A stretch of 64,000 bases of DNA from a virus, in the IMG/VR virus record IMGVR_UViG_3300035670_000193, positions 1 to 64,000 of that record. One strand, given 5' to 3'. Numbering within the stretch: position 1 is the first letter of the stretch; the number at the start of each line of letters is the position of its first letter. Position numbers and translations under genes: made by a program. Under the pieces are notes generated by a model. That model ran no database searches, was not told where the DNA came from, and saw only the letters and a program-made list of their open reading frames with translations. This document shows positions 1 through 64,000 of this stretch, piece by piece.

Positions 1-1
1 T

Positions 2-205
2 CCAACAAAAGAAGAGGTTTTAGCTGAAGTTGCTCGCCTCCAAGCAGAATATGATGCTTTAGAATATAAGAGACAAAGAGCAGAAAATTATCCAAATATT
101 AAGGACCAGCTGGATATGTTATATTGGGATAAAGTCAACGGAACGAACAATTGGGAAACTGCAATCAACGCAATCAAAACTCAGTTTCCTAAAGCCAACA
201 CATAA
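2..205 (+). CDS. C-terminal fragment of an unidentified phage protein
   Basis: Only the last 67 codons are in the window; the 5' end lies upstream. The visible part is charged and probably helical, then carries a segment around YPNIKDQLDMLYWDKVNGTN and ends in a lysine/proline-rich tail. Similar short tails (x-YPSIxDQLDMLY-x-DKxNGT) occur in small proteins beside phage tail-fibre genes, sometimes compared with XkdW. That comparison is from memory and the function is unknown. It lies 99 bases ahead of gene 25, at the edge of the baseplate module. The reading frame is certain; the product is not. Confidence 0.7.
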   Translation, partial: PTKEEVLAEVARLQAEYDALEYKRQRAENYPNIKDQLDMLYWDKVNGTNNWETAINAIKTQFPKANT

Positions 206-304
206 TTTCAAAAATTCGAAAATTTTCGTTCCGGCCCAAGAATTTTTCCGGCGACTTCCAAGAGTCCAAAAAGCAATTTTACTTTTAAGCAGAATAAATA
301 AAGA
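206..304 (+). other. Intergenic spacer with a perfect 12-bp palindrome
   Basis: This non-coding spacer holds CGAAAATTTTCG at 217-228, a perfect palindrome within a weak AT hairpin, and then two TTCCGGC-type blocks at about 229-252. No poly-T tract follows, so it is not a convincing terminator. An AATAAATA octamer at 293-300 resembles the late-promoter motif but is too close to the gene 25 start at 305 to give a normal leader. Confidence 0.4.
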
Positions 305-697
305 ATGGCAACTTTAACAAGAATATACTCAGACATAGACCTCACTTTTACCAAACAACCAGGTAAAGGTGATATTGCTCTTAGTTACGACAACAACGCA
401 GTCATTCGTTCAGTTCGAAACTTATTACAGACTGATTTCTATGAGAGACCATTTCAACCAGAAATTGGGTCAAATTTAAACTCTTTACTGTTTGAACCAA
501 TATCATCTATCACAGCCAATGCTTTAGAAATTGAAATTCGAAACGTGTTAAATAACTTTGAACCTAGGGCACAGATTGATGAGATTGTAGTTGACCCTTT
601 ACCAGACCAAAATGCGTTCTATGTTCGTGTGACTTTCTTTATTGGTAATGCAACGCAACCAACAGCTGTCAACCTGTTACTAGAGAGAAACCGATAA
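305..697 (+). CDS. 25: Baseplate wedge subunit gp25 (GPW/gp25 family)
   Basis: This 130-residue protein matches T4 gp25 (132 aa), the baseplate wedge protein that nucleates sheath assembly at the inner baseplate. It shows the family pattern: an N-terminal strand with a DIDLTF segment, then AVIRSVRNLLQTDFYERPFQPEIGSNLNSLLFEP, shortened here as VRNLL...ERPF.PEIGSNL, and a C-terminal beta strand with FYVRVTFFI. The gene starts with ATG after an A-rich stretch with no strong Shine-Dalgarno sequence, and its stop abuts the start of gene 6, as in other T4-like phages. Synteny with gene 6 immediately downstream makes the call secure. Confidence 0.93.
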   Translation: MATLTRIYSDIDLTFTKQPGKGDIALSYDNNAVIRSVRNLLQTDFYERPFQPEIGSNLNSLLFEPISSITANALEIEIRNVLNNFEPRAQIDEIVVDPLPDQNAFYVRVTFFIGNATQPTAVNLLLERNR

Positions 698-2749
698 ATG
701 GCATCAAATACCAATATTCAACTTGCGGATTTAGATTTTGCCGATATAAAATCTAACTTTATTACCTTTTTACAAGGTCAAAATGTACTTAAAGACTACG
801 ATTATACTGGTTCAGGTCTTTCTACGTTACTTGATATTCTTGCGTACAATACACAGTACAATGCCTACTATCTCAATATGGTGGCCAATGAGATGTTCTT
901 GGATTCTGCTATTCAAAGAGAATCGGTGGTCTCTCACGCAAAATTACTAGGATATACACCACAGTCTGCCATTGCACCAACCGCCATCATCAATATGAAT
1001 GTATACAATGTGACGGCATCTTCTCTCACATTACCACAGTATACAAAATTCATTTCTGAATCAATCGATGGTGTAAACTATACTTTTCTAACAACAGATG
1101 CAATTACTGTCAATACAAATACAACAACACAAATTGCAACCTTTCAAAACGTCAACATTAAACAATCAGTTGTTGGTACAAATCAATTTACTGTAGATAT
1201 TTCTGCAAATCCAACTTTGACATTTGAAATACCAGACACAAATATCGATACTTCAACACTAACTGTCACAGTACAAGATTCTGGTGCAAATAGTTATTAT
1301 GATGTGTTTACTTTAGCAACCGACTACACAAATCTAACATCAACAAGCCAAGTTTTCTTTTTACAAGAAGGTATTCGTGGTTTTTATGAAATCTATTTTG
1401 GTGACGGAATCGTAGGGCAAACATTACAGAATGGAAATATAGTAAATGTTTCTTATCTGTCAACAAAAGGTTCTGCTGCAGAAGGCGCTAATAGTTTTAC
1501 TCTGTTGGATACAATTGGTGGTTTTTCTGTCACAGACATTACACCGGTTCTTTCTGCAACAAGAGGTAAGAATAGAGAGTCTGTTGATTCAATTAGATTT
1601 CAAGCACCAAAAGCTTACGCAACAAATTCCCGAGCTGTATCAAAGAATGACTATATTACAATCATACAACAAAACAAGTATGGTATAAGTTTAGATGCAG
1701 TTAATGTGTGGGGTGGCGAAGAAATGAATCCACCCGTTTATGGTAAAATTTATGTTTCCATCAAACCATCTGGTGGTTATAGTCTAACTGAAGAACAAAA
1801 AAATATTTTAATTAATGATGTTATCAAACCAGTTTCGGTGATGACAGTTACACCAGAAATAGTTTCACCAGAATATTTGTACTTATTGTTTACTTCAAAC
1901 GTTACATTTGACCCAAGAAAAACAAATAGAACTGCTGCACAAATACAAGACTTAATTAAAGCAGGCGTAATAACTTTCTGTCAAAATACATTGAACACTT
2001 TCAATGCGACTTTTTCTGTCGGTGATTTGATTGTTTATACTCAGGCACTTGACCGAGCAATCATTGGTATTGACTTTGATGTTACATTACAAAGAAGAAT
2101 ATTACCAGAACTAATCAATGCAAAAACTTATGCGGTTGAGTTTAATAATCCGTTAAGAAAGTTTGCAAATCAATCTGTTACTTTCCCGGTTTCATTTGGT
2201 CAGTACGATATCAATGCAAACTATTACCCACAAGTTTTCTATGAAGAGAGAAATGACCTATCAACTGGTTTAGACAGTATCATACTTATAAATGGTGGTT
2301 CAGGTTATAGTTCTGCTCCCGTTGTAACAATTTATGGTGATGGTACTGGTGCAACCGCAACAGCAGACGTTTTAAATGGTGTCATAACAGATATTCGAAT
2401 CACAAACTCAGGTAGAAATTATACTCAAGCGTTAGTTGCAATTACAGACACAACTGGTACTGGAGCTTCTGCCACCGCAACACTTAAAGATAACTATACA
2501 GGTTTGAGAACATACTATTTCCAAAACTTAATTAAGAACGTGTTAACACAAGACGCAGGATTAATTGATTATACAAAAGGTATTGTTACACTTACAGACT
2601 TCCAACCTTATACAATAAACAGTATTGATGGTTACTTTAAAGTCAATGCGTTGGCACAAGACAGAGTTGTTGCTTCCAGTTTTAATAAAATTATCACACT
2701 TGATTCAAGTGACCCAACAGCAATTACTGTAAATGTAACAACAATCTAA
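698..2749 (+). CDS. 6: Baseplate wedge subunit gp6
   Basis: This 683-residue protein is close in length to T4 gp6 (660 aa), the wedge component that dimerises to form the inner ring of the baseplate. The N-terminus has the conserved FADIKSNFITFLQ and GSGLSTLLDILAYNTQYN motifs, followed by the NEMFLDSA and SVVSHAKLLGY segments typical of gp6/J-like baseplate proteins. Residues about 525-595 contain a glycine-rich repeat (INGGSGYSSAPVVTI, then TNSGRNYTQALV) that also occurs in the 7-like protein, gp8 and the DUF4815 protein nearby; it looks like a shared small beta domain. The start codon directly follows the gene 25 stop. Confidence 0.92.
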   Translation: MASNTNIQLADLDFADIKSNFITFLQGQNVLKDYDYTGSGLSTLLDILAYNTQYNAYYLNMVANEMFLDSAIQRESVVSHAKLLGYTPQSAIAPTAIINMNVYNVTASSLTLPQYTKFISESIDGVNYTFLTTDAITVNTNTTTQIATFQNVNIKQSVVGTNQFTVDISANPTLTFEIPDTNIDTSTLTVTVQDSGANSYYDVFTLATDYTNLTSTSQVFFLQEGIRGFYEIYFGDGIVGQTLQNGNIVNVSYLSTKGSAAEGANSFTLLDTIGGFSVTDITPVLSATRGKNRESVDSIRFQAPKAYATNSRAVSKNDYITIIQQNKYGISLDAVNVWGGEEMNPPVYGKIYVSIKPSGGYSLTEEQKNILINDVIKPVSVMTVTPEIVSPEYLYLLFTSNVTFDPRKTNRTAAQIQDLIKAGVITFCQNTLNTFNATFSVGDLIVYTQALDRAIIGIDFDVTLQRRILPELINAKTYAVEFNNPLRKFANQSVTFPVSFGQYDINANYYPQVFYEERNDLSTGLDSIILINGGSGYSSAPVVTIYGDGTGATATADVLNGVITDIRITNSGRNYTQALVAITDTTGTGASATATLKDNYTGLRTYYFQNLIKNVLTQDAGLIDYTKGIVTLTDFQPYTINSIDGYFKVNALAQDRVVASSFNKIITLDSSDPTAITVNVTTI

Positions 2750-2750
2750 T

Positions 2751-5552
2751 ATGTCTTTTTCTAAAAAAACATCACTACTAATACCATCACAACTTCCCGC
2801 CTTTATTCGGGAAGACCCAAACTATTCTACTTTTGTACTATTTTTACAAGCATATTATGAGTGGATGGAACAACAAGGTGGTGCTGTATATGAATCAAAA
2901 AGGATACCAGATTACTATGACATAGACAGTACTTTAGATTCTTTCTTAGATTACTTTAAGACACAATTCTTAAATCTTTTTCCTCAAGGTAGTTTAGTTG
3001 ACGAAAGAAAATTACTTAAACATTCTAGGGAAATATTTGGTACTAAAGGTACACCAACATCTTTTCGTTTTCTTTTTAAAGTACTGTATGGTTCCGATGT
3101 AGAGGTTTTTAATACAAAAGACTTTGTATTTCGTGCATCTGATGGTAAATGGATTGTAACCAAATCAATACAGGTAAACAATATTAATGATGCGTGGAAA
3201 GGCACCAGAGGTTATAAGATTTTTGGTGAAACATCACTCGCTTATGCGGTCATTGAAAAAATAGAACAAAATGGCCAGTTTACAACATTAATTCTTTCGG
3301 ATGTTTTTAGAACTTTTGTATCTGGAGAAAACGTAAGAGTAGTTGATGACACAAATAGCACAGTTTTAATTAATGGTTCTTCAGTAACAGGTCGAATAAT
3401 TGGTTTAGTTAATTCTGTTAATATAGACCCATCATTTAGAGGTCAAAATTACAAAATTGGAGACCCTGTAGTATTTTATGGTGGTTTAGATTCTAATGTT
3501 GCAAATCCTGTTGGTGCCAATGCAGTTGTTTCTTCTATAACTGATTCAAGCTTTGTTGCTTTATTAAAACAATTTGCTGGAACAGGATATAGTTTAAACA
3601 ATACAGAAATTAGTATAACTTCCACTTTAGTGGGTTCTGGTGGTGCTGTAGCTTCTTTAACTTCTGTTGATGCCAATACTTATTTTGTTAATTGGTTGTC
3701 ATCTGATACTGTACAAGATGCAGGTTATCCAAATAGAGAAAACATAACTCTCAATTCAACATTCGAATTTCCAAACGTTGGTATTACAAACGCAAACGTG
3801 GCCCTTAGTGAAGTTTTAAGTTTTTCTAATATAACGACCTTTGGTGTAAATTCTTTTGTGATTGTTGTTCCTGGAACCGGTTACACTCCAGAAAGCACAT
3901 CTGTAGATATTATTGGACAATACGTTGTTGCTGACAATGCAAAAACAAATTTTGCAAGTTCTGGAATGTTGTCACCTATTCTGATATCAGAAGGTGGAAT
4001 AAACTATGTCATAGGTGAAACTATTATATTCACTGGTGGTTCAGGATTTGGTGCTTTTGCAAACGTGACCAATGTCGATGGACTAGGAGGCATAACTTCT
4101 GTTGAATATGTGCCTGACCCAGCTGGAGAATTAATTTTACCTTTAGGTGGTATGGGTTATAGATTAGATGGATTACCAGAACTTTCTGTAAATACTGTTG
4201 CCGGAGCAAATGCTGTATTGTATATTCCAGGTTTAGTTGGTGACGATGCAACAGCAACACCAGCACTTACACCTTCTGGTCAAATTATTTCGATAGAATT
4301 TTCTGAAAAAGGTCGAAATTATGTTCAAAAACCAGGAGTTTCTTTTAGGGTATTAGATTTATTAGCTTATAATAATAATCCAATTAATTCAGTACAACCT
4401 GGTGACAGACTCATACAAACAACAACAGACACACCATCAGGAAATATTAATTTCTTTGCAAATGTTGATAGTTTGTCTGTTTATACTTCCAATTCAGACC
4501 CATTCTATACAACTTATAGTATCAGACTGTTTAATTATTCAAGTGATATTATTAACACAAGTGCTAATTTAATTGTTGTGCGTGATGGAGAATTAATAGG
4601 TTCAAATCTCAGAGTTAACACAGCCAATTCTGGTCTTTATACTTCTGGTAAATTAATTTATGGTAATGGGCTCGCTAGAGGTACTGTAAATCTTTCACAA
4701 GGATTACAGTATGGAAATGGTATATTTTTGAACTCGGATGGTCAACCATCAGGTTCTTCAATTCTACAAGATGAAGACTACAATGAGTTTACTTATTTCT
4801 TAAAAGTAGACCAGGCACTCAAAGAATATAAAGACACAGCTTTAAGTTTCTTACATCCTTCAGGTATACGATATAAGACATTTAACAAATTAGATGATAA
4901 GGTGAGTTTCAATCTAGGTTCTTCAAGCCAAACAATACCATTCTCTAAATTGAGTTCTTTATTGGGTGTTTTCACATACTCAGCAAACATTGCAAATACA
5001 AATTACTCAAATACAATTATATTTACTGGATTATCCGGAGTAAATATTGCCAATGTTGTTTTGGCAAATTCTTTCTTAACTTTCTATACCACTTATGGAG
5101 AACCTTTCACATCAAGGGTGGTTGGTTCAGAAGGTAATAACACAATTATATTGGAAGATAATTGGATTACCTCAGTTCCAAATGTTGCATTTGGTTTCTC
5201 TGTTGGTAATACAAACTCTATAAATATCATAGAGACAACAAATGCGTGGAGCATTGCTACTGGTAATATATACACTTATTTGAGTGATTTTGTTAATATT
5301 AATGATGATATTACTTTTAATGGAAATACTTCTAATGTCACTCAAATCACTCAGCAATCTAGATTTCCAACGATTAATTTACACAATATCGTACTAGCAA
5401 ATTCTAATGGATACATAACATTAACAAGAAATGTTGTAACAAATAATGTTTGGGTTGCTGGTAATGTTTCAATTGCAGAATTGGTACAAATTCAGACAGA
5501 GGCTGGTGACACTCTCACAACTGAACTGTCAGACATACTCATACTAGGATAA
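2751..5552 (+). CDS. 7: Baseplate wedge protein, probable gp7 equivalent
   Basis: This 933-residue virion protein lies between gene 6 and gene 8, the position of T4 gene 7 (1,032 aa). The N-terminus reads SQLPAFIREDPNYSTFVLFLQAYYEW in essence (FIRED, LQAYYEWME), followed by a helical part with FGTKGTPTSFRFLFKVLYG. This head domain is common to baseplate proteins of cyanophage-type T4 relatives. The rest is beta-rich, with repeated GxGYxxxxxxV units (near residues 280, 380, 425 and 470) like those in gp6 and gp8. The gp7 name rests on synteny, length and the N-terminal motif, not on clear similarity to T4 gp7. It starts one base after gene 6. Confidence 0.72.
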   Translation: MSFSKKTSLLIPSQLPAFIREDPNYSTFVLFLQAYYEWMEQQGGAVYESKRIPDYYDIDSTLDSFLDYFKTQFLNLFPQGSLVDERKLLKHSREIFGTKGTPTSFRFLFKVLYGSDVEVFNTKDFVFRASDGKWIVTKSIQVNNINDAWKGTRGYKIFGETSLAYAVIEKIEQNGQFTTLILSDVFRTFVSGENVRVVDDTNSTVLINGSSVTGRIIGLVNSVNIDPSFRGQNYKIGDPVVFYGGLDSNVANPVGANAVVSSITDSSFVALLKQFAGTGYSLNNTEISITSTLVGSGGAVASLTSVDANTYFVNWLSSDTVQDAGYPNRENITLNSTFEFPNVGITNANVALSEVLSFSNITTFGVNSFVIVVPGTGYTPESTSVDIIGQYVVADNAKTNFASSGMLSPILISEGGINYVIGETIIFTGGSGFGAFANVTNVDGLGGITSVEYVPDPAGELILPLGGMGYRLDGLPELSVNTVAGANAVLYIPGLVGDDATATPALTPSGQIISIEFSEKGRNYVQKPGVSFRVLDLLAYNNNPINSVQPGDRLIQTTTDTPSGNINFFANVDSLSVYTSNSDPFYTTYSIRLFNYSSDIINTSANLIVVRDGELIGSNLRVNTANSGLYTSGKLIYGNGLARGTVNLSQGLQYGNGIFLNSDGQPSGSSILQDEDYNEFTYFLKVDQALKEYKDTALSFLHPSGIRYKTFNKLDDKVSFNLGSSSQTIPFSKLSSLLGVFTYSANIANTNYSNTIIFTGLSGVNIANVVLANSFLTFYTTYGEPFTSRVVGSEGNNTIILEDNWITSVPNVAFGFSVGNTNSINIIETTNAWSIATGNIYTYLSDFVNINDDITFNGNTSNVTQITQQSRFPTINLHNIVLANSNGYITLTRNVVTNNVWVAGNVSIAELVQIQTEAGDTLTTELSDILILG

Positions 5553-5554
5553 AA

Positions 5555-7366
5555 ATGGCACTCATAAAAATATCACAATTACCTCAGTCAGCAAATTTAA
5601 ATCCAAATCCTTTTGATTCGTATTTTGTTACTGTTGACTCTGATTCTCTCACAACAACCAAAATTAGTGCAAAAGCGGTTGGTGATACTCTTTATGCGAA
5701 CAATCAACTTTATGTTGGTTCTGGTGGTGTTGCACTCACAAACGTCATTGCACAATTTACTGGTTCAGATGCACTATACTTACAAACATCAGTACAAAAC
5801 TTAGATGCAAATGGTTCTTCGGACTATGTTATTACTGCCGATGACGGTACAAATGAAAGTTACTATGTTGATTTAGGATATAATAACTCTGCCTTTAGTG
5901 ACCCCGATTATTCCGCCATGTCTGCTCACGATGCATATTTGTTTGTAAAGGGTGAAGTTGATGATAGTTTTGGTGGAAATTTAGTCGTGGGTACTTCGGC
6001 ACGTGGAGCTAATGTTGTGTTCATTGCTGGTGGCACACTCAGTTCAAACATTGTTGGAAGATTTCACACAAATTCAATTACATTTTTAAGAGATTTATAC
6101 ATCAATGGTGCTAATGTAATTACAAGTGGACTATATCAATTTGCTGACGGCACACAACAACAAACAGCTGCCATTAAGAGTGACTACATCACATCAGGTT
6201 TTAGTGTTGCCAACTCTGCATACACCGCAGCAAACAATGGTTTGTTATTGGCAAACTCAGCATACAACTATGCCAATGTGAGTGTTTCGTACATCAATTC
6301 AATTAACGTTTTACAAAACACCAACATAGAATCAGTTAATACATTTACACAATCATCATACGATTCTGCAAATTCAGGATTAATTTTAGCTGATGCTGCT
6401 TTTGCGAAAGCCAATGCTGCATTGGCCAATACAACAGGAATATTTGATGGTGATTTAACAATTACTGGAAACACTAACGCACAGGCAGTTAACACGGCGA
6501 ATATATTTGTTGCTGGTACAACAACACTTATTGGTGATGTATTAATGAATGCAAACACCTATATGACTGGTGCTGTAACTGTCAATAGCACTATGGTTCT
6601 TGCAAATACCACCTTTAGTGCATCGGAAGCTGCCTTTAGCATCACGGCCGCAGGAAGTTCACAAACTCCAACACAGGCCGGTACATTGATGCAATTGACC
6701 AGTAAAGCAGATACACCTGCTAGAGTGTTGATTGATTCTTTTGGTACTTCAAATACAGCATATCCTATCATTGCTGGTAGAAATGCCAGAGGTACAGTAA
6801 ATGCCCCAACAGCAACACAGAACAATGATATTCTGTTGCGTATTGCTGGTAACTCTTATGGTGATACAGGATATGCACCATTCGGCGATGCAAGAATCGA
6901 TTTTGTTGCTAGTGAAAATCATACAGATACCGCTCGTGGTTCCAGAATAAGATTTTGGAATACACCAAATGGTTCAAATGTTGTAAATGAAATTGCTTCA
7001 TTTAATGCCGATTCTGTTTATTTTACTGGTACCGTGGCACCAGAAAAAGGTTTCATTTATACACCAAATATTGAAAGTGCAATAGTAACAACAGTCAATT
7101 TAGATTTTGCTAGAGATTCTCTGCGAAAGTTTACTATAAACGATAATCTTACTATTACTTTAAGTAATTTTGTATATGGTAAAGTAATTGAAGTTTGGAT
7201 TGTTAACTCAGCGGCACAAAATAAAACAGTTACTCACGGATGTTTTGCTAACAATTCAACAGAACATTCGACAACATTTACGATTGTATCGCAATCATGT
7301 GCATATTTGAGATATTTTAGTATTGATGGTGACTTAGCTAATACCTTCGTTTCTATAACAGCATAA
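5555..7366 (+). CDS. Virion structural / tail-fibre-like protein
   Basis: This 603-residue protein sits between the gp7-like gene and gene 8. The N-terminus (MALIKISQLPQSANLNP, then DSYFVTVD) is a typical small attachment domain of phage fibre proteins. The middle has heptad-like alanine/asparagine repeats (ANSAYTAANNGLLLANSAYNYAN pattern, residues about 210-290), which suggest a trimeric stalk, and the C-terminal third is beta-rich. No enzymatic motif is visible. It is probably a baseplate-attached fibre or spike component. Such a gene between 7 and 8 is absent from T4 but usual in marine relatives. The exact role is unknown. Confidence 0.65.
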   Translation: MALIKISQLPQSANLNPNPFDSYFVTVDSDSLTTTKISAKAVGDTLYANNQLYVGSGGVALTNVIAQFTGSDALYLQTSVQNLDANGSSDYVITADDGTNESYYVDLGYNNSAFSDPDYSAMSAHDAYLFVKGEVDDSFGGNLVVGTSARGANVVFIAGGTLSSNIVGRFHTNSITFLRDLYINGANVITSGLYQFADGTQQQTAAIKSDYITSGFSVANSAYTAANNGLLLANSAYNYANVSVSYINSINVLQNTNIESVNTFTQSSYDSANSGLILADAAFAKANAALANTTGIFDGDLTITGNTNAQAVNTANIFVAGTTTLIGDVLMNANTYMTGAVTVNSTMVLANTTFSASEAAFSITAAGSSQTPTQAGTLMQLTSKADTPARVLIDSFGTSNTAYPIIAGRNARGTVNAPTATQNNDILLRIAGNSYGDTGYAPFGDARIDFVASENHTDTARGSRIRFWNTPNGSNVVNEIASFNADSVYFTGTVAPEKGFIYTPNIESAIVTTVNLDFARDSLRKFTINDNLTITLSNFVYGKVIEVWIVNSAAQNKTVTHGCFANNSTEHSTTFTIVSQSCAYLRYFSIDGDLANTFVSITA

Positions 7367-7376
7367 TAAATAAAAC

Positions 7377-8750
7377 ATGGCAAATACAGTAAACGGATTA
7401 TTAACATACGAAGGTGCAACGGCAATTATTGGTACGTTGTATCTCTCAAATGCTCCAACACAATCAACAAACGCACTATCTAGAATCTATACAGTTCTAG
7501 GCAAAGTTGATTCTTGGCCAGATGACAATGCACCTCCTATGCCAGGTGAAACAGCCTATGACTTTAAAGTTGTTTCGAAAAACTTTTTTGCTGGTAAAAA
7601 AATTACCGCTTCTTCCATTTCTCCAGTTATACCACGTTTTGACTGGACTTCAGGATTCATCTACTCACAGTACACAGATTATGATACCATCATAACATAT
7701 GATGCAGATGGTATAATGAACAATCCATTCTATGTTAGAAATCGATATGACCAAATTTTCAAATGTCTTTGGAACAATAATGGTTCACCATCGACTGTAG
7801 AACCTGTTGTACAACCTGGTTCTACAAATGTCACACAAGCAATGATAATGGAAGATGGTTACAAATGGATATATCTTACAACGATTGACAAAGGACTGAA
7901 AAAGACATTCTTTGATAACAATTGGATGCCAATAACATACGATAGAACTCCACCAAATACTTTAGGTGGTGCAAAGTTTGGTTCAATTGATGCAATTAAT
8001 ATCACTAATGCTGGTAATGATTACATAACAGGAATTTCAACGACAACTATTACAGTTAATGGTGACGGTGTAGGTGCAGCTGCATATGCCAACGTTATGC
8101 ACGGTGAAATTCAGGACATTATTGTTACTAGCGCAGGCAACAACTATACGTTTGCAACAGTAACAATACAATCAACTACAGCCAATGGTTCTGGTGCGAC
8201 TGCAAATGCAGTAGTATCACCAATTGGTGGCCACGGATACGACATTGTTTCAGAGTTAGGTTGTAATCACGTAATGATTACTTCTGAGTTTAATGGTAGT
8301 GAAAGTTCATCTGTCAATTCAACTTATTTAAGTCAGATACCATTACCAACAGACGTTTCTTTTAGACAGGTAGGTTTGATATTGAATCCTCTTTTATCAA
8401 ACGGTCAGGAAGCAACAGATTTGGTGTACAATATGTCAGATATTTTGACAACATCATCTGGTGTTGGCGAATTTGTATCAGGAGAAAGAGTTGAACAGAC
8501 TGATTTTTCTGCAATTTTAGTATCACATGATACAACAAACAATATTATTTCGTTAATAAATACAGAAGGCACTTACACTCTTGGTGCTCCTATCGTAGGT
8601 GCAAATTCTGGTGTGTCAAGAGTTATTTTAACATATACACCAACAGTCGTAAATTTAGCTTCTGGATATTTAATGTACTATGAGAATAGGATACCTGTTG
8701 AAAGGTCTCCTTCAGGAAATGAACAGACACGAATAGTCTTACAATTTTAA
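7377..8750 (+). CDS. 8: Baseplate wedge subunit gp8
   Basis: This 457-residue protein matches the gp8 family; T4 gp8 is 334 aa, so this version is longer. Diagnostic segments include VVSKNFFAGKKI, IPRFDWTSG, the NPFYVRNRYDQIFKCLWNN block and EDGYKWIYLTTI, all in the N-terminal half. Residues about 210-285 carry the ITNAGNDY and TSAGNNYTFATV repeats, a small glycine-rich beta insertion shared with gp6 and the 7-like protein that explains the extra length. Gp8 joins gp7, gp10 and gp6/gp53 in the wedge. An AATAAATA octamer overlaps the upstream stop but lies too near the ATG to be a standard late promoter. Confidence 0.9.
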   Translation: MANTVNGLLTYEGATAIIGTLYLSNAPTQSTNALSRIYTVLGKVDSWPDDNAPPMPGETAYDFKVVSKNFFAGKKITASSISPVIPRFDWTSGFIYSQYTDYDTIITYDADGIMNNPFYVRNRYDQIFKCLWNNNGSPSTVEPVVQPGSTNVTQAMIMEDGYKWIYLTTIDKGLKKTFFDNNWMPITYDRTPPNTLGGAKFGSIDAINITNAGNDYITGISTTTITVNGDGVGAAAYANVMHGEIQDIIVTSAGNNYTFATVTIQSTTANGSGATANAVVSPIGGHGYDIVSELGCNHVMITSEFNGSESSSVNSTYLSQIPLPTDVSFRQVGLILNPLLSNGQEATDLVYNMSDILTTSSGVGEFVSGERVEQTDFSAILVSHDTTNNIISLINTEGTYTLGAPIVGANSGVSRVILTYTPTVVNLASGYLMYYENRIPVERSPSGNEQTRIVLQF

Positions 8751-8759
8751 GGTAAAAAA

Positions 8760-11700
8760 ATGGCACAAAACTACAATATTGACCCATACTTTGACGATTT
8801 TAATCCCGATAAAAATTTCTATAGAATTCTTTTTAAGCCTGGGTATGCCGTTCAAGCACGTGAGTTAACTCAGTCTCAAACAATCCTACAAAATCAAATT
8901 TCTAATTTTGCTGAAGCAATTTATTCTCAAAATACACCTGTGTCTGGTGGTAAAGTTACCACAAACCTCAATGCAAAGTACATTAAATTAAATTCAACAT
9001 TTAACAATGCCTCCGTTGTTGCTGCCGATTTCTTAAATAAAAAAATTACTGATGTTACTGGCACTATTCTCGCTTCTGTGACCGCTACAGACGAGGCGAC
9101 AGGAAATGCAATATTAGAAGGTGACCCACCAACTCTTGTTGTAACATATCTTTCTGGCACACAATTCTCAGACGGCATGACTGTCTATATTACTGATGGT
9201 GAGACAGCTACACCATATGCAACAACAATTGGTAATCCAGGTGGCACAACATCTATCGGTAATTCTTCAACCGTCTCCGTTTCACGTGGTGTTTTTTGGG
9301 TTATCAATGGCTATAACACAATTCAAAATGCAGATGGAACAACTTCACAATTTAGAATTGGTAATTTTGTAACTTGTTTGCCACAAACAGCTATTCTTGA
9401 TAAGTACGATAATTCGCCAACACTACGTGCTGGTTTAAATATTGTAGAAGAAACAGTAACATATATTGATGATTCTTCTTTATTAGACCCAGCTGTTGGT
9501 TCTACAAACTATCAAGCGCCTGGTGCAGACCGTTACAAAATCAGTTTGAATCTCATCACAAAACCAATTACTTTTGGTGACGATGAATCATTTATTGAAT
9601 TAGTTCGATACGATGCTGGTGAAACTGTAAAACAATCCGACAACACAGTTTATTCAGCTATCGATGATTACTTTGCAAAAAGAGACTATGAAACAAATGG
9701 TGATTATATTGTCAATGACTTCAAGTTAACACCAGTACCAACTGCAAACGGAAATTCTAATTTCTATGACATGATTATCAGTAAGGGTGTTGCGTATGTT
9801 CTTGGATATCGTGTCGAAAATCAATCAAACTATGCACTAACTGTACCAAGAGCAAGAACAACCACTACTGTAACTCCAGGTTCAAACAACACCTTCATCA
9901 ATTATGGTAGTTACTTTGCAACAGACTATGCAAATGGTAATTTTAATATCTCATCTTTCCCACAAGTAGATTTGCATTGTGTTGTTTCACAATCTGTTAA
10001 CAATGCTACTGAAGCTTCTTATGCATCAACAAAAATAGGTACAGCTTTCCTTCGTGGATTGCAATTCGTTTATAACACAAGTGATTCAAATACAAAATCA
10101 TATGTGTACAATGCGTTTGTAAATGATATTGAAACTTTCTCTCTAAGTTCAAATGCAGCTGCAGGTTCTACATCAACTGAAATTAAATTCTACGACCTGT
10201 CATCATTTAAATTTTCAACATCTGCTAACGCATACTATGGTGGAACAATTCGAATCGATTCTGGTACATCTGTTGGAGACATTCGAACAATTGTCTCTTA
10301 CAATGCATCAACAAAAACAGCCACAGTTGACAGTCCATTTACAGTAACTCCTGATGTAACAAGTCAGTTTACTTTGATTTTTGGTACACAGATGGCAAAC
10401 TCTATTGTCAAAACTGCCAATACTGGTGGTACAGGTACAGTAGCAAGCCCACTTAGAAAATTTGTTGCCAATACAAACATCAATATTGCAAGTGGTAAAG
10501 TAAATGGTGTGCCAGCTGGTTATACTATTTTAAATAGTTCTGCTGCACCAGAATTATTGTTCTCACTTGGTAATGAATACGTTGCAAACAATACAATTAA
10601 TGAAACAACATTCTATTCAACTCAGTTGTTTAGAAATCAATCTTTCTCTGCTGTTTCAAATAGCTTTACAATTAATACCACATCACCAATGTATTTCCAA
10701 GGTACTACAGGTCAAACATATTTTGGTGATTCATTTAAAAATTTATTTACTGTTATTGATGAAACTACAGGACAAATATTAGCATTTAATGATGGTGCAA
10801 ATACGGCCACAGTTAACACATCAACATCTGCAACCTTCTCATCAGCAGTATATTCAAGAAATGGAAATCCAGTAACAGTTGTTGCTTCTGTCTACGCATC
10901 AATACCAGGTGTTGGTGATAGTACAGGTAATGTTTTAAAAATTAAAAATAAAATTACAGGTAATGTAAACTTTGCTGGTGCAGGAGTTTTAACTCCTATT
11001 GTTAATAGTGCAGGAGGAGCAAACACTAACACATTCTTAGATGTAAATTCTGGCCAAACTTATGTAACAGCAAACATTGCAAATTTAACTACACCAATAT
11101 CTTTATATGTTTCTGATTTAATCACAGTACAAAAAATTATTGATACTGGTTCCGCTGCGGTTGAAATTGCAGCTGGCGATAGTTTATCAAACTTTACAGA
11201 TATAACAACATCATTTAGTTTTAATGATGGACAAAAAGACAACTTCTATGACCACGCAACAATTCAATTAAAACCTGGTGCTATTCCACCATTAGGTAAT
11301 ATGTTAGTTGTCTATGATTATTATTCTCACTCTGGTGGTGATGGATTCTTTACTGTAAGTTCTTATATCGATGAAGATTATAGAAAAATACCAACATACA
11401 TTGCAAAAAATGGTACTGTCTACAGTTTAAGAGATTGTGTTGACTTTAGACCAACTAGAAAAAATGGCGTATTAGATTACACTTGGGATTATAAATCTCT
11501 ACCATCAACAACAAGTGGTGGTATTTTCTTCCCACAAAATAGGTCTAATTTTATTTGCGGTTACAATTATTATCTTGGTCGTAGAGATAAACTTGTCTTA
11601 ACAAAAGACAGCGAATTTTTAATGATAATAGGTACTCCAGCAAAGAACGCACAATATCCTATTGAACCAGATGGTTCATTACTATTAGCTCAAATTACAT

Positions 11701-14700
11701 TAGACCCATACACTTCATATGTTCCTGGTGAAGGTCCAAATTATGTTGCTGCTGAATCAACATATGGTGTTACATCAACAAGTGAACCATCAAATCTTTC
11801 TGTAACAAAAATTCTACACAAACGTTGGGCAAAATCAGACATTACTGATTTACAAACTCAAGTTAATAACTTAGAGTATTATACTGCTCTGAGTATTTTA
11901 GAATCAAATGCCAATGCATTACAAATTCCAGATGTAAATGGATTAAATCGTTTTAAAAATGGTATTCTTGTTGATGACTTTAGTTCATTCGCAACAGCTG
12001 AAACCTATTCAGAAGATTTCAATGCAAATATTAACATTCGTAAAAAGACTCTTGGTCCTGTCAGTTTCGTTACGAACTATTCATTACAAAATCCTCAAGT
12101 AATAGGAAGTTATGGTACAGCATCACAACCAGTAAATACATTCACTATCAATTCTTTGAATGGCTCATTAACAAATCTATTCACACTACCATATAGCGTT
12201 GAAAATATTGCTGTACAACAATTAGGTAGTGGAACAATCAGTATCAATCCATTTAACGTTGTTAACTATGAAGGTATTTGTACACTAAATCCTCCAATTG
12301 ATAATTGGGTTAATTCACATGAAGTACCAAGTATTTTAATTACAGACCCACGATATCAATTTACACAAACAACAGGCGGTGTAAACTTAACTAACGCAGG
12401 TGACTATCAATCTATACCTGGTACCACACAACAATACAATCAAGAATTAGCTGCTGCAACAAACGACAGTTATGCTTCACAAACTGTTGGTATTAACAGA
12501 GCAACTAACACTTCTTCGGCGGCCGCAGCACCACTTTCTGCACAAAATGGTTATGTTACTAATGAAGGTCTTAGAGCGTACATTCGACCACAAGAGGTTA
12601 TTGTACGTGCAAAAGGTCTTTTAGTAAATTCTCCACTTTCTGCTTGGTTTGATGGGTTAAATGTTGACAAGTACATTACTCAACCAGATATAATTGAACT
12701 AACTGGTGTAAGAGGAAACTTTAAAGAAGATGATATCATTGGATTCTACGACAATACCTACACCTTTAGTTTTTATCCTGTTGGTCGTGTTGTTTCTGCA
12801 TACAAATATCCAACAAACAATCAAACTCGTTTGTACATTTCTGAGTATATTCAATTACCAACTCAAGTACCAACAAATAATTTAATCAATGCATACTTTG
12901 CTGCTAATGGAAAATATTTGTATAGTACTGCCTATGGTAATGTAACATTTACAAATGCAAATTCAATTCTTTATCTAACAACAAGTGGTACTGTTACAGG
13001 ACCAGGCATTACTTTCACCACATTAGGAAATACAAGTTCAATTAAAACTATTTACAAGTCACCAAAGCTCTGGGGAACAGAAGCAGCAGGAACACTTTTA
13101 AATAACTACGGAGTTTGGGGTGACAATAACTTTGGAACAACATACAATGTTGGTAATGGTTTTAGAGTTCCAATCACTTCAAATGGAGTGTACACATTAA
13201 AAGTTGTTTCTACTGCTACCGGTACTGTTGGTTTTGGTAATAATGATAGCATTTTAAGTCCAGCATCAAGCCCAACAAATGTATTAACAGCTGTTAAAAA
13301 TATAAGTGGCAATGCTTCATTCTTAGCTAACACAACGATTCGTTGGAGCGTAACTGCATCTGCTACATCAAACGCTTCTTTTGCAGCTGTTGTTTATGAC
13401 GCAAATAATAATGTTATTTGGAATACTTTATCACCAAATGATTTAAAATTTGATGGTTCAACAGCTAACATTGCTGGACCAGATGGTGGTATTTACTATG
13501 CTGGATTAAACACAGTTTCTTTATCAAGAGATTCATCAGATATTACAGATTTTTATGTAGGTGGTGAAATTACAATTAAATCAACTTACACATATCCATA
13601 CAATTATCAAGCTACCTATTTGCCTCCTCCACCACAAAAAGTAATTCGTTCTTATAGAACTGGTGATGGAGACCCATGGCAACCAATTGCGTATGTGTAT
13701 GGTGATGATACAGTAAAAATAGCAGAACAACAAACAATACAAGATGCAGAAAGAAAACAAACAGCAATTTTAATGGAAACTTATACGTTTACTGCAAACA
13801 TCGTTGACTACAATGGTGTTACAAAAGTAGCGACACTAGATAGACCTGTTGACATTGCAATGGGTACCAGTGCAATATATGGAAACTTAAATTCAAAATA
13901 TAATATTCGTGGTACAGTTGCTAATGTGGCTGAAGCAAAGAGATTGGGTAATACTATTCCTGGACTTTCTTCAAATGAAAATGGAGAATTTGTTGGTGTA
14001 TTTTCTATACCAGGTTCACAATTCTTTAGTGGTGAAAGGGTATTCCGTGTAGATAATAGAAACAGAGCTACAAACAATCCAGCTTCAGCAACAACATTTG
14101 CAGAGGCAACTTTCTATGCTGGTGGCATATTTAATTTAAATACACTATCACCATCTGTTGATTCTTCAGCAACAACATTTACTAGATTGGATAAACAAAG
14201 TTATAACATTATTTCTATTGAATCACCAATGGACCCTCTTGCTCAAACATTTATTTTAGACAAGAAAAATTATCCAAATGGTGCTTACTTAAATTCAATT
14301 AAATTGTTCTTTGCTCCGTTCCAAAATTTAAAGAAACCAACAACTCCTGTTACAGTTTCAATCGTAGAAACATTAAATGGTTACCCAACAGGTAGAATAT
14401 TGGATTATTCTAGAACTATTGTTGATGCAGCGGATATTAAAACATCCAATAGGCCACACTATCTAGCCGAAAATACATGGACAGAATTTGTATTTGATGC
14501 ACCAGTTTATGTTGAATCTGGAGTATTATATGCTGTTCTGATTCAAGCAAATTCAGCTGACTATCTATTGTATTATGGTGGTCAAAATGAACCAGCGATT
14601 ATATCAACAGCAAAAGCTTTACCAACAGACCCGGACCCATTAACACCATCTAAGATTGGTGCTACACCATATGTTGGTTCTCTGTTCGAATCACAAAATT

Positions 14701-15947
14701 CAATTACTTGGACTGCTGACCAAACTAAAGCGTTAATGTTTGTATTATCTGCTTGTAAGTTTGACATTACAAAGAAACCAACAATTTCTTTTGTTATACC
14801 AAAAAATCTACCAAACAGAAAACTTGGTTCACAAAGTTTAACCTATGCAATGAACGCAAATGTTATACAAAACTTGTATGGTACTTTTGAAACTTCATTA
14901 ACAAGTGTTCACGCATTTAATCTTACAACAACAGATTTTACTCCAACACAAACAAATATTGATTACACATATGCAACGACATTGGGAAGCACATTAGCAA
15001 AAACATCACCTGTAGCAATTTCTCCAGGAAGATTTGCTTCACCATTATCTGAAGATGTTTATTTGAGTGATGGATTAGGCACACGTGTGCTTGTACCAAC
15101 TTCAAATAATTCTTTTGAAATGATTGCTACACTTTCATCAACTGACCCATATGTGTCTCCAATTATTTCTGATGATGGTACAACTTTTTATTCCATTATC
15201 TACTCTATAAACAATATGGGTTACTCTACTCCACAGATACAAGTTATTGATGGAGGTACAGGTTACAATAATACTTCTACCGTTGTTATTACATCAGGAC
15301 TTAGAAACTCAAATACTGTGAATGACTTTGGACAACCAGATTTACCTGTGTTTGGTTATACAACAAATGCAATTTCTGGTGCAATTCAAAGTGTATATAC
15401 AACATATAGAGGTTCTGGTTATATTGTTACACCATCAATTGCAATTTCTAATCCATTAACAAGAGGTGGAAATTCTAACGCAATTATATCAATATCAGGT
15501 GAAACATCACCAAATGGTGGTAATGGAAGAGCAAAGTATTATACTAAGAAAGTTGTTTTGTCACCATCAAATGAATCTGGTGACTTGAGAGTTTACTATA
15601 GTGCTTATAAACCACTTGGTTCTGAAGTCTATATTTACTATAGAATTCTCAATACTAGTGATACTGATATTTTACAAAATCAAAATTGGCAATTAATGAC
15701 ACAACTTGATAGTAAAGATGTATATTCTACAAGTAGAACAAATATTATTGAATATGTTTGTGCGCCTGGATATTTTGATAGTCTACAACCAAACAATTCT
15801 ATTTCATATACAAGCACGACAGGCACAACATATGATACATTTAATCAGTTCCAAATCAAAGTTGTTATGTCTGCATTAGACCCAACTAATCCACCATTCT
15901 TAACGGACATTCGTGCAATTGCTTTACCAGCAGGAACAGGAATTTAA
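8760..15947 (+). CDS. Giant DUF4815-type virion/baseplate protein
   Basis: At 2,395 residues this is the largest protein in the window. Its N-terminus, with FDDFNPDKNFYRILFKPGYAVQ in essence (FNPDKNFYRILF, VQARELTQSQTILQNQI), is the signature of the DUF4815 proteins found after gene 8 in cyanophage- and pelagiphage-type T4 relatives. It takes the position of T4 genes 9-12 and is presumably a large baseplate-periphery or fibre-anchor protein. The body is an extended chain of beta domains rich in N, T and S. Residues about 2150-2230 repeat the GGTGYNNTSTVVI unit seen in neighbouring baseplate proteins. No catalytic motif was recognised. The start is preceded by AAGGTAAAAAA. Confidence 0.8.
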   Translation: MAQNYNIDPYFDDFNPDKNFYRILFKPGYAVQARELTQSQTILQNQISNFAEAIYSQNTPVSGGKVTTNLNAKYIKLNSTFNNASVVAADFLNKKITDVTGTILASVTATDEATGNAILEGDPPTLVVTYLSGTQFSDGMTVYITDGETATPYATTIGNPGGTTSIGNSSTVSVSRGVFWVINGYNTIQNADGTTSQFRIGNFVTCLPQTAILDKYDNSPTLRAGLNIVEETVTYIDDSSLLDPAVGSTNYQAPGADRYKISLNLITKPITFGDDESFIELVRYDAGETVKQSDNTVYSAIDDYFAKRDYETNGDYIVNDFKLTPVPTANGNSNFYDMIISKGVAYVLGYRVENQSNYALTVPRARTTTTVTPGSNNTFINYGSYFATDYANGNFNISSFPQVDLHCVVSQSVNNATEASYASTKIGTAFLRGLQFVYNTSDSNTKSYVYNAFVNDIETFSLSSNAAAGSTSTEIKFYDLSSFKFSTSANAYYGGTIRIDSGTSVGDIRTIVSYNASTKTATVDSPFTVTPDVTSQFTLIFGTQMANSIVKTANTGGTGTVASPLRKFVANTNINIASGKVNGVPAGYTILNSSAAPELLFSLGNEYVANNTINETTFYSTQLFRNQSFSAVSNSFTINTTSPMYFQGTTGQTYFGDSFKNLFTVIDETTGQILAFNDGANTATVNTSTSATFSSAVYSRNGNPVTVVASVYASIPGVGDSTGNVLKIKNKITGNVNFAGAGVLTPIVNSAGGANTNTFLDVNSGQTYVTANIANLTTPISLYVSDLITVQKIIDTGSAAVEIAAGDSLSNFTDITTSFSFNDGQKDNFYDHATIQLKPGAIPPLGNMLVVYDYYSHSGGDGFFTVSSYIDEDYRKIPTYIAKNGTVYSLRDCVDFRPTRKNGVLDYTWDYKSLPSTTSGGIFFPQNRSNFICGYNYYLGRRDKLVLTKDSEFLMIIGTPAKNAQYPIEPDGSLLLAQITLDPYTSYVPGEGPNYVAAESTYGVTSTSEPSNLSVTKILHKRWAKSDITDLQTQVNNLEYYTALSILESNANALQIPDVNGLNRFKNGILVDDFSSFATAETYSEDFNANINIRKKTLGPVSFVTNYSLQNPQVIGSYGTASQPVNTFTINSLNGSLTNLFTLPYSVENIAVQQLGSGTISINPFNVVNYEGICTLNPPIDNWVNSHEVPSILITDPRYQFTQTTGGVNLTNAGDYQSIPGTTQQYNQELAAATNDSYASQTVGINRATNTSSAAAAPLSAQNGYVTNEGLRAYIRPQEVIVRAKGLLVNSPLSAWFDGLNVDKYITQPDIIELTGVRGNFKEDDIIGFYDNTYTFSFYPVGRVVSAYKYPTNNQTRLYISEYIQLPTQVPTNNLINAYFAANGKYLYSTAYGNVTFTNANSILYLTTSGTVTGPGITFTTLGNTSSIKTIYKSPKLWGTEAAGTLLNNYGVWGDNNFGTTYNVGNGFRVPITSNGVYTLKVVSTATGTVGFGNNDSILSPASSPTNVLTAVKNISGNASFLANTTIRWSVTASATSNASFAAVVYDANNNVIWNTLSPNDLKFDGSTANIAGPDGGIYYAGLNTVSLSRDSSDITDFYVGGEITIKSTYTYPYNYQATYLPPPPQKVIRSYRTGDGDPWQPIAYVYGDDTVKIAEQQTIQDAERKQTAILMETYTFTANIVDYNGVTKVATLDRPVDIAMGTSAIYGNLNSKYNIRGTVANVAEAKRLGNTIPGLSSNENGEFVGVFSIPGSQFFSGERVFRVDNRNRATNNPASATTFAEATFYAGGIFNLNTLSPSVDSSATTFTRLDKQSYNIISIESPMDPLAQTFILDKKNYPNGAYLNSIKLFFAPFQNLKKPTTPVTVSIVETLNGYPTGRILDYSRTIVDAADIKTSNRPHYLAENTWTEFVFDAPVYVESGVLYAVLIQANSADYLLYYGGQNEPAIISTAKALPTDPDPLTPSKIGATPYVGSLFESQNSITWTADQTKALMFVLSACKFDITKKPTISFVIPKNLPNRKLGSQSLTYAMNANVIQNLYGTFETSLTSVHAFNLTTTDFTPTQTNIDYTYATTLGSTLAKTSPVAISPGRFASPLSEDVYLSDGLGTRVLVPTSNNSFEMIATLSSTDPYVSPIISDDGTTFYSIIYSINNMGYSTPQIQVIDGGTGYNNTSTVVITSGLRNSNTVNDFGQPDLPVFGYTTNAISGAIQSVYTTYRGSGYIVTPSIAISNPLTRGGNSNAIISISGETSPNGGNGRAKYYTKKVVLSPSNESGDLRVYYSAYKPLGSEVYIYYRILNTSDTDILQNQNWQLMTQLDSKDVYSTSRTNIIEYVCAPGYFDSLQPNNSISYTSTTGTTYDTFNQFQIKVVMSALDPTNPPFLTDIRAIALPAGTGI

Positions 15948-15948
15948 T

Positions 15949-16170
15949 ATGCCACTTGTTAAAATTAACAATTCAAATTTGATTAGAGACACACAAAGTA
16001 TGGCTCTAATCAATACCGACAATAACGAAAAGAATGAATATTATGCAAAGTTGCGTTTAATTAAGAACCAAAAAGAGCAAATAAATATAGTGAATAAAGA
16101 AATTTCAGATTTAAGAAATGAGATGAGTGATATAAAATCTCTACTTAAACAATTACTAGAGAAACAATAA
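15949..16170 (+). CDS. Small coiled-coil structural-region protein
   Basis: This 73-residue protein has an N-terminus of the form LVKINNSNLIRDTQSMALIN and then a charged heptad-rich helix (residues about 35-73, with EISDLRNEMSDIKSLLKQLLEKQ as its end). Small proteins with the same N-terminal 'NLIRDxxSMAL-NxD' pattern follow baseplate genes in many T4-like marine phages; their function is unknown. I chose the ATG at 15949, two bases after the preceding stop, because an upstream in-frame extension has only non-ATG starts and lies wholly within the previous gene. The stop overlaps the next start by one base (TAATG). Confidence 0.75.
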   Translation: MPLVKINNSNLIRDTQSMALINTDNNEKNEYYAKLRLIKNQKEQINIVNKEISDLRNEMSDIKSLLKQLLEKQ

Positions 16171-18674
16171 TGGCAAATCAAATAAACACATTAAGTTTAG
16201 CAAATACTTTTAGTGAATGGTTAGGTGCAACAGGTCAACTAATTGTTGAAAACAATACATTAGGAAAAGGTAACTATACTAAAGATTCTGGACTCTTAAC
16301 ACTCTCTGGTAGTGGTACAGGCCTGTCTGTTGCAAACAATTCTCTATTTGCTGGTAACGTTGTTTTAAGTGGAACATCAAGCAATACCTTACAGGTAACT
16401 GCTAACGCATCTTTTGGTGGTACAATATTTGCAACAAGGTCACTAACAAATCAATTAACAACTAATAGTGCAGTCATTAATTTTATGACTGCAAACAATC
16501 TTTTTTTTACAAACTTAATTTCTTCAAACGCAACAATTGATAACTCAGCTTTAAATGTTGCAAGAATTAACACTGCCGTAATTAATGTTGAGACAGTTAA
16601 TACAAGTACGATAACAACACTTAATTCTACCAATAGTACACTTAATGATATTTTTGTTACTACTGGAAGAATTTCTACTGCTTTAACTGATAATTTAACT
16701 TCAAATTCTTCAACACTTACAAATGCATATTTAAGTGTTGCCAATATTGGAACATCTACACAGAATGATTCCACTATAAATTCTGCATCTATTTCCACAG
16801 CAACTATCACAAATGGCACTATAACAAATGGTTCTGTAACAAATCTTGTTGCACCAACAGTTAATTCAGATATACTAATTTCTAATGCAGCAACAATCTT
16901 ATCATCATTTACAACAACAGGTACAATTAATAATGCTCAGTTGAACATTGCAAGAACTAATGTTTCTTTTCAAAATGTTGTCTCTTCTAATACATCTTTC
17001 TTAGATATTACAACAGTTAACACTGCAACGATTAACATTCAAAATGTTAATACAGCAATACAAAGAGTTACAAACATTACAGTTGGTGCAAATGTCAACA
17101 TTGCAAATGCAAATACTTTAAATGTTACTTCAAATGCAACAATTAATTTTGTTGATATGCCTAATATTAGAATACGGCAAAACACTACGAGTACAGATGG
17201 CTCTGAAGCAATATTAATTGGTAAAAATTTACCATTAGTTTCAACTGGAGCAACATCTGGTGGTGCTAGAAAAGGTGGTATCGCAATTGGAAGTTATGTT
17301 TCTTCAGCAGACGAATTAAAAGCAAATCAAATTTCAATTGGTTATTTGTCTGGCACAGGTGGTGCGACTGGATATAATGGAACTCTGGCTGGAGAAGAAT
17401 CTGTTTTTATTGGTGTTAAATCAGGTACTACAGTTATAGGTGGTAGAAACGTTGGCATTGGTCCAAATGCAGGATACAAACAAGAATCAGATTGTGTTGC
17501 TATAGGCGCAAATACTGCTGGTAACACCGCTTCAACCAGTAATAGTCAGCGTGAAGGTGCAATTGCAATTGGTCGCCATGCAGCTTACACAAAACAAGGT
17601 GCAAATTCAATTGCAATTGGTACTGATGCAGGAAGTAATAATCAAGGTGCATATGCCATTGCACTCGGTTATCAATCTGGTGAAAATCTACAAGAAAACT
17701 ATGGCATTGCTATAGGATTTAAAGCAGCAGAAAATTATCAAGACCAATATGGCATTGCTATAGGCGCACAAGCAGGAACAATTCAACGATTTGGTGGTGT
17801 TGCATTAGGAATACTTTCAGGTATAGAACAAGGTCAATATTCAGTTGCTATTGGTGGTGGAGCAGGACAAAAATCAAATGCATCTACTGTTTCTATAGGA
17901 CACAATGCAGGTAAAGGTTCTTCTGGTAGTAATTATCAAGGCAACAACTCAATAGCAATAGGTTCATATGCTGCAAGAAGTGGCCAAGTTGCAAATTCGA
18001 TTGCAATAAATGGTTCTGGACAAGACCAGTTAAATTGGGCAAACAATTCTGGTCTTTTTATTAATCCTGTCAGACAAGATTCTTCAAATACAGCAAACAT
18101 TGTTTTCTACAATGCATCAACAAAAGAATTTACTTATGCTGACTTAGGTGCTCTTGGTACTGGTAACGCAAACACATATGGATATCTTAATAATTCTGTT
18201 TTATTTGCTAACAGTACAGGATATGCTTCCAATACTACAAACTTACAATTCTTTACATCAAATACAACATTTGTATCAGGCAACACACAAATTCGTCACG
18301 CAATAGGTGTTGGTACTACACCAGATACCGCTAACGTTGGTTCTATTCGTGCAATACACAACATTGTTGCTTACTATTCGGACGAAAGACTGAAAACAAA
18401 ATTAGGTAACATTGATGATGCAGTAGATAAAGTTATGACATTGAATGGTTTCTATTATGAACCAAACGAAGTCGCACAAAGTTTAGGTTATAAACCTGCA
18501 AAAGAAGTTGGTTTGTCTGCACAAGAGGTACAGAGAATACTTCCAGAGGTTATTTCAACTGCACCAATTAGTGATGAATATTTAACAATTCGTTATGAGA
18601 GAATTATACCTCTTCTAGTCGAAGCAATCAAAGAACTCAAAGCAGAAATTGAAGAATTGAAAAAAGGTAAGTAA
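16170..18674 (+). CDS. Tail fibre with YadA-type head repeats and S74 autoprotease domain
   Basis: This 834-residue fibre has three parts. Residues 1-350 are a low-complexity N/T/S/I-rich beta stalk. Residues about 360-620 are tandem 14-residue units of the form AIGxxAGxxxQGxxSIAIG, the left-handed beta-roll of YadA-like head domains, indicating a trimer. The C-terminus from residue 737 is a peptidase S74 intramolecular chaperone, beginning SDERLK: the Ser plus the Lys five residues later form the known catalytic dyad, and cleavage before Ser737 would release the last 98 residues. LSAQEVQRILPEVI and the IPLLVEAIKEL coiled coil are also S74 hallmarks. It is likely a host-recognition fibre. Confidence 0.88.
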   Translation: MANQINTLSLANTFSEWLGATGQLIVENNTLGKGNYTKDSGLLTLSGSGTGLSVANNSLFAGNVVLSGTSSNTLQVTANASFGGTIFATRSLTNQLTTNSAVINFMTANNLFFTNLISSNATIDNSALNVARINTAVINVETVNTSTITTLNSTNSTLNDIFVTTGRISTALTDNLTSNSSTLTNAYLSVANIGTSTQNDSTINSASISTATITNGTITNGSVTNLVAPTVNSDILISNAATILSSFTTTGTINNAQLNIARTNVSFQNVVSSNTSFLDITTVNTATINIQNVNTAIQRVTNITVGANVNIANANTLNVTSNATINFVDMPNIRIRQNTTSTDGSEAILIGKNLPLVSTGATSGGARKGGIAIGSYVSSADELKANQISIGYLSGTGGATGYNGTLAGEESVFIGVKSGTTVIGGRNVGIGPNAGYKQESDCVAIGANTAGNTASTSNSQREGAIAIGRHAAYTKQGANSIAIGTDAGSNNQGAYAIALGYQSGENLQENYGIAIGFKAAENYQDQYGIAIGAQAGTIQRFGGVALGILSGIEQGQYSVAIGGGAGQKSNASTVSIGHNAGKGSSGSNYQGNNSIAIGSYAARSGQVANSIAINGSGQDQLNWANNSGLFINPVRQDSSNTANIVFYNASTKEFTYADLGALGTGNANTYGYLNNSVLFANSTGYASNTTNLQFFTSNTTFVSGNTQIRHAIGVGTTPDTANVGSIRAIHNIVAYYSDERLKTKLGNIDDAVDKVMTLNGFYYEPNEVAQSLGYKPAKEVGLSAQEVQRILPEVISTAPISDEYLTIRYERIIPLLVEAIKELKAEIEELKKGK

Positions 18675-18676
18675 AG

Positions 18677-19012
18677 ATGCCAGCTGGATATCAAGACCAG
18701 TACCTTGAACAAGGTACAACATTTACATCCGAAATCACACTAGATGATGCGTATGGTAATCCATTTGATTTAAATGGTTTTACTGTTGCATCTCAAGCAC
18801 GCCGTACTTATTATTCTTCAAATACAACTATAGTTTTTGATGCTACAATTACAGATGCCAATAGTGGCATAATTACTATATCAGCTAACGCAGCTACAAC
18901 CGCTAATGTTCCAGCAGGTAAGTTAGTATATGATGTTATCATCACAACTGGGAATACTGTGACAAGAGTTTTAGAGGGGCAAATATTTGTATCTCCTAGA
19001 GTAACAAGATAG
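18677..19012 (+). CDS. Small beta-sandwich virion protein
   Basis: This 111-residue protein begins MPAGYQDQYLEQGTTF and is predicted all-beta, with alternating strands ending in GQIFVSPRVTR. The pattern EQGTTFxxxxxLxDxxGNPxDL resembles the N-terminal domain of baseplate upper proteins (BppU-like) and small fibre-attachment proteins in T4-like cyanophages. It lies two bases after an S74 fibre gene and just ahead of two other fibre proteins, so an adaptor role between baseplate and fibre is plausible but not shown. No catalytic residues are evident. Confidence 0.68.
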   Translation: MPAGYQDQYLEQGTTFTSEITLDDAYGNPFDLNGFTVASQARRTYYSSNTTIVFDATITDANSGIITISANAATTANVPAGKLVYDVIITTGNTVTRVLEGQIFVSPRVTR

Positions 19013-19020
19013 GGATTTAA

Positions 19021-19341
19021 ATGCCAAATGTTACAGTTACAAACCCTTCCGTAGTAACAGTTAGAGTAGGAACGGCTCAAACACCTAGAGTTCAGTCTAC
19101 AGCCACATTCTTTGGTGCTTCTGCTAATCTTACAAATGAAATCAATTCAGCTGTTGCAATTGCACAAAATGCTGCTGCAACAGCCAACATTGCATACAAT
19201 GTAGCAACCTATGCGTCAAGTACAGCTAATAATGCATTACCAATTACTGGTGGAACAGTCACAGGAAATCTGACTGTTCTTGGTGCCTTTGCGGCCAATG
19301 CAGAAGTTTTCATGGTATTAGACGGAGGCAACTTTACATAA
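19021..19341 (+). CDS. Short fibre-region protein ending in a DGGxF motif
   Basis: This 106-residue protein has a beta N-terminus (VTVTNPSVVTVRVGTAQ), an alanine-rich helical or coiled middle (AVAIAQNAAATANIAYNVATYA) and a short beta C-terminus finishing MVLDGGNFT. The DGG-aromatic ending recurs in the next two genes. The combination suggests a small trimeric fibre segment or adaptor. A CATAAATA late-promoter motif overlaps its stop codon and serves the next gene. I do not recognise a defined family. Confidence 0.65.
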   Translation: MPNVTVTNPSVVTVRVGTAQTPRVQSTATFFGASANLTNEINSAVAIAQNAAATANIAYNVATYASSTANNALPITGGTVTGNLTVLGAFAANAEVFMVLDGGNFT

Positions 19342-19344
19342 ATA
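19337..19344 (+). promoter_or_regulatory. Late promoter motif CATAAATA
   Basis: This octamer matches the T4 late -10 consensus TATAAATA at seven of eight positions. It lies 37 bases before the ATG of the 628-residue fibre gene, which leaves room for a leader and the ribosome site AAAGGATT. It is presumably recognised by gp55-containing polymerase. Confidence 0.55.
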
Positions 19345-19380
19345 CCCGAATAATAACTATAAAAACCAAAGGATTTTAAG

Positions 19381-21267
19381 ATGGCCATTTCGAATACCAG
19401 TATTCTAATTAAACGCTCACTTGGTTCAGCGACACCTAGTTCATTAAAACAGGGTGAATTGGGTTATTCTTACCAGAGTAATACACTCTTTATTGGTACT
19501 CCTGATGGAACTGGTTTTCTGGCCATCGGCAGTAACGGAACATTTGAAACAATCAGTTCTGCTACCTCAGCTAACGTAGCAAGCACTCTGGTTAAAAGAA
19601 ATGCAGAAGGTGCTTTCTTTGGTAAACTATTTGGTGTTGCAAACTCGGCGGTTCAACTAGATACCGCACAAAACTTCTCAGTTACAGGTGAAGTTCTTGC
19701 GTCAGCAGTATCTTTTAATGGTACCTCACCAGTTGCACTTGCAGCTGCACTCAGTACTACCCTTGCTTCTCCTGGCACATATGGTGGTACAACTGCAATT
19801 CCAGTTGTTACTGTTGCTGCAAATGGTCGTATCATTGATATTGCAAACACTTCAGTCACAACTTCATTTACTGTTGCTGGTGATACAGGTACACCTCAAA
19901 CTGTTAATGGTGGCGATACACTAACACTTGCAGGCGGCGCAGGTATTACCTCAACTGCATCAGCAACCGACACAGTTACATTTGATGTAGACAATACTGT
20001 TCTTCGTGGAAACACATCAGTTGGAACACAAATCGTTCTTTCAGATGTTGATGTGTTTGGTAATGTTGCAATTACCGGTAACTTAATCATTTCAGGTAAC
20101 GTTATTGCGGAAGACATTGACCATTTGGTCATTGGTGACCCATTTATTTACTTAGCTGCAAATAATTATTCTGCTGACATACTAGACATTGGTTGGGCTG
20201 CAAATTACTTTGATGGTGCAGACAATAGACATACAGGTATTTTCCGGCACGCATCAAACAAAGAATATTATGTATTTGACAATTATTTACCAGAATTAGA
20301 AGCAAATAATGAAGTAAACATTAATGATGCATCATTTAGAGTTGCTACATTAAATTCAAATTTAAAATCAATTGTTGCAAATACAAATGTACTGAATGTT
20401 TCTGAAGCAAATGCAACAAACATTACAATTACAAGTGCATTAAATCCAAATTACTTAACACCAGGAAGTATTACATACTATGATGGTGGAAAAGTTGCTT
20501 CTCTTGCAAACGTTGGTACATCTGGTGCATATGGTTCTGCATCTTATATTCCTGTTATCACAACAGATGCATATGGTAGAGTATCAGCAGTTTCAAATAC
20601 CGCAGTCGCAATCAATGCTTCACAGATTACAGATGGTACATTACCAATCGCTCGTGGTGGTACAAATCAAACCACATTTACACCAGGTTCTCTGACCTTC
20701 TTTGATGGTACATCACTCGCATCATTCGCAAATTCAACATATACTTTAACTGGTTCTCTTGCAGCTAGCAAGACAATATCTTCTCTAACTGTAGATGCGT
20801 ACGGTCGTGTTACTGCTGCAACTGGTGTTGACATTGCAATCGATGCTTCACAGATTACATCAGGCACATTAGGTGTAGCAAGAGGTGGTACAGGTGCAGG
20901 TTCATTTACTGCTGGTCAAATCATAGTTGGTAATGGCACAGGTGCTCTGTCACAAATTGCAAACGTTACACCAACAATAACTGGTGGACTTTCTGCTGGT
21001 AATACCATCACATCATTGACGATTGATGATTATGGTCGTGTCACCGCATACACAGGTTCTTTAATTTCTGGATTAACAGTATCACAAGGTGGTACAGGCG
21101 CAGCAACATTTACAACAAATGGAATGATTTACGGAAACGGAACAGGTGCTCTTCAAGCAACTGCAGCTGCTGATACATCAGACCAATCTTGGAGTAATCA
21201 GATTTTAACTGTAACAAATACAGGAGTTCCAGTTTGGGCGACAAATATGGATGGAGGAACGTTCTAA
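19381..21267 (+). CDS. Tail fibre protein with repeated GGTG modules
   Basis: This 628-residue fibre protein begins with an attachment-like segment (SILIKRSLGSATPSSLKQGELGYSYQSNTLFIG in outline: IKRS, LKQGELGYS, LFIGTPDG) that is also found at the start of the 927-residue fibre downstream. Residues about 230-330 contain HLVIGDPFIYLAANN and a WAANYFDG region. The C-terminal half repeats the unit PIARGGTNQTTF / GVARGGTGAGSF / TVSQGGTGAATF with intervening VDAYGRVTA segments, a typical stack of phage fibre beta-repeats. It ends NMDGGTF, part of a shared DGGxF terminus. It is likely a side or short tail fibre; the receptor is unknown. Confidence 0.78.
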   Translation: MAISNTSILIKRSLGSATPSSLKQGELGYSYQSNTLFIGTPDGTGFLAIGSNGTFETISSATSANVASTLVKRNAEGAFFGKLFGVANSAVQLDTAQNFSVTGEVLASAVSFNGTSPVALAAALSTTLASPGTYGGTTAIPVVTVAANGRIIDIANTSVTTSFTVAGDTGTPQTVNGGDTLTLAGGAGITSTASATDTVTFDVDNTVLRGNTSVGTQIVLSDVDVFGNVAITGNLIISGNVIAEDIDHLVIGDPFIYLAANNYSADILDIGWAANYFDGADNRHTGIFRHASNKEYYVFDNYLPELEANNEVNINDASFRVATLNSNLKSIVANTNVLNVSEANATNITITSALNPNYLTPGSITYYDGGKVASLANVGTSGAYGSASYIPVITTDAYGRVSAVSNTAVAINASQITDGTLPIARGGTNQTTFTPGSLTFFDGTSLASFANSTYTLTGSLAASKTISSLTVDAYGRVTAATGVDIAIDASQITSGTLGVARGGTGAGSFTAGQIIVGNGTGALSQIANVTPTITGGLSAGNTITSLTIDDYGRVTAYTGSLISGLTVSQGGTGAATFTTNGMIYGNGTGALQATAAADTSDQSWSNQILTVTNTGVPVWATNMDGGTF

Positions 21268-21270
21268 ATA
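21263..21270 (+). promoter_or_regulatory. Late promoter motif TCTAAATA
   Basis: This is a late-type octamer (core TAAATA) overlapping the preceding stop, 33 bases before the ATG of the coiled-coil gene at 21303. The ribosome site AGGGG lies between the motif and that start. Spacing is normal for a T4-type late promoter. Confidence 0.45.
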
Positions 21271-21302
21271 TAATTGTGATTTTTTTATAATAGGGGTTTA
21301 AA

Positions 21303-21851
21303 ATGGATAGTGAAAAGTATGTAAATTATTATATTGAAGCTTTGACAGGAACTTTAAATGAAGCGGTTATAAGAACAATTTCTTTACAGACCAACGCAAG
21401 AATAACAAATGAAGTAATTGAAGAACAAAGAAAGACATTAGATACACTAAAAAACGAACTAGAGACTTATAAGAAAACTCAGCAAGAAAAGAATCAAACA
21501 GAAGTTTCTAGTTTACAGTCTACGATTTCTTCAAAGGATGGTGTGATTGCCGATTTAAGACAACAATTGGCAAACCTTGATAAGATGAGGTCTGAATATG
21601 ATAATGTGAAACATCAAGTGCAACACGTTGATACATTCCGAAATGAGTTGGTGAAGGAAAGAGAATTACACCAAAAAACTAGGAATGAATTTGAAAATAG
21701 AATTAAAGAATTAAGTGACCAAATTGAGTATTTGCAATTAACTCCTGCCAAGCGAAAAAAGGTTGATGAATCTCGAGCAACAAACAAAGTAGAAACTGTT
21801 GTTGTTCAACCCGAAACCGTAACAGTTACAGAGGATGGCGGAAGTTTTTAA
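21303..21851 (+). CDS. Long coiled-coil protein ending in DGGSF
   Basis: This 182-residue protein is nearly all helix. Residues about 35-145 form a continuous charged coiled coil (for example EEQRKTLDTLKNELETYKK, then ELVKERELHQKTRNEFENRIKEL). The last 35 residues are a flexible valine/threonine/glutamate tail ending TVTEDGGSF. It lies between two fibre genes and has its own late-promoter motif, so a fibre chaperone or a structural rod are both possible. The DGGxF end is shared with the two preceding fibre-region proteins, which suggests a common docking partner. No family was recognised. Confidence 0.7.
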   Translation: MDSEKYVNYYIEALTGTLNEAVIRTISLQTNARITNEVIEEQRKTLDTLKNELETYKKTQQEKNQTEVSSLQSTISSKDGVIADLRQQLANLDKMRSEYDNVKHQVQHVDTFRNELVKERELHQKTRNEFENRIKELSDQIEYLQLTPAKRKKVDESRATNKVETVVVQPETVTVTEDGGSF

Positions 21852-21854
21852 TAA

Positions 21855-24638
21855 ATGGCAATCGCAAATACCGTAATTCAAATCAAAAAGTCCACATCAA
21901 GTGGAAATATACCACCATCACTACAAGATGGTGAGTTGGCTATTAACGCCGCTGATGGTAAGTTATTCTATAAAGATGACTTAGGCAATATTCAATCAAT
22001 TCAAAATCAAGATACCTTTGGTACAGTCAATGCCAATGGTTCCTTGATTCTCGCTACAACATCTACTGATACACTTTCTATAATTCCTGGTACAAACATC
22101 ACAATTTCTGCTGATGTTGGTGCAAAATCTTTAACTATTAGTTCTACTGCTTCGGGTGGAGGTGGTGGAGATGATACTGTAGCTTTTGCTGCCTACGCTC
22201 AAGCTAATAGTGCAAAACTAAAAGCAAATACTGGTGGTTATGGTGTTGGTAATAATATTTCTATTGGATGGGGAGCAGGTCTTACCAGTCAGGGCGTATA
22301 TGCTGTAGCTATTGGTGATGAAGCAGGCAAAACATCACAAGGAAATTTTGCAATTGCTATTGGTGATGCCGCAGGAAGACAAACTCAAGGTAATCAAACT
22401 ATAGCAATTGGTTTATTATCGGGTGAAGTAAATCAATATCAAGATGCTATCGCAATAGGTACTGGTTCTGGTCGATATGGTCAAAACACATATTCAGTTG
22501 CTATAGGAACTAGTACAGCATTTGCAAATCAACGTTCTCAAGCCACAGCTATAGGTTATTTAACTGGTTATGAAAATCAAAATGCAGATGCAATTGCAGT
22601 TGGTACTGAAAGTGGAAGATACAATCAAGGTGTAGCTTCAATTTCTATTGGTCAAAATTCAGGTAGAACAAGACAAAATTCTCAAGCTATTTCAATAGGT
22701 GTTCAAGCTGGTTATGCAAACCAACAGAGTTATGGTATAGCAATTGGTTCAAATGCAGGACAAAATTTTCAATCATATGAAGCAATTTCAATTGGTTACA
22801 ACTCTGGACTTTCAACTCAAGGAGAAAAATCAATTGCAATTGGTGTTGAATCAGCTTCATTTGCTCAACAATCAAACTCAATTGCATTAGGTTCTTATTC
22901 TGCATATAGTGGTCAAAATTCTAATTCTATTTCAGTTGGTACATATTCTGGTCATATTAATCAAGGCGAATCATCGGTTTCTATTGGAACAAGAGCTGGT
23001 TTTAATAGCCAAAATTCTTATTCAGTTGCAATTGGTTGGGAATCAGGCGTTGTTGGACAAGGTGAACGAAGTGTAAGTATAGGTATGAGTTCGGGTTATA
23101 CTAGCCAAAATGCATATAGTGTTGCTATAGGATATGCTGCTTCAATAGAAAACCAAGAATCAGATGCTGTTTCTATAGGAAATTTTGCGGGAGGATATTA
23201 TCAAGGAGCTTATGCAGTAGGAATTGGTCGTGAAGCTGGTTATCAAAATCAAGGTTCAACAAGTATAGCTATTGGAAGTTTTTCGGGAAATTACTTTCAA
23301 AGTCCATCTGCTATCGCAATCGGAGTCAATTCTGGCAATAATCTTCAAGGTGAAAAATCAATAGCAATAGGTGAAAGTGCCGGACAGTATAGTCAAAATA
23401 TTTTTGCGATTGCACTCGGTAGTGCAGCTGGATATCAAAGTCAAAGCGCAAATAGTATTGCAATAGGTACTAATTCTGGTGCAAACTTAGCTATCGATTC
23501 AATTGCAATTGGTCGTGATTCTGGTGAATCTACAAATACTGGTTCAATCGCAATTGGTCCTAGTGCCGGTATTAGCCAAGGTTATCAATCCATTGCGATT
23601 GGTAACATTACTGGAAGGTCGCAGGGTCAACGTGCGATTGCAATTGGTTCTGGTAGAGGATATACTAGCCAAGGTGATTATGCTGTTGCTATTGGTACAG
23701 CGTTCACCACCCATTCATACCAAGGACAATACGCAGTTGCTTTAGGATACGATACAGGAAGGTCATATCAAGGAGCATCATCAATAGCAATTGGTAGAGA
23801 AGCGGCGTATGCAACTCAAAATTCAGAATCTATTGCAATAGGTTATAGAGCGGCTTTCGACTCTCAAGGAAATAATTGTATTGCGATAGGTAATTATGCT
23901 GCAGGTGAAGGTGGAAAAACCTACGGCAATCCTGGCCAAAATTCAGGTTCTATTGTAATAGGTGCTTACGCTGGATTTAACGGTGCAGCAGCTAACTCTA
24001 TCATATTAAATGCAAATGGTATAGGTGGTGTTGTATATTCAGAAACAGCGTCAATATATATTGACCCAATTCGAAACGATTTAACAAATAATACACAAGC
24101 ACTTTACTATAACACAACAACAAAAGAAATAACTTTTGCACCACCAGCAGGTGGTGGTGGCGGTGGTTCACAATCATTGCAAGATGTTACTGACATTGGT
24201 GCAACGACAACAAATGCCATTGAGATTACAAACACAACAGTATCAACAAGTGTCTCAACTGGTGCTCTGATTGTTTCTGGTGGTGTTGGTATCAATGGTG
24301 CTCTGAATGCTCTAACAAAATCATTTAGTATTCCACACCCAACGAAAAAAGGCAAAACACTTCGTTATGGTTCTTTAGAGGGACCAGAATATGGTGTGTA
24401 TGTTCGTGGTCAAACCACAGAAAGAATTATTAAACTACCAGATTACTGGAAAAAATTAGTAGATGAAAACACAATTACTGTTAACTTAACTCCTGTTGGA
24501 GAGTATCAGCAACTATATGTTGAAAAGATAGAAAAGAATAAAGTTTATATACGAAACAATTTAGGTAAAAATATAAATTGTCATTTCACCATCTATGCAG
24601 AAAGAGCTGATATTGATAAATTGACTGTTGAGGGTTAA
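21855..24638 (+). CDS. Giant YadA-head-repeat adhesin/fibre
   Basis: This 927-residue protein starts with the same attachment motif as the 628-residue fibre (IQIKKSTSSGNIPPSLQDGELA in outline: IQIKKS, LQDGELAIN, KLFYKDD). Residues about 130-720 are an almost unbroken series of roughly 14-residue units, SIAIGxxAGxxxQxx(S/A), the YadA-like left-handed beta-roll, giving a long trimeric rod. After a GGGGGG hinge near residue 765, the C-terminus (FSIPHPTKKGKTLRYGSLEGPEYGVY in outline) is a compact beta domain seen at the ends of other phage fibres, containing GSLEGPEYGVYVRG. It has no S74 motif. It is probably a major host-contact fibre. Confidence 0.83.
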   Translation: MAIANTVIQIKKSTSSGNIPPSLQDGELAINAADGKLFYKDDLGNIQSIQNQDTFGTVNANGSLILATTSTDTLSIIPGTNITISADVGAKSLTISSTASGGGGGDDTVAFAAYAQANSAKLKANTGGYGVGNNISIGWGAGLTSQGVYAVAIGDEAGKTSQGNFAIAIGDAAGRQTQGNQTIAIGLLSGEVNQYQDAIAIGTGSGRYGQNTYSVAIGTSTAFANQRSQATAIGYLTGYENQNADAIAVGTESGRYNQGVASISIGQNSGRTRQNSQAISIGVQAGYANQQSYGIAIGSNAGQNFQSYEAISIGYNSGLSTQGEKSIAIGVESASFAQQSNSIALGSYSAYSGQNSNSISVGTYSGHINQGESSVSIGTRAGFNSQNSYSVAIGWESGVVGQGERSVSIGMSSGYTSQNAYSVAIGYAASIENQESDAVSIGNFAGGYYQGAYAVGIGREAGYQNQGSTSIAIGSFSGNYFQSPSAIAIGVNSGNNLQGEKSIAIGESAGQYSQNIFAIALGSAAGYQSQSANSIAIGTNSGANLAIDSIAIGRDSGESTNTGSIAIGPSAGISQGYQSIAIGNITGRSQGQRAIAIGSGRGYTSQGDYAVAIGTAFTTHSYQGQYAVALGYDTGRSYQGASSIAIGREAAYATQNSESIAIGYRAAFDSQGNNCIAIGNYAAGEGGKTYGNPGQNSGSIVIGAYAGFNGAAANSIILNANGIGGVVYSETASIYIDPIRNDLTNNTQALYYNTTTKEITFAPPAGGGGGGSQSLQDVTDIGATTTNAIEITNTTVSTSVSTGALIVSGGVGINGALNALTKSFSIPHPTKKGKTLRYGSLEGPEYGVYVRGQTTERIIKLPDYWKKLVDENTITVNLTPVGEYQQLYVEKIEKNKVYIRNNLGKNINCHFTIYAERADIDKLTVEG

Positions 24639-24640
24639 TT

Positions 24641-25732
24641 ATGCCAATTGAAACTAGGAAAGGTCAGATAAAAATAAATCGTGGAAGCATTAATATCAAT
24701 GAAGATAAGGAAGATGAATTATTTCCTTTTACATCTTTTACTTTTTTAAATGGAAATGTTGCATCAAGCGAGACCAGTATTGATAACTTTGTTTCATTCT
24801 ACAAAACAAAACTTGGATTAAATTTTAGTAGTAATTCTTGGATAGACAATGCTGAATATTTTAGTCAAGTTGGTGGCATTCAATATTTTACTGTACCGAG
24901 AACAGGTACATATAAAATAGTAGCTAGAGGTGCACCATCTGGAACTTGTTATTCTACTTTTAGTGGACCCAAGTATTCTTCTGGTGCAACAGTAATTGGA
25001 GATTTTGACTTAGTTGCAGGTCAAATAATAAAAATATTAGTTGGTAAAAGAGGTTCAAATACTTATAGTACTTGCGTTGGTTCAGGCGGTGGCGGCGGTG
25101 GAGGAACTTTTATTGTGGATGATGCATCAAACACAGCTATAGTTGTGGCTGGAGGCGGTGGCGGCGGAGGACAGGATTCGACCGGTCCAATAGTTTGGAC
25201 TGCCATCAATTATGGAAACGCAAACACAACTGGCGGTGGAGCTTATCCAACCAATGGAAGACCAGGCGGTGGCTTTAATTCTGGGACAGAAGGTTCAGGA
25301 GGTAATGGAGGAGATACACCAGGAGGTACAAGTTGTGCTGCTGTAGCAGGAAGTGGTGCAGGTTTTTCAGGAAATGGTCTTGGAGGCCCCAATCCAATTC
25401 AACTTACTTCTAATCATGGAAAATCTTTTTTAAATGGTGGTGCCGGCGGACTTTATAGTGCATCAGCATTTGGAGGTTATGGTGGCGGAGGTTCTACTGG
25501 TGCTTCAGGATATTCTGGTGGTGGAGGAGGAGGATATTCTGGTGGAGGAGGAGGAGGTCTAGATAATTGTAGCTGTACCGACCTTGGCGGTGGTGGAGGC
25601 GGTGGATGTTATTTCAATCCAGTTTGGGTATCATCACCAGTAACATTTACAGTATATAATGCTCCTCCTGCAAGCCCAGTATCTATTCCTGAATTTGATG
25701 CAGGAAATGTCACCGTTACTCTTGTATCATAA
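24641..25732 (+). CDS. Glycine-rich (poly-Gly-II type) adhesin
   Basis: This 363-residue protein has a short N-terminal region (KGQIKINRGSININEDKEDELFPF), a lectin-like beta section around residues 85-140 (FTVPRTGTYKIVARGAPSG, AGQIIKILVGKRG), then some 200 residues dominated by glycine with runs of six or seven G (GSGGGGGGGTFIV, IVVAGGGGGGG, GGYSGGGGGGLDN). The order 'GTYKIxAxG ... GQxIxILVG ... GGGGGGTFVV ... IVVAGGGGG' is that of the Gly-rich domain known from ALK-type receptors and some phage tail tips. Cysteines around residues 103, 146, 226, 310, 312 and 323 could form disulfides. It is most likely a receptor-binding tip, analogous in role to the Gly-rich gp38 adhesins. Confidence 0.75.
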   Translation: MPIETRKGQIKINRGSININEDKEDELFPFTSFTFLNGNVASSETSIDNFVSFYKTKLGLNFSSNSWIDNAEYFSQVGGIQYFTVPRTGTYKIVARGAPSGTCYSTFSGPKYSSGATVIGDFDLVAGQIIKILVGKRGSNTYSTCVGSGGGGGGGTFIVDDASNTAIVVAGGGGGGGQDSTGPIVWTAINYGNANTTGGGAYPTNGRPGGGFNSGTEGSGGNGGDTPGGTSCAAVAGSGAGFSGNGLGGPNPIQLTSNHGKSFLNGGAGGLYSASAFGGYGGGGSTGASGYSGGGGGGYSGGGGGGLDNCSCTDLGGGGGGGCYFNPVWVSSPVTFTVYNAPPASPVSIPEFDAGNVTVTLVS

Positions 25733-25760
25733 ATTTAAAAAAAGGTAAAATAAATATAAG

Positions 25761-26441
25761 ATGGCTGATTCAGATAAAAACATTCTCATATATCCTAATG
25801 TAGGTTCTTCTGACGAACCTAACATTACCTTTTTGTCTGCGAATACAGGGCTTACAGCACAAACTATTGTGTTGAAAGCAAACACCGCCAATGGTGGTTC
25901 CCTATTGTTTACAGATATAATTGGAAATCAACTATTTGTTATTCGAAACGGTTTAGATGACGAAGCAGAACTTTCTGTTTCAGGAAATGTCTTTATCACA
26001 CAAGATGCATCAATAGGTAGAGCTCTAGCTGTTGGTGCCATTGCACCAGATATAGCTAATACTGGTTCAATTCGTGCATCAAATGACATTACGGCATTTT
26101 TTTCAGACAAAAGATTAAAAGACATTGAAGGTGTTATACCTGACGCTCTAGAAAAAATTTCAAAAATTAGTGGAGTATATTACACCGAAAATCAATTAGC
26201 AGAATCTTTTGGATTTAACAACAAAGGAAGAAAAGTTGGTGTAATTGCACAAGAAATACAACAAGTGTTGCCTGAAGTTATTAAACCTGCGCCATTTGAT
26301 AGGACAAATGTAAATGGTGAAGATGTATCAAAATCAGGACAAGAATATTTAACAGTACAATACGAAAAAATTGTACCCCTACTCATCGAAGCAATCAAAG
26401 AATTAAATGATAGAGTAGACAAATTAGAAAGAGGTAAATAA
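25761..26441 (+). CDS. Short fibre tip with S74 intramolecular chaperone
   Basis: This 226-residue protein is half stalk (beta-rich residues 1-110) and half peptidase S74 chaperone. The chaperone begins at Ser115 (SDKRLK, with the Ser and the Lys five residues later as the predicted catalytic dyad) and contains VGVIAQEIQQVLPEVI and the C-terminal coiled coil VPLLIEAIKELNDRV. It is clearly related to the end of the 834-residue fibre. Self-cleavage would leave a 114-residue mature protein, which is very short for a fibre, so it may cap or trimerise a neighbour such as the Gly-rich adhesin. The stop overlaps the gene 13 start by one base. Confidence 0.8.
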   Translation: MADSDKNILIYPNVGSSDEPNITFLSANTGLTAQTIVLKANTANGGSLLFTDIIGNQLFVIRNGLDDEAELSVSGNVFITQDASIGRALAVGAIAPDIANTGSIRASNDITAFFSDKRLKDIEGVIPDALEKISKISGVYYTENQLAESFGFNNKGRKVGVIAQEIQQVLPEVIKPAPFDRTNVNGEDVSKSGQEYLTVQYEKIVPLLIEAIKELNDRVDKLERGK

Positions 26442-27214
26442 TGGCAGCTCCATCTTCAAGAGAACAACTCAAAGATTATTGTCTGCGTAGATTAGGATTT
26501 CCTGTCATTGATATTAACGTAGACCCCGACCAAGTTGAAGACCGAATCGATGATGCTTTGCAATATTGGCAAGATTATCATTTTGACGGCCTTCAAAAAG
26601 TTTATTGGGTTAAAACAATTGACCAAACGGATGTAAACAATACTTACTTAGATGCATCTACGGCAATAGACAGCAACAACAATAGTGTAGAATTAGTTGG
26701 TGTTACAAGAATATTTCCACTTTATGATTCTCAGGCAACAATTAATATGTTTGACCTTAGATATCAGCTTCGTTTAAATGAACTCTATGACTTCACCTCC
26801 GCATCGTACATCAATTACACCATGACTATGCAGCATCTACGTATGTTAGAACAACTATTTACTGGAGAAGTTCCTATTCGTTATCAAAGACATATGGAAA
26901 GATTGTACATAGATTGGGCATGGGGAGCATCTGAAGCACCAGTTGGCACAGTAGTGGTTGCTGAAGCTTACGCCATTATTGACCCAAATGCCTATCATAG
27001 AGTTTGGAATGACCGATGGTTAAAAGAGTATGCAACGGCACTTATTAAAAGAACTTGGGGAAACAATCTTAAAAAGTTTTCTGGTTTACAATTGCCAGGT
27101 GGTGTCACATTAAATGGTGATAAAATATACGAAGAAGCAGTAGAAGAAATTAACGAATTAGAGAAAGAGATGGAAAATAATTACGGCGGCGTATTAGAAT
27201 TCTATCTAAACTAA
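26441..27214 (+). CDS. 13: Neck protein gp13
   Basis: This 257-residue protein opens the head-completion block. T4 gp13 (309 aa) forms the neck with gp14 and closes the filled head. Recognisable conserved parts are REQLKDYCLRRLGFPV near the start, VEDRIDDALQYWQDYHFDG, and the late segment YHRVWNDRWLKEYATALIKRTWG in outline (WNDRWLKEYA, IKRTWGNNL). The gene follows a fibre gene with a TAATG overlap and is followed without a gap by gene 14, exactly as in cyanophage-type relatives. Confidence is high from sequence and synteny together. Confidence 0.92.
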   Translation: MAAPSSREQLKDYCLRRLGFPVIDINVDPDQVEDRIDDALQYWQDYHFDGLQKVYWVKTIDQTDVNNTYLDASTAIDSNNNSVELVGVTRIFPLYDSQATINMFDLRYQLRLNELYDFTSASYINYTMTMQHLRMLEQLFTGEVPIRYQRHMERLYIDWAWGASEAPVGTVVVAEAYAIIDPNAYHRVWNDRWLKEYATALIKRTWGNNLKKFSGLQLPGGVTLNGDKIYEEAVEEINELEKEMENNYGGVLEFYLN

Positions 27215-27215
27215 A

Positions 27216-28094
27216 ATGGCAACATCACCATATTTTAATAATTACGGCAGTATAGCTGAACAAAGAGTCATTGAAGACTTGATTGTTGAGTCAATCAAAG
27301 TTATGGGCTTTGATGCTTTTTATTTGCCCAATAATAATGATGCAGCTCGTGATTTGTTATATGGTGAAGACCCTGTTAAAAAATTCAATTCATCTTTTCC
27401 AGTAGAGATGTACCTTTCAAATATTATGAACTATGGTGGTGAACAAGACTTCTTTTCTAAATTTGGTTTAGAAATTAAAGACCAAGTTAATGTATTAGTT
27501 TCAAGACGTTCTTTTAATCAAAGAACACCACAAAATATTTTAACCAGACCTAGAGAAGGTGACCTTGTTTGGATTCCTTTTCTAAATGGTTTTGGTGAAT
27601 TGTATGAAATTAAATTTGTAGAACAAGCAAAAGACTTTGCTATGTTAGGTAGAAAGTATCCATATTTTTATGAATTATACTTAGAAAAATTCCGTTACTC
27701 ACAAGAAGTTATCGATACTGGTCAACCAGACATTGATGATGTTGTTACTAAATCTGCATACACATTGACTTTAAATACTGGTGCTGGAACAGGAACTTAT
27801 ACTTTGGGTGAATATGTCTATCAATCGTCTGCCAATATTCAAACTGCAACATCTATTGCAACAATACAATCTTGGACACCAAGCGCAAATACATTAACAG
27901 TCACAAACATTAAAGGTGAATTTACTGTTGGTTCAACATTAAAAGGTAACACAAGTAACGCACAATATGTTCTTTCTAGTTATGATGTACTAGAAGACCC
28001 AGCAATAGAAGAAAATTACGATAACAAATTTATTTACGATTCTGCCAATTCAGTTGTTGATTTATCAGAATCTAATCCGTTTGGGTTACTATAA
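27216..28094 (+). CDS. 14: Neck protein gp14
   Basis: This 292-residue protein compares with T4 gp14 (256 aa), the partner of gp13 in the neck to which tails attach. Conserved elements include QRVIEDLIVESIKVMG, the DLLYGEDPVKKF motif, EIKDQVNVLVSRRSF and the WIPFLNGFGELYEIKFVE segment. Residues about 185-265 form a beta insertion (TGAGTGTYTLGEYVYQS) that also appears near the end of gp15, probably a shared small domain. The stop overlaps the gp15 start by one base. The call is firm. Confidence 0.92.
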   Translation: MATSPYFNNYGSIAEQRVIEDLIVESIKVMGFDAFYLPNNNDAARDLLYGEDPVKKFNSSFPVEMYLSNIMNYGGEQDFFSKFGLEIKDQVNVLVSRRSFNQRTPQNILTRPREGDLVWIPFLNGFGELYEIKFVEQAKDFAMLGRKYPYFYELYLEKFRYSQEVIDTGQPDIDDVVTKSAYTLTLNTGAGTGTYTLGEYVYQSSANIQTATSIATIQSWTPSANTLTVTNIKGEFTVGSTLKGNTSNAQYVLSSYDVLEDPAIEENYDNKFIYDSANSVVDLSESNPFGLL

Positions 28095-29098
28095 TGGCAG
28101 ATATTCAATATAACAGAATCATTCGAAAATATGTTTTAGGATTTGGTAGTCTTTTCGATAAGATTACTATGGTGCGTTATAATCTCGACCAAACTGAACA
28201 AGAAAGATTTATTATTCCAATCGCATACGCACCAAAAGAATTGTATGTGATGCGTTTGCAAGGTGACCCAGATTTAGATAAAAAAATTCAAATGGCTTTA
28301 CCTAGATTTTCTTTCGAAATGACGGGTTTAACATACGACTCAACAAGAAAACAAAATACAAATTGGAAAACATTTGTCAACACAGCTTCTGGTGTAAAGT
28401 CAATTTATAATCCAGTACCATATAACTTTGATTTTTCTCTCTATCTATATGTTCGTAACATTGAAGATGGTACACAAGTTATGGAACAAATTCTTCCATA
28501 CTTTACACCAGATTACACCATTAAATTAAATTTAATACCTGAGATGGGCATTATTAAAGAAGTGCCGATTGTTTTAAACTCTACTAGTTATGATATTGAT
28601 TATGAAGGAACAAGAGAAAGAGATACGAGAATCGTAATATGGACACTAAACTTTACAGTCAAAGGTTTTATTTTTGGTAAAACATCAGATACAGGACTCA
28701 TTAAGACTTCAATCACGAATGTTTTAAATAATATAAATTCTGGAACACAAGTCATTTTTGATATGGCAAATACCGGTAATGGAATATATCAAACTGGAGA
28801 AATTGCATATCAAGGTTTCAGTTTAGGTAATGCAACAGCATCAGGTAAAGTTGTAAGTTGGAGTAATACAACTTCAGAACTTACGATGACAGATATAAAT
28901 GGAAACTTTGTATCTTCTACTCCTGTCATAGGTTCTTTAAGTAATGCACAATACAACTTTGTTTCTTATAAGGTTGCTCCAGTAAACTTTGCTACAATTA
29001 CTGTTAGACCTGACCCATCTACCGCCAACGTTGATGATTACTATTCTTATAATGTTTCAATTTATGAAGTTGCAAACTCTGGTATTTCTTATGGATGA
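28094..29098 (+). CDS. 15: Tail terminator / sheath stabiliser gp15
   Basis: This 334-residue protein compares with T4 gp15 (272 aa), the hexameric ring that ends the tail tube and sheath and joins the head. Conserved blocks are RKYVLGFGSLFDKI near the N-terminus, PIAYAPKELY, RLQGDPDLDKKIQMALPR in outline, and MTGLTYDSTRKQN. The additional C-terminal beta segment (residues about 240-300, GIYQTGEIAYQG) resembles the insertion in gp14. Its stop overlaps the upstream alternative start of gene 16 as ATGA. The assignment is strong by sequence and order. Confidence 0.91.
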   Translation: MADIQYNRIIRKYVLGFGSLFDKITMVRYNLDQTEQERFIIPIAYAPKELYVMRLQGDPDLDKKIQMALPRFSFEMTGLTYDSTRKQNTNWKTFVNTASGVKSIYNPVPYNFDFSLYLYVRNIEDGTQVMEQILPYFTPDYTIKLNLIPEMGIIKEVPIVLNSTSYDIDYEGTRERDTRIVIWTLNFTVKGFIFGKTSDTGLIKTSITNVLNNINSGTQVIFDMANTGNGIYQTGEIAYQGFSLGNATASGKVVSWSNTTSELTMTDINGNFVSSTPVIGSLSNAQYNFVSYKVAPVNFATITVRPDPSTANVDDYYSYNVSIYEVANSGISYG

Positions 29099-29103
29099 TA
29101 ACT

Positions 29104-29526
29104 ATGTCTGATTTTGATAAAAAAATGGAAGAAATTTTTGATGTGCCGGCAAAAGTAATTAAAAAAGATGTTGTTGAAAAACCAAAAACACTTGTACAAC
29201 ATTATAACGAAGCAGACGTTAAACAAGATTTAAACGATGCTTACCAGCAATCAAAAGAAAACATACAAGAAATAATTGACCAAGGCAAAGAAGCAATGGA
29301 AGAAATTCTACAAATTGCCAAAGCAGGTCAACACCCTCGAGCTTTTGAGGTGTATGGTACTTTGCTCAAAAATATGGTTGAAGCAAACGACCGATTATTA
29401 AAAATTCAAAAAGAAATGCGTGACATGGAAGGTGTTAAAAAGGAAACTAATAACACCAACATCGATAAAGCAATTTTCGTAGGTTCTACCGCAGAATTAA
29501 GTAAACTAATCAAAGGTAAGGAATGA
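29104..29526 (+). CDS. 16: Small terminase subunit gp16
   Basis: This protein of about 140 residues compares with T4 gp16 (164 aa), the ring-forming DNA-recognition subunit of the packaging motor. It begins MSDFDKKMEEIFDVP, and the centre is strongly helical (KENIQEIIDQGKEAMEEILQIAK, HPRAFEVYGTLLKNMVEANDRLL in outline), the coiled-coil core of the family. I chose the ATG at 29104 because relatives begin M-x-x-F-D-K. An ATG at 29095 forming an ATGA overlap with gene 15 would add three residues and cannot be excluded. The gene ends four bases into gene 17. Confidence 0.9.
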   Translation: MSDFDKKMEEIFDVPAKVIKKDVVEKPKTLVQHYNEADVKQDLNDAYQQSKENIQEIIDQGKEAMEEILQIAKAGQHPRAFEVYGTLLKNMVEANDRLLKIQKEMRDMEGVKKETNNTNIDKAIFVGSTAELSKLIKGKE

Positions 29527-31187
29527 AAAAAGAATCTTACCGTGACAACCCCCTACTTAAAAGAGTAGGGGTCAAAGTAAATTTCACACAAGAACAAGTT
29601 GATGAATACATCAAATGTTCTCAAGACCCTATTTACTTTGCCAAATATATTAAAATTATTACACTTGATGAGGGTGTAACAAATTTCAATATGTATGATT
29701 TTCAAAGAGACATGATTAGCACGTTCCATGAAAATCGATTTGTTATTATGAAATGTCCTCGACAGGTTGGTAAAACTACCACAACTGTTGCATATCTTCT
29801 TTGGACAATTTTATTCCAAGATGCTCAAAGTGTTGCAGTTCTGGCCAACCGTGGTGAAACTGCACGTGGTATTCTTAGCAAATTGCAACTTGCATATGAA
29901 AATTTACCTATGTGGTTACAGCAAGGTGTGGTTGAATGGAACAAAGGTCGTGTAGAACTAGAAAATGGTTCTGTCATTATCGCTTCATCAACCTCATCAT
30001 CTGCTGCTCGTTCAGGTTCTTTTAACATCGTTTTCTTAGATGAGTTTGCTTTCGTTCCAGCAAACATCGCTACAGACTTCTTCACATCTGTATATCCTGT
30101 TATTACTGCTGGTACAAAAACAAAGATTATCATTGTTTCTACACCTAATGGTATGAATTTGTTCTATAAAATATGGAACGATGCAGTCAATAAGAATAAC
30201 AATTATGTTCCATTTGAAGTTCACTGGTCTATGGTACCAGGTCGTGATGAAAAATGGAAAGAAGAAACGATACGAAATACATCTGAAAGACAGTTCAGAC
30301 AGGAGTTTGAAACTGAGTTCTTGGGTTCATCAAATACACTTGTTTCTGGTTTAAAATTACAACAACTTGCATATAAACAACACATTGCAGAACATGATGC
30401 AATGAAAATATACAAAAAACCAGTTAAAGGTGATGATGAAAACTCAAAAGACCATTTATATGCAATACTTGTAGACGTATCTGAAGGTAAAGGATTAGAT
30501 TATTCTTCATTCTCAGTCATAGATATTTCTACCACACCATATGAACAGGTGGCCACCTATAGAAGTTCATCTGTTTCTGTAATACTTTTTCCAACAGTCA
30601 TCTATAATGCCGCCAGATACTATAACGATGCTTATGTTTTAGTTGAAATAAATAATAATCCACAGGTGGCAGACATGATTCACCAAGACCTTGAATATGA
30701 AAATTTATTCAAGGTATTTACAGGTAACAAAAAACCACAACAGTTATCTGCTGGTTTTGCTAGAGGTATACAGTTAGGTTTAAAAATGTCTCCACAAGTC
30801 AAACGAATAGGTTGTTCAAACCTCAAGACTTTGATTGAAGGTGATAAATTATTAATTAATGATTTTGATACAATTTCTGAATTAACCACTTTTGTGGCAG
30901 ATAAAACATCATTCTCAGCCGAATCTGGTTCAAATGATGACATGGTAATGGGTTTAGTAATGTTTGGATGGGCGACAACTCAAAAATATTTTAGAGAAAT
31001 CGTCAATCACGACATTCGAAAACAAATTCAACTTGAAAATATGAATCAAGTAGACGAAGAGATGCTTCCAGCACCAGTAATCGAAAATGGTTTAGAACCA
31101 GATTTAATTCTTCAAGGTGGAGATGTTTGGGAAGTTGCAGATGGCACAGAAACATACTCTAGTTATGTGAGAGATATACATAGATAA
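29523..31187 (+). CDS. 17: Terminase large subunit gp17
   Basis: This 554-residue packaging ATPase-nuclease compares with T4 gp17 (610 aa). The Walker A motif is CPRQVGKTT (residues 78-86), the Walker B is IVFLDEFAF (about 169-177) with the catalytic Glu, and STPNG (near 206) is the coupling motif. The C-terminal RNase H-like nuclease has the first metal Asp in AILVDVSEGKGLDYSSF, the Glu in LVEINNNPQ and a final Asp pair in SNDDMVMGLVMF. The protein is uninterrupted, with no intein or intron at the usual gp17 sites. The ATG overlaps the end of gene 16, consistent with translational coupling. Confidence 0.96.
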   Translation: MKKESYRDNPLLKRVGVKVNFTQEQVDEYIKCSQDPIYFAKYIKIITLDEGVTNFNMYDFQRDMISTFHENRFVIMKCPRQVGKTTTTVAYLLWTILFQDAQSVAVLANRGETARGILSKLQLAYENLPMWLQQGVVEWNKGRVELENGSVIIASSTSSSAARSGSFNIVFLDEFAFVPANIATDFFTSVYPVITAGTKTKIIIVSTPNGMNLFYKIWNDAVNKNNNYVPFEVHWSMVPGRDEKWKEETIRNTSERQFRQEFETEFLGSSNTLVSGLKLQQLAYKQHIAEHDAMKIYKKPVKGDDENSKDHLYAILVDVSEGKGLDYSSFSVIDISTTPYEQVATYRSSSVSVILFPTVIYNAARYYNDAYVLVEINNNPQVADMIHQDLEYENLFKVFTGNKKPQQLSAGFARGIQLGLKMSPQVKRIGCSNLKTLIEGDKLLINDFDTISELTTFVADKTSFSAESGSNDDMVMGLVMFGWATTQKYFREIVNHDIRKQIQLENMNQVDEEMLPAPVIENGLEPDLILQGGDVWEVADGTETYSSYVRDIHR

Positions 31188-31190
31188 GAC

Positions 31191-31214
31191 TATAAATGTT
31201 GCCATTCATAAATA
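31191..31214 (+). promoter_or_regulatory. Late promoter region for the sheath gene
   Basis: Two late-type octamers lie after gene 17: TATAAATG at 31191-31198 and CATAAATA at 31207-31214. Both are well placed (53-76 bases) before the gene 18 ATG. A clear ribosome site, CAAGGAGAAA, follows at about 31252-31261. I consider the second octamer the better late promoter. Confidence 0.55.
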
Positions 31215-31266
31215 TCAATATGGTTTTAAATGCCATCAAAACATATAATAATCAAGGAGAAAACAA

Positions 31267-33039
31267 ATGCCATTTCAATTGTCTCCAGGCGTAGTTGTTT
31301 CTGAGGTTGACCTTACTACGGTCGTTCCTGCGGTTTCAACATCAGCCGGCGCTTTTGCTGGAGGCTTCTTATGGGGTCCAGTAAACAAAAGAGTTCTAAT
31401 TCCAAACGAAGATGTTTTAGGAAGAACATTTTCATTTCCAGATGCAAATACTTATGTTGAATTCTTTACTTGTTCTAGTTTTTTAGCTTATGCTGATAAC
31501 CTAACTGTTGTTCGTGCAGCTAATACATCAACAACATTTAATGCAATTGCAAATACTACTTTAGCTGCTATAGAAGGAACTTGTATACCAAACGAAGATG
31601 TTTTTCAACCAACATATCTGTTACAGAAAAATAACGACACATTTGGACCATTTATGGCACGTTACCCAGGAGCTCTTGGTAACTCATTAATGGTTTCTAT
31701 GATTGATGCTGGTGCAGTAAATCCTGATGGTTCTGTTGATACAGCTAATGTGTTTAATCAATGGCCATATGAATCATATTTCTCAGGTGCTCCAAATACT
31801 TCCACATCTTCTGCATCTTCTGGAGGTGCATATGATGAATTACACATTGTCGTTATAGACAAATTAGGATATTTAAGTCAAGGCGTTGCAAATACAGTAC
31901 TTGAAGTATTTCCATTCTTATCAAAAGCAGAAGACGCTATTGATTCATTAGGTAATTCAAATTACTATAAACAAGTAATTTTTGACCAATCTAAATTCAT
32001 TTATGCTGTAGACCCACCCGATTATGCAAATACCAATACAACTTGGGGTTCTTCGTTTATTGGTACACAATTTGCAAGAATTCAATCTACCGCTACTGCA
32101 AATCAATACTCTACTTGGTCAACATCTAGTCTTGTAGGTGGTGCTGATGGTGCAATAACAACTGCAGCTCTACAAACTGCTTGGGATGAATTCACAAATG
32201 CTGATGAAGTAGATATTTCTTTAGCAATTACTGGTGACCCAGGCACAACAGTACAACAATACGTAATTGACAATATTGCAAATCAACGTAAAGACTGTGT
32301 TGCATTCCTTTCACCACCATCAACAGCTGTTATTAACAATGCTGGTAGTGAAACAAACGATATTACAACTTGGATTAATTCACTTGCTCGTTCAACTTCT
32401 TATGCAGTTGTCGATTCTGGTTGGAAATATATGTTTGACAAGTATAACAACACATATCGTTGGGTGCCACTCAATGGTGACATTGCCGGTTTGTGTGCGT
32501 ATACCGACCAGGTGCGTGATGCATGGTGGTCACCAGCAGGATTCAATCGTGGTAACTTAAAGAATGTTGTTCGTCTTGCATGGAATCCAAACAAAACTTA
32601 CAGAGATGTGTTATATTCAACCGGTGTAAACCCTGTTGCAACGTTCCCAGGAAATGGTACTGTTCTGTACGGTGATAAAACACTACAAGCAAAACCATCT
32701 GCGTTTGACCGTATCAATGTTCGCCGACTGTTTATTGTCTTAGAAAAGGCAATTGCTCGGGCAGCTAAATACTCTCTGTTTGAATTCAACGATGAATTTA
32801 CAAGAGCTCAGTTTGTTGCACTTGTAACACCATTCTTGCGTGATGTACAAGGTCGCCGTGGCATCTATGACTTCCGTGTTGTTTGTGATACTACAAATAA
32901 TACACCACAAGTTATTGATTCTAATCAATTCGTTGGTGACATTTATATCAAGCCTGCTCGTTCTATCAACTTTATCCAGTTGAACTTCGTTGCAGTAAGA
33001 ACTGGCGTTGACTTTACAGAAGTCGTTGGTAAGTTCTAA
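31267..33039 (+). CDS. 18: Contractile tail sheath protein gp18
   Basis: This 590-residue protein compares with T4 gp18 (659 aa), the sheath subunit whose rearrangement drives contraction. The N-terminus (LSPGVVVSEVDLTTVVPAVSTSAGAFAG in outline: SPGVVVSEVD, STSAGAFAG, WGPV) is the universal sheath signature. The C-terminal domain has AWNPNKTYRDVLY, FDRINVRRLFIVLEKAI, and AVRTGVDFTEVVGKF at the end. A strong ribosome site (AAGGAG) and an upstream late promoter fit high late expression. The stop overlaps a late-promoter octamer for gene 19. Confidence 0.96.
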   Translation: MPFQLSPGVVVSEVDLTTVVPAVSTSAGAFAGGFLWGPVNKRVLIPNEDVLGRTFSFPDANTYVEFFTCSSFLAYADNLTVVRAANTSTTFNAIANTTLAAIEGTCIPNEDVFQPTYLLQKNNDTFGPFMARYPGALGNSLMVSMIDAGAVNPDGSVDTANVFNQWPYESYFSGAPNTSTSSASSGGAYDELHIVVIDKLGYLSQGVANTVLEVFPFLSKAEDAIDSLGNSNYYKQVIFDQSKFIYAVDPPDYANTNTTWGSSFIGTQFARIQSTATANQYSTWSTSSLVGGADGAITTAALQTAWDEFTNADEVDISLAITGDPGTTVQQYVIDNIANQRKDCVAFLSPPSTAVINNAGSETNDITTWINSLARSTSYAVVDSGWKYMFDKYNNTYRWVPLNGDIAGLCAYTDQVRDAWWSPAGFNRGNLKNVVRLAWNPNKTYRDVLYSTGVNPVATFPGNGTVLYGDKTLQAKPSAFDRINVRRLFIVLEKAIARAAKYSLFEFNDEFTRAQFVALVTPFLRDVQGRRGIYDFRVVCDTTNNTPQVIDSNQFVGDIYIKPARSINFIQLNFVAVRTGVDFTEVVGKF

Positions 33040-33045
33040 TAAATA
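33038..33045 (+). promoter_or_regulatory. Late promoter motif AATAAATA
   Basis: This octamer overlaps the gene 18 stop, 23 bases before the gene 19 ATG. The site ATAGGAGAAAAGA gives a good Shine-Dalgarno sequence between them. It matches TATAAATA at seven of eight bases and would let the tube gene be transcribed independently of the sheath gene. Confidence 0.5.
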
Positions 33046-33068
33046 ATTCAACGATATAGGAGAAAAGA

Positions 33069-33611
33069 ATGGCATTCAATGTAGCAGAATTTAGAGCGAA
33101 TATGATTGGAGACGGTGCCCGTCCTAATCTATTTCAAGTCTCTTTAACGTTCCCTACCTTTGCTGCAGGTGGTGCTGTTGCCGCATCTAAAACAACATTC
33201 ATGGCGAAAGCTGCACAGTTACCTGGTTCAACAATTGGCCAGGTACCTGTGTTTTATTTTGGTCGTGAATTAAAATTTGCTGGCAATAGAAGCTTCGCAG
33301 ACTGGACACTACAAGTTATCAATGATGAAGACTTTGCAGTACGCAACGCAATGGAATCATGGATGAACGGTATCAACAGTCACGCAAGTAACCTACGTAA
33401 TGGTCAAGCAACATCACCATCAGGTTATTCTGTAGATGCAGAAGTTACACAATACAGTAAAGCAGGTGAAGCACTCAAGACATATAAATTTGTCGGTATG
33501 TTCCCACTCGATTTGGCACCAATTGATTTAGATTGGGGTTCAAATGATACCATTGAAGAATACAGCGTAACATTCGCATATCAATGGTGGGAAGCAATTA
33601 CAACAAGTTAA
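33069..33611 (+). CDS. 19: Tail tube protein gp19
   Basis: This 180-residue protein compares with T4 gp19 (163 aa), which stacks as hexamers to form the inner tail tube. Conserved pieces include RPNLFQVSLTFP near the N-terminus, KAAQLPGSTIGQVPVFYFGRELKFAG in outline, and the central DWTLQVINDEDFAVRNAMESWM. The C-terminal FVGMFPLDLAPIDLDW and YSVTFAYQWWE strands are typical tube-fold edges. It lies between its own late-promoter motif and a stable UUCG hairpin, so its mRNA is probably separately processed and abundant. Confidence 0.95.
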   Translation: MAFNVAEFRANMIGDGARPNLFQVSLTFPTFAAGGAVAASKTTFMAKAAQLPGSTIGQVPVFYFGRELKFAGNRSFADWTLQVINDEDFAVRNAMESWMNGINSHASNLRNGQATSPSGYSVDAEVTQYSKAGEALKTYKFVGMFPLDLAPIDLDWGSNDTIEEYSVTFAYQWWEAITTS

Positions 33612-33627
33612 TATATACTATTATTAC

Positions 33628-33649
33628 GGAGAGAACTTCGGTTCTCTCC
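33628..33649 (+). terminator. Stable UUCG-loop hairpin after gene 19
   Basis: The perfect 9-bp stem GGAGAGAAC/GTTCTCTCC closes a TTCG tetraloop. No T-run follows, so it is better read as an mRNA-stabilising or processing hairpin, or a weak terminator, than as a classical intrinsic terminator. It lies in the 69-base gap between genes 19 and 20. Confidence 0.7.
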
Positions 33650-33680
33650 ACTATGATTTATTTGAATTGGAAAAAAATAT

Positions 33681-35357
33681 ATGGCTGATAGCAAATTCTC
33701 TCTTTTTGGATTTACAATTGCACGAAAGAAGGCTGAAGATGAGCAGCTCGTGCAACAATCCTTCACGCCCCCACAAAACGATGATGGTGCGCTTACTATT
33801 CAATCGGCCGCATATTATGGTACATATGTTGACTTAGACGGCACGGCAAAAAATGAAGTAGAATTGATTTCACGATATCGTGAGATGGCAATGCAACCAG
33901 AAATTGAAGCTGCCATTGATGATATTGTCAATGAAGCAGTCGTACAAGATGATGATGGTACAATTTTAAATATTGTGCTTGACAAACTAGACCAACCAGA
34001 AAAAATCAAAAAAGCAATTAAAGAAGAATTCAATGTCATATTAAGATTATTAAACTACAATAATATGGCACATGACATTTTCCGTAGATACTATGTTGAC
34101 GGAAGAATGTATTATCAAGTGGTAATTAATAAAGAAAATCCACTTGAAGGTATTAAAGAACTAAGATATATCGACCCACGTAAACTACGTAAAGTACGTG
34201 AGATTAAAAAAAGAAAAGACGAAAGAACTGGTGTAGAGGTTGTTGATGTTATTAATGAGTATTACATTTACAACGATAAAGTAACTACGGGCGCATCAAG
34301 TAATTTTGGTCCTGTAGGTGTTAGAATCACAACAGATTCTATTCTATCAGTTGTTTCTGGACTGATGGATTCCCGTCGTGCGGTCGTTCTGAGTTATCTA
34401 CATAAGGCAATTAAGCCTCTCAATCAGTTACGAATGATTGAAGATGCAACGGTCATTTATCGTATATCAAGAGCGCCTGAACGCCGCATCTTTTACATTG
34501 ATGTAGGTAATTTGCCAAAATTAAAGGCAGAACAATATCTGCGTGACATTATGATTAAGTATAAAAACAAGCTTGTCTATGATGCACAAACAGGTGAAGT
34601 GAGAGATGACCGCAAATTCTTATCAATGATGGAAGATTTTTGGTTACCACGAAGAGAAGGTGGTAAAGGTACAGAAATCTCAACATTACCTGGTGGTCAA
34701 AACTTAGGTGAACTAGAAGATGTTAAGTACTTTGAAAAGAAATTATACAAGTCACTTAATGTTCCAGTCTCTCGTTTAAATCCAGAACAAAACGGTTTCT
34801 CACTCGGTCGTGTATCTGAAATCACACGTGACGAACTTAAATTTGCCAAGTTTGTTGACCGTATGCGTAACAAGTTTTCTGAATTGTTTGACCAAGCATT
34901 ACGTGTACAATGCGTATTAAAAGGCATTTGTACCGCAGAAGAATGGGACGAATTTAAAGAATACATCTATTATAGTTTTGTTAAAGATAATAACTTTGCA
35001 GAACTCAAAGATGCAGAGTTAATGAGAGAAAGATTATCTTTATTGGCAACTATTGACCCCTATACAGGTCGTTATTTCTCACAAGCATGGATTCAACGTA
35101 ACGTATTACGTTTGAATGATGACCAAATTCAAGAAATGCAAGAAGAAATAGAAGAAGAAAAAGAAGCAGGTTTAGGATTACCAACACCAGCACTTCAACA
35201 ACAACAAATGGTTGATATGGGTATGATACCTGACCCAATGGCAAATCCAGACCAAGGTGCAGGTGTTGAACCAACTGTTCCGAGTAATCAATCACAAGTT
35301 CAACCAACAAATACCTCTGAAGAATCGACATTGGTAAAATTGAAAAGAATATTATAA
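33681..35357 (+). CDS. 20: Portal vertex protein gp20
   Basis: This 558-residue protein compares with T4 gp20 (524 aa), the dodecameric portal through which DNA is packaged and to which the neck attaches. Conserved blocks: LISRYREMAMQPEIEAAIDDIVNEAVV in outline (YREMAMQPEIE, DDIVNEAVV), YYVDGRMYYQVVI, GIKELRYIDPRKLRKVREI in outline, RAPERRIFYIDVGNLPK, and LNPEQNGFSLGRVSEI. The C-terminal 80 residues are glutamine/proline-rich and variable. No strong late octamer precedes it, so it probably relies on read-through from gene 19. Confidence 0.96.
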   Translation: MADSKFSLFGFTIARKKAEDEQLVQQSFTPPQNDDGALTIQSAAYYGTYVDLDGTAKNEVELISRYREMAMQPEIEAAIDDIVNEAVVQDDDGTILNIVLDKLDQPEKIKKAIKEEFNVILRLLNYNNMAHDIFRRYYVDGRMYYQVVINKENPLEGIKELRYIDPRKLRKVREIKKRKDERTGVEVVDVINEYYIYNDKVTTGASSNFGPVGVRITTDSILSVVSGLMDSRRAVVLSYLHKAIKPLNQLRMIEDATVIYRISRAPERRIFYIDVGNLPKLKAEQYLRDIMIKYKNKLVYDAQTGEVRDDRKFLSMMEDFWLPRREGGKGTEISTLPGGQNLGELEDVKYFEKKLYKSLNVPVSRLNPEQNGFSLGRVSEITRDELKFAKFVDRMRNKFSELFDQALRVQCVLKGICTAEEWDEFKEYIYYSFVKDNNFAELKDAELMRERLSLLATIDPYTGRYFSQAWIQRNVLRLNDDQIQEMQEEIEEEKEAGLGLPTPALQQQQMVDMGMIPDPMANPDQGAGVEPTVPSNQSQVQPTNTSEESTLVKLKRIL

Positions 35358-35360
35358 ATA
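35353..35360 (+). promoter_or_regulatory. Late promoter TATAAATA
   Basis: This is an exact match to the T4 late consensus, overlapping the end of gene 20. It lies 26 bases before the ATG of the small prohead-core gene, with TTGGAGAA as the ribosome site between them. Confidence 0.7.
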
Positions 35361-35385
35361 ATTTAATACTATATTGGAGAATATA

Positions 35386-35583
35386 ATGACAGATGCAACT
35401 AGAACAATCGTAGACTATGCTTTAAATGATGATGCTATTAAATTTAGAGAAGCATTATATGCTAGCATACACGATAAAGTAACTGCACATTTAGATGCGG
35501 CTAAAGAAATTGTTGCTCAAAATATTGTGACCGGAACAGAAATAGAACCAGAAGAACAGATAGAGACCGATGAAAACAATTAA
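35386..35583 (+). CDS. 67: Small prohead-core protein, probable gp67 equivalent
   Basis: This 65-residue protein has a helical body (IVDYALNDDAIKFREALYASIHDKV) and an acidic tail rich in E and D. T4 gp67 (80 aa), an acidic prohead core protein, is encoded at this place just after gene 20. The ATG at 35386 is chosen because it follows a GGAGA ribosome site at 35376-35380; an in-frame TTG 12 bases upstream overlaps that site. The last 14 bases overlap the next gene. The gp67 label rests on position, size and charge, not clear sequence identity. Confidence 0.65.
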   Translation: MTDATRTIVDYALNDDAIKFREALYASIHDKVTAHLDAAKEIVAQNIVTGTEIEPEEQIETDENN

Positions 35584-36103
35584 AAAATTTTCTGAATATC
35601 ACAACATAGAAAATAATTCTTCTGAAATATTAGAAGCTACAGATGATGTAGATTCAATATTTGAAAATCGTTTTAATCTTCCAAAAGAAAATCATAAATT
35701 GGAAGCTGACCCTCCTGCTGTTCTAATTATGCAAAGAAAAGCAATTAGAAACTATGGTACCCAACGTATTGCATTGTACTACATTAAACAACTTGATAAA
35801 TATGTAACAATACCATACGACCATTTAAAATGGTCAATGCAAGGAGAAGAAGTAGAACAAGTTGAAGAAAGTATTATGCCACATCTTCAACATATTGTTG
35901 ATAACCATACAGCCAAATCAGTTAAATTTAAAGATGGCAAAACAATGAAAGTAGATGTACAAACAGCAAATGCTATATTGAAAGTGCATGGTGCTTTAAA
36001 TGATGAGAATAAAAAGAAAGTATCAGATATGGCACACAAAAGTAAAGAACACTTTCATAAAGTAGCTGACTTTGCTTGGAAACACGTAACGTACAAAAAA
36101 TAG
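35570..36103 (+). CDS. Uncharacterised prohead-region protein
   Basis: This 177-residue protein lies within the prohead core cluster, overlapping the previous gene by 14 bases. The N-terminus is polar and acidic (residues 1-45). The middle has the beta-like segment RIALYYIKQLDKYVTIPYDHLKWS, and the C-terminus is helical and basic (NKKKVSDMAHKSKEHFHKVADFAWKHV in outline). I do not recognise a named family, although small proteins ending in a similar lysine/histidine-rich helix precede gene 21 in marine T4-like phages. A role in scaffold or head assembly is only inferred from location. Confidence 0.65.
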   Translation: MKTIKKFSEYHNIENNSSEILEATDDVDSIFENRFNLPKENHKLEADPPAVLIMQRKAIRNYGTQRIALYYIKQLDKYVTIPYDHLKWSMQGEEVEQVEESIMPHLQHIVDNHTAKSVKFKDGKTMKVDVQTANAILKVHGALNDENKKKVSDMAHKSKEHFHKVADFAWKHVTYKK

Positions 36104-36112
36104 GATTAAAAA

Positions 36113-36634
36113 ATGCCAAATTCATATTCATATCAAGTTGTTAAAGATACGACAGAACAATGTGTTGTTAAATTAACAGGACTTTTTGATGGTTCTGGAC
36201 AAGAATCTAATGCACATCGTATTCAAGCAAACACACTTTATGGTGCGTTAAATGCTAATACAACACCTGGTTTGCTTGTAAATGGTGGTGATGCTCTATC
36301 ATACTACGGATTAAACATCAATCGAATTTGGTATAGCTCTTGGACTACAGGTGGAGAAGTTTCTCTATTTTGGGATGATGACTTCAATACACCAATCGTT
36401 TCGTTGTCTGGTGGTGGAGAATATGATGGTGCAGGTAACTGGGTAACAATTAATAATCCAAATGCCCCTGGTGCAAATGCCACAGGAGACATTGGTATTT
36501 CAACTAGAGGTGCAGTTGCGAACTCAAGTTACAGTTTAGTACTTGAAATTCGTAAAGACAATGCTTACTATCAACGTGGTCAGTTTAATGACCCAGCTGC
36601 ATTTAACTATCCACCATATAGCATAACACCTTAA
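36113..36634 (+). CDS. Virion structural protein, beta-rich, in the prohead cluster
   Basis: This 173-residue protein is predicted all-beta with aromatic-rich strands: YSYQVVKDTTEQCVVKLTG, INRIWYSSWTTGGEVSLFWDD in outline, and a glycine/asparagine-rich loop around residues 100-130. The C-terminus is proline/tyrosine-rich (FNYPPYSITP). Proteins of this type are encoded between portal and prohead protease genes in cyanophage and pelagiphage genomes and are candidates for capsid decoration. It lies nine bases after the preceding gene and abuts gene 68. The function is unproven. Confidence 0.65.
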   Translation: MPNSYSYQVVKDTTEQCVVKLTGLFDGSGQESNAHRIQANTLYGALNANTTPGLLVNGGDALSYYGLNINRIWYSSWTTGGEVSLFWDDDFNTPIVSLSGGGEYDGAGNWVTINNPNAPGANATGDIGISTRGAVANSSYSLVLEIRKDNAYYQRGQFNDPAAFNYPPYSITP

Positions 36635-37042
36635 ATGAAAGGTTTTATTAATAGTATACTTTCTAATAAATTAGCTGAAGCAAAAAAAGAATTAGAAAGT
36701 ACGATACAAGGATTGGTTGAGAAAAAACTCAGCCAATTAAAAATGAAAATGACTGCCGAAATGTATGGTGTGCAGTTAGATGAAGCTAATGTAATGCGAA
36801 TGGGTAGAACAAAAGTTGTACGTGTTCGAATTCGTAAAGGTAAAGTACAAAGACGTAAAAAGTTTTCGGCAGTAAAAGGTTTTACAATTCGTGGTGGTAA
36901 ATTAATTCGTATGTCACCACAAGAAAGAAGAAATAGAAAGATGGCAGCTCGCCGAGCTAAGTTTAAAAGACGAGCCAAATTAAAACAAGCATTAAGAAAG
37001 AGAAATATATCTCTAAGAAAAAGAAGGGCAATGGGACTATGA
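36635..37042 (+). CDS. 68: Prohead core protein gp68
   Basis: This 135-residue protein compares with T4 gp68 (141 aa), a prohead core component processed during maturation. The N-terminus is an amphipathic helix (FINSILSNKLAEAKKELE), and the C-terminal 80 residues are extremely basic, with stretches such as RIRKGKVQRRKKF and LKQALRKRNISLRKRR that could bind DNA or the acidic scaffold. It sits directly ahead of the protease gene, overlapping it by four bases (ATGA), as in the T4 order 67-68-21. Confidence is good from composition, length and order. Confidence 0.8.
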   Translation: MKGFINSILSNKLAEAKKELESTIQGLVEKKLSQLKMKMTAEMYGVQLDEANVMRMGRTKVVRVRIRKGKVQRRKKFSAVKGFTIRGGKLIRMSPQERRNRKMAARRAKFKRRAKLKQALRKRNISLRKRRAMGL

Positions 37043-37686
37043 AACTTATAAAAGAAGTTTTTGAAACAGTTGAATACCAATATTTGGAAGAAGCAAATGG
37101 AAAGAAAAGCCTTTGCATCGAAGGTCCATTTTTGGTTGCTGAAAAGAAAAACAAAAATGGTAGACTGTATGAATACAATACCATGAAAAAAGAAGTTGCC
37201 CGTTATACAGAAGATTACATTAATAAACAACGTGCTTTTGGTGAATTAGGTCATCCTGAAACACCAACAATTAACTTGGACCGTGTCTCTCATATGATTA
37301 CAGGATTGAGAGAAGACGGCAACCAATGGATTGGAAAAGCAAAAATCCTTGATACACCAATGGGTAACATTGCAAAAAGTCTCATTGAGGGTGGTGCGTG
37401 TCTCGGTGTTTCATCAAGGGGAATGGGTTCATTGAAAAACGTTAATGGTGTCAACGTTGTTCAACCAGATTTTTATCTAGCCACAGCGGCAGATATCGTA
37501 GCTGACCCTTCTGCACCAGGTGCTTTTGTACAAGGCATCATGGAAGGGAAAGAATGGATGTTAGTCAAAGGCGTATGGACAGAAGTTGAATATGAAGAAT
37601 CACGCAAACAGATTCAACAGGCCTCTCGTAAAGAGATTGAAGAAGTAAGTCTACGCATATTTGAAAACTTCATAAAAAAACTTTAA
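37039..37686 (+). CDS. 21: Prohead core protease gp21
   Basis: This 215-residue serine protease compares with T4 gp21 (212 aa), which cleaves the scaffold and capsid precursors. The catalytic His is in FGELGHPE (His72) and the nucleophile Ser in LGVSSRGMG (Ser125 or Ser126), the herpesvirus-assemblin-type arrangement of the U9/S77-like family. KNGRLYEYNTMKKEV and the DIVADPSAPGAFV segment are also conserved. It lies between core proteins gp68 and gp22, its expected substrates. Confidence 0.94.
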   Translation: MKLIKEVFETVEYQYLEEANGKKSLCIEGPFLVAEKKNKNGRLYEYNTMKKEVARYTEDYINKQRAFGELGHPETPTINLDRVSHMITGLREDGNQWIGKAKILDTPMGNIAKSLIEGGACLGVSSRGMGSLKNVNGVNVVQPDFYLATAADIVADPSAPGAFVQGIMEGKEWMLVKGVWTEVEYEESRKQIQQASRKEIEEVSLRIFENFIKKL

Positions 37687-37687
37687 T

Positions 37688-37695
37688 TATAAATA
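37688..37695 (+). promoter_or_regulatory. Late promoter TATAAATA
   Basis: This exact late consensus lies immediately after the gene 21 stop, 30 bases before the gene 22 ATG. The ribosome site AAGGAG follows it. It probably gives the scaffold gene independent strong late expression. Confidence 0.72.
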
Positions 37696-37724
37696 TCTAA
37701 TACCAAATCAAGGAGATTTTCAAA

Positions 37725-38954
37725 ATGGGAAAATTCAATCTGACAGAAGCCGCTAAAGAAATTCTTGCAGGTAGTGTTGCAAGTGCAGGTGGCGAAAAAC
37801 AACCTCAAAAGTTGTCTGGTTCAGTCGCTTATGACACACACGAAGCAGGAGACATTGGTTCATCACCTGAAAAAATGGATGACCAAAATCCTGACTACAC
37901 CAAAGGTACACCTTCAGCAACTCCACCAGGTGCAACTCCACCGGTTGGTTCTGAACCTGCTAAGAAATTAACAGGTCAACCACAAGAAACACAAGGTCGT
38001 GCAGACTTAGCTAAACCTGTACAGGCTGATGCACAAGATATTAACTCTTTAGTTAATCGTGTAAAAGCAAAACTTGCAGGTCAAACAATGCAAGCAAATC
38101 CAGGTGCCACATTCCAGTCTTATGGTGAAGAAACTGAAGCTGCTGAAGAAATGGTAGCTGAAGAAATGAAAGACGAAGATGAAAAAGAGGACAAAGAAGA
38201 AATGAAGAAAAAGGTATCTAAAGAAAAAATGAAAGAAGATATCGATGCTCTTTTCTCCGGTGAATCTCTTTCTGAAGAATTCAAATTAAAAGTTGAAACA
38301 ATTTTTGAAGCAGCTGTTATTGCTCGTGCTGAAGAAGTTATTGCTGAAGCAGAGACAGAATTGATGGAACAATTCCAAGTTGCTGTTGAAGAAATTAAAG
38401 AAGAAATGGCATCTAAAATTGATGACTATTTAAATTATATGGTTGAAGAGTGGATGGCAGAAAATGAATTAGCAATCGAATCTGGTCTCCGTGCAGAAAT
38501 TGCCGAAGAATTTATGGAAGGATTGCGTAATCTGTTTGTCGAACACTACATTGAAATTCCACAAGAGAAAGTAGATGTTATTGAAGAGTTAACAAGCAAA
38601 GTTGAAGAACTTGAACAAACTGTTAACGAACAAATCAATAAAAACATTGAACTCAATAAAGAATTAAATGAACAGAAAAAAATTGAGGCTATCTACACAG
38701 CGTGTGAAGGCCTAACACAGACTCAAGTAGAAAAGCTTAAGTCACTTGCAGAAGGTGTCGAGTATACTACAGAAGAAGAGTTTGGTGCAAAGTTAACTAC
38801 ATTAAAAGAGTCTTATTTTAAGACTGATGTTAAAGTAGCCAACAGTTCAGCTTTGAATGAAGAAATTGAAATTGAAGAGGAAAAGAAAACAACTTTTGCT
38901 GACCCTTCAATGGAAATTTATGCAAAAACAATTTCACAAACTGTGGTAAAATAA
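37725..38954 (+). CDS. 22: Major prohead scaffold protein gp22
   Basis: This 409-residue protein fills the position of T4 gp22 (269 aa) between genes 21 and 23. Residues 1-130 are polar, proline/glycine-containing and probably disordered. Residues 130-390 are extremely acidic and helical (EEMVAEEMKDEDEKEDKEEMKKK in outline, then long EE-rich coiled coils such as ELTSKVEELEQTVNEQINKNIEL), the usual scaffold composition. The C-terminus ends MEIYAKTISQTVVK, a segment conserved at the ends of scaffold proteins of related phages. Gp21 would degrade it during maturation. A strong AAGGAG site and a late promoter precede it. Confidence 0.9.
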   Translation: MGKFNLTEAAKEILAGSVASAGGEKQPQKLSGSVAYDTHEAGDIGSSPEKMDDQNPDYTKGTPSATPPGATPPVGSEPAKKLTGQPQETQGRADLAKPVQADAQDINSLVNRVKAKLAGQTMQANPGATFQSYGEETEAAEEMVAEEMKDEDEKEDKEEMKKKVSKEKMKEDIDALFSGESLSEEFKLKVETIFEAAVIARAEEVIAEAETELMEQFQVAVEEIKEEMASKIDDYLNYMVEEWMAENELAIESGLRAEIAEEFMEGLRNLFVEHYIEIPQEKVDVIEELTSKVEELEQTVNEQINKNIELNKELNEQKKIEAIYTACEGLTQTQVEKLKSLAEGVEYTTEEEFGAKLTTLKESYFKTDVKVANSSALNEEIEIEEEKKTTFADPSMEIYAKTISQTVVK

Positions 38955-38957
38955 TTT

Positions 38958-38965
38958 ACTAAATA
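38958..38965 (+). promoter_or_regulatory. Late promoter motif ACTAAATA
   Basis: This late-type octamer (core TAAATA, the variant common in cyanophage relatives) follows the gene 22 stop by three bases. It lies 36 bases before the gene 23 ATG, with AAGGAG as the ribosome site. Confidence 0.6.
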
Positions 38966-39000
38966 AATTACCATTAGATACTCATAACAAGGAGATATAA

Positions 39001-40338
39001 ATGTATCTGACCGAAGAACTACAAAAGAAATGGCAGCCAGTTCTGGAACATCCAGAGCTCGAGTCCATTAAAGACCCATACAAGAAAGCGGTTACCGCTC
39101 TTGTATTGGAAAATCAACAACAAGCAATGAACGCTGACAAGCAGGCTCTGATGGAAGCTACTGCATCTGCACCAACCAACGTTACTGGTTCCGCAGTTGC
39201 AAACTTTGACCCAATCCTGATTTCTCTCGTTCGCCGTGCTCTGCCAAATCTGATTGCGTATGACGTTGCTGGCGTTCAGCCAATGACAGGTCCTACAGGT
39301 CTGATTTTCGCAATGCGTGCTCGTTACAACGACCAGACTGGTTCTGAAGCATTCTACAATGAAGCTAACACAATCTTTACTGGTAATACATCTGCTGTTG
39401 GTACTTACAATAACTACGGTTTCAAAGGTACTGCTGCAACAGACGTTGGTACAAACCCAATCGCATCTCTGACTGCTAACGCATACACAACTGGTATCGG
39501 TATGCAGACAAGCATCGCTGAAGGCCTTGGTGCTGACGGTAATGCTCCTTTCAATCAGATGGCATTTAGCATTGAGAAAGTTACTGTAACTGCTCAGTCA
39601 CGTGCTCTGAAAGCCGAGTACTCACTTGAACTCGCTCAAGACCTGAAGGCAATTCATGGTCTGGATGCTGAAACAGAATTGTCTAACATTCTGTCTACAG
39701 AAATCCTTGCTGAAATCAACCGTGAAGTTATTCGTACAATCTACACAACTGCTGTTGCAGGTGCTCAGTATGGTACAACAACTGCTGGTTACTTCGACCT
39801 TGACACAGATTCAAATGGTCGTTGGTCAGTTGAGCGTTTCAAAGGTCTGATTTTCCAAATCGAGCGTGATGCAAACGTTATTGCCAAGCAGACTCGTAGA
39901 GGTAAAGGTAACGTTCTGATTGTTTCTTCAGACGTTGCTTCTGCAATGGCCATGGCTGGTGTTCTTTCATACACACCTGCTCTGCAAACAGACCTTCAAG
40001 TAGATGACACAGGTAACACCTTCGCAGGTCTGTTACATGGTCGTATCAAGGTCTACATTGACCCATACTTCGGTGGTTACACATCTAACCAAGAGTTGGT
40101 AACAGTTGGTTATAAGGGTTCTTCTCCTTATGACGCAGGTATTTTCTACTGCCCATACGTTCCTCTCCAAATGGTTCGTGCCGTTGACCAGTTCACATTC
40201 CAACCAAAGATTGGATTCAAGACTCGTTACGGTATGGTTGCAAACCCATTTGCACAAGGTCTGACAGCTGGTAACGGTATTCTGAACGCACGTTCTAACG
40301 TTTACTACCGTATCTTTGGTGTTAAGAACCTCATGTAA
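39001..40338 (+). CDS. 23: Major capsid protein gp23
   Basis: This 445-residue protein is the HK97-fold capsid subunit (T4 gp23, 521 aa). Diagnostic segments: LIAYDVAGVQPMTGPTGLIFAMRARY in outline, the SREVIRTIYTTA-like helix (EINREVIRTIY), RGKGNVLIVSSDVASAM, and the C-terminal VGYKGSSPYDAGIFYCPYVPLQ. The N-terminal 60-70 residues form the delta peptide that gp21 should remove. Codon choice here is visibly richer in C/G-ending codons (CTG, GTT, AAC) than in neighbours, as expected for the most highly expressed gene. It is followed by a strong two-hairpin terminator. Confidence 0.97.
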   Translation: MYLTEELQKKWQPVLEHPELESIKDPYKKAVTALVLENQQQAMNADKQALMEATASAPTNVTGSAVANFDPILISLVRRALPNLIAYDVAGVQPMTGPTGLIFAMRARYNDQTGSEAFYNEANTIFTGNTSAVGTYNNYGFKGTAATDVGTNPIASLTANAYTTGIGMQTSIAEGLGADGNAPFNQMAFSIEKVTVTAQSRALKAEYSLELAQDLKAIHGLDAETELSNILSTEILAEINREVIRTIYTTAVAGAQYGTTTAGYFDLDTDSNGRWSVERFKGLIFQIERDANVIAKQTRRGKGNVLIVSSDVASAMAMAGVLSYTPALQTDLQVDDTGNTFAGLLHGRIKVYIDPYFGGYTSNQELVTVGYKGSSPYDAGIFYCPYVPLQMVRAVDQFTFQPKIGFKTRYGMVANPFAQGLTAGNGILNARSNVYYRIFGVKNLM

Positions 40339-40345
40339 TAAAACC

Positions 40346-40360
40346 ACCACTAAGAGTGGT
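40346..40360 (+). terminator. Short hairpin after gene 23
   Basis: ACCACT/AGTGGT pairs over an AAG loop eight bases after the gene 23 stop. It stands immediately before the main terminator and may protect the 3' end of the abundant capsid mRNA. Confidence 0.55.
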
Positions 40361-40365
40361 ACTTT

Positions 40366-40395
40366 AAAAGGGACTCTTCGGAGTCCCTTTTTTTT
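40366..40395 (+). terminator. Strong intrinsic terminator of gene 23
   Basis: The GGGACTC/GAGTCCC stem with a TTCG tetraloop is extended by A-T pairs from AAAA upstream and is followed by eight consecutive T residues. This is a textbook rho-independent terminator, closing the head-gene operon. Confidence 0.95.
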
Positions 40396-40401
40396 ATTCA
40401 A

Positions 40402-40408
40402 CTAAATA
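40402..40408 (+). promoter_or_regulatory. Late promoter motif CTAAATA with little or no leader
   Basis: CTAAATA lies just after the terminator. With T4 late-promoter geometry the start site falls at about 40414, which is the A of the next gene's ATG. If real, the transcript would be leaderless or nearly so. Confidence 0.4.
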
Positions 40409-40413
40409 ATAGT

Positions 40414-40938
40414 ATGACAGCGATTACAAGAACCCCACAAAACACGAACTTTCTTCAACCCACCAAGTTTACCTTGGCGATTGATAGAATAGGTACGGCA
40501 CAATTCTTTTGCCAATCGGTAAATATACCAGGTGTTAATCTTGGTAGTGCGCCTATTAATTTTCCAAGTATTGATGTACAGGCACCTGGAAATAAGATTA
40601 CGTACAATCAGTTGAACATTCGCTTTCTTGTAGACGAAAAGATGCAATCGTGGCAAGATATACACAATTGGTTTCGGTCTATTGCTGCACCATCAGGTAC
40701 CGCAGAGAGAAACAAATTAACTGCTATACAAAACAATTTTAAAGGTACCACAGGTGGTTATTCGGACGGAACACTTACTGTTCTTTCTGCATTGAACAAT
40801 CCTTTGGTAAGAGTACAGTTCTACAATATGTTTCCAATTGCCTTGTCTGATATTGTTTTTGATACCACAATGTCTGCTGAAGATATTATTACGGCAGATG
40901 CCACTTTTATGTTCGACTATTTTGACTTTATAACATAA
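40414..40938 (+). CDS. Tail-tube-fold protein (gp3 position, gp19/gp54-like)
   Basis: This 174-residue protein follows gene 23, where cyanophage-type relatives place a gene called gp3 (T4 gp3, 176 aa, tail tube terminator). The sequence (NFLQPTKFTLAIDRI, FFCQSVNIPGVNLGSAP, YNQLNIRFLVDEKMQSWQDIHNWF in outline, ITADATFMFDYFDF) looks like the tube fold of gp19 and gp54: a hydrophobic beta barrel with one helix. It could be gp3, a tube initiator like gp54, or a minor tube variant; sequence reading alone cannot separate these. No ribosome site is evident upstream, and the late motif suggests leaderless expression. Confidence 0.72.
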   Translation: MTAITRTPQNTNFLQPTKFTLAIDRIGTAQFFCQSVNIPGVNLGSAPINFPSIDVQAPGNKITYNQLNIRFLVDEKMQSWQDIHNWFRSIAAPSGTAERNKLTAIQNNFKGTTGGYSDGTLTVLSALNNPLVRVQFYNMFPIALSDIVFDTTMSAEDIITADATFMFDYFDFIT

Positions 40939-40940
40939 GC

Positions 40941-40970
40941 TTGACAATGTAACATTTTTTGTGTTATATT
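40941..40970 (+). promoter_or_regulatory. Sigma70-type promoter for the uvsY operon
   Basis: TTGACA at 40941-40946 and TATATT at 40965-40970 are separated by 18 bp. The site lies just after the stop of the tube-fold gene and 32 bp before uvsY. It is a host-type early or middle promoter separating the recombination block from late head genes. Confidence 0.75.
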
Positions 40971-41001
40971 GCAATTTTAACGTTACTTTTTTGAATACAT
41001 T

Positions 41002-41436
41002 ATGGAAAACCTAGAACAAGTACTCAAATTTTGGGAAAAAGATACAGTCATTGACCAGACGGAACCTGGCAAAGAACTGTTGAAGATTCCAACTCTACAC
41101 AACAAGTACCTCACTATTCTCACCAAACACAAAATTGCTGCCAAGAAGGCACACTTTGACTATCTACGTATGCGTAAGGTCAAATGGGAATATTACAATG
41201 GCAAAATGTCACAAGAAGAACTTGCCGAGTACGGATGGGAACCATTTCAATTTACATTAAAGTCTGATATTAATACTTACCTGGAAGCAGACAATGATTT
41301 AATCAAACTTCTGGAGAAAAAAGTTTACCATGAAGAAGTTGTATCGGTAATTGAAAGCATATTGAATGAACTGAAACAAAGAACATGGCAACTTAGAGAT
41401 TTTATTTCTTGGGAGAAATTCATAGGTGGCCAATGA
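41002..41436 (+). CDS. uvsY: Recombination mediator UvsY
   Basis: This 144-residue protein compares with T4 UvsY (137 aa), which loads UvsX recombinase onto single-stranded DNA coated with gp32. Conserved segments are VLKFWEKDTVID, PTLHNKYLTILTKHKIAAKKAHFDY in outline, MRKVKWEYYNGKM and the C-terminal LKQRTWQLRDFISWEKFIGG. It is first in a unit with its own sigma70-type promoter and overlaps uvsW by 11 bases. UvsX itself is not in the window. Confidence 0.95.
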   Translation: MENLEQVLKFWEKDTVIDQTEPGKELLKIPTLHNKYLTILTKHKIAAKKAHFDYLRMRKVKWEYYNGKMSQEELAEYGWEPFQFTLKSDINTYLEADNDLIKLLEKKVYHEEVVSVIESILNELKQRTWQLRDFISWEKFIGGQ

Positions 41437-42937
41437 TTTAATAGTCAAAAAGCAAAATGAAGTATTCGTAAAAGTTGAATGTGAAAAACACTTAGCAAAA
41501 GAATTATCAGAATACTTTACTTTTTTTGTCCCTGGATATCAATTTGTTCCTGCATATCGTAATCGTATATGGGATGGAAAAATAAGACTTTTTAATTTAC
41601 AGTCTAATACACTTTATGTTGGATTATTAAATTATCTACAATTATTTTGTGAAGAAAGAGAATACAACTGTACTCTTTTGGATAACTTAGATGTTGAAGA
41701 TGAGTTTTCTGTATATCATGCAAAAAAATTTACTGAAGAATTAAAAATATATTCTGCTGGTAAACCAATTACTGTCAACGAACACCAACTTGATGCGTTT
41801 ATACATATAATGCAAAAGCGTCGTGCGTTGATTTTATCACCCACAGCATCAGGCAAATCTCTCATAATATATCTAATAGTAAGGCAACTATTAGATTATC
41901 AAAATCTCAAAGGTTTAATTATAGTTCCAACCACATCTTTGGTTGAACAATTGTATTCTGATTTTGGCGATTATTCAAATCAAGCTGAGTTTAAAAACCA
42001 TGAATCTGTACATCGCATTTACCAAGGTAAAGAAAAACAAACCGATAAACCAATCACCATCTCTACTTGGCAATCTTTATACAAACTACCTAAAGAATAC
42101 TTTGAACAATTTGATTATATCATTGGTGATGAAGCACATTTGTTTAAAGCACAATCACTCACATCAATACTCACATCATGCACAAAGGCAAAATATAGAA
42201 TTGGTTTAACTGGTACACTTGATGGTACAAAAACACACAAGCTTGTTTTGGAAGGTTTGTTTGGTCCTGTTCAAAAAGTTATTTCAACAAAAGAATTGAT
42301 TGATGCTGGTAAATTATCAAACTTTAATATTAAATGTTTAGTCTTAAAACATCCAGACAATCTGTGTGAAAGACACAAAGACTTTACTTACCAAGAAGAA
42401 ATAAAGTATCTTATAGAATCTGAACCAAGAAACAAGTTTATTAAAAATCTTGCGGTTTCTTTGAAGAAAAATACCTTAGTTCTATATCAAATGGTTGACA
42501 AACATGGTAGAATATTGTATGATTTAATTAGAAATACTAAGAATATAGGAAATAGAAAAGTATTTTTTGTACATGGTGGTGTCGAAGCAACTGATAGAGA
42601 AGAAATAAGAAGTATCATGGAAAAAGAAGAAGATGCAATTATTGTAGCTTCTTTTGGAACTTTCTCTACAGGTATTAATATTAAGAATCTTCATAATATT
42701 ATATTTGCTATGCCTACAAAGTCAAGCATACGAACTCTACAAAGTATTGGTCGTGGACTTAGACAGTTGGATGGTAAAGATATGGCAACACTATATGATG
42801 TATCTGACGATATGCGTTACAAAAAACACATGAACTATACACTTAAACACTTTATTGAACGCACAAAGATATATAATGAAGAACAATTTAATTTTAAAAT
42901 TTACAAGATAGGTCTTAAAGATGATTCAAATAATTAA
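41426..42937 (+). CDS. uvsW: DNA/RNA helicase UvsW
   Basis: This 503-residue superfamily 2 helicase corresponds to T4 UvsW, which regresses forks, migrates branches and removes R-loops. The N-terminal DNA-binding domain has FVPAYRNRIWDGKIRLFN. Motif I is SPTASGKS (about 137-144), motif II is GDEAH (about 233-237), motif III GLTGTLDG and motif VI SIGRGLRQ. I use a GTG start at 41426 because no in-frame ATG precedes the conserved N-terminus, and a GGGAGAA site is correctly placed about 10 bases upstream. It overlaps uvsY and the following gene, so translation is probably coupled. Confidence 0.95.
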   Translation: MANDLIVKKQNEVFVKVECEKHLAKELSEYFTFFVPGYQFVPAYRNRIWDGKIRLFNLQSNTLYVGLLNYLQLFCEEREYNCTLLDNLDVEDEFSVYHAKKFTEELKIYSAGKPITVNEHQLDAFIHIMQKRRALILSPTASGKSLIIYLIVRQLLDYQNLKGLIIVPTTSLVEQLYSDFGDYSNQAEFKNHESVHRIYQGKEKQTDKPITISTWQSLYKLPKEYFEQFDYIIGDEAHLFKAQSLTSILTSCTKAKYRIGLTGTLDGTKTHKLVLEGLFGPVQKVISTKELIDAGKLSNFNIKCLVLKHPDNLCERHKDFTYQEEIKYLIESEPRNKFIKNLAVSLKKNTLVLYQMVDKHGRILYDLIRNTKNIGNRKVFFVHGGVEATDREEIRSIMEKEEDAIIVASFGTFSTGINIKNLHNIIFAMPTKSSIRTLQSIGRGLRQLDGKDMATLYDVSDDMRYKKHMNYTLKHFIERTKIYNEEQFNFKIYKIGLKDDSNN

Positions 42938-43298
42938 ACTTCAAAATGGTGAAAATCTAATCGCTAACGTGTCACTAGAAAATGGACAATATATTTTAGA
43001 AGAACCTATGGAGTTTGATGTTGACCATAGAAGTAGTAATTCAACTGGTTCTTTAATTATGAAACATTGGTTGCCTGTACAACTTCTTAAAAAGAATGAG
43101 GTAATTATTAAAACTAGAGATGTTCTTTCGGTTCTAGAACCAGATGAAGAATTCTCCGAGTACTATCTTCATACGGTTGAAAGAATAAAAAAATTACTTG
43201 ATGCAAAAAACTCTGTGAAGGTTATGAGTGAAGAAGAAATGAAACAAGTGTTAGAGGCATTGTTAGATGATTCTGATGAGGATAAAGTACTACATTAA
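42921..43298 (+). CDS. Small uncharacterised protein, possible Sm-like fold
   Basis: This 125-residue protein begins MIQIIKLQNGENLIANVSLENGQY, a short-strand beta-barrel pattern reminiscent of Sm/LSm-like or translation-type SH3 domains found in small T4-like phage proteins. It then has KHWLPVQLL, VIIKTRDVLSVLEPDEEFSEYYL and an acidic helical C-terminus (EEEMKQVLEALLDDSDEDK). It overlaps uvsW by 17 bases and precedes the late sigma factor gene, a conserved neighbourhood in marine T4 relatives. The function is unknown and the fold suggestion is inference. Confidence 0.65.
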   Translation: MIQIIKLQNGENLIANVSLENGQYILEEPMEFDVDHRSSNSTGSLIMKHWLPVQLLKKNEVIIKTRDVLSVLEPDEEFSEYYLHTVERIKKLLDAKNSVKVMSEEEMKQVLEALLDDSDEDKVLH

Positions 43299-43349
43299 TA
43301 TATTATCTTCAACCCAGGACATACTCGACTTTAAAGACTTGTCAAGCGA

Positions 43350-43925
43350 ATGTCAATAGAGATGATGAAAGATTACCAAATTATGAGTAAACAAAAACAC
43401 TATATCAATAACGCAGACTTTTTACAGGCTCTCGTTGAGTACAAAGAGAAATGCAAAGAGGCTAAAAAAGAAAAGAAAAACAAACCACCTATACCAAATT
43501 ACATAGGTGAGTGTTTTATGAAAATTGCGGAAGGTTTATCTCATAAACCAAACTTTATTAACTACACCTATCGTGATGAAATGGTTTCGGATGGTATAGA
43601 AAATTGTTTAATGTATTTTGATAACTTTGACCCAACAAAATCAAAAAATCCATTTGCCTATTTTACTCAAATCATTTATTATGCTTTTCTCAGACGCATC
43701 AACAAAGAAAAAAAACAGACCTATACCAAATACAAACTTACCGAACAATTTGGTATTTTAGATGAGTATGAGATGATGGAACTAGACGATGGTACTACGA
43801 AACAATTTGAGTTATATGACAACATTGCTGAGTTCATTGAGAACTATGAGGAAAACAAGAAAACCAAAAAGATAGAAAAAATGGCAAACAAACCAAAAGG
43901 TATTGAAAATTTTTTAGGAGAATGA
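43350..43925 (+). CDS. 55: Late-transcription sigma factor gp55
   Basis: This protein of up to 191 residues compares with T4 gp55 (185 aa), the minimal sigma factor that recognises TATAAATA with the gp33 co-activator and gp45 clamp. Conserved parts: FMKIAEGLSHKPNFINYTYRDEMVSDGIENC in outline (IAEGLSHKPNF, EMVSDGIENCL), FDPTKSKNPFAYFTQIIYYAFLRRI in outline and the C-terminal GIENFLGE clamp-binding tail. The start is uncertain: ATGs at 43350, 43362, 43365 and 43383 are all in frame, and the last gives an N-terminus (MSKQKHYINN) most like T4. The many TAAATA octamers before structural genes fit its presence. Confidence 0.92.
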   Translation: MSIEMMKDYQIMSKQKHYINNADFLQALVEYKEKCKEAKKEKKNKPPIPNYIGECFMKIAEGLSHKPNFINYTYRDEMVSDGIENCLMYFDNFDPTKSKNPFAYFTQIIYYAFLRRINKEKKQTYTKYKLTEQFGILDEYEMMELDDGTTKQFELYDNIAEFIENYEENKKTKKIEKMANKPKGIENFLGE

Positions 43926-43929
43926 TATA

Positions 43930-44073
43930 ATGTTTAAGGTAACATTTTTGATTGCAATGAACAGTTCAATGGTGGGTTTTAAGTGGTTTAAATCTAAGCA
44001 AGAAGCTTTAGATTATGCTGCAACTGTACCATTAATAGAAATTAAATACTATGAAAATAGCAATAATAACTGA
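43930..44073 (+). CDS. 47-residue protein upstream of gene 47
   Basis: This short gene starts five bases after the gene 55 stop, preceded by the ribosome site TAGGAGAATG. It encodes MFKVTFLIAMNSSMVGFKWF, then a helix with KSKQEALDYAATV and a final strand PLIEIKYYE. A beta-alpha-beta layout of this size recurs at this place in related phages as a hypothetical protein. It overlaps gene 47 by 23 bases in another frame, consistent with coupling. The good ribosome site and snug fit argue that it is real; the function is unknown. Confidence 0.68.
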   Translation: MFKVTFLIAMNSSMVGFKWFKSKQEALDYAATVPLIEIKYYENSNNN

Positions 44074-45133
44074 CCAACATTTTGGCGCAAGAAATGACTC
44101 ACTAGCTTTTTTAGACTACTATGAAAAATTTTATAGTGAAACATTTTTTCCCACACTAATAGAAAACAAGATTAATACTGTACTAATCTTAGGTGACACC
44201 TTTGATAGAAGGAAGTATGTTAATTTCTTCACACTTAAACGTACCAAACAGATGTTTTTTGACCGACTACATGAACTTAATATTGAAGTTCATATGTTGG
44301 CAGGAAACCATGACACATATTTTAAAAATACCAATGAAGTTAATTCTGTTGATTTGTTATTGCAAGAATATGATAACATCACAGTAATTGATTCACCACA
44401 AACCATACATCTAAAGTATGAAGATGAATCAATGGATGTTTGTATGATACCATGGATGTGTACAGATAATTATAAAAACTGTCTACTGGAGATAGAAAAC
44501 ACCTCCGCTTCAATTTGCATGGGACACTTTGAAATTGCCGGTTTTCATCACGTGCGTGGTATGCCATCAGAAGATGGTATTGATAGAAAGATATTTAAGA
44601 AATTCGACATGGTGTTTAGTGGTCATTATCACCACCGCCACACACAAGACAATATTACCTATCTTGGTAATCCATACGAACTCACATGGATTGACTATAA
44701 CGATAAACGTGGTTTTCATTTGTTTGATTTGGAAACAAGAGAGTTGGAATTTGTAGAAAATCCAAACAGTATGTTTCACAGAATAGTTTATGACGATAAA
44801 GAAGAATCGATTACAGACATTACCAACAAAGACTTGTCAAAATATAAAAACACTTATGTCAAAGTTGTGGTACTAAACAAAACAAACCCTTATCTGTTTG
44901 ATAAATTTATTGAAAACCTTTACAATGTGGCACCTGTTGATATTACCATTGCCGAAGATTTTTCTGACTTGACAGAAGGTCTAGATGATGATATGATAGA
45001 CCAAGCAGAAGATACTATTACAATTATCAACAAATTTATTGATAACATTGAAGAAGACAACATTAATAATGATAGATTGAAAACAGTAATGCGTGAACTC
45101 TATGTTGAGGCATTAAACACGGAGAAAACTTAA
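44051..45133 (+). CDS. 47: Recombination nuclease subunit gp47 (Mre11/SbcD-like)
   Basis: This 360-residue protein compares with T4 gp47 (339 aa), the nuclease of the gp46/47 end-resection complex. The calcineurin-type metallophosphoesterase motifs are all present: DQHFGARN (residue 8 onward), LGDTFDRR (about 56), GNHDT (about 88), MGHFEI (about 157) and SGHYHHRH (about 196). The C-terminal third is acidic and binds gp46 in the family. A dioxygenase gene separates it from gene 46; T4 also has inserted small ORFs here. Starts and stops overlap by one base. Confidence 0.95.
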   Translation: MKIAIITDQHFGARNDSLAFLDYYEKFYSETFFPTLIENKINTVLILGDTFDRRKYVNFFTLKRTKQMFFDRLHELNIEVHMLAGNHDTYFKNTNEVNSVDLLLQEYDNITVIDSPQTIHLKYEDESMDVCMIPWMCTDNYKNCLLEIENTSASICMGHFEIAGFHHVRGMPSEDGIDRKIFKKFDMVFSGHYHHRHTQDNITYLGNPYELTWIDYNDKRGFHLFDLETRELEFVENPNSMFHRIVYDDKEESITDITNKDLSKYKNTYVKVVVLNKTNPYLFDKFIENLYNVAPVDITIAEDFSDLTEGLDDDMIDQAEDTITIINKFIDNIEEDNINNDRLKTVMRELYVEALNTEKT

Positions 45134-45678
45134 TGATACCTTTTGTTTGTAAAGATAGATTCTTAACAGAAGAAGAAAATAAAAAAATTTTAGATTTTTG
45201 TTCAGGTTTAACATTAGAACAAGGTCGTGCTGGTAAAGTTTTAGAAAGTGATTTGAGAAAAAGTAATGTTAGCTTTTTTAAAAGAGATAAATCTTCGGAG
45301 TGGATTTTTGAAAAAATAAATTTACTAGTAAGAGAATCAAATTTTTATTTTTATAATTTTAATATCACAGGATATAATTTTATACAATATGCGGAGTATG
45401 ATTCTCGTTATTTTGGAAGATACGATTGGCACATGGATATGTCTCTCAAAAAAGAAAGAACGACAACAGAGAGAAAACTATCTGTTTCTATTTTATTGAA
45501 TGAACCTGAGATTGATTTTGAAGGCGGAGAATTTGAAATAACGGATTCATTTAATACAAATTTGAAAAAAAATTCAGCAATTATATTTCCATCTTTTTTA
45601 TATCATCGTGTTAATACTGTTACAAAAGGTATTAGAAAATCTCTTGTCGTATGGGCTGAAGGACCTAGTTTTACTTAA
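45133..45678 (+). CDS. 2-oxoglutarate/Fe(II)-dependent dioxygenase
   Basis: This 181-residue protein has the P4H-type double-stranded beta-helix: the iron ligands are in YDWHMDM (His100, Asp102) and FLYHRV (His158), with Arg168 in KGIRKSLVVW placed to bind 2-oxoglutarate. LSVSILLNEPEIDFEGGEFEI in outline is the usual strand pair between the two ligand sites. The substrate is unknown; phage members may hydroxylate proteins or act on small molecules. It is inserted between genes 47 and 46 with one-base overlaps at both ends, so it is cotranscribed with the recombination genes. Confidence 0.86.
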   Translation: MIPFVCKDRFLTEEENKKILDFCSGLTLEQGRAGKVLESDLRKSNVSFFKRDKSSEWIFEKINLLVRESNFYFYNFNITGYNFIQYAEYDSRYFGRYDWHMDMSLKKERTTTERKLSVSILLNEPEIDFEGGEFEITDSFNTNLKKNSAIIFPSFLYHRVNTVTKGIRKSLVVWAEGPSFT

Positions 45679-47393
45679 TGATTATATTTGAAAAAGTTCG
45701 TTGGAAGAATTTTCTTTCAACTGGAGCCACATTTACAGAAATCAATCTAACAAAGTCACCAAATACACTCATTATTGGTAATAATGGTGCAGGTAAATCG
45801 ACTGTTTTGGATGCTTTGTGTTTTGGTCTGTTTGGTAAACCATTCCGTAAGATTAATAAACCACAACTTTTAAACTCAATCAACAAACAGCAATGTGTAG
45901 TTGAGATTGAGTTTTCTATTGGTAAAAAGAAATATAAAATTGTACGTGGAATAAAACCAAATGTCTTTGAAATTATCTGCAATGGAGAGACAATCAATCA
46001 AGATGCAGCATCAAAAGATTATCAAGAATACCTTGAGAAGTTTATTCTCAAACTCAATTACAAATCCTTTACACAGATTGTGATTCTTGGTTCAGCTTCG
46101 TTCACACCATTTATGCAGTTATCTCCTGCTGACCGAAGAGCAATCATTGAAGATTTGCTTGATATTCAAATCTTTTCCACCATGAACAGTTTAGTTAAAG
46201 AAAAACTTTCTGGTAATAAAGACTTGACTACACAGAAAAAACATGAAATAGTTTTAACTCAACAACAATATGATATACAGAAAAAACATATCGATGAATT
46301 GAAACAAAATAACGAAGACAAGGTAAAAGAATATGATGAAGAGATTCGAAGTCATAGCGATACCGTATCCGCCTTACTCAGCAATGTTGCGACCCTTTCC
46401 ACAGAAACAGAAGAACTCCAACTGGTTGTTGCGAATAAAATTGATACAGAGACTAAGGTTAAGAAGATTACAAAACTTGAATCGCAAATTGAAAGCAACT
46501 TATCCAAATTTCGAAAGGATATCGGTTTCTTTCAATCGCATGATAATTGTCCAACCTGTAGGCAAACCATTGCCAGTTCTTTTAAAGAAGAAGAACTTAG
46601 CAGTCTTTCTACCAAGGTTACAGAATGTGAACATGGACTCTCAGAAATAGAGAAAAAACTATTGGCAGAACAAGAAAAATTAAATGATATTAATGAGAAA
46701 CAAAAACTTATTAACATCAAACAAGTTCAAATCGCAACCTGTAATGCTACAATTACTGAAACAAACAAATACATTCAAAAGTTGCGTGGCATGATTGAAG
46801 AACTTAAAAATTCTAAAGTAGTAACAGACTTAGAAGAACAACAATTAAAAGAACTCAAGGTGACTTTAAGTACATTGCAATCAGACTTAAAAGATTTAAT
46901 TGAAGAAAAATCATACTATGAATTCTCTTCTACATTGTTGAAAGATACTGGTATAAAAACAAGAATTATTAAACAGTATTTACCAATCATCAATAAATTG
47001 GTAAACAAATATTTGGCCGCACTTGATTTCTTTGTTAAGTTTGATATTAATGAAAATTTTGAAGAGTCTATTAAGAGTAGACACCGTGATGAATTTTCTT
47101 ATGCCAATTTTTCTGAGGGGGAGAAAATGCGTATCGATTTGGCACTATTATTCACATGGCGTCAAATTGCAAAACTTAAAAATTCAACTAACACCAATTT
47201 GTTAATACTAGATGAAGTGTTTGATTCTAGCCTTGATGCCGTTGGTACAGAAGAATTTTTAAAATTGATGAATGAAATGGGACACGATACAAATATATTT
47301 GTTATTTCTCATAAAGGTGACCAACTGTTTGATAAGTTTAGGTCAGTTATTAAATTTGAAAAGAAAAATAATTTTTCACAGGTGGCAAAATGA
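45678..47393 (+). CDS. 46: Recombination ATPase subunit gp46 (Rad50/SbcC-like)
   Basis: This 571-residue SMC-type ATPase compares with T4 gp46 (560 aa). It has Walker A NNGAGKST (about residues 35-42), long coiled coils around a zinc hook CPTC (about 294-297), the ABC signature FSEGEKMRIDLALLF (about 475) and Walker B LLILDEVFDSSLD (about 512-524), then the H-loop VISHK. With gp47 it resects double-strand breaks for recombination-dependent replication. It overlaps the dioxygenase and deformylase genes by one and four bases. Confidence 0.96.
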   Translation: MIIFEKVRWKNFLSTGATFTEINLTKSPNTLIIGNNGAGKSTVLDALCFGLFGKPFRKINKPQLLNSINKQQCVVEIEFSIGKKKYKIVRGIKPNVFEIICNGETINQDAASKDYQEYLEKFILKLNYKSFTQIVILGSASFTPFMQLSPADRRAIIEDLLDIQIFSTMNSLVKEKLSGNKDLTTQKKHEIVLTQQQYDIQKKHIDELKQNNEDKVKEYDEEIRSHSDTVSALLSNVATLSTETEELQLVVANKIDTETKVKKITKLESQIESNLSKFRKDIGFFQSHDNCPTCRQTIASSFKEEELSSLSTKVTECEHGLSEIEKKLLAEQEKLNDINEKQKLINIKQVQIATCNATITETNKYIQKLRGMIEELKNSKVVTDLEEQQLKELKVTLSTLQSDLKDLIEEKSYYEFSSTLLKDTGIKTRIIKQYLPIINKLVNKYLAALDFFVKFDINENFEESIKSRHRDEFSYANFSEGEKMRIDLALLFTWRQIAKLKNSTNTNLLILDEVFDSSLDAVGTEEFLKLMNEMGHDTNIFVISHKGDQLFDKFRSVIKFEKKNNFSQVAK

Positions 47394-47968
47394 GTCAAAT
47401 TCTTACAATCAATACAGCAGATGCCTTAACTGGTGATTATTTACAACCTAAAAAAGAAGTTGCCATATTAAATTTAGTAGGAGAAGATAATCCTATTTTA
47501 AAAGAAGTTATGCCAAATTTTAATTTTGACAATCCACCCACAGATGCAAATGCACTAGCTTCTTCTTTAGTTGAAACTTGTAAACAACACAGAGGATATG
47601 GATTGTCAGCAAATCAATGTGGTTTGAGATATCGTGTTTTTGTTATGGGTACTGGTGATGATTATGTGGCATTCTTTAATCCAAAAATAATTAAAGAATC
47701 TGAGGAACAATCGTATATGGTTGAAGGATGTTTATCGTTTCCTTTACTTGGGCTTAAAATCTCCAGACCTTCTATCATTGAAGTTGAATACCAAGATTTT
47801 ACTGGCACAGTTCGGCAAACAAAATTGAGTGGCATTTCTGCACGTTGTTTCCAACATGAGCTTGACCATATGAATGGAGTGTTGTATACTAAAAAAGTAA
47901 AGCCTGTTGCTTTGGCACTTGGTATCAAAAAACGAAATAAAATGATGAGAGGTTTGAGAATTAAATAA
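47390..47968 (+). CDS. def: Peptide deformylase
   Basis: This 192-residue enzyme removes the formyl group from N-terminal methionine of nascent proteins. The three family motifs are intact: GYGLSANQCG (residues 69-78), EGCLSFP with metal ligand Cys114, and QHELDH with His156, Glu157 and His160. The length is at the upper end for phage deformylases because of an N-terminal extension of about 25 residues. Deformylases are carried by many marine T4-like phages and are thought to support high translation load. It lies in the gene 46 operon with a four-base overlap. Confidence 0.95.
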   Translation: MSQILTINTADALTGDYLQPKKEVAILNLVGEDNPILKEVMPNFNFDNPPTDANALASSLVETCKQHRGYGLSANQCGLRYRVFVMGTGDDYVAFFNPKIIKESEEQSYMVEGCLSFPLLGLKISRPSIIEVEYQDFTGTVRQTKLSGISARCFQHELDHMNGVLYTKKVKPVALALGIKKRNKMMRGLRIK

Positions 47969-49227
47969 TGGCAACTCCAATAGAGTATGTAGACAAACAA
48001 TGGTCGGAGTGGATTGAAAAAAATTCACAAATAGACCATATTGATACCAATGGTGTAAAAGAAGCTCTCATTAAAGATTTGACTTATGCATCACAAATGG
48101 ATGTGCGAGAATATACATTGTATCAAAAGTGGTGTGAAGTAAAAGAAAGATATCCTGTTGATGAAGTCAGCACTCTTTGGGGACCTGAACTTCAAATGAT
48201 TTATCCAGAACAAAAGAAACTTATTGATGAAGTAAAATCTAATTTTTGGATGCCAAAAGAACCAGACGATTATGAAAAACTAAAACCTAGAATGATGTTG
48301 TCGAATGGTGATTTAGCGGAAACCTGGAATGCCATACGAACATTTTCTTCCACAATGAAAAACAATTCTAACATTGGAAGAAATCTTTTTTATACTGTTG
48401 TTGATGAAGTTACTGGAAAATATCTTGGTGTCATATGCATTTCTTCTGATTTCTTAGATTTGACACCTAGAGATAGTGCTATTGGTTGGCCAAGAGATGT
48501 AAAGACACAACAAGGTATGATTAATCATACAGCAATTGGTTCTACTATTGTGCCTCTACAACCATTAGGTTATAATTATATGGGTGGCAAATTACTTGCC
48601 CTATTGTGTCTCTCTGATACTGTTCAAAAAGACTGGAAGGACAGGTATGGAGACATCCTGGTCGGTGTTACGACAACTTCTCTATACGGCAACACAAAAT
48701 CTAATGGACTGTCACAATATGATGGGTTAGAACATTGGAACAAGATGGGATTCTCTTCTGGTTCAGTCGCATTTGAACCATCAAGAAAGACCAGTAGAAT
48801 GGTATTTAATTGGATTAAAGAAAACCATACTAGAAAATATTTTGAGTGGTGGGAGGCCAAAAACACACAAGGATTACCACTTAAACGTGACCATAAAAAC
48901 AGGTCACTAAACTTTGCCTACTCAAAACTTTCCATTCCTAAAAATTTAATTAGAACGGAACACCAGAGGGGCATCTATTTTTCGTATTTGTATAACAATA
49001 CATCCGAATTCCTCCGTAAAGAAATTACGGAAGAAAAACTGGTAAAGTCGTTTGATACCAGTGAAGATACCCTTGCCAATATTTGGAAAACCAAGTATGC
49101 TAAGGGTCGTATATCGATGTTAAAGAAAAAGAATACCGTTTCGTATGATTCTCTTTTCTATGACGATTTGATATACTTGTCTTGGGAAGAAACCAAGGCA
49201 AAATATTTACCACAAGTTGGTAGATAA
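47968..49227 (+). CDS. DUF4338/DruA-like protein
   Basis: This 419-residue protein contains, at about residues 125-265, the string KYLGVICISSDFLDLTPRDSAIGW in outline (YLGVICIS, LTPRDSAIGW), then STIVPLQPLGYNYMGGKLLALL, WKDRYGDILVGVTTTSLYG and YDGLEHWNKMGFSSG. This order (LGV, PRD-x-IGW, V-P, L-W-x-RYG, V-T, W-x-MG-T-G) resembles DUF4338, the domain of DruA from Druantia anti-phage systems and of transposon-linked proteins. It has an added N-terminal helical region (1-100) and a C-terminal basic region. No other Druantia-like genes are adjacent. The family call is from memory of the motif and is moderate. Confidence 0.55.
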   Translation: MATPIEYVDKQWSEWIEKNSQIDHIDTNGVKEALIKDLTYASQMDVREYTLYQKWCEVKERYPVDEVSTLWGPELQMIYPEQKKLIDEVKSNFWMPKEPDDYEKLKPRMMLSNGDLAETWNAIRTFSSTMKNNSNIGRNLFYTVVDEVTGKYLGVICISSDFLDLTPRDSAIGWPRDVKTQQGMINHTAIGSTIVPLQPLGYNYMGGKLLALLCLSDTVQKDWKDRYGDILVGVTTTSLYGNTKSNGLSQYDGLEHWNKMGFSSGSVAFEPSRKTSRMVFNWIKENHTRKYFEWWEAKNTQGLPLKRDHKNRSLNFAYSKLSIPKNLIRTEHQRGIYFSYLYNNTSEFLRKEITEEKLVKSFDTSEDTLANIWKTKYAKGRISMLKKKNTVSYDSLFYDDLIYLSWEETKAKYLPQVGR

Positions 49228-49301
49228 TGTGTACTATTATATACAAAAACTTAGGTTATTGGCGATAATAGGATACATGAACAAGTATACCACAAATATG
49301 C

Positions 49302-49331
49302 TTGACACACACACATATATAATAGTATGAT
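49302..49331 (+). promoter_or_regulatory. Sigma70-type promoter for the HTH gene
   Basis: TTGACA at 49302-49307 and TATGAT at 49326-49331 are separated by 18 bp, in the 166-base gap upstream of the winged-helix gene. A TATAAT at 49318-49323 is too near the -35 to be its partner. A ribosome site TTAGGAG lies at 49378-49384. Confidence 0.72.
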
Positions 49332-49393
49332 GTGAGTACTCGTTAAGACAACAGCGAGATTTATTATTAACTTTTAATTAGGAGTCTTTTATA

Positions 49394-49663
49394 ATGGCTA
49401 AATTGTCTGCTAAACAGCGTATGTTGAACGCTCTTCTTCAAACCGAAGGTTACAACACCTTTACTACCGAACAAGCTCAGCGTCGTTTCGGTATCAGCAA
49501 TGTTTCTGCTCGTATTTCTGAACTGCGTCAAGAAGGCTATGCCATCTACGCAAACAAGAAAAACGTTGATGGTGAAGCAAAAACTTTCTATCGTCTTGGA
49601 ACACCTTCTAAGACATTTAAGGCACAATGCCGTGCAAATGGCGTTCGCCCACAATCAGTCTAA
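49394..49663 (+). CDS. Winged-helix DNA-binding protein
   Basis: This 89-residue protein is a compact helix-turn-helix/winged-helix domain: AKQRMLNALLQTEGYNTFTTEQAQRRFG in outline, then ISNVSARISELRQEGYAIYANKK as recognition helix and wing, and a basic tail. It resembles the small HTH_39-type regulators of marine phages. It forms a separate unit with its own sigma70-type promoter and a strong terminator, and its codons are richer in optimal C/T-ending forms than those of its neighbours, so it is likely strongly expressed. It may control early-to-middle switching; the target is unknown. Confidence 0.82.
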   Translation: MAKLSAKQRMLNALLQTEGYNTFTTEQAQRRFGISNVSARISELRQEGYAIYANKKNVDGEAKTFYRLGTPSKTFKAQCRANGVRPQSV

Positions 49664-49675
49664 TATAGACTAATC

Positions 49676-49715
49676 AATAGGGACTCTCCACGAAAGTGGC
49701 AGTCCCTATTTTTTT
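49676..49715 (+). terminator. Strong intrinsic terminator after the HTH gene
   Basis: AATAGGGACT/AGTCCCTATT forms the outer stem, with an inner CCAC-GAAA-GTGG hairpin, followed by five more T residues. It closes the single-gene HTH unit 12 bases after the stop codon. Confidence 0.92.
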
Positions 49716-49730
49716 ATTTACGGAGCTCAA

Positions 49731-50627
49731 ATGGAAATTCAAATTAACGTAGATGAACTAAGAAAAAAGAAATTATTTGTAGCTACACCAATGTATGGTG
49801 GTCAGAACTACGGTCTATACATGAAAGCTTGCCTTGATTTGCAAGGGCTCTGTATGCAGTATGGTATTCAGGTAAAATTTTCTTTCTTGTTTAATGAATC
49901 ATTAATCACACGTGCTAGAAATTATCTTGTTGATGAATTCTTAAATCGTTCTGATTGCACACATATGTTGTTTATCGATTCCGATATTCACTACAATCCA
50001 CAAGATGTAATTGCACTTCTTGCTTTGGACAAAGATGTGATTGGTGGTCCTTATCCTAAGAAAGCAATTAAATGGCGAGCAGTTAAACGTGCTTTGGAAA
50101 AGAATCCAACAATGGAAGCAAGTATGTTGGACAACGTAACTGGTGATTATGTTTTCAATCCAGTAAAAGGTACTGCACAGTTTCAAGTTACAGAACCACT
50201 AGAAGTACTAGAAATTGGTACAGGCTTTATGATGATTAAGCGTGAAGTTTTTGAAAAATGGGAAAAAGCATACCCTAAATTCCGTTACAAACCAGACCAT
50301 GTTGGTCAAGCACACTTTGATGGCACACGTTACATTCACGCATATTTTGATACCGTGATTGATAATGGTTATTCTTTTGATGAAGCACATCGATTGATGG
50401 AAAAAGCTGCTAATGGTGAAAATGTAAAAGAAGATTTTAAGAATCTTTTGGAAAGAGAAAAAGAAGCATCACATCGTTATCTTTCTGAAGATTATATGTT
50501 CTGCCAATACTGGCGAAACATTGGTGGTAAAATTTATTTGTGTCCTTGGATGAGAACATCACACATCGGAACATATCATTTCAAAGGTGATATGCCTGCT
50601 GTGGCTAATTTTGTCGGAGAAATGTAA
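49731..50627 (+). CDS. GT-A-type glycosyltransferase
   Basis: This 298-residue protein begins KKLFVATPMYGGQNYGLYMKACLDL in outline and has the metal/nucleotide-sugar DxD motif in MLFIDSDIHYNP (Asp83-Ser-Asp85), then GGPYPKKAIKW and GTGFMMIKREVFEK. These are typical of GT-A transferases in marine T4-like phages that glycosylate DNA bases, virion proteins or host surface sugars; the acceptor cannot be read from sequence. The C-terminus has SEDYMFCQYWRNIGGKIYLCP, the usual second catalytic region. It follows the terminator and overlaps the MazZ-like gene by one base. It may work with the heptose-type genes downstream, which is speculative. Confidence 0.82.
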   Translation: MEIQINVDELRKKKLFVATPMYGGQNYGLYMKACLDLQGLCMQYGIQVKFSFLFNESLITRARNYLVDEFLNRSDCTHMLFIDSDIHYNPQDVIALLALDKDVIGGPYPKKAIKWRAVKRALEKNPTMEASMLDNVTGDYVFNPVKGTAQFQVTEPLEVLEIGTGFMMIKREVFEKWEKAYPKFRYKPDHVGQAHFDGTRYIHAYFDTVIDNGYSFDEAHRLMEKAANGENVKEDFKNLLEREKEASHRYLSEDYMFCQYWRNIGGKIYLCPWMRTSHIGTYHFKGDMPAVANFVGEM

Positions 50628-50995
50628 TGAACAATTGGCGTGTAACTTATGATGATGAAGTAAAATCATCACAAACTGCCACTACTGGTGGTCGTAAGTT
50701 TGATGGTGGTAAACTACAATATGGTTTGTTGCCGCCACTTGCACTTAAAGCTACTGTTGATGTACTAACTTTTGGTGCGGAAAAATATGAACCAAATAAT
50801 TGGAAGTATGTTCCTGATTCAAAACGTAGATACTTTGATGCTTTAAATCGGCATCTTTGGGCATGGAAAGAGGGGGAACAAATTGACCCCGAATCTGGTA
50901 GACACCATTTGGCACACGCTTTGTGCTGCTTGATGTTTTTGTATGAACATGATATACTATATTCTGTTAATGATAATGATGAGGTGAAAAAATGA
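50627..50995 (+). CDS. dATP/dGTP pyrophosphohydrolase-like protein (DUF5664, MazZ-like)
   Basis: This 122-residue protein shows the DUF5664 pattern: GGRKFDGGKLQYGLLPPLALKATVDVLTFGAEKYEPNNWK in outline (KFDGGKLQYGLLPP, FGAEKYEPNNW), then RYFDALNRHLWAWKEGEQIDPESGRHHLAHALCCLMFL in outline. The ExxxD-like and H-x-x-H helices are those of all-alpha MazG-type NTP pyrophosphohydrolases. MazZ enzymes of this family remove dATP/dGTP in Z-genome phages, but no purZ is seen in this window, so nucleotide-pool control is the safer guess. It overlaps gene 45 by four bases. Confidence 0.78.
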   Translation: MNNWRVTYDDEVKSSQTATTGGRKFDGGKLQYGLLPPLALKATVDVLTFGAEKYEPNNWKYVPDSKRRYFDALNRHLWAWKEGEQIDPESGRHHLAHALCCLMFLYEHDILYSVNDNDEVKK

Positions 50996-51666
50996 AACTT
51001 TCTAGTGAAACACTAACCGTACTTAAAAACTTTGCTTCAATTAATGAAGGCATTGAATTTAAAAAAGGTACAAAACTGGCAACCGTATCTGGTAACAAAA
51101 CTGTCTTGGCTGAAGCAGTCTTAAAAGATTCTTTTACAGATGAATTTTGTGTGGATGATTTGAATGAGTTTTTGTCTGTACATTCTTTGTTCCAAGACAA
51201 AGCTGAATTATCTTTTGATGACCATAACATCTTGTTTCAAAGTGGTCGACACAAGATTAAATATCGTAAAACATCCAAAAATATGATTGTAGTTCCACCT
51301 GACCGGTCAATTACTCTTCCATCTGAAGATGTTAAATTTACTTTGAGTTCTGAAGACTTGGATTGGATTATGAAAACATCTAGGGTTCTTTCTTCACCCA
51401 ACGTTGCTGTTCAATCTGATGGTAACACAGTACAAATCGTAACCTTTGATGCCACTAATGATGCAGCACATACAAACTCAATTGACCTAAGTATTCAATC
51501 TGATAAAAAATATAAAATTGTATTTTCTATTGACAACATCAAACTAATTCCTGGTTCTTATGATGTTACAGTTTGTTTCAAAGGTTTGACACATTTTAAA
51601 AATACTAAAGATAATATTCAATACTGGATTGCATCTGAAGCTAAATATACAAAAGTAGGAGAATAA
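50992..51666 (+). CDS. 45: Sliding clamp gp45
   Basis: This 224-residue protein compares with T4 gp45 (228 aa), the trimeric polymerase clamp that also activates late transcription by contacting gp55. The start MKLSSETLTVLKNFASINEGI, DSFTDEFCVDDLNEFLSVHSLF in outline and the last strands (KIVFSIDNIKLIPGSYDV, IQYWIASEAKYT) are conserved across the family. The clamp-loader genes 44 and 62 follow, with two accessory genes between 45 and 44. The start overlaps the MazZ-like gene as ATGA. Confidence 0.95.
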   Translation: MKLSSETLTVLKNFASINEGIEFKKGTKLATVSGNKTVLAEAVLKDSFTDEFCVDDLNEFLSVHSLFQDKAELSFDDHNILFQSGRHKIKYRKTSKNMIVVPPDRSITLPSEDVKFTLSSEDLDWIMKTSRVLSSPNVAVQSDGNTVQIVTFDATNDAAHTNSIDLSIQSDKKYKIVFSIDNIKLIPGSYDVTVCFKGLTHFKNTKDNIQYWIASEAKYTKVGE

Positions 51667-51667
51667 T

Positions 51668-51859
51668 ATGTTATTGACATTTACAGATGCAAATAATGGG
51701 CAAACATTTGCTTTGAATCCAAAATTTATTGTTGGTGTTTTTGTTGGTGTTGAAGATAATGTTAAGGATAAAACACTCATTGCTCTTTCAACTGGTACCG
51801 TTGTTGTTAAAGAGTCATATTTGGAGGTTGTTGGTCTAATTCAAGGAGAACTCCATTAA
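51668..51859 (+). CDS. Small FlbD-like protein
   Basis: This 63-residue protein reads LLTFTDANNGQTFALNPKFI, then TLIALSTGTVVVKESYLEVV: four or five short strands and a terminal helix. The pattern is like small FlbD-type and phage proteins with a 'xLNPxxIxxV...T.I.LxxGxxxxVKES' layout. It lies two bases after gene 45 and one base before a dioxygenase gene, so it is part of the clamp operon. The function is unknown. Confidence 0.68.
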   Translation: MLLTFTDANNGQTFALNPKFIVGVFVGVEDNVKDKTLIALSTGTVVVKESYLEVVGLIQGELH

Positions 51860-51860
51860 T

Positions 51861-52505
51861 ATGGAACCTTTAATCGTTGACAATTTTTTGCCTAGTATGT
51901 ACATCGATTCGTTGTATAATCTTTTGACACATCAAGATACAGAATTGCAATGGCATTTTGCTAAATTTTCTTCTTATCGAGAAGAACCAGAAGAAGGCAC
52001 TTTTAATGGTCTTAGTTTTAGAGAAGCTTTTAGGGTTAAAGAACCAACAAAAGACCATGCGAGATGTACACATTCTTTCATAGTTGATGACATTGCATTA
52101 TCTGAAAAGTATTACAAATTTGTTTTACCTTTAGTTGCTCAGTTTGAAAACTACATGAGCACTAAAGTAAAAAAAACAAATAGAATTAAAGCAAATATGC
52201 TTTTTAATATGGAAGGTGTAAAACTTCAGCCCCCTCATGTTGATGGACAAGGTATTGGAGAAGATGGTGTTGTGGAGTGTGTTGGTAAAAAGTCTTTACT
52301 TTATTATGTGAATAATTCCGATGGTGATACCGTTTTTTATAATGAAAAATATACGGGTCAACCATTAGACTATCTAACAGAAAAAATGAGAGTTTCGCCT
52401 AAAAAAGGCCGAGCAGTTATTTTCGATTCAAACCAAGTACACGCTGCAAGTATTCCAACTGAAAAAGCCTATAGAGTTGTAATTAATTGTATTTTTACTG
52501 TATGA
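51861..52505 (+). CDS. Second 2-oxoglutarate/Fe(II)-dependent dioxygenase
   Basis: This 214-residue protein has predicted iron ligands in PPHVDGQG (His126, Asp128) and SNQVHAASI (His194), with Arg205 in KAYRVVINCIF for 2-oxoglutarate. SLLYYVNNSDGDTVFYNE is the typical beta pair preceding the second His. It differs from the dioxygenase at 45133 in length and N-terminus (PLIVDNFLPSMYIDSLYNLL), so the two are probably not recent duplicates. Its place between genes 45 and 44 ties it to the replication operon. The substrate is unknown. Confidence 0.86.
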   Translation: MEPLIVDNFLPSMYIDSLYNLLTHQDTELQWHFAKFSSYREEPEEGTFNGLSFREAFRVKEPTKDHARCTHSFIVDDIALSEKYYKFVLPLVAQFENYMSTKVKKTNRIKANMLFNMEGVKLQPPHVDGQGIGEDGVVECVGKKSLLYYVNNSDGDTVFYNEKYTGQPLDYLTEKMRVSPKKGRAVIFDSNQVHAASIPTEKAYRVVINCIFTV

Positions 52506-52532
52506 TGAATTTTTATATTATGGAGTTATTGA

Positions 52533-53465
52533 ATGGAACACTTACTGTGGGTGGAAAAATATCGTCCTAAAAAAGTTGAAGATTGTATTCTACCAGAAGC
52601 AATCAAAAATACTTTTCAAGAATTTGTAAATCGCAAAGAAATACCAAATCTTCTTCTGTCTGGCACAGCCGGTGTGGGTAAAACCACTATTGCAAAAGCC
52701 TTGTGTGAAGAAGTTGGTTGTGATTACATTATCATTAATGGTTCTGACGAATCTGGAATTGACGTTCTCAGAACTAAAATCAAAAGTTATGCCTCTTCTG
52801 TCAGTCTTTCTGGTGGTCGAAAGGTCATCATTATCGATGAGGCAGACTATCTAAATCCAAATTCAACTCAACCTGCGCTGCGTGGTGCAATTGAGGAATA
52901 TGCGGAGAACTGTTCTTTCATCTTTACCTGTAATTTTAAAACTCGAATTATTGACCCAATTCATTCTCGTTGTTCAGTAATCGATTTCAAAATGAATGGT
53001 TCTAAAGCAAAGATGGCTGCACAATTCTTTAAACGTGTAGAATGGATTCTGGAACAAGAAGGTATTACATACAAAAAAGAAGTTGTTGCTAATATTGTAA
53101 CAAAATACTTTCCTGATAATCGCCGTATTCTGAATGAGTTACAAAGATATTCTATCTCTGGCACTATTGATGAGAGTACTCTAACACACATTTCGGATAT
53201 TCAAATTGAAAGTCTTATCAAAGCACTTAAAGAAAAAGACTTTTCTTCCACTAGAAAATGGGTAACAAGTAATTTGGATAATGACCCCGTAAGATTGTTT
53301 CGTAAACTTTACGAAGGGCTTTATGAAGTTCTAAAACCAAATTCTGTTCCACAACTTGTTTTAATTCTTGCCAAATATCAATATCAAGCTGCTTTTGTTG
53401 CTGACCAAGAAATTAACACTATCGCTTGTCTAACTGAAATTATGGTAGACTGTGAGTTTAAATGA
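52533..53465 (+). CDS. 44: Clamp loader large subunit gp44
   Basis: This 310-residue AAA+ ATPase compares with T4 gp44 (319 aa). It has LWVEKYRPKKVEDCILP at the N-terminus, Walker A GTAGVGKTT (about residues 44-52), Walker B VIIIDEADYL (about 102-111), sensor CNFKTRI and the SRC arginine-finger motif (HSRCSVIDF). With gp62 it opens and loads gp45. The ribosome site TATGGAG lies 13 bases upstream. It overlaps the endonuclease VII-like gene by four bases. Confidence 0.96.
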   Translation: MEHLLWVEKYRPKKVEDCILPEAIKNTFQEFVNRKEIPNLLLSGTAGVGKTTIAKALCEEVGCDYIIINGSDESGIDVLRTKIKSYASSVSLSGGRKVIIIDEADYLNPNSTQPALRGAIEEYAENCSFIFTCNFKTRIIDPIHSRCSVIDFKMNGSKAKMAAQFFKRVEWILEQEGITYKKEVVANIVTKYFPDNRRILNELQRYSISGTIDESTLTHISDIQIESLIKALKEKDFSSTRKWVTSNLDNDPVRLFRKLYEGLYEVLKPNSVPQLVLILAKYQYQAAFVADQEINTIACLTEIMVDCEFK

Positions 53466-53863
53466 GTTTATGGGGTGATGAGAATTTAGGCAAAATGAAA
53501 GTTTGCGCTAAATGCAAACAAGAATTGCCTATAACTTCATTTGCAAAAGCGAATGGAAATTACCCAAGGTCTGAATGTAGAGAATGTGGTAAAAGACAAG
53601 CAAAAATTAGAGAAGAATTAAAACGTCAACACCAGAAACCTGATGAAACCTACATATGTCCTGTGTGCAAAAGAGACTATGAGGCTGTTAAATTTAATGG
53701 TTTTCGTCATGGTGGATGGTGTTTAGACCATGACCACAAAACAGGTCAATTTAGAGGTTGGTTATGCCACGATTGTAACAAAGCTCTTGGTTTTTTTAAA
53801 GATGATGTTACACTTTTGAAATCTGCTATTGAATATATTGAAAATAATGAACACACCCTTTGA
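53462..53863 (+). CDS. Endonuclease VII-type HNH nuclease
   Basis: This 133-residue protein has a zinc-binding N-terminal part (VCAKCKQ, ECRECGKRQ) and the recombination endonuclease VII domain: YICPVCKRDYEAV, then GGWCLDHDHKTGQFRGWLCHDCNKALG in outline, which supplies the HDH/HNH catalytic histidines and four zinc cysteines. T4 gp49 (157 aa) resolves Holliday junctions with this fold, but similar short proteins are free-standing homing nucleases. Its position between clamp-loader genes 44 and 62, which are adjacent in T4, suggests a mobile insertion, although short overlaps on both sides show full integration. Confidence 0.84.
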   Translation: MSLWGDENLGKMKVCAKCKQELPITSFAKANGNYPRSECRECGKRQAKIREELKRQHQKPDETYICPVCKRDYEAVKFNGFRHGGWCLDHDHKTGQFRGWLCHDCNKALGFFKDDVTLLKSAIEYIENNEHTL

Positions 53864-54227
53864 ATATGTTGATTTAATTTTAAAGAAAAAGACAACCAAA
53901 GAAGAGTTGGACTTTAAAAACTACCAACCTTTTATTGTCAATAGGTCATTATCGTACCATTTAGATTGTATACCTTATGTCAACGAAATGAATATGTACC
54001 CAGGTACAGATAAAGATATGCAATACCAGTATTTTCTAAATAGTATAAGGTCTATGAAACGGAAATTCGAACCGTGGCAGAAATCAGAGACCGACAAAAA
54101 TATAGAATCCGTAAAAAAATACTTTGGTTATTCTAATGAAAAAGCCAAAGAAGCTTTGCGTATTTTAACTGATGAACAAGTCGCTGAAATTAAAAGAATA
54201 ACAACAAAAGGCGGAGTGACCAAGTAA
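53847..54227 (+). CDS. 62: Clamp loader small subunit gp62
   Basis: This 126-residue protein is shorter than T4 gp62 (187 aa) but like the compact versions in cyanophages. It has MNTPFEYVDLILKKKT at the start, YQPFIVNRSLSYHLDCI, VNEMNMY and FGYSNEKAKEALRILTDEQ. I chose the ATG at 53847, which gives the family N-terminus MNxPFxxV; an upstream in-frame TTG is the only way to extend it. It overlaps the nuclease gene by 17 bases and regA by one, so its translation is probably coupled. Confidence 0.9.
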   Translation: MNTPFEYVDLILKKKTTKEELDFKNYQPFIVNRSLSYHLDCIPYVNEMNMYPGTDKDMQYQYFLNSIRSMKRKFEPWQKSETDKNIESVKKYFGYSNEKAKEALRILTDEQVAEIKRITTKGGVTK

Positions 54228-54631
54228 TGATTTCAATATCTAGTTTAATTGAAGTAACACTAAAAGAAAAAGACGACTTTTTAAAGGTTCGTGAAACACT
54301 TACACGAATTGGAGTTGCATCTAAAAAAGAAAGAACATTGTACCAATCTTGCCATATCTTACATAAACAAGGCAAATATTATATCGTACACTTTAAAGAA
54401 TTATTTGCACTTGATGGCAAAGAAACCGATATAACAGAAAACGATTTGGCAAGACGCAACGCAATTGCAAAACTACTAGAGGATTGGGAACTAGTTAAGA
54501 TTGTCAATAAAACTCAAGCAGAAACTCCAACACCAATATTTCTCTCTCAAATCAAAATAATATCACATAAAGAAAAAGATGATTGGGAATTAGTACCAAA
54601 GTATAATATTGGTAAAAAATCTAATCAATAA
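54227..54631 (+). CDS. regA: Translational repressor RegA
   Basis: This 134-residue protein compares with T4 RegA (122 aa), which binds early mRNAs at their start codons and represses translation. Conserved segments are EVTLKEKDDFLKVRETLTRIGVASK in outline, TLYQSCHILHKQGKYYIVHFKELF in outline, DLARRNAIAKLLEDW and the C-terminal WELVPKYNIGKK. In T4 its own message and those of 44/62/45 are targets, and the overlap with gene 62 keeps that arrangement. DNA polymerase gene 43, which follows regA in T4, is absent here. Confidence 0.95.
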   Translation: MISISSLIEVTLKEKDDFLKVRETLTRIGVASKKERTLYQSCHILHKQGKYYIVHFKELFALDGKETDITENDLARRNAIAKLLEDWELVKIVNKTQAETPTPIFLSQIKIISHKEKDDWELVPKYNIGKKSNQ

Positions 54632-54651
54632 AAAACTGAATATATAATTGG

Positions 54652-54665
54652 TCCGCATTTGCGGA
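54652..54665 (+). other. Hairpin in the leader of the permease gene
   Basis: TCCGC/GCGGA closes an ATTT loop in the 56-base gap between regA and the membrane protein gene. No T-run follows. A TATAAT at 54643-54648 just upstream could be a -10 element, but no convincing -35 is present. The ribosome site GAAGGAG lies at about 54675-54681. Confidence 0.45.
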
Positions 54666-54687
54666 GGCAACTTGAGAAGGAGTAATT

Positions 54688-55728
54688 ATGGAGTTTTTGA
54701 AACTTATGGATGGTCTTGGCTATCTGTGGATGATTTTTTTCATAATGATAACTGCTGGACTAGCAAAAGAATATAGTCTTTTTGCCCCAGCGTTCTCTTA
54801 CGTAAGAAATACATTCCGTTCAAATAAGTTTGTTGTTGTTTTATTAAGTGCAATCGGTGGTGTATTACCAATTGAAGGTCGAGTAACTGTATCTGCTGGA
54901 CTTTTAGATACAGTAGCACCGAAATCTGGTCATGGTCGTGAAAAGATGGGAATAGTTGACTATCTTTCTACACACCACTATTATATGTGGTCACCACTTG
55001 AAAAAACTGTAATTCTACCTATTGCAGCTTTTGGTCTTACCTATGCAACATTCATAGGTATGATTGCACCATTACTGGTGGTTAGTTTATTGTTCATCGG
55101 ATACTACATCTGGTCTCAAGTAAAAGATGAAGAACTAAACATAGCACCAACAAACTTCAAAATGAGTAGTGTCATACGTAATATCTTTCCGATGTTTATA
55201 GCATTGGGAACATATGTTGCGGTTGGCGGACACTCAAACGTCTTTACAATTTTTGGACTGTTAGCACTTTATTATATTTTCTTGACTCAACAATGGAACT
55301 ATAAAAAGTTATTATCTTACATTAATTGGGAAGTGTTAATTACAGTTGCAATTGTCATTGTATTAGGAAATTTCTTCAAGTCTTATGGTAATGAATACAC
55401 AGAACTAATCAAGTCTGTTGGTTTAGACCCAACAACTTTCTTTGGTATGTTATTCATTTCTATACTAGGGTTTGTGGCAAGTTTCTTAATGGGCAGTTCT
55501 GGTAAATTTATTGCCCTTGCGGTAATAATGGCACAAGTTTTTGGTATTGAATACTTTTTATGGTTCTTTGCCGTTGACTATGCTGGCTATCTACTAAGTC
55601 CAATGCACAAATGTGTGATGGTAGGAAATAGATATTTTGGTACACCACTCTCTACCTACTATAAGGCACTTGGTGGTTGGGCAATTATTTTATTAATTAC
55701 CGCTGGATTATTGACTTTTGCATTATAA
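54688..55728 (+). CDS. Multi-pass membrane permease-like protein (DUF401-like)
   Basis: This 346-residue protein has about nine or ten hydrophobic segments (for example LGYLWMIFFIMITAGLA, FVVVLLSAIGGVLPI, LIAPLLVVSLLFIGYYIW-like at about 128-146, VLITVAIVIVLGNFF, GMLFISILGFVASFLMG, WAIILLITAGLLTFAL). Two loop motifs, GVLPIEGRVTVSAGLLD and LLSPMHKCVMVGNRYFG, sit in opposite halves and resemble the paired signature regions of the DUF401/ion-transporter-type family. It would be in the host inner membrane; the substrate is unknown. It has a good ribosome site and follows regA, where T4 has DNA polymerase. The family label is from memory. Confidence 0.72.
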   Translation: MEFLKLMDGLGYLWMIFFIMITAGLAKEYSLFAPAFSYVRNTFRSNKFVVVLLSAIGGVLPIEGRVTVSAGLLDTVAPKSGHGREKMGIVDYLSTHHYYMWSPLEKTVILPIAAFGLTYATFIGMIAPLLVVSLLFIGYYIWSQVKDEELNIAPTNFKMSSVIRNIFPMFIALGTYVAVGGHSNVFTIFGLLALYYIFLTQQWNYKKLLSYINWEVLITVAIVIVLGNFFKSYGNEYTELIKSVGLDPTTFFGMLFISILGFVASFLMGSSGKFIALAVIMAQVFGIEYFLWFFAVDYAGYLLSPMHKCVMVGNRYFGTPLSTYYKALGGWAIILLITAGLLTFAL

Positions 55729-55733
55729 ACCTG

Positions 55734-55741
55734 TATAAATA
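55734..55741 (+). promoter_or_regulatory. Late promoter TATAAATA
   Basis: This exact late consensus lies five bases after the permease stop. The inferred start site (about 55747) falls inside the adjoining hairpin, so the transcript would begin with a stem. It drives the 71-residue gene at 55807 and possibly hsp20. Confidence 0.68.
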
Positions 55742-55743
55742 TA

Positions 55744-55777
55744 GATGTGGTTGCCCATGTTGGGAGCCACATCTTTT
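55744..55777 (+). terminator. Two-tier hairpin with T-run, overlapping a late transcript start
   Basis: GATGTGG/CCACATC forms the outer stem and CCCA/TGGG an inner stem, followed by TTTT. For read-through from the permease gene it can act as an intrinsic terminator. For transcripts from the late promoter at 55734 it would be a 5' stabilising hairpin. Confidence 0.72.
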
Positions 55778-55806
55778 GACTAACTCGCTTAACTAAGGAG
55801 AAAACC

Positions 55807-56022
55807 ATGTTAGCATACGCAAATGCGGCTATTGACGCCGTTCAAAATATCAAATCCCAAGCAATTTCAACAATCGTTAAAGATGAAACTTTTGCAACTC
55901 CATTGCAATCTTTCGTTGATGCACAAACCTCTTTTGCAAAAACAGCAACAAAATCCGTTTATGAATTTGTTGATGCTGTAAGCAAATTTGACTATGCTTC
56001 TTTAGCAAAAGTCTCTAAGTAA
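55807..56022 (+). CDS. Small helical protein, strongly expressed late
   Basis: This 71-residue protein is alanine/serine-rich and amphipathic helical: NAAIDAVQNIKSQAISTIV, then TPLQSFVDAQTSFAKTATKSVYEFVDAVSKF in outline. It loosely resembles phasin-like helical proteins, but similarity of composition could explain that. Signals around it point to high late expression: an exact TATAAATA, a 5' hairpin, a strong site AAGGAGAAAACC, and codons rich in T/C-ending forms. It may be an abundant virion or host-takeover protein. I do not recognise the family. Confidence 0.68.
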   Translation: MLAYANAAIDAVQNIKSQAISTIVKDETFATPLQSFVDAQTSFAKTATKSVYEFVDAVSKFDYASLAKVSK

Positions 56023-56035
56023 TAGGAGGTTCATT

Positions 56036-56536
56036 ATGACATTACAACTCGCTCCATGGGGTAATAGTGCTTCTTTAAAAGATTTGGACAAATTTTTTGT
56101 GGGTTTTGATGACCAATGGACTCGTCTTGCAAAGTTCCACGATGAACTGACCAAGAATGTTCCAAACTATCCTCCATACAACATTCGAAAGACAGACGAA
56201 AACAACTATACCATTGAATTGGCTGTGGCTGGTTTTACAAAGTCTAACATCGACATTTCAATTGAAAATGATAAATTGATTGTTAAAGGATTCATGCGTG
56301 ACGACCTTGATGGTGAACCTGAAGATTTTCTTTTCAAAGGTATTGCCAATCGTGCGTTCACACGTATGTTTGCTTTGAGTGACCAGATTGAAGTACATAA
56401 TGCGGAACTTGTAAATGGAATGCTTCGTATCTTTTTAGAGAGAATTATTCCTGAACACAAGAAACCACGAAAAATTGAAGTAAGTGATGTAATCGAAACG
56501 ACACCAAAAAAAGTTGCCAAAAATGAAGTTTCTTAA
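56036..56536 (+). CDS. hsp20: Small heat-shock protein (Hsp20/alpha-crystallin)
   Basis: This 166-residue protein has the alpha-crystallin domain at about residues 43-140: YPPYNIRKTDENNYTIELAVAGFTKSNIDI in outline, LIVKGFMRD, FLFKGIANRAFTRMFALSDQIEVHNAEL in outline, and NGMLRIFLERIIPE ending with the family L-x-I/V-x-L-like strand. It is like the IbpA-type Hsp20 of cyanophages, which is thought to help fold capsid or host proteins. It follows the 71-residue gene by 13 bases with a strong AGGAGG site, so the two are probably coexpressed late. Confidence 0.93.
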   Translation: MTLQLAPWGNSASLKDLDKFFVGFDDQWTRLAKFHDELTKNVPNYPPYNIRKTDENNYTIELAVAGFTKSNIDISIENDKLIVKGFMRDDLDGEPEDFLFKGIANRAFTRMFALSDQIEVHNAELVNGMLRIFLERIIPEHKKPRKIEVSDVIETTPKKVAKNEVS

Positions 56537-56666
56537 TAAAGTTTGGAACTATTTGGTGGAATTTACTGATGAATTTGCGAGAGCAAGAGCTGCAACCGAA
56601 TTGGCTCGTAGAGGTTTATACAAACAAGCCAATTGCCTTATGACGCAAAAATCAGATAAAAAATAA
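56523..56666 (+). CDS. 47-residue basic protein after hsp20
   Basis: This short gene overlaps the last 14 bases of hsp20. It encodes MKFLNKVWNYLVEFTDEFAR, then ARAATELARRGLYKQANCLM and a lysine-rich tail. The helix is amphipathic with an aromatic N-terminal half, and the second half resembles DUF1127-like small basic proteins (RARAATELxRxG). A clear frame of 47 codons in an otherwise empty stretch and tight linkage to hsp20 support it as real. The function is unknown. Confidence 0.62.
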   Translation: MKFLNKVWNYLVEFTDEFARARAATELARRGLYKQANCLMTQKSDKK

Positions 56667-56667
56667 G

Positions 56668-56705
56668 TGGCAATAATACTAGGGGGTGGTTGCCATCTCC
56701 TAGTA
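56668..56705 (+). other. Predicted RNA pseudoknot or switching hairpin
   Basis: Two perfect complementary pairs interleave: TGGCAA (56668-56673) with TTGCCA (56690-56695), and TACTAGG (56677-56683) with CCTAGTA (56699-56705). They cannot form as nested hairpins, so the RNA would be an H-type pseudoknot or two alternative stems. It fills the gap just before the start codon at 56710. Confidence 0.55.
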
Positions 56706-56709
56706 ACTC

Positions 56710-56940
56710 ATGTACAATCTTTATATTATGAAAAAATCTAAATCAAACAAATCATTTCTGCGGATGAGGAACAAACTCAACCAGGATGTTTACTATACTT
56801 TCTCAGAATGGGAATCTAAATTTATTGATGATGTGGAATTTATTTACGTTGTCAAAAATATTGGTATTAAAGAAACTCCAAAATTGATGCGTAAAGAAAA
56901 TTTAGAAAGGGTGAAAGATGAAAAAAAAGTATTTGGTTGA
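56710..56940 (+). CDS. Small uncharacterised protein
   Basis: This protein of up to 76 residues is basic at its N-terminus (KKSKSNKSFLRMRNKLNQDVYYTFSEWESKF in outline) and has a C-terminal ETPKLMRKENLERVKDEKK helix. The ATG at 56710 lies right behind the pseudoknot-like element; an internal ATG at 56728 (MKKSKSN) is an equally possible start. It overlaps the next gene by 23 bases. No family was recognised. Confidence 0.58.
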   Translation: MYNLYIMKKSKSNKSFLRMRNKLNQDVYYTFSEWESKFIDDVEFIYVVKNIGIKETPKLMRKENLERVKDEKKVFG

Positions 56941-57202
56941 AACTGTTTCAATTTTTCGTATGCGTTACGTTGTTGAAGCAAAAGAAAAAGAACACGCAAT
57001 GGATGAAGTAGTTTGTTCTTTAGGTGATACTGAATTCAAAGAATTTTCACAATCTCATGTTGATGAGTGTATTACTTCTACCAGAGAACTGACGGATGAA
57101 GAATATTTCAAAGTCTTTGATGAAGATAATGATTATCTGAAATCTTGGACTGATGAACAGAAGTTAAGTTTTGTGAACAAAATTAATTATGATACACAAT
57201 AG
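56918..57202 (+). CDS. Small conserved phage protein of unknown function
   Basis: This 94-residue protein starts KKKYLVETVSIFRMRYVVEAKEKEHAMDEVV in outline and then has an acidic region FKEFSQSHVDECITSTREL and LKSWTDEQKLSFVNKINY. Proteins with 'xYVVEAKxxxHAxDEV...EFSQ' are common hypothetical proteins in marine T4-like phages. The beta-alpha-beta start suggests a ferredoxin-like fold. The ribosome site AAAGGGTG lies directly upstream inside the previous gene. It overlaps the nucleotidyltransferase gene by 14 bases. Confidence 0.68.
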   Translation: MKKKYLVETVSIFRMRYVVEAKEKEHAMDEVVCSLGDTEFKEFSQSHVDECITSTRELTDEEYFKVFDEDNDYLKSWTDEQKLSFVNKINYDTQ

Positions 57203-57587
57203 GATTATATTTGTAAACGGAACTTTCGATATACTCCATGTGGGTCACATTAAACTCCTAAATTTTGCAAAAAGTTTAGGAGATTATCTTTTGGTTGGTA
57301 TTGATTCTGATGAAAGAGTGAAAAAATTAAAAGGTAATAATAGACCAATAAACAACCAATACGAAAGAAAGTTTCTATTAGAAAATTTAAAATCGGTGGA
57401 TGAAGTTTCTGTTTTCAATAATGATTCTGAATTGTTGAACTTGATTGAAAAATCCAATTTAATGGTCAAAGGTTCTGATTACATCGGTTGTGAAATTATT
57501 GGTGCAGATAAAATTGAAATAGAATTTTTTGGAAGAATCGATGATTACTCAACAACTCAGAAGATTAAAGATATTATTAGTCGGTGA
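57189..57587 (+). CDS. HldE-C/RfaE-type cytidylyltransferase-fold nucleotidyltransferase
   Basis: This 132-residue protein has NGTFDILHVGHIKLLNFAK with the HxGH nucleotidyltransferase motif at residues 17-20, and SDERVKKLKGNNRPINNQYERKFLLENL in outline, typical of the ADP-heptose synthase C-terminal domain (adenylyl transfer to heptose-1-phosphate). In bacteria this domain is usually fused behind the kinase; here it is a separate gene placed before it. The ISxxK-type ending (TTQKIKDII) is also family-like. A role in making a nucleotide-activated sugar is likely; the exact sugar is not readable. Confidence 0.87.
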   Translation: MIHNRIIFVNGTFDILHVGHIKLLNFAKSLGDYLLVGIDSDERVKKLKGNNRPINNQYERKFLLENLKSVDEVSVFNNDSELLNLIEKSNLMVKGSDYIGCEIIGADKIEIEFFGRIDDYSTTQKIKDIISR

Positions 57588-58293
57588 TGATTGTTTAGAT
57601 GTGTACCAATATGGTACTGTTGAACGAATCAGTCCTGAAGCTCCTGTTCCCATTTTAAAACGTTCTCATACAGAAAAACTTCCAGGTATGGCAGGTAACG
57701 TGTATGAGAATTTAACTAAATTGGGTTGTAATGTTTTTTATGTTCACAATGAAACTTCCACAAAAACAAGAATAATTGATATTAAATCAAAACAACACAT
57801 TGTTCGTATCGATGAAGATTTTAAATGCACCCCTTTAACTTTCAATGATGTTAATACTTATAACATTGATGCTATAGTTGTTTCTGATTATGATAAAGGT
57901 ACTATAACGTATGACTTTGTTAAAGAATTAAGAAAAAGATTTGATGGTCCAATCTTTGTTGATACAAAGAAAAAAGATTTAAAAGAATTTGAAGGATGCA
58001 TTGTAAAAATTAATTCGAAAGAATATCGTGAAGCAAAAACTCTTTGTTCAAATTTAATTATAACTCTCGGTGAAAAAGGTGCAATTTACAAAGGTAAAAA
58101 TTATCCAGCTCATCTTGTAAGAGTTGCTGATGTTTGTGGTGCTGGAGATACTTTTTTGTCATCACTTGTCTATAAGTATTTGTTAACAAAAAATATGGAT
58201 GATTCAATAGAATTTTCCTTAAAAGCTTCAGCAATTACTGTACAACATACTGGTGTGTATGCACCATCAATGGAGGAAATAAATGCGACTTGA
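57541..58293 (+). CDS. HldE-N-type PfkB sugar kinase
   Basis: This 250-residue protein begins MITQQLRRLKILLVGDDCLDVY and continues GTVERISPEAPVPILK, the diagnostic HldE/RfaE kinase string. It ends with VCGAGDTFLSSL (GAGD at residues 200-203), the PfkB anion-hole and catalytic Asp motif. It is shorter than the usual 310-320 residues of HldE-N, with the PGMAGNV loop retained but the middle trimmed. I chose the ATG at 57541 (46-base overlap with the transferase gene); a TTG at 57529 would add four residues. With its neighbour it reconstitutes both HldE activities. Confidence 0.87.
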   Translation: MITQQLRRLKILLVGDDCLDVYQYGTVERISPEAPVPILKRSHTEKLPGMAGNVYENLTKLGCNVFYVHNETSTKTRIIDIKSKQHIVRIDEDFKCTPLTFNDVNTYNIDAIVVSDYDKGTITYDFVKELRKRFDGPIFVDTKKKDLKEFEGCIVKINSKEYREAKTLCSNLIITLGEKGAIYKGKNYPAHLVRVADVCGAGDTFLSSLVYKYLLTKNMDDSIEFSLKASAITVQHTGVYAPSMEEINAT

Positions 58294-58639
58294 AGGTAAT
58301 GTTAAAAAAGGTTGGGGTAGCGAATACATTTTTGCGACCAATGACAAGTATTGTGGTAAGTTTATGAATTTCCATGAAGGCGCTAAATTCTCCATGCACT
58401 TTCATTCCGAAAAAGATGAGACATGGTATGTACTAAAAGGAAAATTTATCGTAAAATATATCGATACAAAAAATGCAGAAATACAAGATAAAGAATTAAA
58501 TACTGGTGATGTTTGGCACAACCCACCTTTGTTACCACACCAATTAATATGTGTCGAACAAGGTACTATTATTGAAGTGTCAACACCAGATTCCGTTGAA
58601 GACAATTATAGAGTGATGCCTGGAGATTCACAAAAATGA
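58283..58639 (+). CDS. Cupin-domain protein
   Basis: This 118-residue protein is a single cupin: KGWGSEYIFATNDKYCGKFMNF, then MHFHSEKDETWYVLKGKFIVKY with metal-binding histidines and Glu (motif 1), and GDVWHNPPLLPHQLIC (motif 2). It resembles the C-terminal domain of type II mannose-6-phosphate isomerases and small sugar-phosphate cupins. It overlaps the kinase gene by 11 bases and dCMP deaminase by four, so it is likely to act on the same sugar as the heptose-type module. Confidence 0.85.
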   Translation: MRLEGNVKKGWGSEYIFATNDKYCGKFMNFHEGAKFSMHFHSEKDETWYVLKGKFIVKYIDTKNAEIQDKELNTGDVWHNPPLLPHQLICVEQGTIIEVSTPDSVEDNYRVMPGDSQK

Positions 58640-59130
58640 AACAAAAGTTTGTTGATGCATATATGGATGTGGCAGAAAGGTTTGCCAAATTGTCTAGTGC
58701 AAAACGGTTACAAGTTGGTGCCATCATTGTCAAAGATGACCGAATTATTTCAATTGGATACAATGGTATGCCTTCTGGTTGGACCAATGATTGTGAGGAA
58801 ACCGAGTTCGTTTTGAATAGTGAAATCTACCAAACTCCAGAAGAGATGGAGAAAATGGGTTATCAGAGAACCGATAAAGGTAATTGGCATAAAAGCAGAA
58901 CTAAACCAGAAGTCATCCATGCTGAAGCTAATGCTATCGCTAAGCTGGCCAAAGGGAGTGAGTCTGGAGATGGTTCCGTAATGTTCCTAACTCATTCTCC
59001 ATGCATAGAATGTGCAAAACAGATATATACAGCTGGAATAAAGAAAGTTTACTTTAAGAACCACTACCGAAATACTCAAGGAATTAACTTTTTGGAAAAA
59101 TGTAACGTGGAAGTGGTTGAATATGAGTAG
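58636..59130 (+). CDS. cd: dCMP deaminase
   Basis: This 164-residue enzyme converts dCMP to dUMP for thymidylate synthesis. The zinc site is complete: HAEANAI (His95, Glu97) and SPCIECAKQI (Cys123, Cys126). RLQVGAIIVKDDRIISIGYNGMPSG in outline is the family N-terminal signature, and the insert around residues 52-90 holds the region that binds the second zinc or effector in T4 Cd (193 aa). It sits between the cupin and AdoMet-decarboxylase-like genes with four- and eight-base overlaps. Confidence 0.95.
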   Translation: MKQKFVDAYMDVAERFAKLSSAKRLQVGAIIVKDDRIISIGYNGMPSGWTNDCEETEFVLNSEIYQTPEEMEKMGYQRTDKGNWHKSRTKPEVIHAEANAIAKLAKGSESGDGSVMFLTHSPCIECAKQIYTAGIKKVYFKNHYRNTQGINFLEKCNVEVVEYE

Positions 59131-59479
59131 TTGGGGTTACCACTTAGTCATCGATGCCAAAGGTTGTGATACCACTTTAGTCAAAAATTGTGAGTATATA
59201 CAAACTTTTGTGTCTGAAATGGTAGAAAAAATCAAAATGGTACCATATGGTGACCCAATTTTGGCACATTTTGGTCCAGAGCCTTGTAATACCGGATGGA
59301 CCGTGATACAATTAATTGAAACATCTAGTATTGTTGGCCATTTTATGGATGAAAGTGGTGACCTTTATCTGGATGTTTTTAGTTGTAAAGAATTTGATAA
59401 AAACATAGTTATTGAGTTTTTAAAGAAAAGCTTTAAACCGAAAAAAGTGAAGAGTAAATTTATCAAAAGGCAAGCATAA
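59123..59479 (+). CDS. speD: S-adenosylmethionine decarboxylase-like protein (SpeD)
   Basis: This 118-residue protein has SSWGYHLVIDAKGCD at the start and the core LIETSSIVGHFMDESGDLYLDVFSCKEFD in outline, matching SpeD around the self-cleavage serine (E-x-S-x-x-x-H) and the DxFSC motif. Active SpeD makes decarboxylated AdoMet for spermidine; phage versions are shorter than the bacterial enzyme and their activity is often unproven. The ATG at 59123 is used; an in-frame TTG at 59117 is less likely. It overlaps dCMP deaminase by eight bases. Confidence 0.84.
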   Translation: MSSWGYHLVIDAKGCDTTLVKNCEYIQTFVSEMVEKIKMVPYGDPILAHFGPEPCNTGWTVIQLIETSSIVGHFMDESGDLYLDVFSCKEFDKNIVIEFLKKSFKPKKVKSKFIKRQA

Positions 59480-59499
59480 CTTTTTAAGAGGAAGTAAAA

Positions 59500-59997
59500 A
59501 TGAAGTTAAGCATAACTAAGTGTCCAGATAAAAAACTTTTTCGACCTTTTGTAAAAAGAGCTGCGTTATTTTTTGCTCAAGAATTGATGACTCCAAAAAT
59601 GTTGGAGAATATTTCAGTATCAATTAAATTTGATAAAAATTTAAATGCCTTTGGATATGCTGGAATTTTAGATTATAATGACAGCAATAAACCAAGAGAA
59701 TTTGAAATTGAATTGCATCCAGGAATTGGAGCGCATGATATTTTAGAAACTTTAGCGCATGAAATGGTTCACGTGAAACAATATGCATATAGCGATTTAA
59801 ACGAAGCGTGTACTAGATGGCGTGGCAAAAAAGTCGAAAATATGGACTATTACGATGAACCTTGGGAAATTGAAGCAAATGGTATATCGTTTAGTTTGTT
59901 ACAAAAATTTGCAGCAAAAGAAAAACTTTGGGAAGTATTTGAAGATTTTCAAAATCCAAACAGAGTTATAGAAAATGAACCTATAAAATGGTTATAA
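59500..59997 (+). CDS. SprT-like zinc metalloprotease
   Basis: This 165-residue protein contains DILETLAHEMVHVKQYAYSDL with the zinc-protease motif HEMVH at residues 87-91, followed by WRGKKVENMDYYDEPWEIEANG, which supplies the third ligand Glu in the EPWEIEA segment. Such putative metallopeptidases are frequent in marine T4-like phages; their substrate is unknown. The ribosome site AAGAGGAAG lies upstream. It is the last protein gene before the tRNA region. Confidence 0.86.
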   Translation: MKLSITKCPDKKLFRPFVKRAALFFAQELMTPKMLENISVSIKFDKNLNAFGYAGILDYNDSNKPREFEIELHPGIGAHDILETLAHEMVHVKQYAYSDLNEACTRWRGKKVENMDYYDEPWEIEANGISFSLLQKFAAKEKLWEVFEDFQNPNRVIENEPIKWL

Positions 59998-60025
59998 AAA
60001 AACAACTGGTATAAGAAAAATTGAG

Positions 60026-60045
60026 GTGTTGTAAAAAAACAACAC
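60026..60045. repeat. 20-bp palindrome, copy 1 of a duplicated operator-like element
   Basis: GTGTTGTAAAAAAACAACAC is a perfect dyad around an A-run, 15 bp ahead of the -35 at 60061. The reverse complement of its inner 18 bp recurs exactly at 61226-61243 ahead of the other tRNA-region promoter. A half copy (TAAAAAAACAAC) lies at about 59994-60005. Confidence 0.8.
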
Positions 60046-60060
60046 TACGTTAAAAAAAGC

Positions 60061-60089
60061 TTGACAAATTTTGGATATATAAGTACAAT
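60061..60089 (+). promoter_or_regulatory. Strong sigma70-type promoter
   Basis: TTGACA at 60061-60066 and TACAAT at 60084-60089 are separated by exactly 17 bp. The start site would be near 60096. It drives a small unit that ends at the terminator at 60266 and, if read through, the first tRNA run. Confidence 0.85.
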
Positions 60090-60120
60090 CGTTTCATTAA
60101 ATAATTTTTGGAGATTTAAA

Positions 60121-60237
60121 GTGTTTACCCGTTTACAACTCATATCGACACATAAGCAGTCTAGTGATTATCGCACATTTATTTGTGGCGAGAATACACC
60201 AGCGCTATGGCTTGGCGAAGGGTTTTGTAAAGGATAA
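60121..60237 (+). CDS. Possible 38-residue micro-protein
   Basis: A GTG start preceded by TTGGAGATTTAAA opens a 38-codon frame: MFTRLQLISTHKQSSDYRTF, then a short hydrophobic/polar end with ENTPALWLGEGFCKG. It lies in a complete unit with a strong promoter upstream and a terminator 29 bases downstream. Against it: a GTG start, short length and no recognised relatives. The unit could instead express a 200-nt RNA. I regard coding as possible, not established. Confidence 0.42.
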   Translation: MFTRLQLISTHKQSSDYRTFICGENTPALWLGEGFCKG

Positions 60238-60265
60238 AATGTAACAAAAATTAGAATCCAAACAC

Positions 60266-60298
60266 AAAACCCTAGACCTAAAAAATCTAGGGTTTTTT
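60266..60298 (+). terminator. Intrinsic terminator before the tRNA genes
   Basis: AAAACCCTAGA/TCTAGGGTTTT forms an 11-bp stem with a nine-base A-rich loop, followed by further T residues. It closes the mini-unit that starts at about 60096. Confidence 0.9.
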
Positions 60299-60311
60299 GT
60301 TTTGGTTTTAC

Positions 60312-60326
60312 TGCTCTTTAAAAATT
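60312..60326 (+). promoter_or_regulatory. boxA-like antitermination site, copy 1
   Basis: TGCTCTTTAAAAATT is nearly the rRNA-leader boxA of E. coli (TGCTCTTTAACAATT) and fits the betaproteobacterial form. It lies 14 bases after the terminator and 50 before the first tRNA, and would recruit NusB/S10 to the tRNA transcript. Confidence 0.6.
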
Positions 60327-60375
60327 AGGTGTTGTTTTGTGGGGGTGTGGTGTATCGGCTAGCACCCCTTCCATT
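60327..60375 (+). other. tRNA leader with hairpin; possible tRNA 5'-half remnant
   Basis: GGGGTG (60342-60347) pairs with CACCCC (60363-60368). The segment between, GTGTATCGGCTAGCAC, looks like a tRNA D-arm, and the whole stretch from 60341 resembles the first 28 bases of a tRNA whose remainder is missing. It may be a decayed tRNA or a processing hairpin. Confidence 0.4.
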
Positions 60376-60466
60376 CCTTGGATAGTTTAATGGTAAAACA
60401 GCGGGCTTATACCCCGTAGCGACAGATAATCGGCTGATATAGGTTCGAATCCTATTCCAAGGACCA
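60376..60466 (+). tRNA. tRNA with anticodon UAU (Ile-type), class II variable arm
   Basis: The 91-nt cloverleaf has acceptor CCTTGGA/TCCAAGG, D-stem GTTT/AAAC, anticodon stem GCGGG/CCCGT with loop CTTATAC (anticodon TAT at 60408-60410), T-arm ATAGG-TTCGAAT-CCTAT and encoded CCA. A 21-nt variable arm (AGCGA/TCGGCT with a bulge) is typical of Leu, Ser or Tyr tRNAs, not Ile. UAU would read AUA codons, so the identity is ambiguous. Confidence 0.85.
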
Positions 60467-60538
60467 TATTAAAGCATATTCACTTGTCTCAAGGAGACAG
60501 GTTTAGATTCTCAAGGAGTTTCTGAATATGCTTTAATA
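60467..60538 (+). ncRNA. Structured spacer RNA with a 16-bp perfect stem
   Basis: TATTAAAGCATATTCA (60467-60482) pairs perfectly with TGAATATGCTTTAATA (60523-60538). Inside are TGTCTC-AAG-GAGACA (60485-60499) and a weaker CTC-AAG-GAG hairpin, each showing CTCAAGGAG. It starts directly at the CCA end of the first tRNA and ends nine bases before tRNA-His. It is a good RNase III-type processing site or a small stable RNA; a tRNA fold is excluded by the missing arms. Confidence 0.65.
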
Positions 60539-60546
60539 CGGTCAAT

Positions 60547-60620
60547 GTTGTTCCTAGTGTAGTGGTCGCACACCTGTCTGTGAAACAGGTAGAGAGGGTT
60601 CGATTCCCCGGTTCAACCCA
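60547..60620 (+). tRNA. tRNA-His (GTG)
   Basis: Anticodon stem CCTGT/ACAGG with loop CTGTGAA gives GTG at 60580-60582. The extra G at position -1 (60547) faces C73, the His identity element, and CCA is encoded. The acceptor TTGTTCC/GGTTCAA has two central T-T mismatches and the T-stem is poorly paired, so folding may be marginal. Confidence 0.85.
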
Positions 60621-60621
60621 T

Positions 60622-60697
60622 GCAACTCTAGCTGATGTGGTCATAGCGGTGGTCTGAAGAGCCATTGAAACAGGTTCGATTCCTGTGGGTTGCACCA
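60622..60697 (+). tRNA. tRNA-Phe (GAA)
   Basis: Acceptor GCAACTC/GGGTTGC, anticodon loop CTGAAGA (GAA), T-arm ACAGG-TTCGATT-CCTGT, discriminator A and encoded CCA. It starts two bases after tRNA-His. Confidence 0.92.
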
Positions 60698-60699
60698 AT

Positions 60700-60774
60700 G
60701 CCGGGATAGCTCAGAGGCAGAGCACCGTCTTGATAAGGCGGGGGTCGAGATTTCAAAATTCTCTCCTGGTACCA
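60700..60774 (+). tRNA. tRNA-Ile (GAT)
   Basis: Acceptor GCCGGGA/TCCTGGT, anticodon stem CCGTC/GGCGG with loop TTGATAA (GAT at 60732-60734), CCA encoded. The T-arm is unusual: GAGAT-TTCAAAA-TTCTC has a T-T mismatch at the normally invariant 53-61 pair. Confidence 0.88.
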
Positions 60775-60780
60775 AGTTTT

Positions 60781-60863
60781 GCGGAGGTGGTGTAAAGGTA
60801 GCCACGATAGTCTTAGAAACTATTGCCAAAAGCGTGTGAGTTCGATTCTCACCCTCCGCACCA
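60781..60863 (+). tRNA. tRNA-Leu (TAG)
   Basis: Acceptor GCGGAGG/CCTCCGC, anticodon stem ATAGT/ACTAT with loop CTTAGAA (TAG), a class II variable arm around TGCCAAAAGCG, T-arm GTGAG-TTCGATT-CTCAC and encoded CCA. Confidence 0.93.
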
Positions 60864-60876
60864 GAACCAAAAATAA

Positions 60877-60964
60877 GGAAGTGTGGTCGAGTGGTCTATG
60901 GCGCTAGTCTTGAAAACTAGAGGCTCGAAAGGGTCCGTGAGTTCGAATCTCACCGCTTCCGCCA
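60877..60964 (+). tRNA. tRNA-Ser (TGA)
   Basis: Acceptor GGAAGTG/CGCTTCC, anticodon stem CTAGT/ACTAG with loop CTTGAAA (TGA), long variable arm, T-arm GTGAG-TTCGAAT-CTCAC, discriminator G and CCA, as expected for serine. Confidence 0.95.
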
Positions 60965-60970
60965 AATTAT

Positions 60971-61057
60971 GGAGAGTTGACAGAGTGGTAATGTAGCGGA
61001 TTGCTAATCCGTCGTTTCGAAAGAGGCGCATAGGTTCGAATCCTATACTCTCCGCCA
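60971..61057 (+). tRNA. tRNA-Ser (GCT)
   Basis: Acceptor GGAGAGT/ACTCTCC, anticodon stem GCGGA/TCCGT with loop TTGCTAA (GCT), long variable arm, T-arm ATAGG-TTCGAAT-CCTAT, discriminator G and CCA. It is the second serine isoacceptor in the run. Confidence 0.95.
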
Positions 61058-61062
61058 AATGT

Positions 61063-61137
61063 ATCTCGCTGGTGTTAACGGCAGCATAGCGGTCTCCAAA
61101 ACCGAAGGACGGGGTTCGAATCCCTGGCGGGGTGCCA
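61063..61137 (+). tRNA. tRNA-Trp (CCA)
   Basis: Acceptor ATCTCGC/GCGGGGT, anticodon stem GCGGT/ACCGA with loop CTCCAAA (CCA), discriminator G (a Trp identity base), CCA encoded. T-arm CGGGG-TTCGAAT-CCCTG. Confidence 0.92.
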
Positions 61138-61144
61138 ATTTAAT

Positions 61145-61222
61145 GCATACGTGGCAGAGTGGTCAAATGCAACAGTCTGCAAAACTGTAAAGTCGCTGGT
61201 TCGAATCCAGCCGTATGCTCCA
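61145..61222 (+). tRNA. tRNA-Cys (GCA)
   Basis: Acceptor GCATACG/CGTATGC, anticodon stem ACAGT/ACTGT with loop CTGCAAA (GCA), discriminator T (U73, a Cys identity base), CCA encoded. It is the last tRNA of the first run. Confidence 0.95.
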
Positions 61223-61225
61223 GAG

Positions 61226-61243
61226 TGTTGTTTTTTTACAACA
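61226..61243. repeat. 18-bp palindrome, copy 2 of the duplicated operator-like element
   Basis: TGTTGTTTTTTTACAACA is the exact reverse complement of 60027-60044, in the opposite orientation. It begins four bases after tRNA-Cys and ends seven bases before the -35 of the second tRNA promoter. Confidence 0.8.
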
Positions 61244-61274
61244 GTACCGCTTGACAAATTAATGTGGTACTGTT
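61240..61274. promoter_or_regulatory. 9-bp dyad flanking the -35 (operator-like)
   Basis: AACAGTACC (61240-61248) and GGTACTGTT (61266-61274) are perfect inverted repeats 17 bp apart. They enclose the -35 element and touch the first base of the -10. This geometry suits a repressor site. Confidence 0.65.
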
Positions 61275-61279
61275 ATGAT
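61251..61279 (+). promoter_or_regulatory. Strong sigma70-type promoter of the second tRNA run
   Basis: TTGACA at 61251-61256 and TATGAT at 61274-61279 have an ideal 17-bp spacer. Transcription would start near 61286, right at a boxA-like sequence, as in rRNA-type leaders. Confidence 0.9.
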
Positions 61280-61285
61280 TATATT

Positions 61286-61299
61286 TGTTCTTTAAAAAC
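61286..61299 (+). promoter_or_regulatory. boxA-like antitermination site, copy 2
   Basis: TGTTCTTTAAAAAC shares the CTTTAAAAA core with copy 1 at 60312 and with betaproteobacterial rRNA leaders. Its place at the predicted transcript start suggests NusB/S10-assisted transcription of the structured tRNA/ncRNA run. Confidence 0.55.
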
Positions 61300-61387
61300 G
61301 TAGCTGGGGGAGTGAGCGCCACACATGGACGCCTATTCTTAAACAACAGCGACTATCGGGAGATAGCCAACGTGCCCCTTATTTTAT
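61300..61387 (+). other. Structured leader before tRNA-Glu
   Basis: This 88-nt stretch is non-coding and less AT-rich than the protein genes. CTATC-GGGA-GATAG (61353-61366) is a small hairpin, and GGGGG (61306-61310) can pair with CCCC (61375-61378). No gene was recognised. Confidence 0.45.
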
Positions 61388-61463
61388 GCACCATTCGTCT
61401 ATCGGTTTAGGACAACGCCCTTTCACGGCGTAAAGAGGGGTTCGATTCCCCTATGGTGTACCA
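61388..61463 (+). tRNA. tRNA-Glu (TTC)
   Basis: Acceptor GCACCAT/ATGGTGT, anticodon stem ACGCC/GGCGT with loop CTTTCAC (TTC), T-arm GAGGGG-TTCGATT-CCCCT region, CCA encoded. It is the first tRNA of the second run. Confidence 0.92.
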
Positions 61464-61465
61464 TT

Positions 61466-61550
61466 GGGTAGCGAGTAGCATTGGTGACTACACCTGACTG
61501 TAAATCAGGCGCCTCAGGCATACGGGGTTCGATTCCCTGGCTACCCACCA
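61466..61550 (+). tRNA. tRNA-Tyr (GTA)
   Basis: Acceptor GGGTAGC/GCTACCC, anticodon stem CCTGA/TCAGG with loop CTGTAAA (GTA), class II variable arm, T-stem pairing around TTCGATT, discriminator A and CCA. Its CCA is part of the outer stem of the adjoining structured RNA. Confidence 0.93.
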
Positions 61551-61659
61551 TATTGAAGTGCATTACTCTCAGCAACAAAGAGCATCTGCGGAGAGGACAC
61601 GATAACGCTCGACACAATCGAGGCTGCACGGTCGCCGACTCAGTAGTGTGCTTCAATAT
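61551..61659 (+). ncRNA. Structured RNA between tRNA-Tyr and tRNA-Asp
   Basis: CCATATTGAAG (61548-61558) pairs perfectly with CTTCAATATGG (61651-61661), extended to about 15 bp by TGCA/TGTG pairs. Inside are a 5+3-bp hairpin (CTCTC 61566-61570 with GAGAG 61591-61595), CTCGA-CACAA-TCGAG (61608-61622) and GTC-GCC-GAC (61631-61639). This is a cloverleaf-like four-helix RNA without a CCA end or anticodon. G+C is about 50% by my count, against AT-rich protein genes. Its outer stem uses the CCA of tRNA-Tyr and the first two bases of tRNA-Asp, so forming it competes with those ends or marks processing sites. T4 also makes non-tRNA stable RNAs (C and D) in its tRNA cluster; no sequence kinship is claimed. 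Confidence 0.7.
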
Positions 61660-61737
61660 GGTTCGTTAGAATAGCTGGCCTAATTCGTCTGCCTGTCACG
61701 CAGAAGACCACGGGTTCGAATCCCGTACGGACCGCCA
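61660..61737 (+). tRNA. tRNA-Asp (GTC)
   Basis: Acceptor GGTTCGT/ACGGACC, anticodon stem TCTGC/GCAGA with loop CTGTCAC (GTC), T-arm ACGGG-TTCGAAT-CCCGT, discriminator G (Asp identity) and CCA. Confidence 0.94.
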
Positions 61738-61763
61738 TTTGTTTTTAATAAAAAGGATCCAAA

Positions 61764-62249
61764 ATGCCAAATTATGATTTTGCAAAAGACTTGCCAATCG
61801 CTAAGAAAACAGAAAAACAAATTGCTGATTATCTTTGTGAAACGCAAGACATGAGTTTGGTTGGAACATCAGATACAATTAGTGGTGTTCGTAAATCAGA
61901 TTTTGATGTGCGTATGAAATTTAATAAAAGTGGAAAAGTTGTTGATATTGAAATCAAAGAAGATTTTAGTTGTGCGAGAACAGGTAATATAGGTGTTGAA
62001 TTTTCTAGTTGGGGTCGCCAATCAGGAATTGAAGTGTCTAAGGCAGACTACTACCTATATAAAGTTCACACAGCAGATGGTCGAAAAAGTGTATACATAA
62101 TTCAGACAAAAAAATTAAAAGAAATGATTGAAAATAAACTCTATCATCGTATTGTTACGGGGGGTGACCCTGGTTCTGAAAGTAAAAATTATTTGTTTAC
62201 ATTGGCAGTAGTAAAAGAGAATTTTAAATTTTTAGGTTTCATTGTCTAG
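61764..62249 (+). CDS. PD-(D/E)XK-type nuclease-like protein inside the tRNA array
   Basis: This 161-residue protein has KSDFDVRMKFNKSGKVVDIEIKEDF with Asp46 or Asp48 and then E63-x-K65, spaced as in the PD-(D/E)XK core (D-x14-16-ExK). It continues NIGVEFSSWGRQSGIEVSKADYYLYKV, a strand-helix pattern seen in Holliday-junction-resolvase and VRR-type nucleases. The ATG follows AAAAGGATCC. The gene lies between tRNA-Asp and tRNA-Asn, and its TAG stop is inside the tRNA-Asn acceptor stem, so it shares the tRNA transcript. It may be a mobile nuclease or an RNA/DNA-processing enzyme; no specific family is certain. Confidence 0.75.
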   Translation: MPNYDFAKDLPIAKKTEKQIADYLCETQDMSLVGTSDTISGVRKSDFDVRMKFNKSGKVVDIEIKEDFSCARTGNIGVEFSSWGRQSGIEVSKADYYLYKVHTADGRKSVYIIQTKKLKEMIENKLYHRIVTGGDPGSESKNYLFTLAVVKENFKFLGFIV

Positions 62250-62318
62250 TAGCTCAGTTGGTAGAGTAGATGACTGTTAATCATTTGGTCCCTGGTTCGA
62301 GCCCAGGCTAGACAGCCA
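62243..62318 (+). tRNA. tRNA-Asn (GTT)
   Basis: Acceptor TGTCTAG/CTAGACA, anticodon stem GATGA/TCATT with loop CTGTTAA (GTT), discriminator G and CCA. The first seven bases overlap the end of the upstream protein gene, whose TAG stop is part of the acceptor stem. Confidence 0.94.
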
Positions 62319-62323
62319 GTTTC

Positions 62324-62399
62324 GCCGGAGTAGCTCAGTCGGTAGAGCAGCTCACTTGTAATGAGAAGGTCGAGGGTTCGATTCCTTTCTCCGGCACCA
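62324..62399 (+). tRNA. tRNA-Thr (TGT)
   Basis: Acceptor GCCGGAG/CTCCGGC, D-arm with AGCTCAGTCGGTAGAGC, anticodon stem GCTCA/TGAGA with loop CTTGTAA (TGT), discriminator A and CCA. Confidence 0.95.
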
Positions 62400-62402
62400 A
62401 AT

Positions 62403-62479
62403 TGCGGGTTAGTAGTTCTGGAGAACTCATCGGTCTCATAAGCCGGTCTAGGTAGGTTCGATTCCTGCACCCGCTACCA
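62403..62479 (+). tRNA. tRNA-Met (CAT)
   Basis: Acceptor TGCGGGT/ACCCGCT with a T-T mismatch at 1-72, anticodon stem TCGGT/GCCGG with loop CTCATAA (CAT), T-arm GTAGG-TTCGATT-CCTGC, CCA encoded. The three G-C pairs of initiator tRNA are absent, so elongator Met or lysidine-modified Ile is likelier. The D-arm (AGTTC-TGGA-GAACT) is atypical. Confidence 0.85.
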
Positions 62480-62718
62480 AACCCGCTGGGGTAACGCCCG
62501 GCTACTGTGACCCGCAGGAAGTGAAGTGAGTTCGTTACTCAGGGGTGGTTCCCCTCCTTGGATGGAGGCATCGAAAGGTGGGTCTTACCGAACCGGCGTT
62601 GGCAATACGAGAATCCTTTGTGGTCGAGGAGTGGGCGGAAGGAGAGCAGGTAAGACTGGAAGATATCTCGGTCAGTAAGTCTCTCTATAATTACCACCGT
62701 ACAAAGGAAGCATCTTTT
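62480..62718 (+). ncRNA. Candidate structured ncRNA (about 239 nt) with long-range pseudoknot pairing
   Basis: This stretch between tRNA-Met and tRNA-Pro has no credible protein gene and about 53% G+C by my count. Local hairpins include TGAGT-TCGTT-ACTCA (62527-62541), AGGGG-TGGTT-CCCCT (62541-62555) and CCTCC-TTGGAT-GGAGG (62553-62568, competing with the former). Two perfect long-range pairs interleave: GTCTTACC (62582-62589) with GGTAAGAC (62649-62656), and TCCTTTGT (62614-62621) with ACAAAGGA (62701-62708), which implies a pseudoknot. It does not show the conserved RNase P, tmRNA or group I intron core motifs known to me. Large phage RNAs of the GOLLD/ROOL kind also sit beside tRNAs but are much longer. 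Confidence 0.65.
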
Positions 62719-62797
62719 CCGAGATTAGGCTAGTCTGGTTTAAGTCGCCTGCTTTGGGAGCAGGAAATCGCAGGTTCGAATCCTGCATCTCGGACCA
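62719..62797 (+). tRNA. tRNA-Pro (TGG)
   Basis: Acceptor CCGAGAT/ATCTCGG, anticodon stem CCTGC/GCAGG with loop TTTGGGA (TGG), T-arm GCAGG-TTCGAAT-CCTGC, discriminator A and CCA. It is the last tRNA in the window. Confidence 0.95.
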
Positions 62798-62814
62798 AAT
62801 TCTAGGAGGTAAAT

Positions 62815-63012
62815 ATGGCAGATGGTGGTAAAGGAAGTAATTCAAGACCATTTAGTGTCGATAAAAAAACTTTTGATAAAAATTGGGATGCAATTTTCAA
62901 AAACAATGAAGAAAGAAGAGAAAAAATAGAGAAGTTAAATAATGAATATCAAGACATTCTTTCAACAGAAGAATGTGTAATTGAAGCTCTTAATAAAATT
63001 GAAAAAAAATAA
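62815..63012 (+). CDS. Small conserved phage protein (GGKGSxxRPF type)
   Basis: This 65-residue protein starts MADGGKGSNSRPFSVDKKTF and then DKNWDAIFKNNEERREKIEKL, an acidic helical tail. Short proteins with the 'GGKGSxxRPxxV...FxxxWDxIFG/K' pattern are widespread hypothetical proteins in phages. A strong ribosome site TAGGAGGT sits five bases before the ATG, 17 bases after tRNA-Pro, so it shares the tRNA transcript. The stop overlaps the next ATG by one base. The function is unknown. Confidence 0.78.
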   Translation: MADGGKGSNSRPFSVDKKTFDKNWDAIFKNNEERREKIEKLNNEYQDILSTEECVIEALNKIEKK

Positions 63013-64000
63013 TGAATCATGCTTTAATATTTAATTTGGGTACAGATAAAAATGGTTACACAGTTAGGTCTGTGGGAGCATATAGAATCGCATCTTTTTT
63101 GCGTGAACACCAATGGGATGTGGAGGTCATAGATTTTTTTGATACATTTGAAATAAATGAATTATTTAATTTATTGAAAAGTAGAGTTAATAAAAATACT
63201 AAATTTTTTGGTTTAAGTTGGCTTTTTCCATACTACGATAATGATTTGAATTTAAAATTAGAAACGATAAAGGTCACATATAAAACAATACCTATAATAT
63301 CTGGTTCTAATGCTCATTTAAATATGAACTATGATGCAATTGATTATCATGTTTATGGTTATGGTGAAAATGCTCTTTTAGAATTATTAAAATATTTGTT
63401 TTCGAATAGCAATAGACCACCATTTAATATTAATTTAAATGGTCACAAGACAAAATATTTGGATGCAAACAAATATTATCCTTCTTTTCCTATGCCAGAC
63501 TTGACTGTGAGATATGAAAAAAGAGATTTCTTATTAAAAGATGAATTTTTAAATACACAAATGTCCAGAGGTTGTATATTTAAATGTAAATTTTGTAATT
63601 TTCCAAACATAGGTATTAAAGATGATTACACAAGGTCTGTTGAAAGTATTGATGAGGAATTAAGATTAAATTATGACCAATGGGGAATAAAAAATTATGT
63701 TTTAGCAGATGAAACTTTTAATGACAGAACTGAAAAAATAATTAAGTATGCTGATGCTGTTGAAAAATTAAATTTTAAACCTTGGTTTTCAGCTTTTATG
63801 AAACCAGAATTAATGGCTACAAGAAGAGGAGATTGGGAACATCTAGTGAGAATGGGAGTTTTTGGACATTTCTATGGCATAGAATCTTTTAATAAAGAAA
63901 CAAGAAAAATTATTTACAAAGGATATGATGCCGATAAAATGAAAGCAAAAGTTTTAGAAATTTCAAATTACTTTAAATCTTACAATTCGAACTCATTAGT
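63012..64000 (+). CDS. Radical SAM enzyme with B12-binding-type N-terminus (3' end outside window)
   Basis: The first 329 codons are present and the gene continues past the window. The N-terminal part is a Rossmann-like region typical of B12-binding radical SAM proteins (IASFLREHQWDVEVIDFF, then FFGLSWLFPYYDND and IISGSNAHLNMNYDAIDYHVYGYGE in outline). The radical SAM cluster motif is SRGCIFKCKFCNFP (CxxxCxxC), followed by VLADETFNDRTEKI and FGHFYGIESFNKETRKII in outline, which matches TIM-barrel strands. The substrate is unknown. It overlaps the previous stop by one base. Confidence 0.85.
   Translation, partial: MNHALIFNLGTDKNGYTVRSVGAYRIASFLREHQWDVEVIDFFDTFEINELFNLLKSRVNKNTKFFGLSWLFPYYDNDLNLKLETIKVTYKTIPIISGSNAHLNMNYDAIDYHVYGYGENALLELLKYLFSNSNRPPFNINLNGHKTKYLDANKYYPSFPMPDLTVRYEKRDFLLKDEFLNTQMSRGCIFKCKFCNFPNIGIKDDYTRSVESIDEELRLNYDQWGIKNYVLADETFNDRTEKIIKYADAVEKLNFKPWFSAFMKPELMATRRGDWEHLVRMGVFGHFYGIESFNKETRKIIYKGYDADKMKAKVLEISNYFKSYNSNSL

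Follow-up and report, generated by a model that had tools for sequence, protein, structure and literature searches.

The T4 genome carries two annotated small stable RNAs, rnaC (species 1, 139 nt) and rnaD (species 2, 119 nt), beside the gene for tRNA-Arg. GOLLD and ROOL are non-coding RNAs of phages and prophages that are often found near tRNA islands (PMC12286853), and the tRNAs that phages themselves encode are known to evade host defences that cleave tRNA (PMC10264068, PMC11555353). Here we describe a 239-nt spacer in the tRNA array of a T4-like phage and compare it with these systems and with the spacers of related arrays. Like rnaC and rnaD, the spacer is a non-tRNA element that adjoins tRNA genes in a T4-like cluster. 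Unlike those two, which are annotated as stable molecules, it is an RNA only putatively, and single-sequence covariance models of the spacer (R1 and R2), run with filters off against the T4 tRNA locus, scored at best 6.8 and 4.2 bits, which is not above noise. With GOLLD (RF01998) and ROOL (RF03087) it shares a non-coding character and a location near tRNA genes, but many GOLLD RNAs exceed 800 nt and the spacer has no match in Rfam. It has nothing in common with the bacterial Y RNA YrlA (RF02553), and no YrlA match was found in it.

The Met-Pro spacer in its tRNA array

The stretch of DNA analysed, called the window below, comprises 64,000 of the 65,153 bases in one virus record. The virus is marked as a T4-like phage by its proteins, among them those for head, portal, tail-sheath and terminase and one like SbcCD, and by weak matches at the DNA level to capsid and regA genes of cyanophages and Prochlorococcus phages. 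ARAGORN located 16 tRNA genes on one strand between positions 60376 and 62797, and an overlapping contig (L002) carries 4 further tRNA genes past the end of the window. The spacer occupies positions 62480-62718 of the plus strand and abuts exactly on the ARAGORN ends of tRNA-Met(cat), at 62403-62479, and tRNA-Pro(tgg), at 62719-62797 (61.6 bits with the Rfam tRNA model), both also on the plus strand; its placement and length in the initial annotation were thus correct. The only other copies in IMG/VR (L002, L010, L011 and L046) are cuts of one contig from the same virus. A second contig differs from the window by 1 mismatch in 11 kb overall and by none within the spacer, and since it carries the identical stretch, the spacer is no accident of assembly.

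The GC content of the spacer is 0.53, compared with 0.31-0.39 in 4-kb blocks of the window (genome about 35%), which bears out the lower AT content first ascribed to it. The rest of the window, away from the tRNA array, has a single 239-nt stretch that reaches this GC content (near 25151). Upstream, in the Cys-Glu spacer, the plus strand has a promoter-like sequence, TTGACA-17-TATGAT, at 61251-61279 (11/12 matches), which on sequence grounds is likely the promoter for this part of the array; no terminator-like site was found on the plus strand between 60000 and 64000. A promoter-like TTGAC...TATAAT sequence, with a shared TTCTTTAAAAA further on, is present in the Cys-Glu spacers of the window (61223-61387) and of several related arrays (L004:5183-5371; L003:650-769; L014:7120-7258; L191:5149-5382; L numbers designate individual loci).

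Two other putative RNAs lie on the plus strand of the same array. The one between tRNA-Tyr and tRNA-Asp (61551-61659) has a long terminal helix, tattgaagtgcattact...agtagtgtgcttcaata, and folds better than shuffled sequences (z -2.61); the one between tRNA-Ile and tRNA-His (60467-60546), recognized by inspection of the sequence, has the putative terminal helix tattaaagcatattc...gaatatgctttaata. The array also encodes a 161-aa protein (61764-62246), relatives of which are often found near tRNA genes. Pfam gave no match to it, and its only assignment was to PHROG 13596, a family without known function. Residues D48, E63 and K65 are invariant and, together with a conserved EIKEDF-type motif, may represent the core of a PD-(D/E)XK nuclease.

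We searched for homologues of the spacer at several levels. Scanning the whole window with cmscan and Rfam 15 at gathering thresholds gave no match in the spacer, and scanning 62400-62800 at E <= 5 gave only tRNA and chance matches, so that no Rfam family fits the spacer, whether judged by gathering score or by a meaningful E-value. Together with the strand shared with the tRNAs, the lack of a plus-strand terminator-like site and the empty or otherwise occupied slot in relatives, these results support the initial annotation in so far as it saw a non-coding part of the tRNA operon that resembles no described RNA; they do not support the kinship to ornate phage RNAs that it also suggested, as there was no Rfam match to GOLLD or ROOL. 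Distant blastn searches of annotated phages and plasmids with E up to 10 returned nothing beyond chance matches, none longer than 33 nt, and blastn against 50 whole records of related or array-bearing viruses returned none. Model R1 likewise found nothing in 33 of these 50 records, a set with no positive control among them, and R1 and R2 run over 46 and 100 loci, with dozens of tRNA arrays, recovered only the window itself and noise. Scans of IMG/VR with an exact 22-mer, an exact 19-mer and gapped helix patterns recovered only the same virus and two chance matches that had no tRNA genes close by; one 20-mer of the spacer was absent from 84,980 prokaryote genomes. Profile HMMs of 14 spacer families matched the tRNA gene region of the window, with zero matches in 62480-62718.

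Several specific candidates were rejected. With loose criteria no tRNA anticodon arm was found in the spacer, nor was a TTCRANY T-loop, which disposes of the spacer as a mimic of either arm. Imperfect inverted repeats had raised the idea of an antisense to tRNA-Met, but the complementarity is at chance level. A permuted tmRNA was dismissed, there being no match to RF04321 or RF01849 and no ARAGORN tmRNA in the window. The Met-Pro spacers of L062, which are similar in length, have no similarity to the one studied here; one of them apparently holds a tRNA missed by ARAGORN and the other a 75-aa frame.

Cassettes in the arrays of related phages

Related arrays were gathered by way of the neighbouring 161-aa protein, a radical-SAM protein, the major head protein and one RNA pattern, and the sample is enriched for pseudoknot-scaffold RNAs because one of these searches targeted them. 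In about 35 cases the spacer 5' of tRNA-Pro(tgg) is 2-12 nt long, and in many other arrays a non-coding cassette stands directly before this tRNA. They comprise RNAs with the pseudoknot scaffold, a tRNA-like element of 80 nt, RNAs with a terminal helix, and unrelated sequences of high GC content, for instance the spacer in L176 (161 nt); some of the long spacers have open frames inside. The composition of the arrays varies among related phages, and the slot before tRNA-Pro is often empty. Because the slots of relatives are either empty or filled with such varied cassettes, we regard the slot as a cassette site, of which the Met-Pro spacer is one occupant.

The pseudoknot-scaffold cassettes, found in short array spacers of related phages, have a stem of 7-8 bp and the form AGGATNN TNN CAGCAA ... 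N'N'ATCCT GTTG. A scan of IMG/VR with the pattern AGGATNNNTNCAGCAAN{25,55}ATCCTGTTGT returned 100 stretches, fewer than 1 of which is estimated to be a chance match, and at least 85 distinct elements lie in the tRNA arrays of relatives; the Met-Pro spacer is not among them. At each of the two stem positions left free by the pattern, all 85 elements have a Watson-Crick pair, and the four pair types all occur; when partners were shuffled, the means were 22 and 36 (of 85). The second helix, CAGC/GTTG, we infer, since it is invariant by construction of the scan. All 85 have a tRNA gene no more than 300 nt away and share the strand of the surrounding tRNAs. A 5-bp stem closed by a 7-nt loop of the tRNA anticodon type was found in 50 of the 85 payloads, where shuffling of the payloads predicts 0.5. 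The loops that recur most often are CTTGTAA (Thr), CTTTTAA (Lys), CTGTTAA (Asn), CTTCTAA (Arg) and two Ser loops, CTGGAAA and CTTGAAA. Examples of scaffold elements are L199:9482-9551, 9717-9782 and 10303-10373, those at L003:2035 and 2632, and those in L204, L209, L217, L230, L258 and many other loci.

A wider set of 168 elements was assembled by demanding stem complementarity, so that it offers no test of pairing and may include a few chance matches. Its longer members contain an anticodon arm with a T-arm, or a whole circularly permuted tRNA with a short loop capping its acceptor stem and no CCA (L230:6120-6242, L251:5311-5428, L211:7616-7734, L199:11039-11154, L284:3736 and L287:7890). Three of the permuted-tRNA members match YrlA (RF02553) at 40.0, 35.1 and 33.9 bits, under the cut-off of 69, and we take the tRNA-like domain of YrlA to be the nearest known thing to these rearranged tRNAs. 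We found no earlier account of such cassettes in the full text of open-licence papers, and a blastn query with a single short scaffold element had no match among annotated phages. On a simple reading, the scaffold cassettes would be candidate decoys for tRNA-cleaving host defences, which phage tRNAs are known to evade (PMC10264068, PMC11555353).

The Met-Pro spacer resembles these cassettes in occupying a tRNA-array spacer, the slot before tRNA-Pro being one that they also use. It differs from them in having neither the AGGAT...ATCCT-type stem nor CAGCAA, GTTG and the anticodon stem-loop or T-arm that usually accompany it: CAGCA is absent, the sole GTTG (62598) has no upstream CAGCAA partner, and a script applying the scaffold pattern to the window took nothing from the spacer. 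Also, most cassettes in related arrays have a long terminal helix, whereas no terminal helix of 12 bp or more was found in the spacer. There is no complementarity between its two ends (AACCCGC and CATCTTTT), and no helix joins them in its best fold.

Further structured spacers were observed in the related arrays. Terminal-helix spacers, with helices of 14-20 bp of the type TATTGAA...TTCAATA or TATAAAAACACATT...AATGTGTTTCTATA and with varied interiors, some of which have T-arms, occur in L207, L246, L290, L297 and other loci, and the elements at 61551-61659 and 60467-60546 of the window belong with them. At least 4 further recurrent families with long terminal helices lie by tRNA genes, mostly tRNA-Glu: one of 204-245 nt (L207, L218, L264, L268, L272), one of about 195 nt (L206, L211, L230, L251, L255), one of about 145 nt (L003:846-997, L014:7335-7479, L191:5458-5610 and others), for which the L003 member had no Rfam match at gathering, and one of about 117 nt (14 elements). 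A pair of look-alike RNAs of about 198 nt is found in the Gln-Ser and Phe-Met spacers at L003:88-284 and L004:7031-7228; in both, a long terminal helix surrounds a core of GCAACAAGTAA or CAAACAAGTAA. The conserved tRNA-like element of about 80 nt, ATGCAGTCGGATATTAACCG...GACTGCTCCAG, stands immediately 5' of tRNA-Pro in L169, L229, L233, L234, L238, L263, L291, L296 and L297; it has an unusual T-arm and is not called by ARAGORN. A permuted tmRNA gene with the tag ANDESYTPVAQAA lies within a phage tRNA array at L008:2890-3298 and L009:2890-3298 (105 bits with RF04321 and 63 bits with alpha_tmRNA, RF01849).

Predicted fold and readings of the spacer

An unusual structure had been proposed for the spacer, but its whole fold is no stronger than that of shuffled sequences (z +0.26 for the plus strand and -0.50 for the minus strand). 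There is a mild lean to structure in the 5' 121 nt (62480-62600, z -1.12) and none in the 3' half (z +0.55). RNAfold predicts a multibranched 5' domain on the plus strand at 62484-62598, with pair probabilities of 0.5-0.84 and no comparative support, in which a closing helix, 62484-62499/62580-62598, holds hairpins at 62505-62517, 62528-62540, 62542-62554 and 62561-62572; its closing pairs are CGCTGG/CCGGCG, GGTAA/TTACC and GCCC/GGGT (probability about 0.5). In the 3' part (62614-62708), where pair probabilities are 0.7-0.95, a plus-strand helix is predicted between 62614-62622 and 62700-62708 (about 0.7) and encloses two 6-bp helices, 62641-62646/62681-62686 and 62654-62659/62668-62673.

We give about even chances to the reading that the spacer is a cassette of the phage tRNA operon and yields a non-coding RNA specific to this lineage, mainly because its slot is a cassette site in relatives and because T4 rnaC and rnaD provide a precedent. 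The exact abutment on two tRNAs in a same-strand array, the tRNA-like GC content, which elsewhere is almost confined to the tRNA array, the upstream promoter-like site with no plus-strand terminator-like site in 60000-64000, the two other putative RNAs of the array, the lack of a credible protein and the unchanged copy in a second contig also count for it. Against it count the failure of every search to find a homologue, a fold at shuffle level with neither strand standing out, and the lack of a long terminal helix or of any tRNA-mimic motif. Whereas its position, its composition, its lack of coding capacity and the use of the slot for cassettes in relatives are direct observations, its transcription, processing, fold and function we infer as follows. 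The spacer would be co-transcribed with the tRNAs, being on their strand with no terminator-like site there, and tRNA maturation would set it free as a side product: 3' processing of tRNA-Met would create its 5' end, and the RNase P cut ahead of tRNA-Pro its 3' end. The product would fold into the GC-rich multibranched 5' domain and the long-hairpin 3' domain. By analogy with the slot cassettes of relatives and the T4 stable RNAs, it would most likely have its effect in the infected cell as RNA, and it might there bind, or serve as a decoy for, factors of host translation or of defences that target tRNA. Since the spacer has no tRNA-mimic motif, the decoy idea is for this element an analogy only. 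That the spacer is the sole known member of a new class of phage RNA that binds or distracts a host factor by means of a different, GC-rich two-domain fold is, by the same analogy, conceivable and rather unlikely.

The competing account that survives best, although we consider it somewhat unlikely, is that of a functionless spacer: a recent GC-rich insert, or a decayed gene for a tRNA or other RNA, that has been kept solely because it is transcribed between tRNAs. The lack of any homologue, the fold no better than shuffles, and the differing make-up of arrays among related phages, in which the same slot is often empty, are all as this account would have it. A tRNA-like GC content within an AT-rich genome speaks against it. 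So does the outcome of a search for the decayed tRNA that the initial annotation had named as a possible refutation: no tRNA remnant was detected with E-values up to 5, the spacer has neither a T-loop nor an anticodon arm, and complementarity to tRNA-Met is only at chance level.

A third account, which we judge improbable, is that of a new ornate RNA built as a pseudoknot from two interleaved 8-bp pairings, 62582-62589/62649-62656 and 62614-62621/62701-62708. Both perfect inverted repeats are exact, as initially reported. Of 1000 dinucleotide shuffles, 2.5% contained at least two 8-bp arms of this kind, and arms that interleave were seen in 0.6%; this rarity is suggestive, but the feature was picked post hoc. 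The two pairings did not fare alike: the second has a probability of about 0.7 in the nested ensemble, whereas the first (spanning 62582-62656, plus strand), a true inverted repeat, is a disfavoured helix with a nested-ensemble probability of about 0, since the best fold commits 62585-62589 to a helix with 62490-62494. Imposing the first pairing adds 5.1 kcal/mol. With the first pairing sharing its TTACC with a better helix, no comparative support and no match to the GOLLD or ROOL models, the pseudoknot once proposed is not supported; by these fold predictions it is possible but not favoured.

The same competition for TTACC could be viewed as a conformational switch, in which 62585-62589 pairs with GGTAA at either 62490-62494 or 62649-62653 and so toggles both domains. 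Both partners are present and are mutually exclusive, but two 5-nt partners within 239 nt are weak evidence, the next gene is a tRNA so that no downstream gene is there to be controlled, and no homologue was found; we consider a switch very improbable.

The longest frames in the spacer are 50-62 aa, and neither a Pfam scan of three of its ORFs nor tblastn of its frames against phages (no match with E < 2) gave support for a protein, in keeping with the earlier statement that it contains no credible protein gene. A short peptide gene of 50-62 aa with a GTG start, for which there are open frames at 62526-62678 and 62545-62733 and an AGGA 6 nt 5' of the GTG at 62526, is the least probable account of all, as in addition to these blank searches the longer frame runs into tRNA-Pro and the predicted product is rich in glycine and arginine.

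Undescribed RNAs in phage tRNA arrays

Taken alone, the Met-Pro spacer adds one more to the orphan elements, other than tRNAs, of phage tRNA arrays, a kind for which the species 1 and species 2 RNAs of T4 are the precedent. Its value is that it points to tRNA arrays rich in undescribed structured RNAs, and the scaffold RNAs in the arrays of relatives are better supported than the spacer itself. One widespread family in those arrays displays copies of specific anticodon arms, or rearranged tRNAs. If such cassettes are indeed decoys, phages would evade tRNA-cleaving defences not only through extra tRNAs (PMC10264068, PMC11555353) but also through dedicated mimics.
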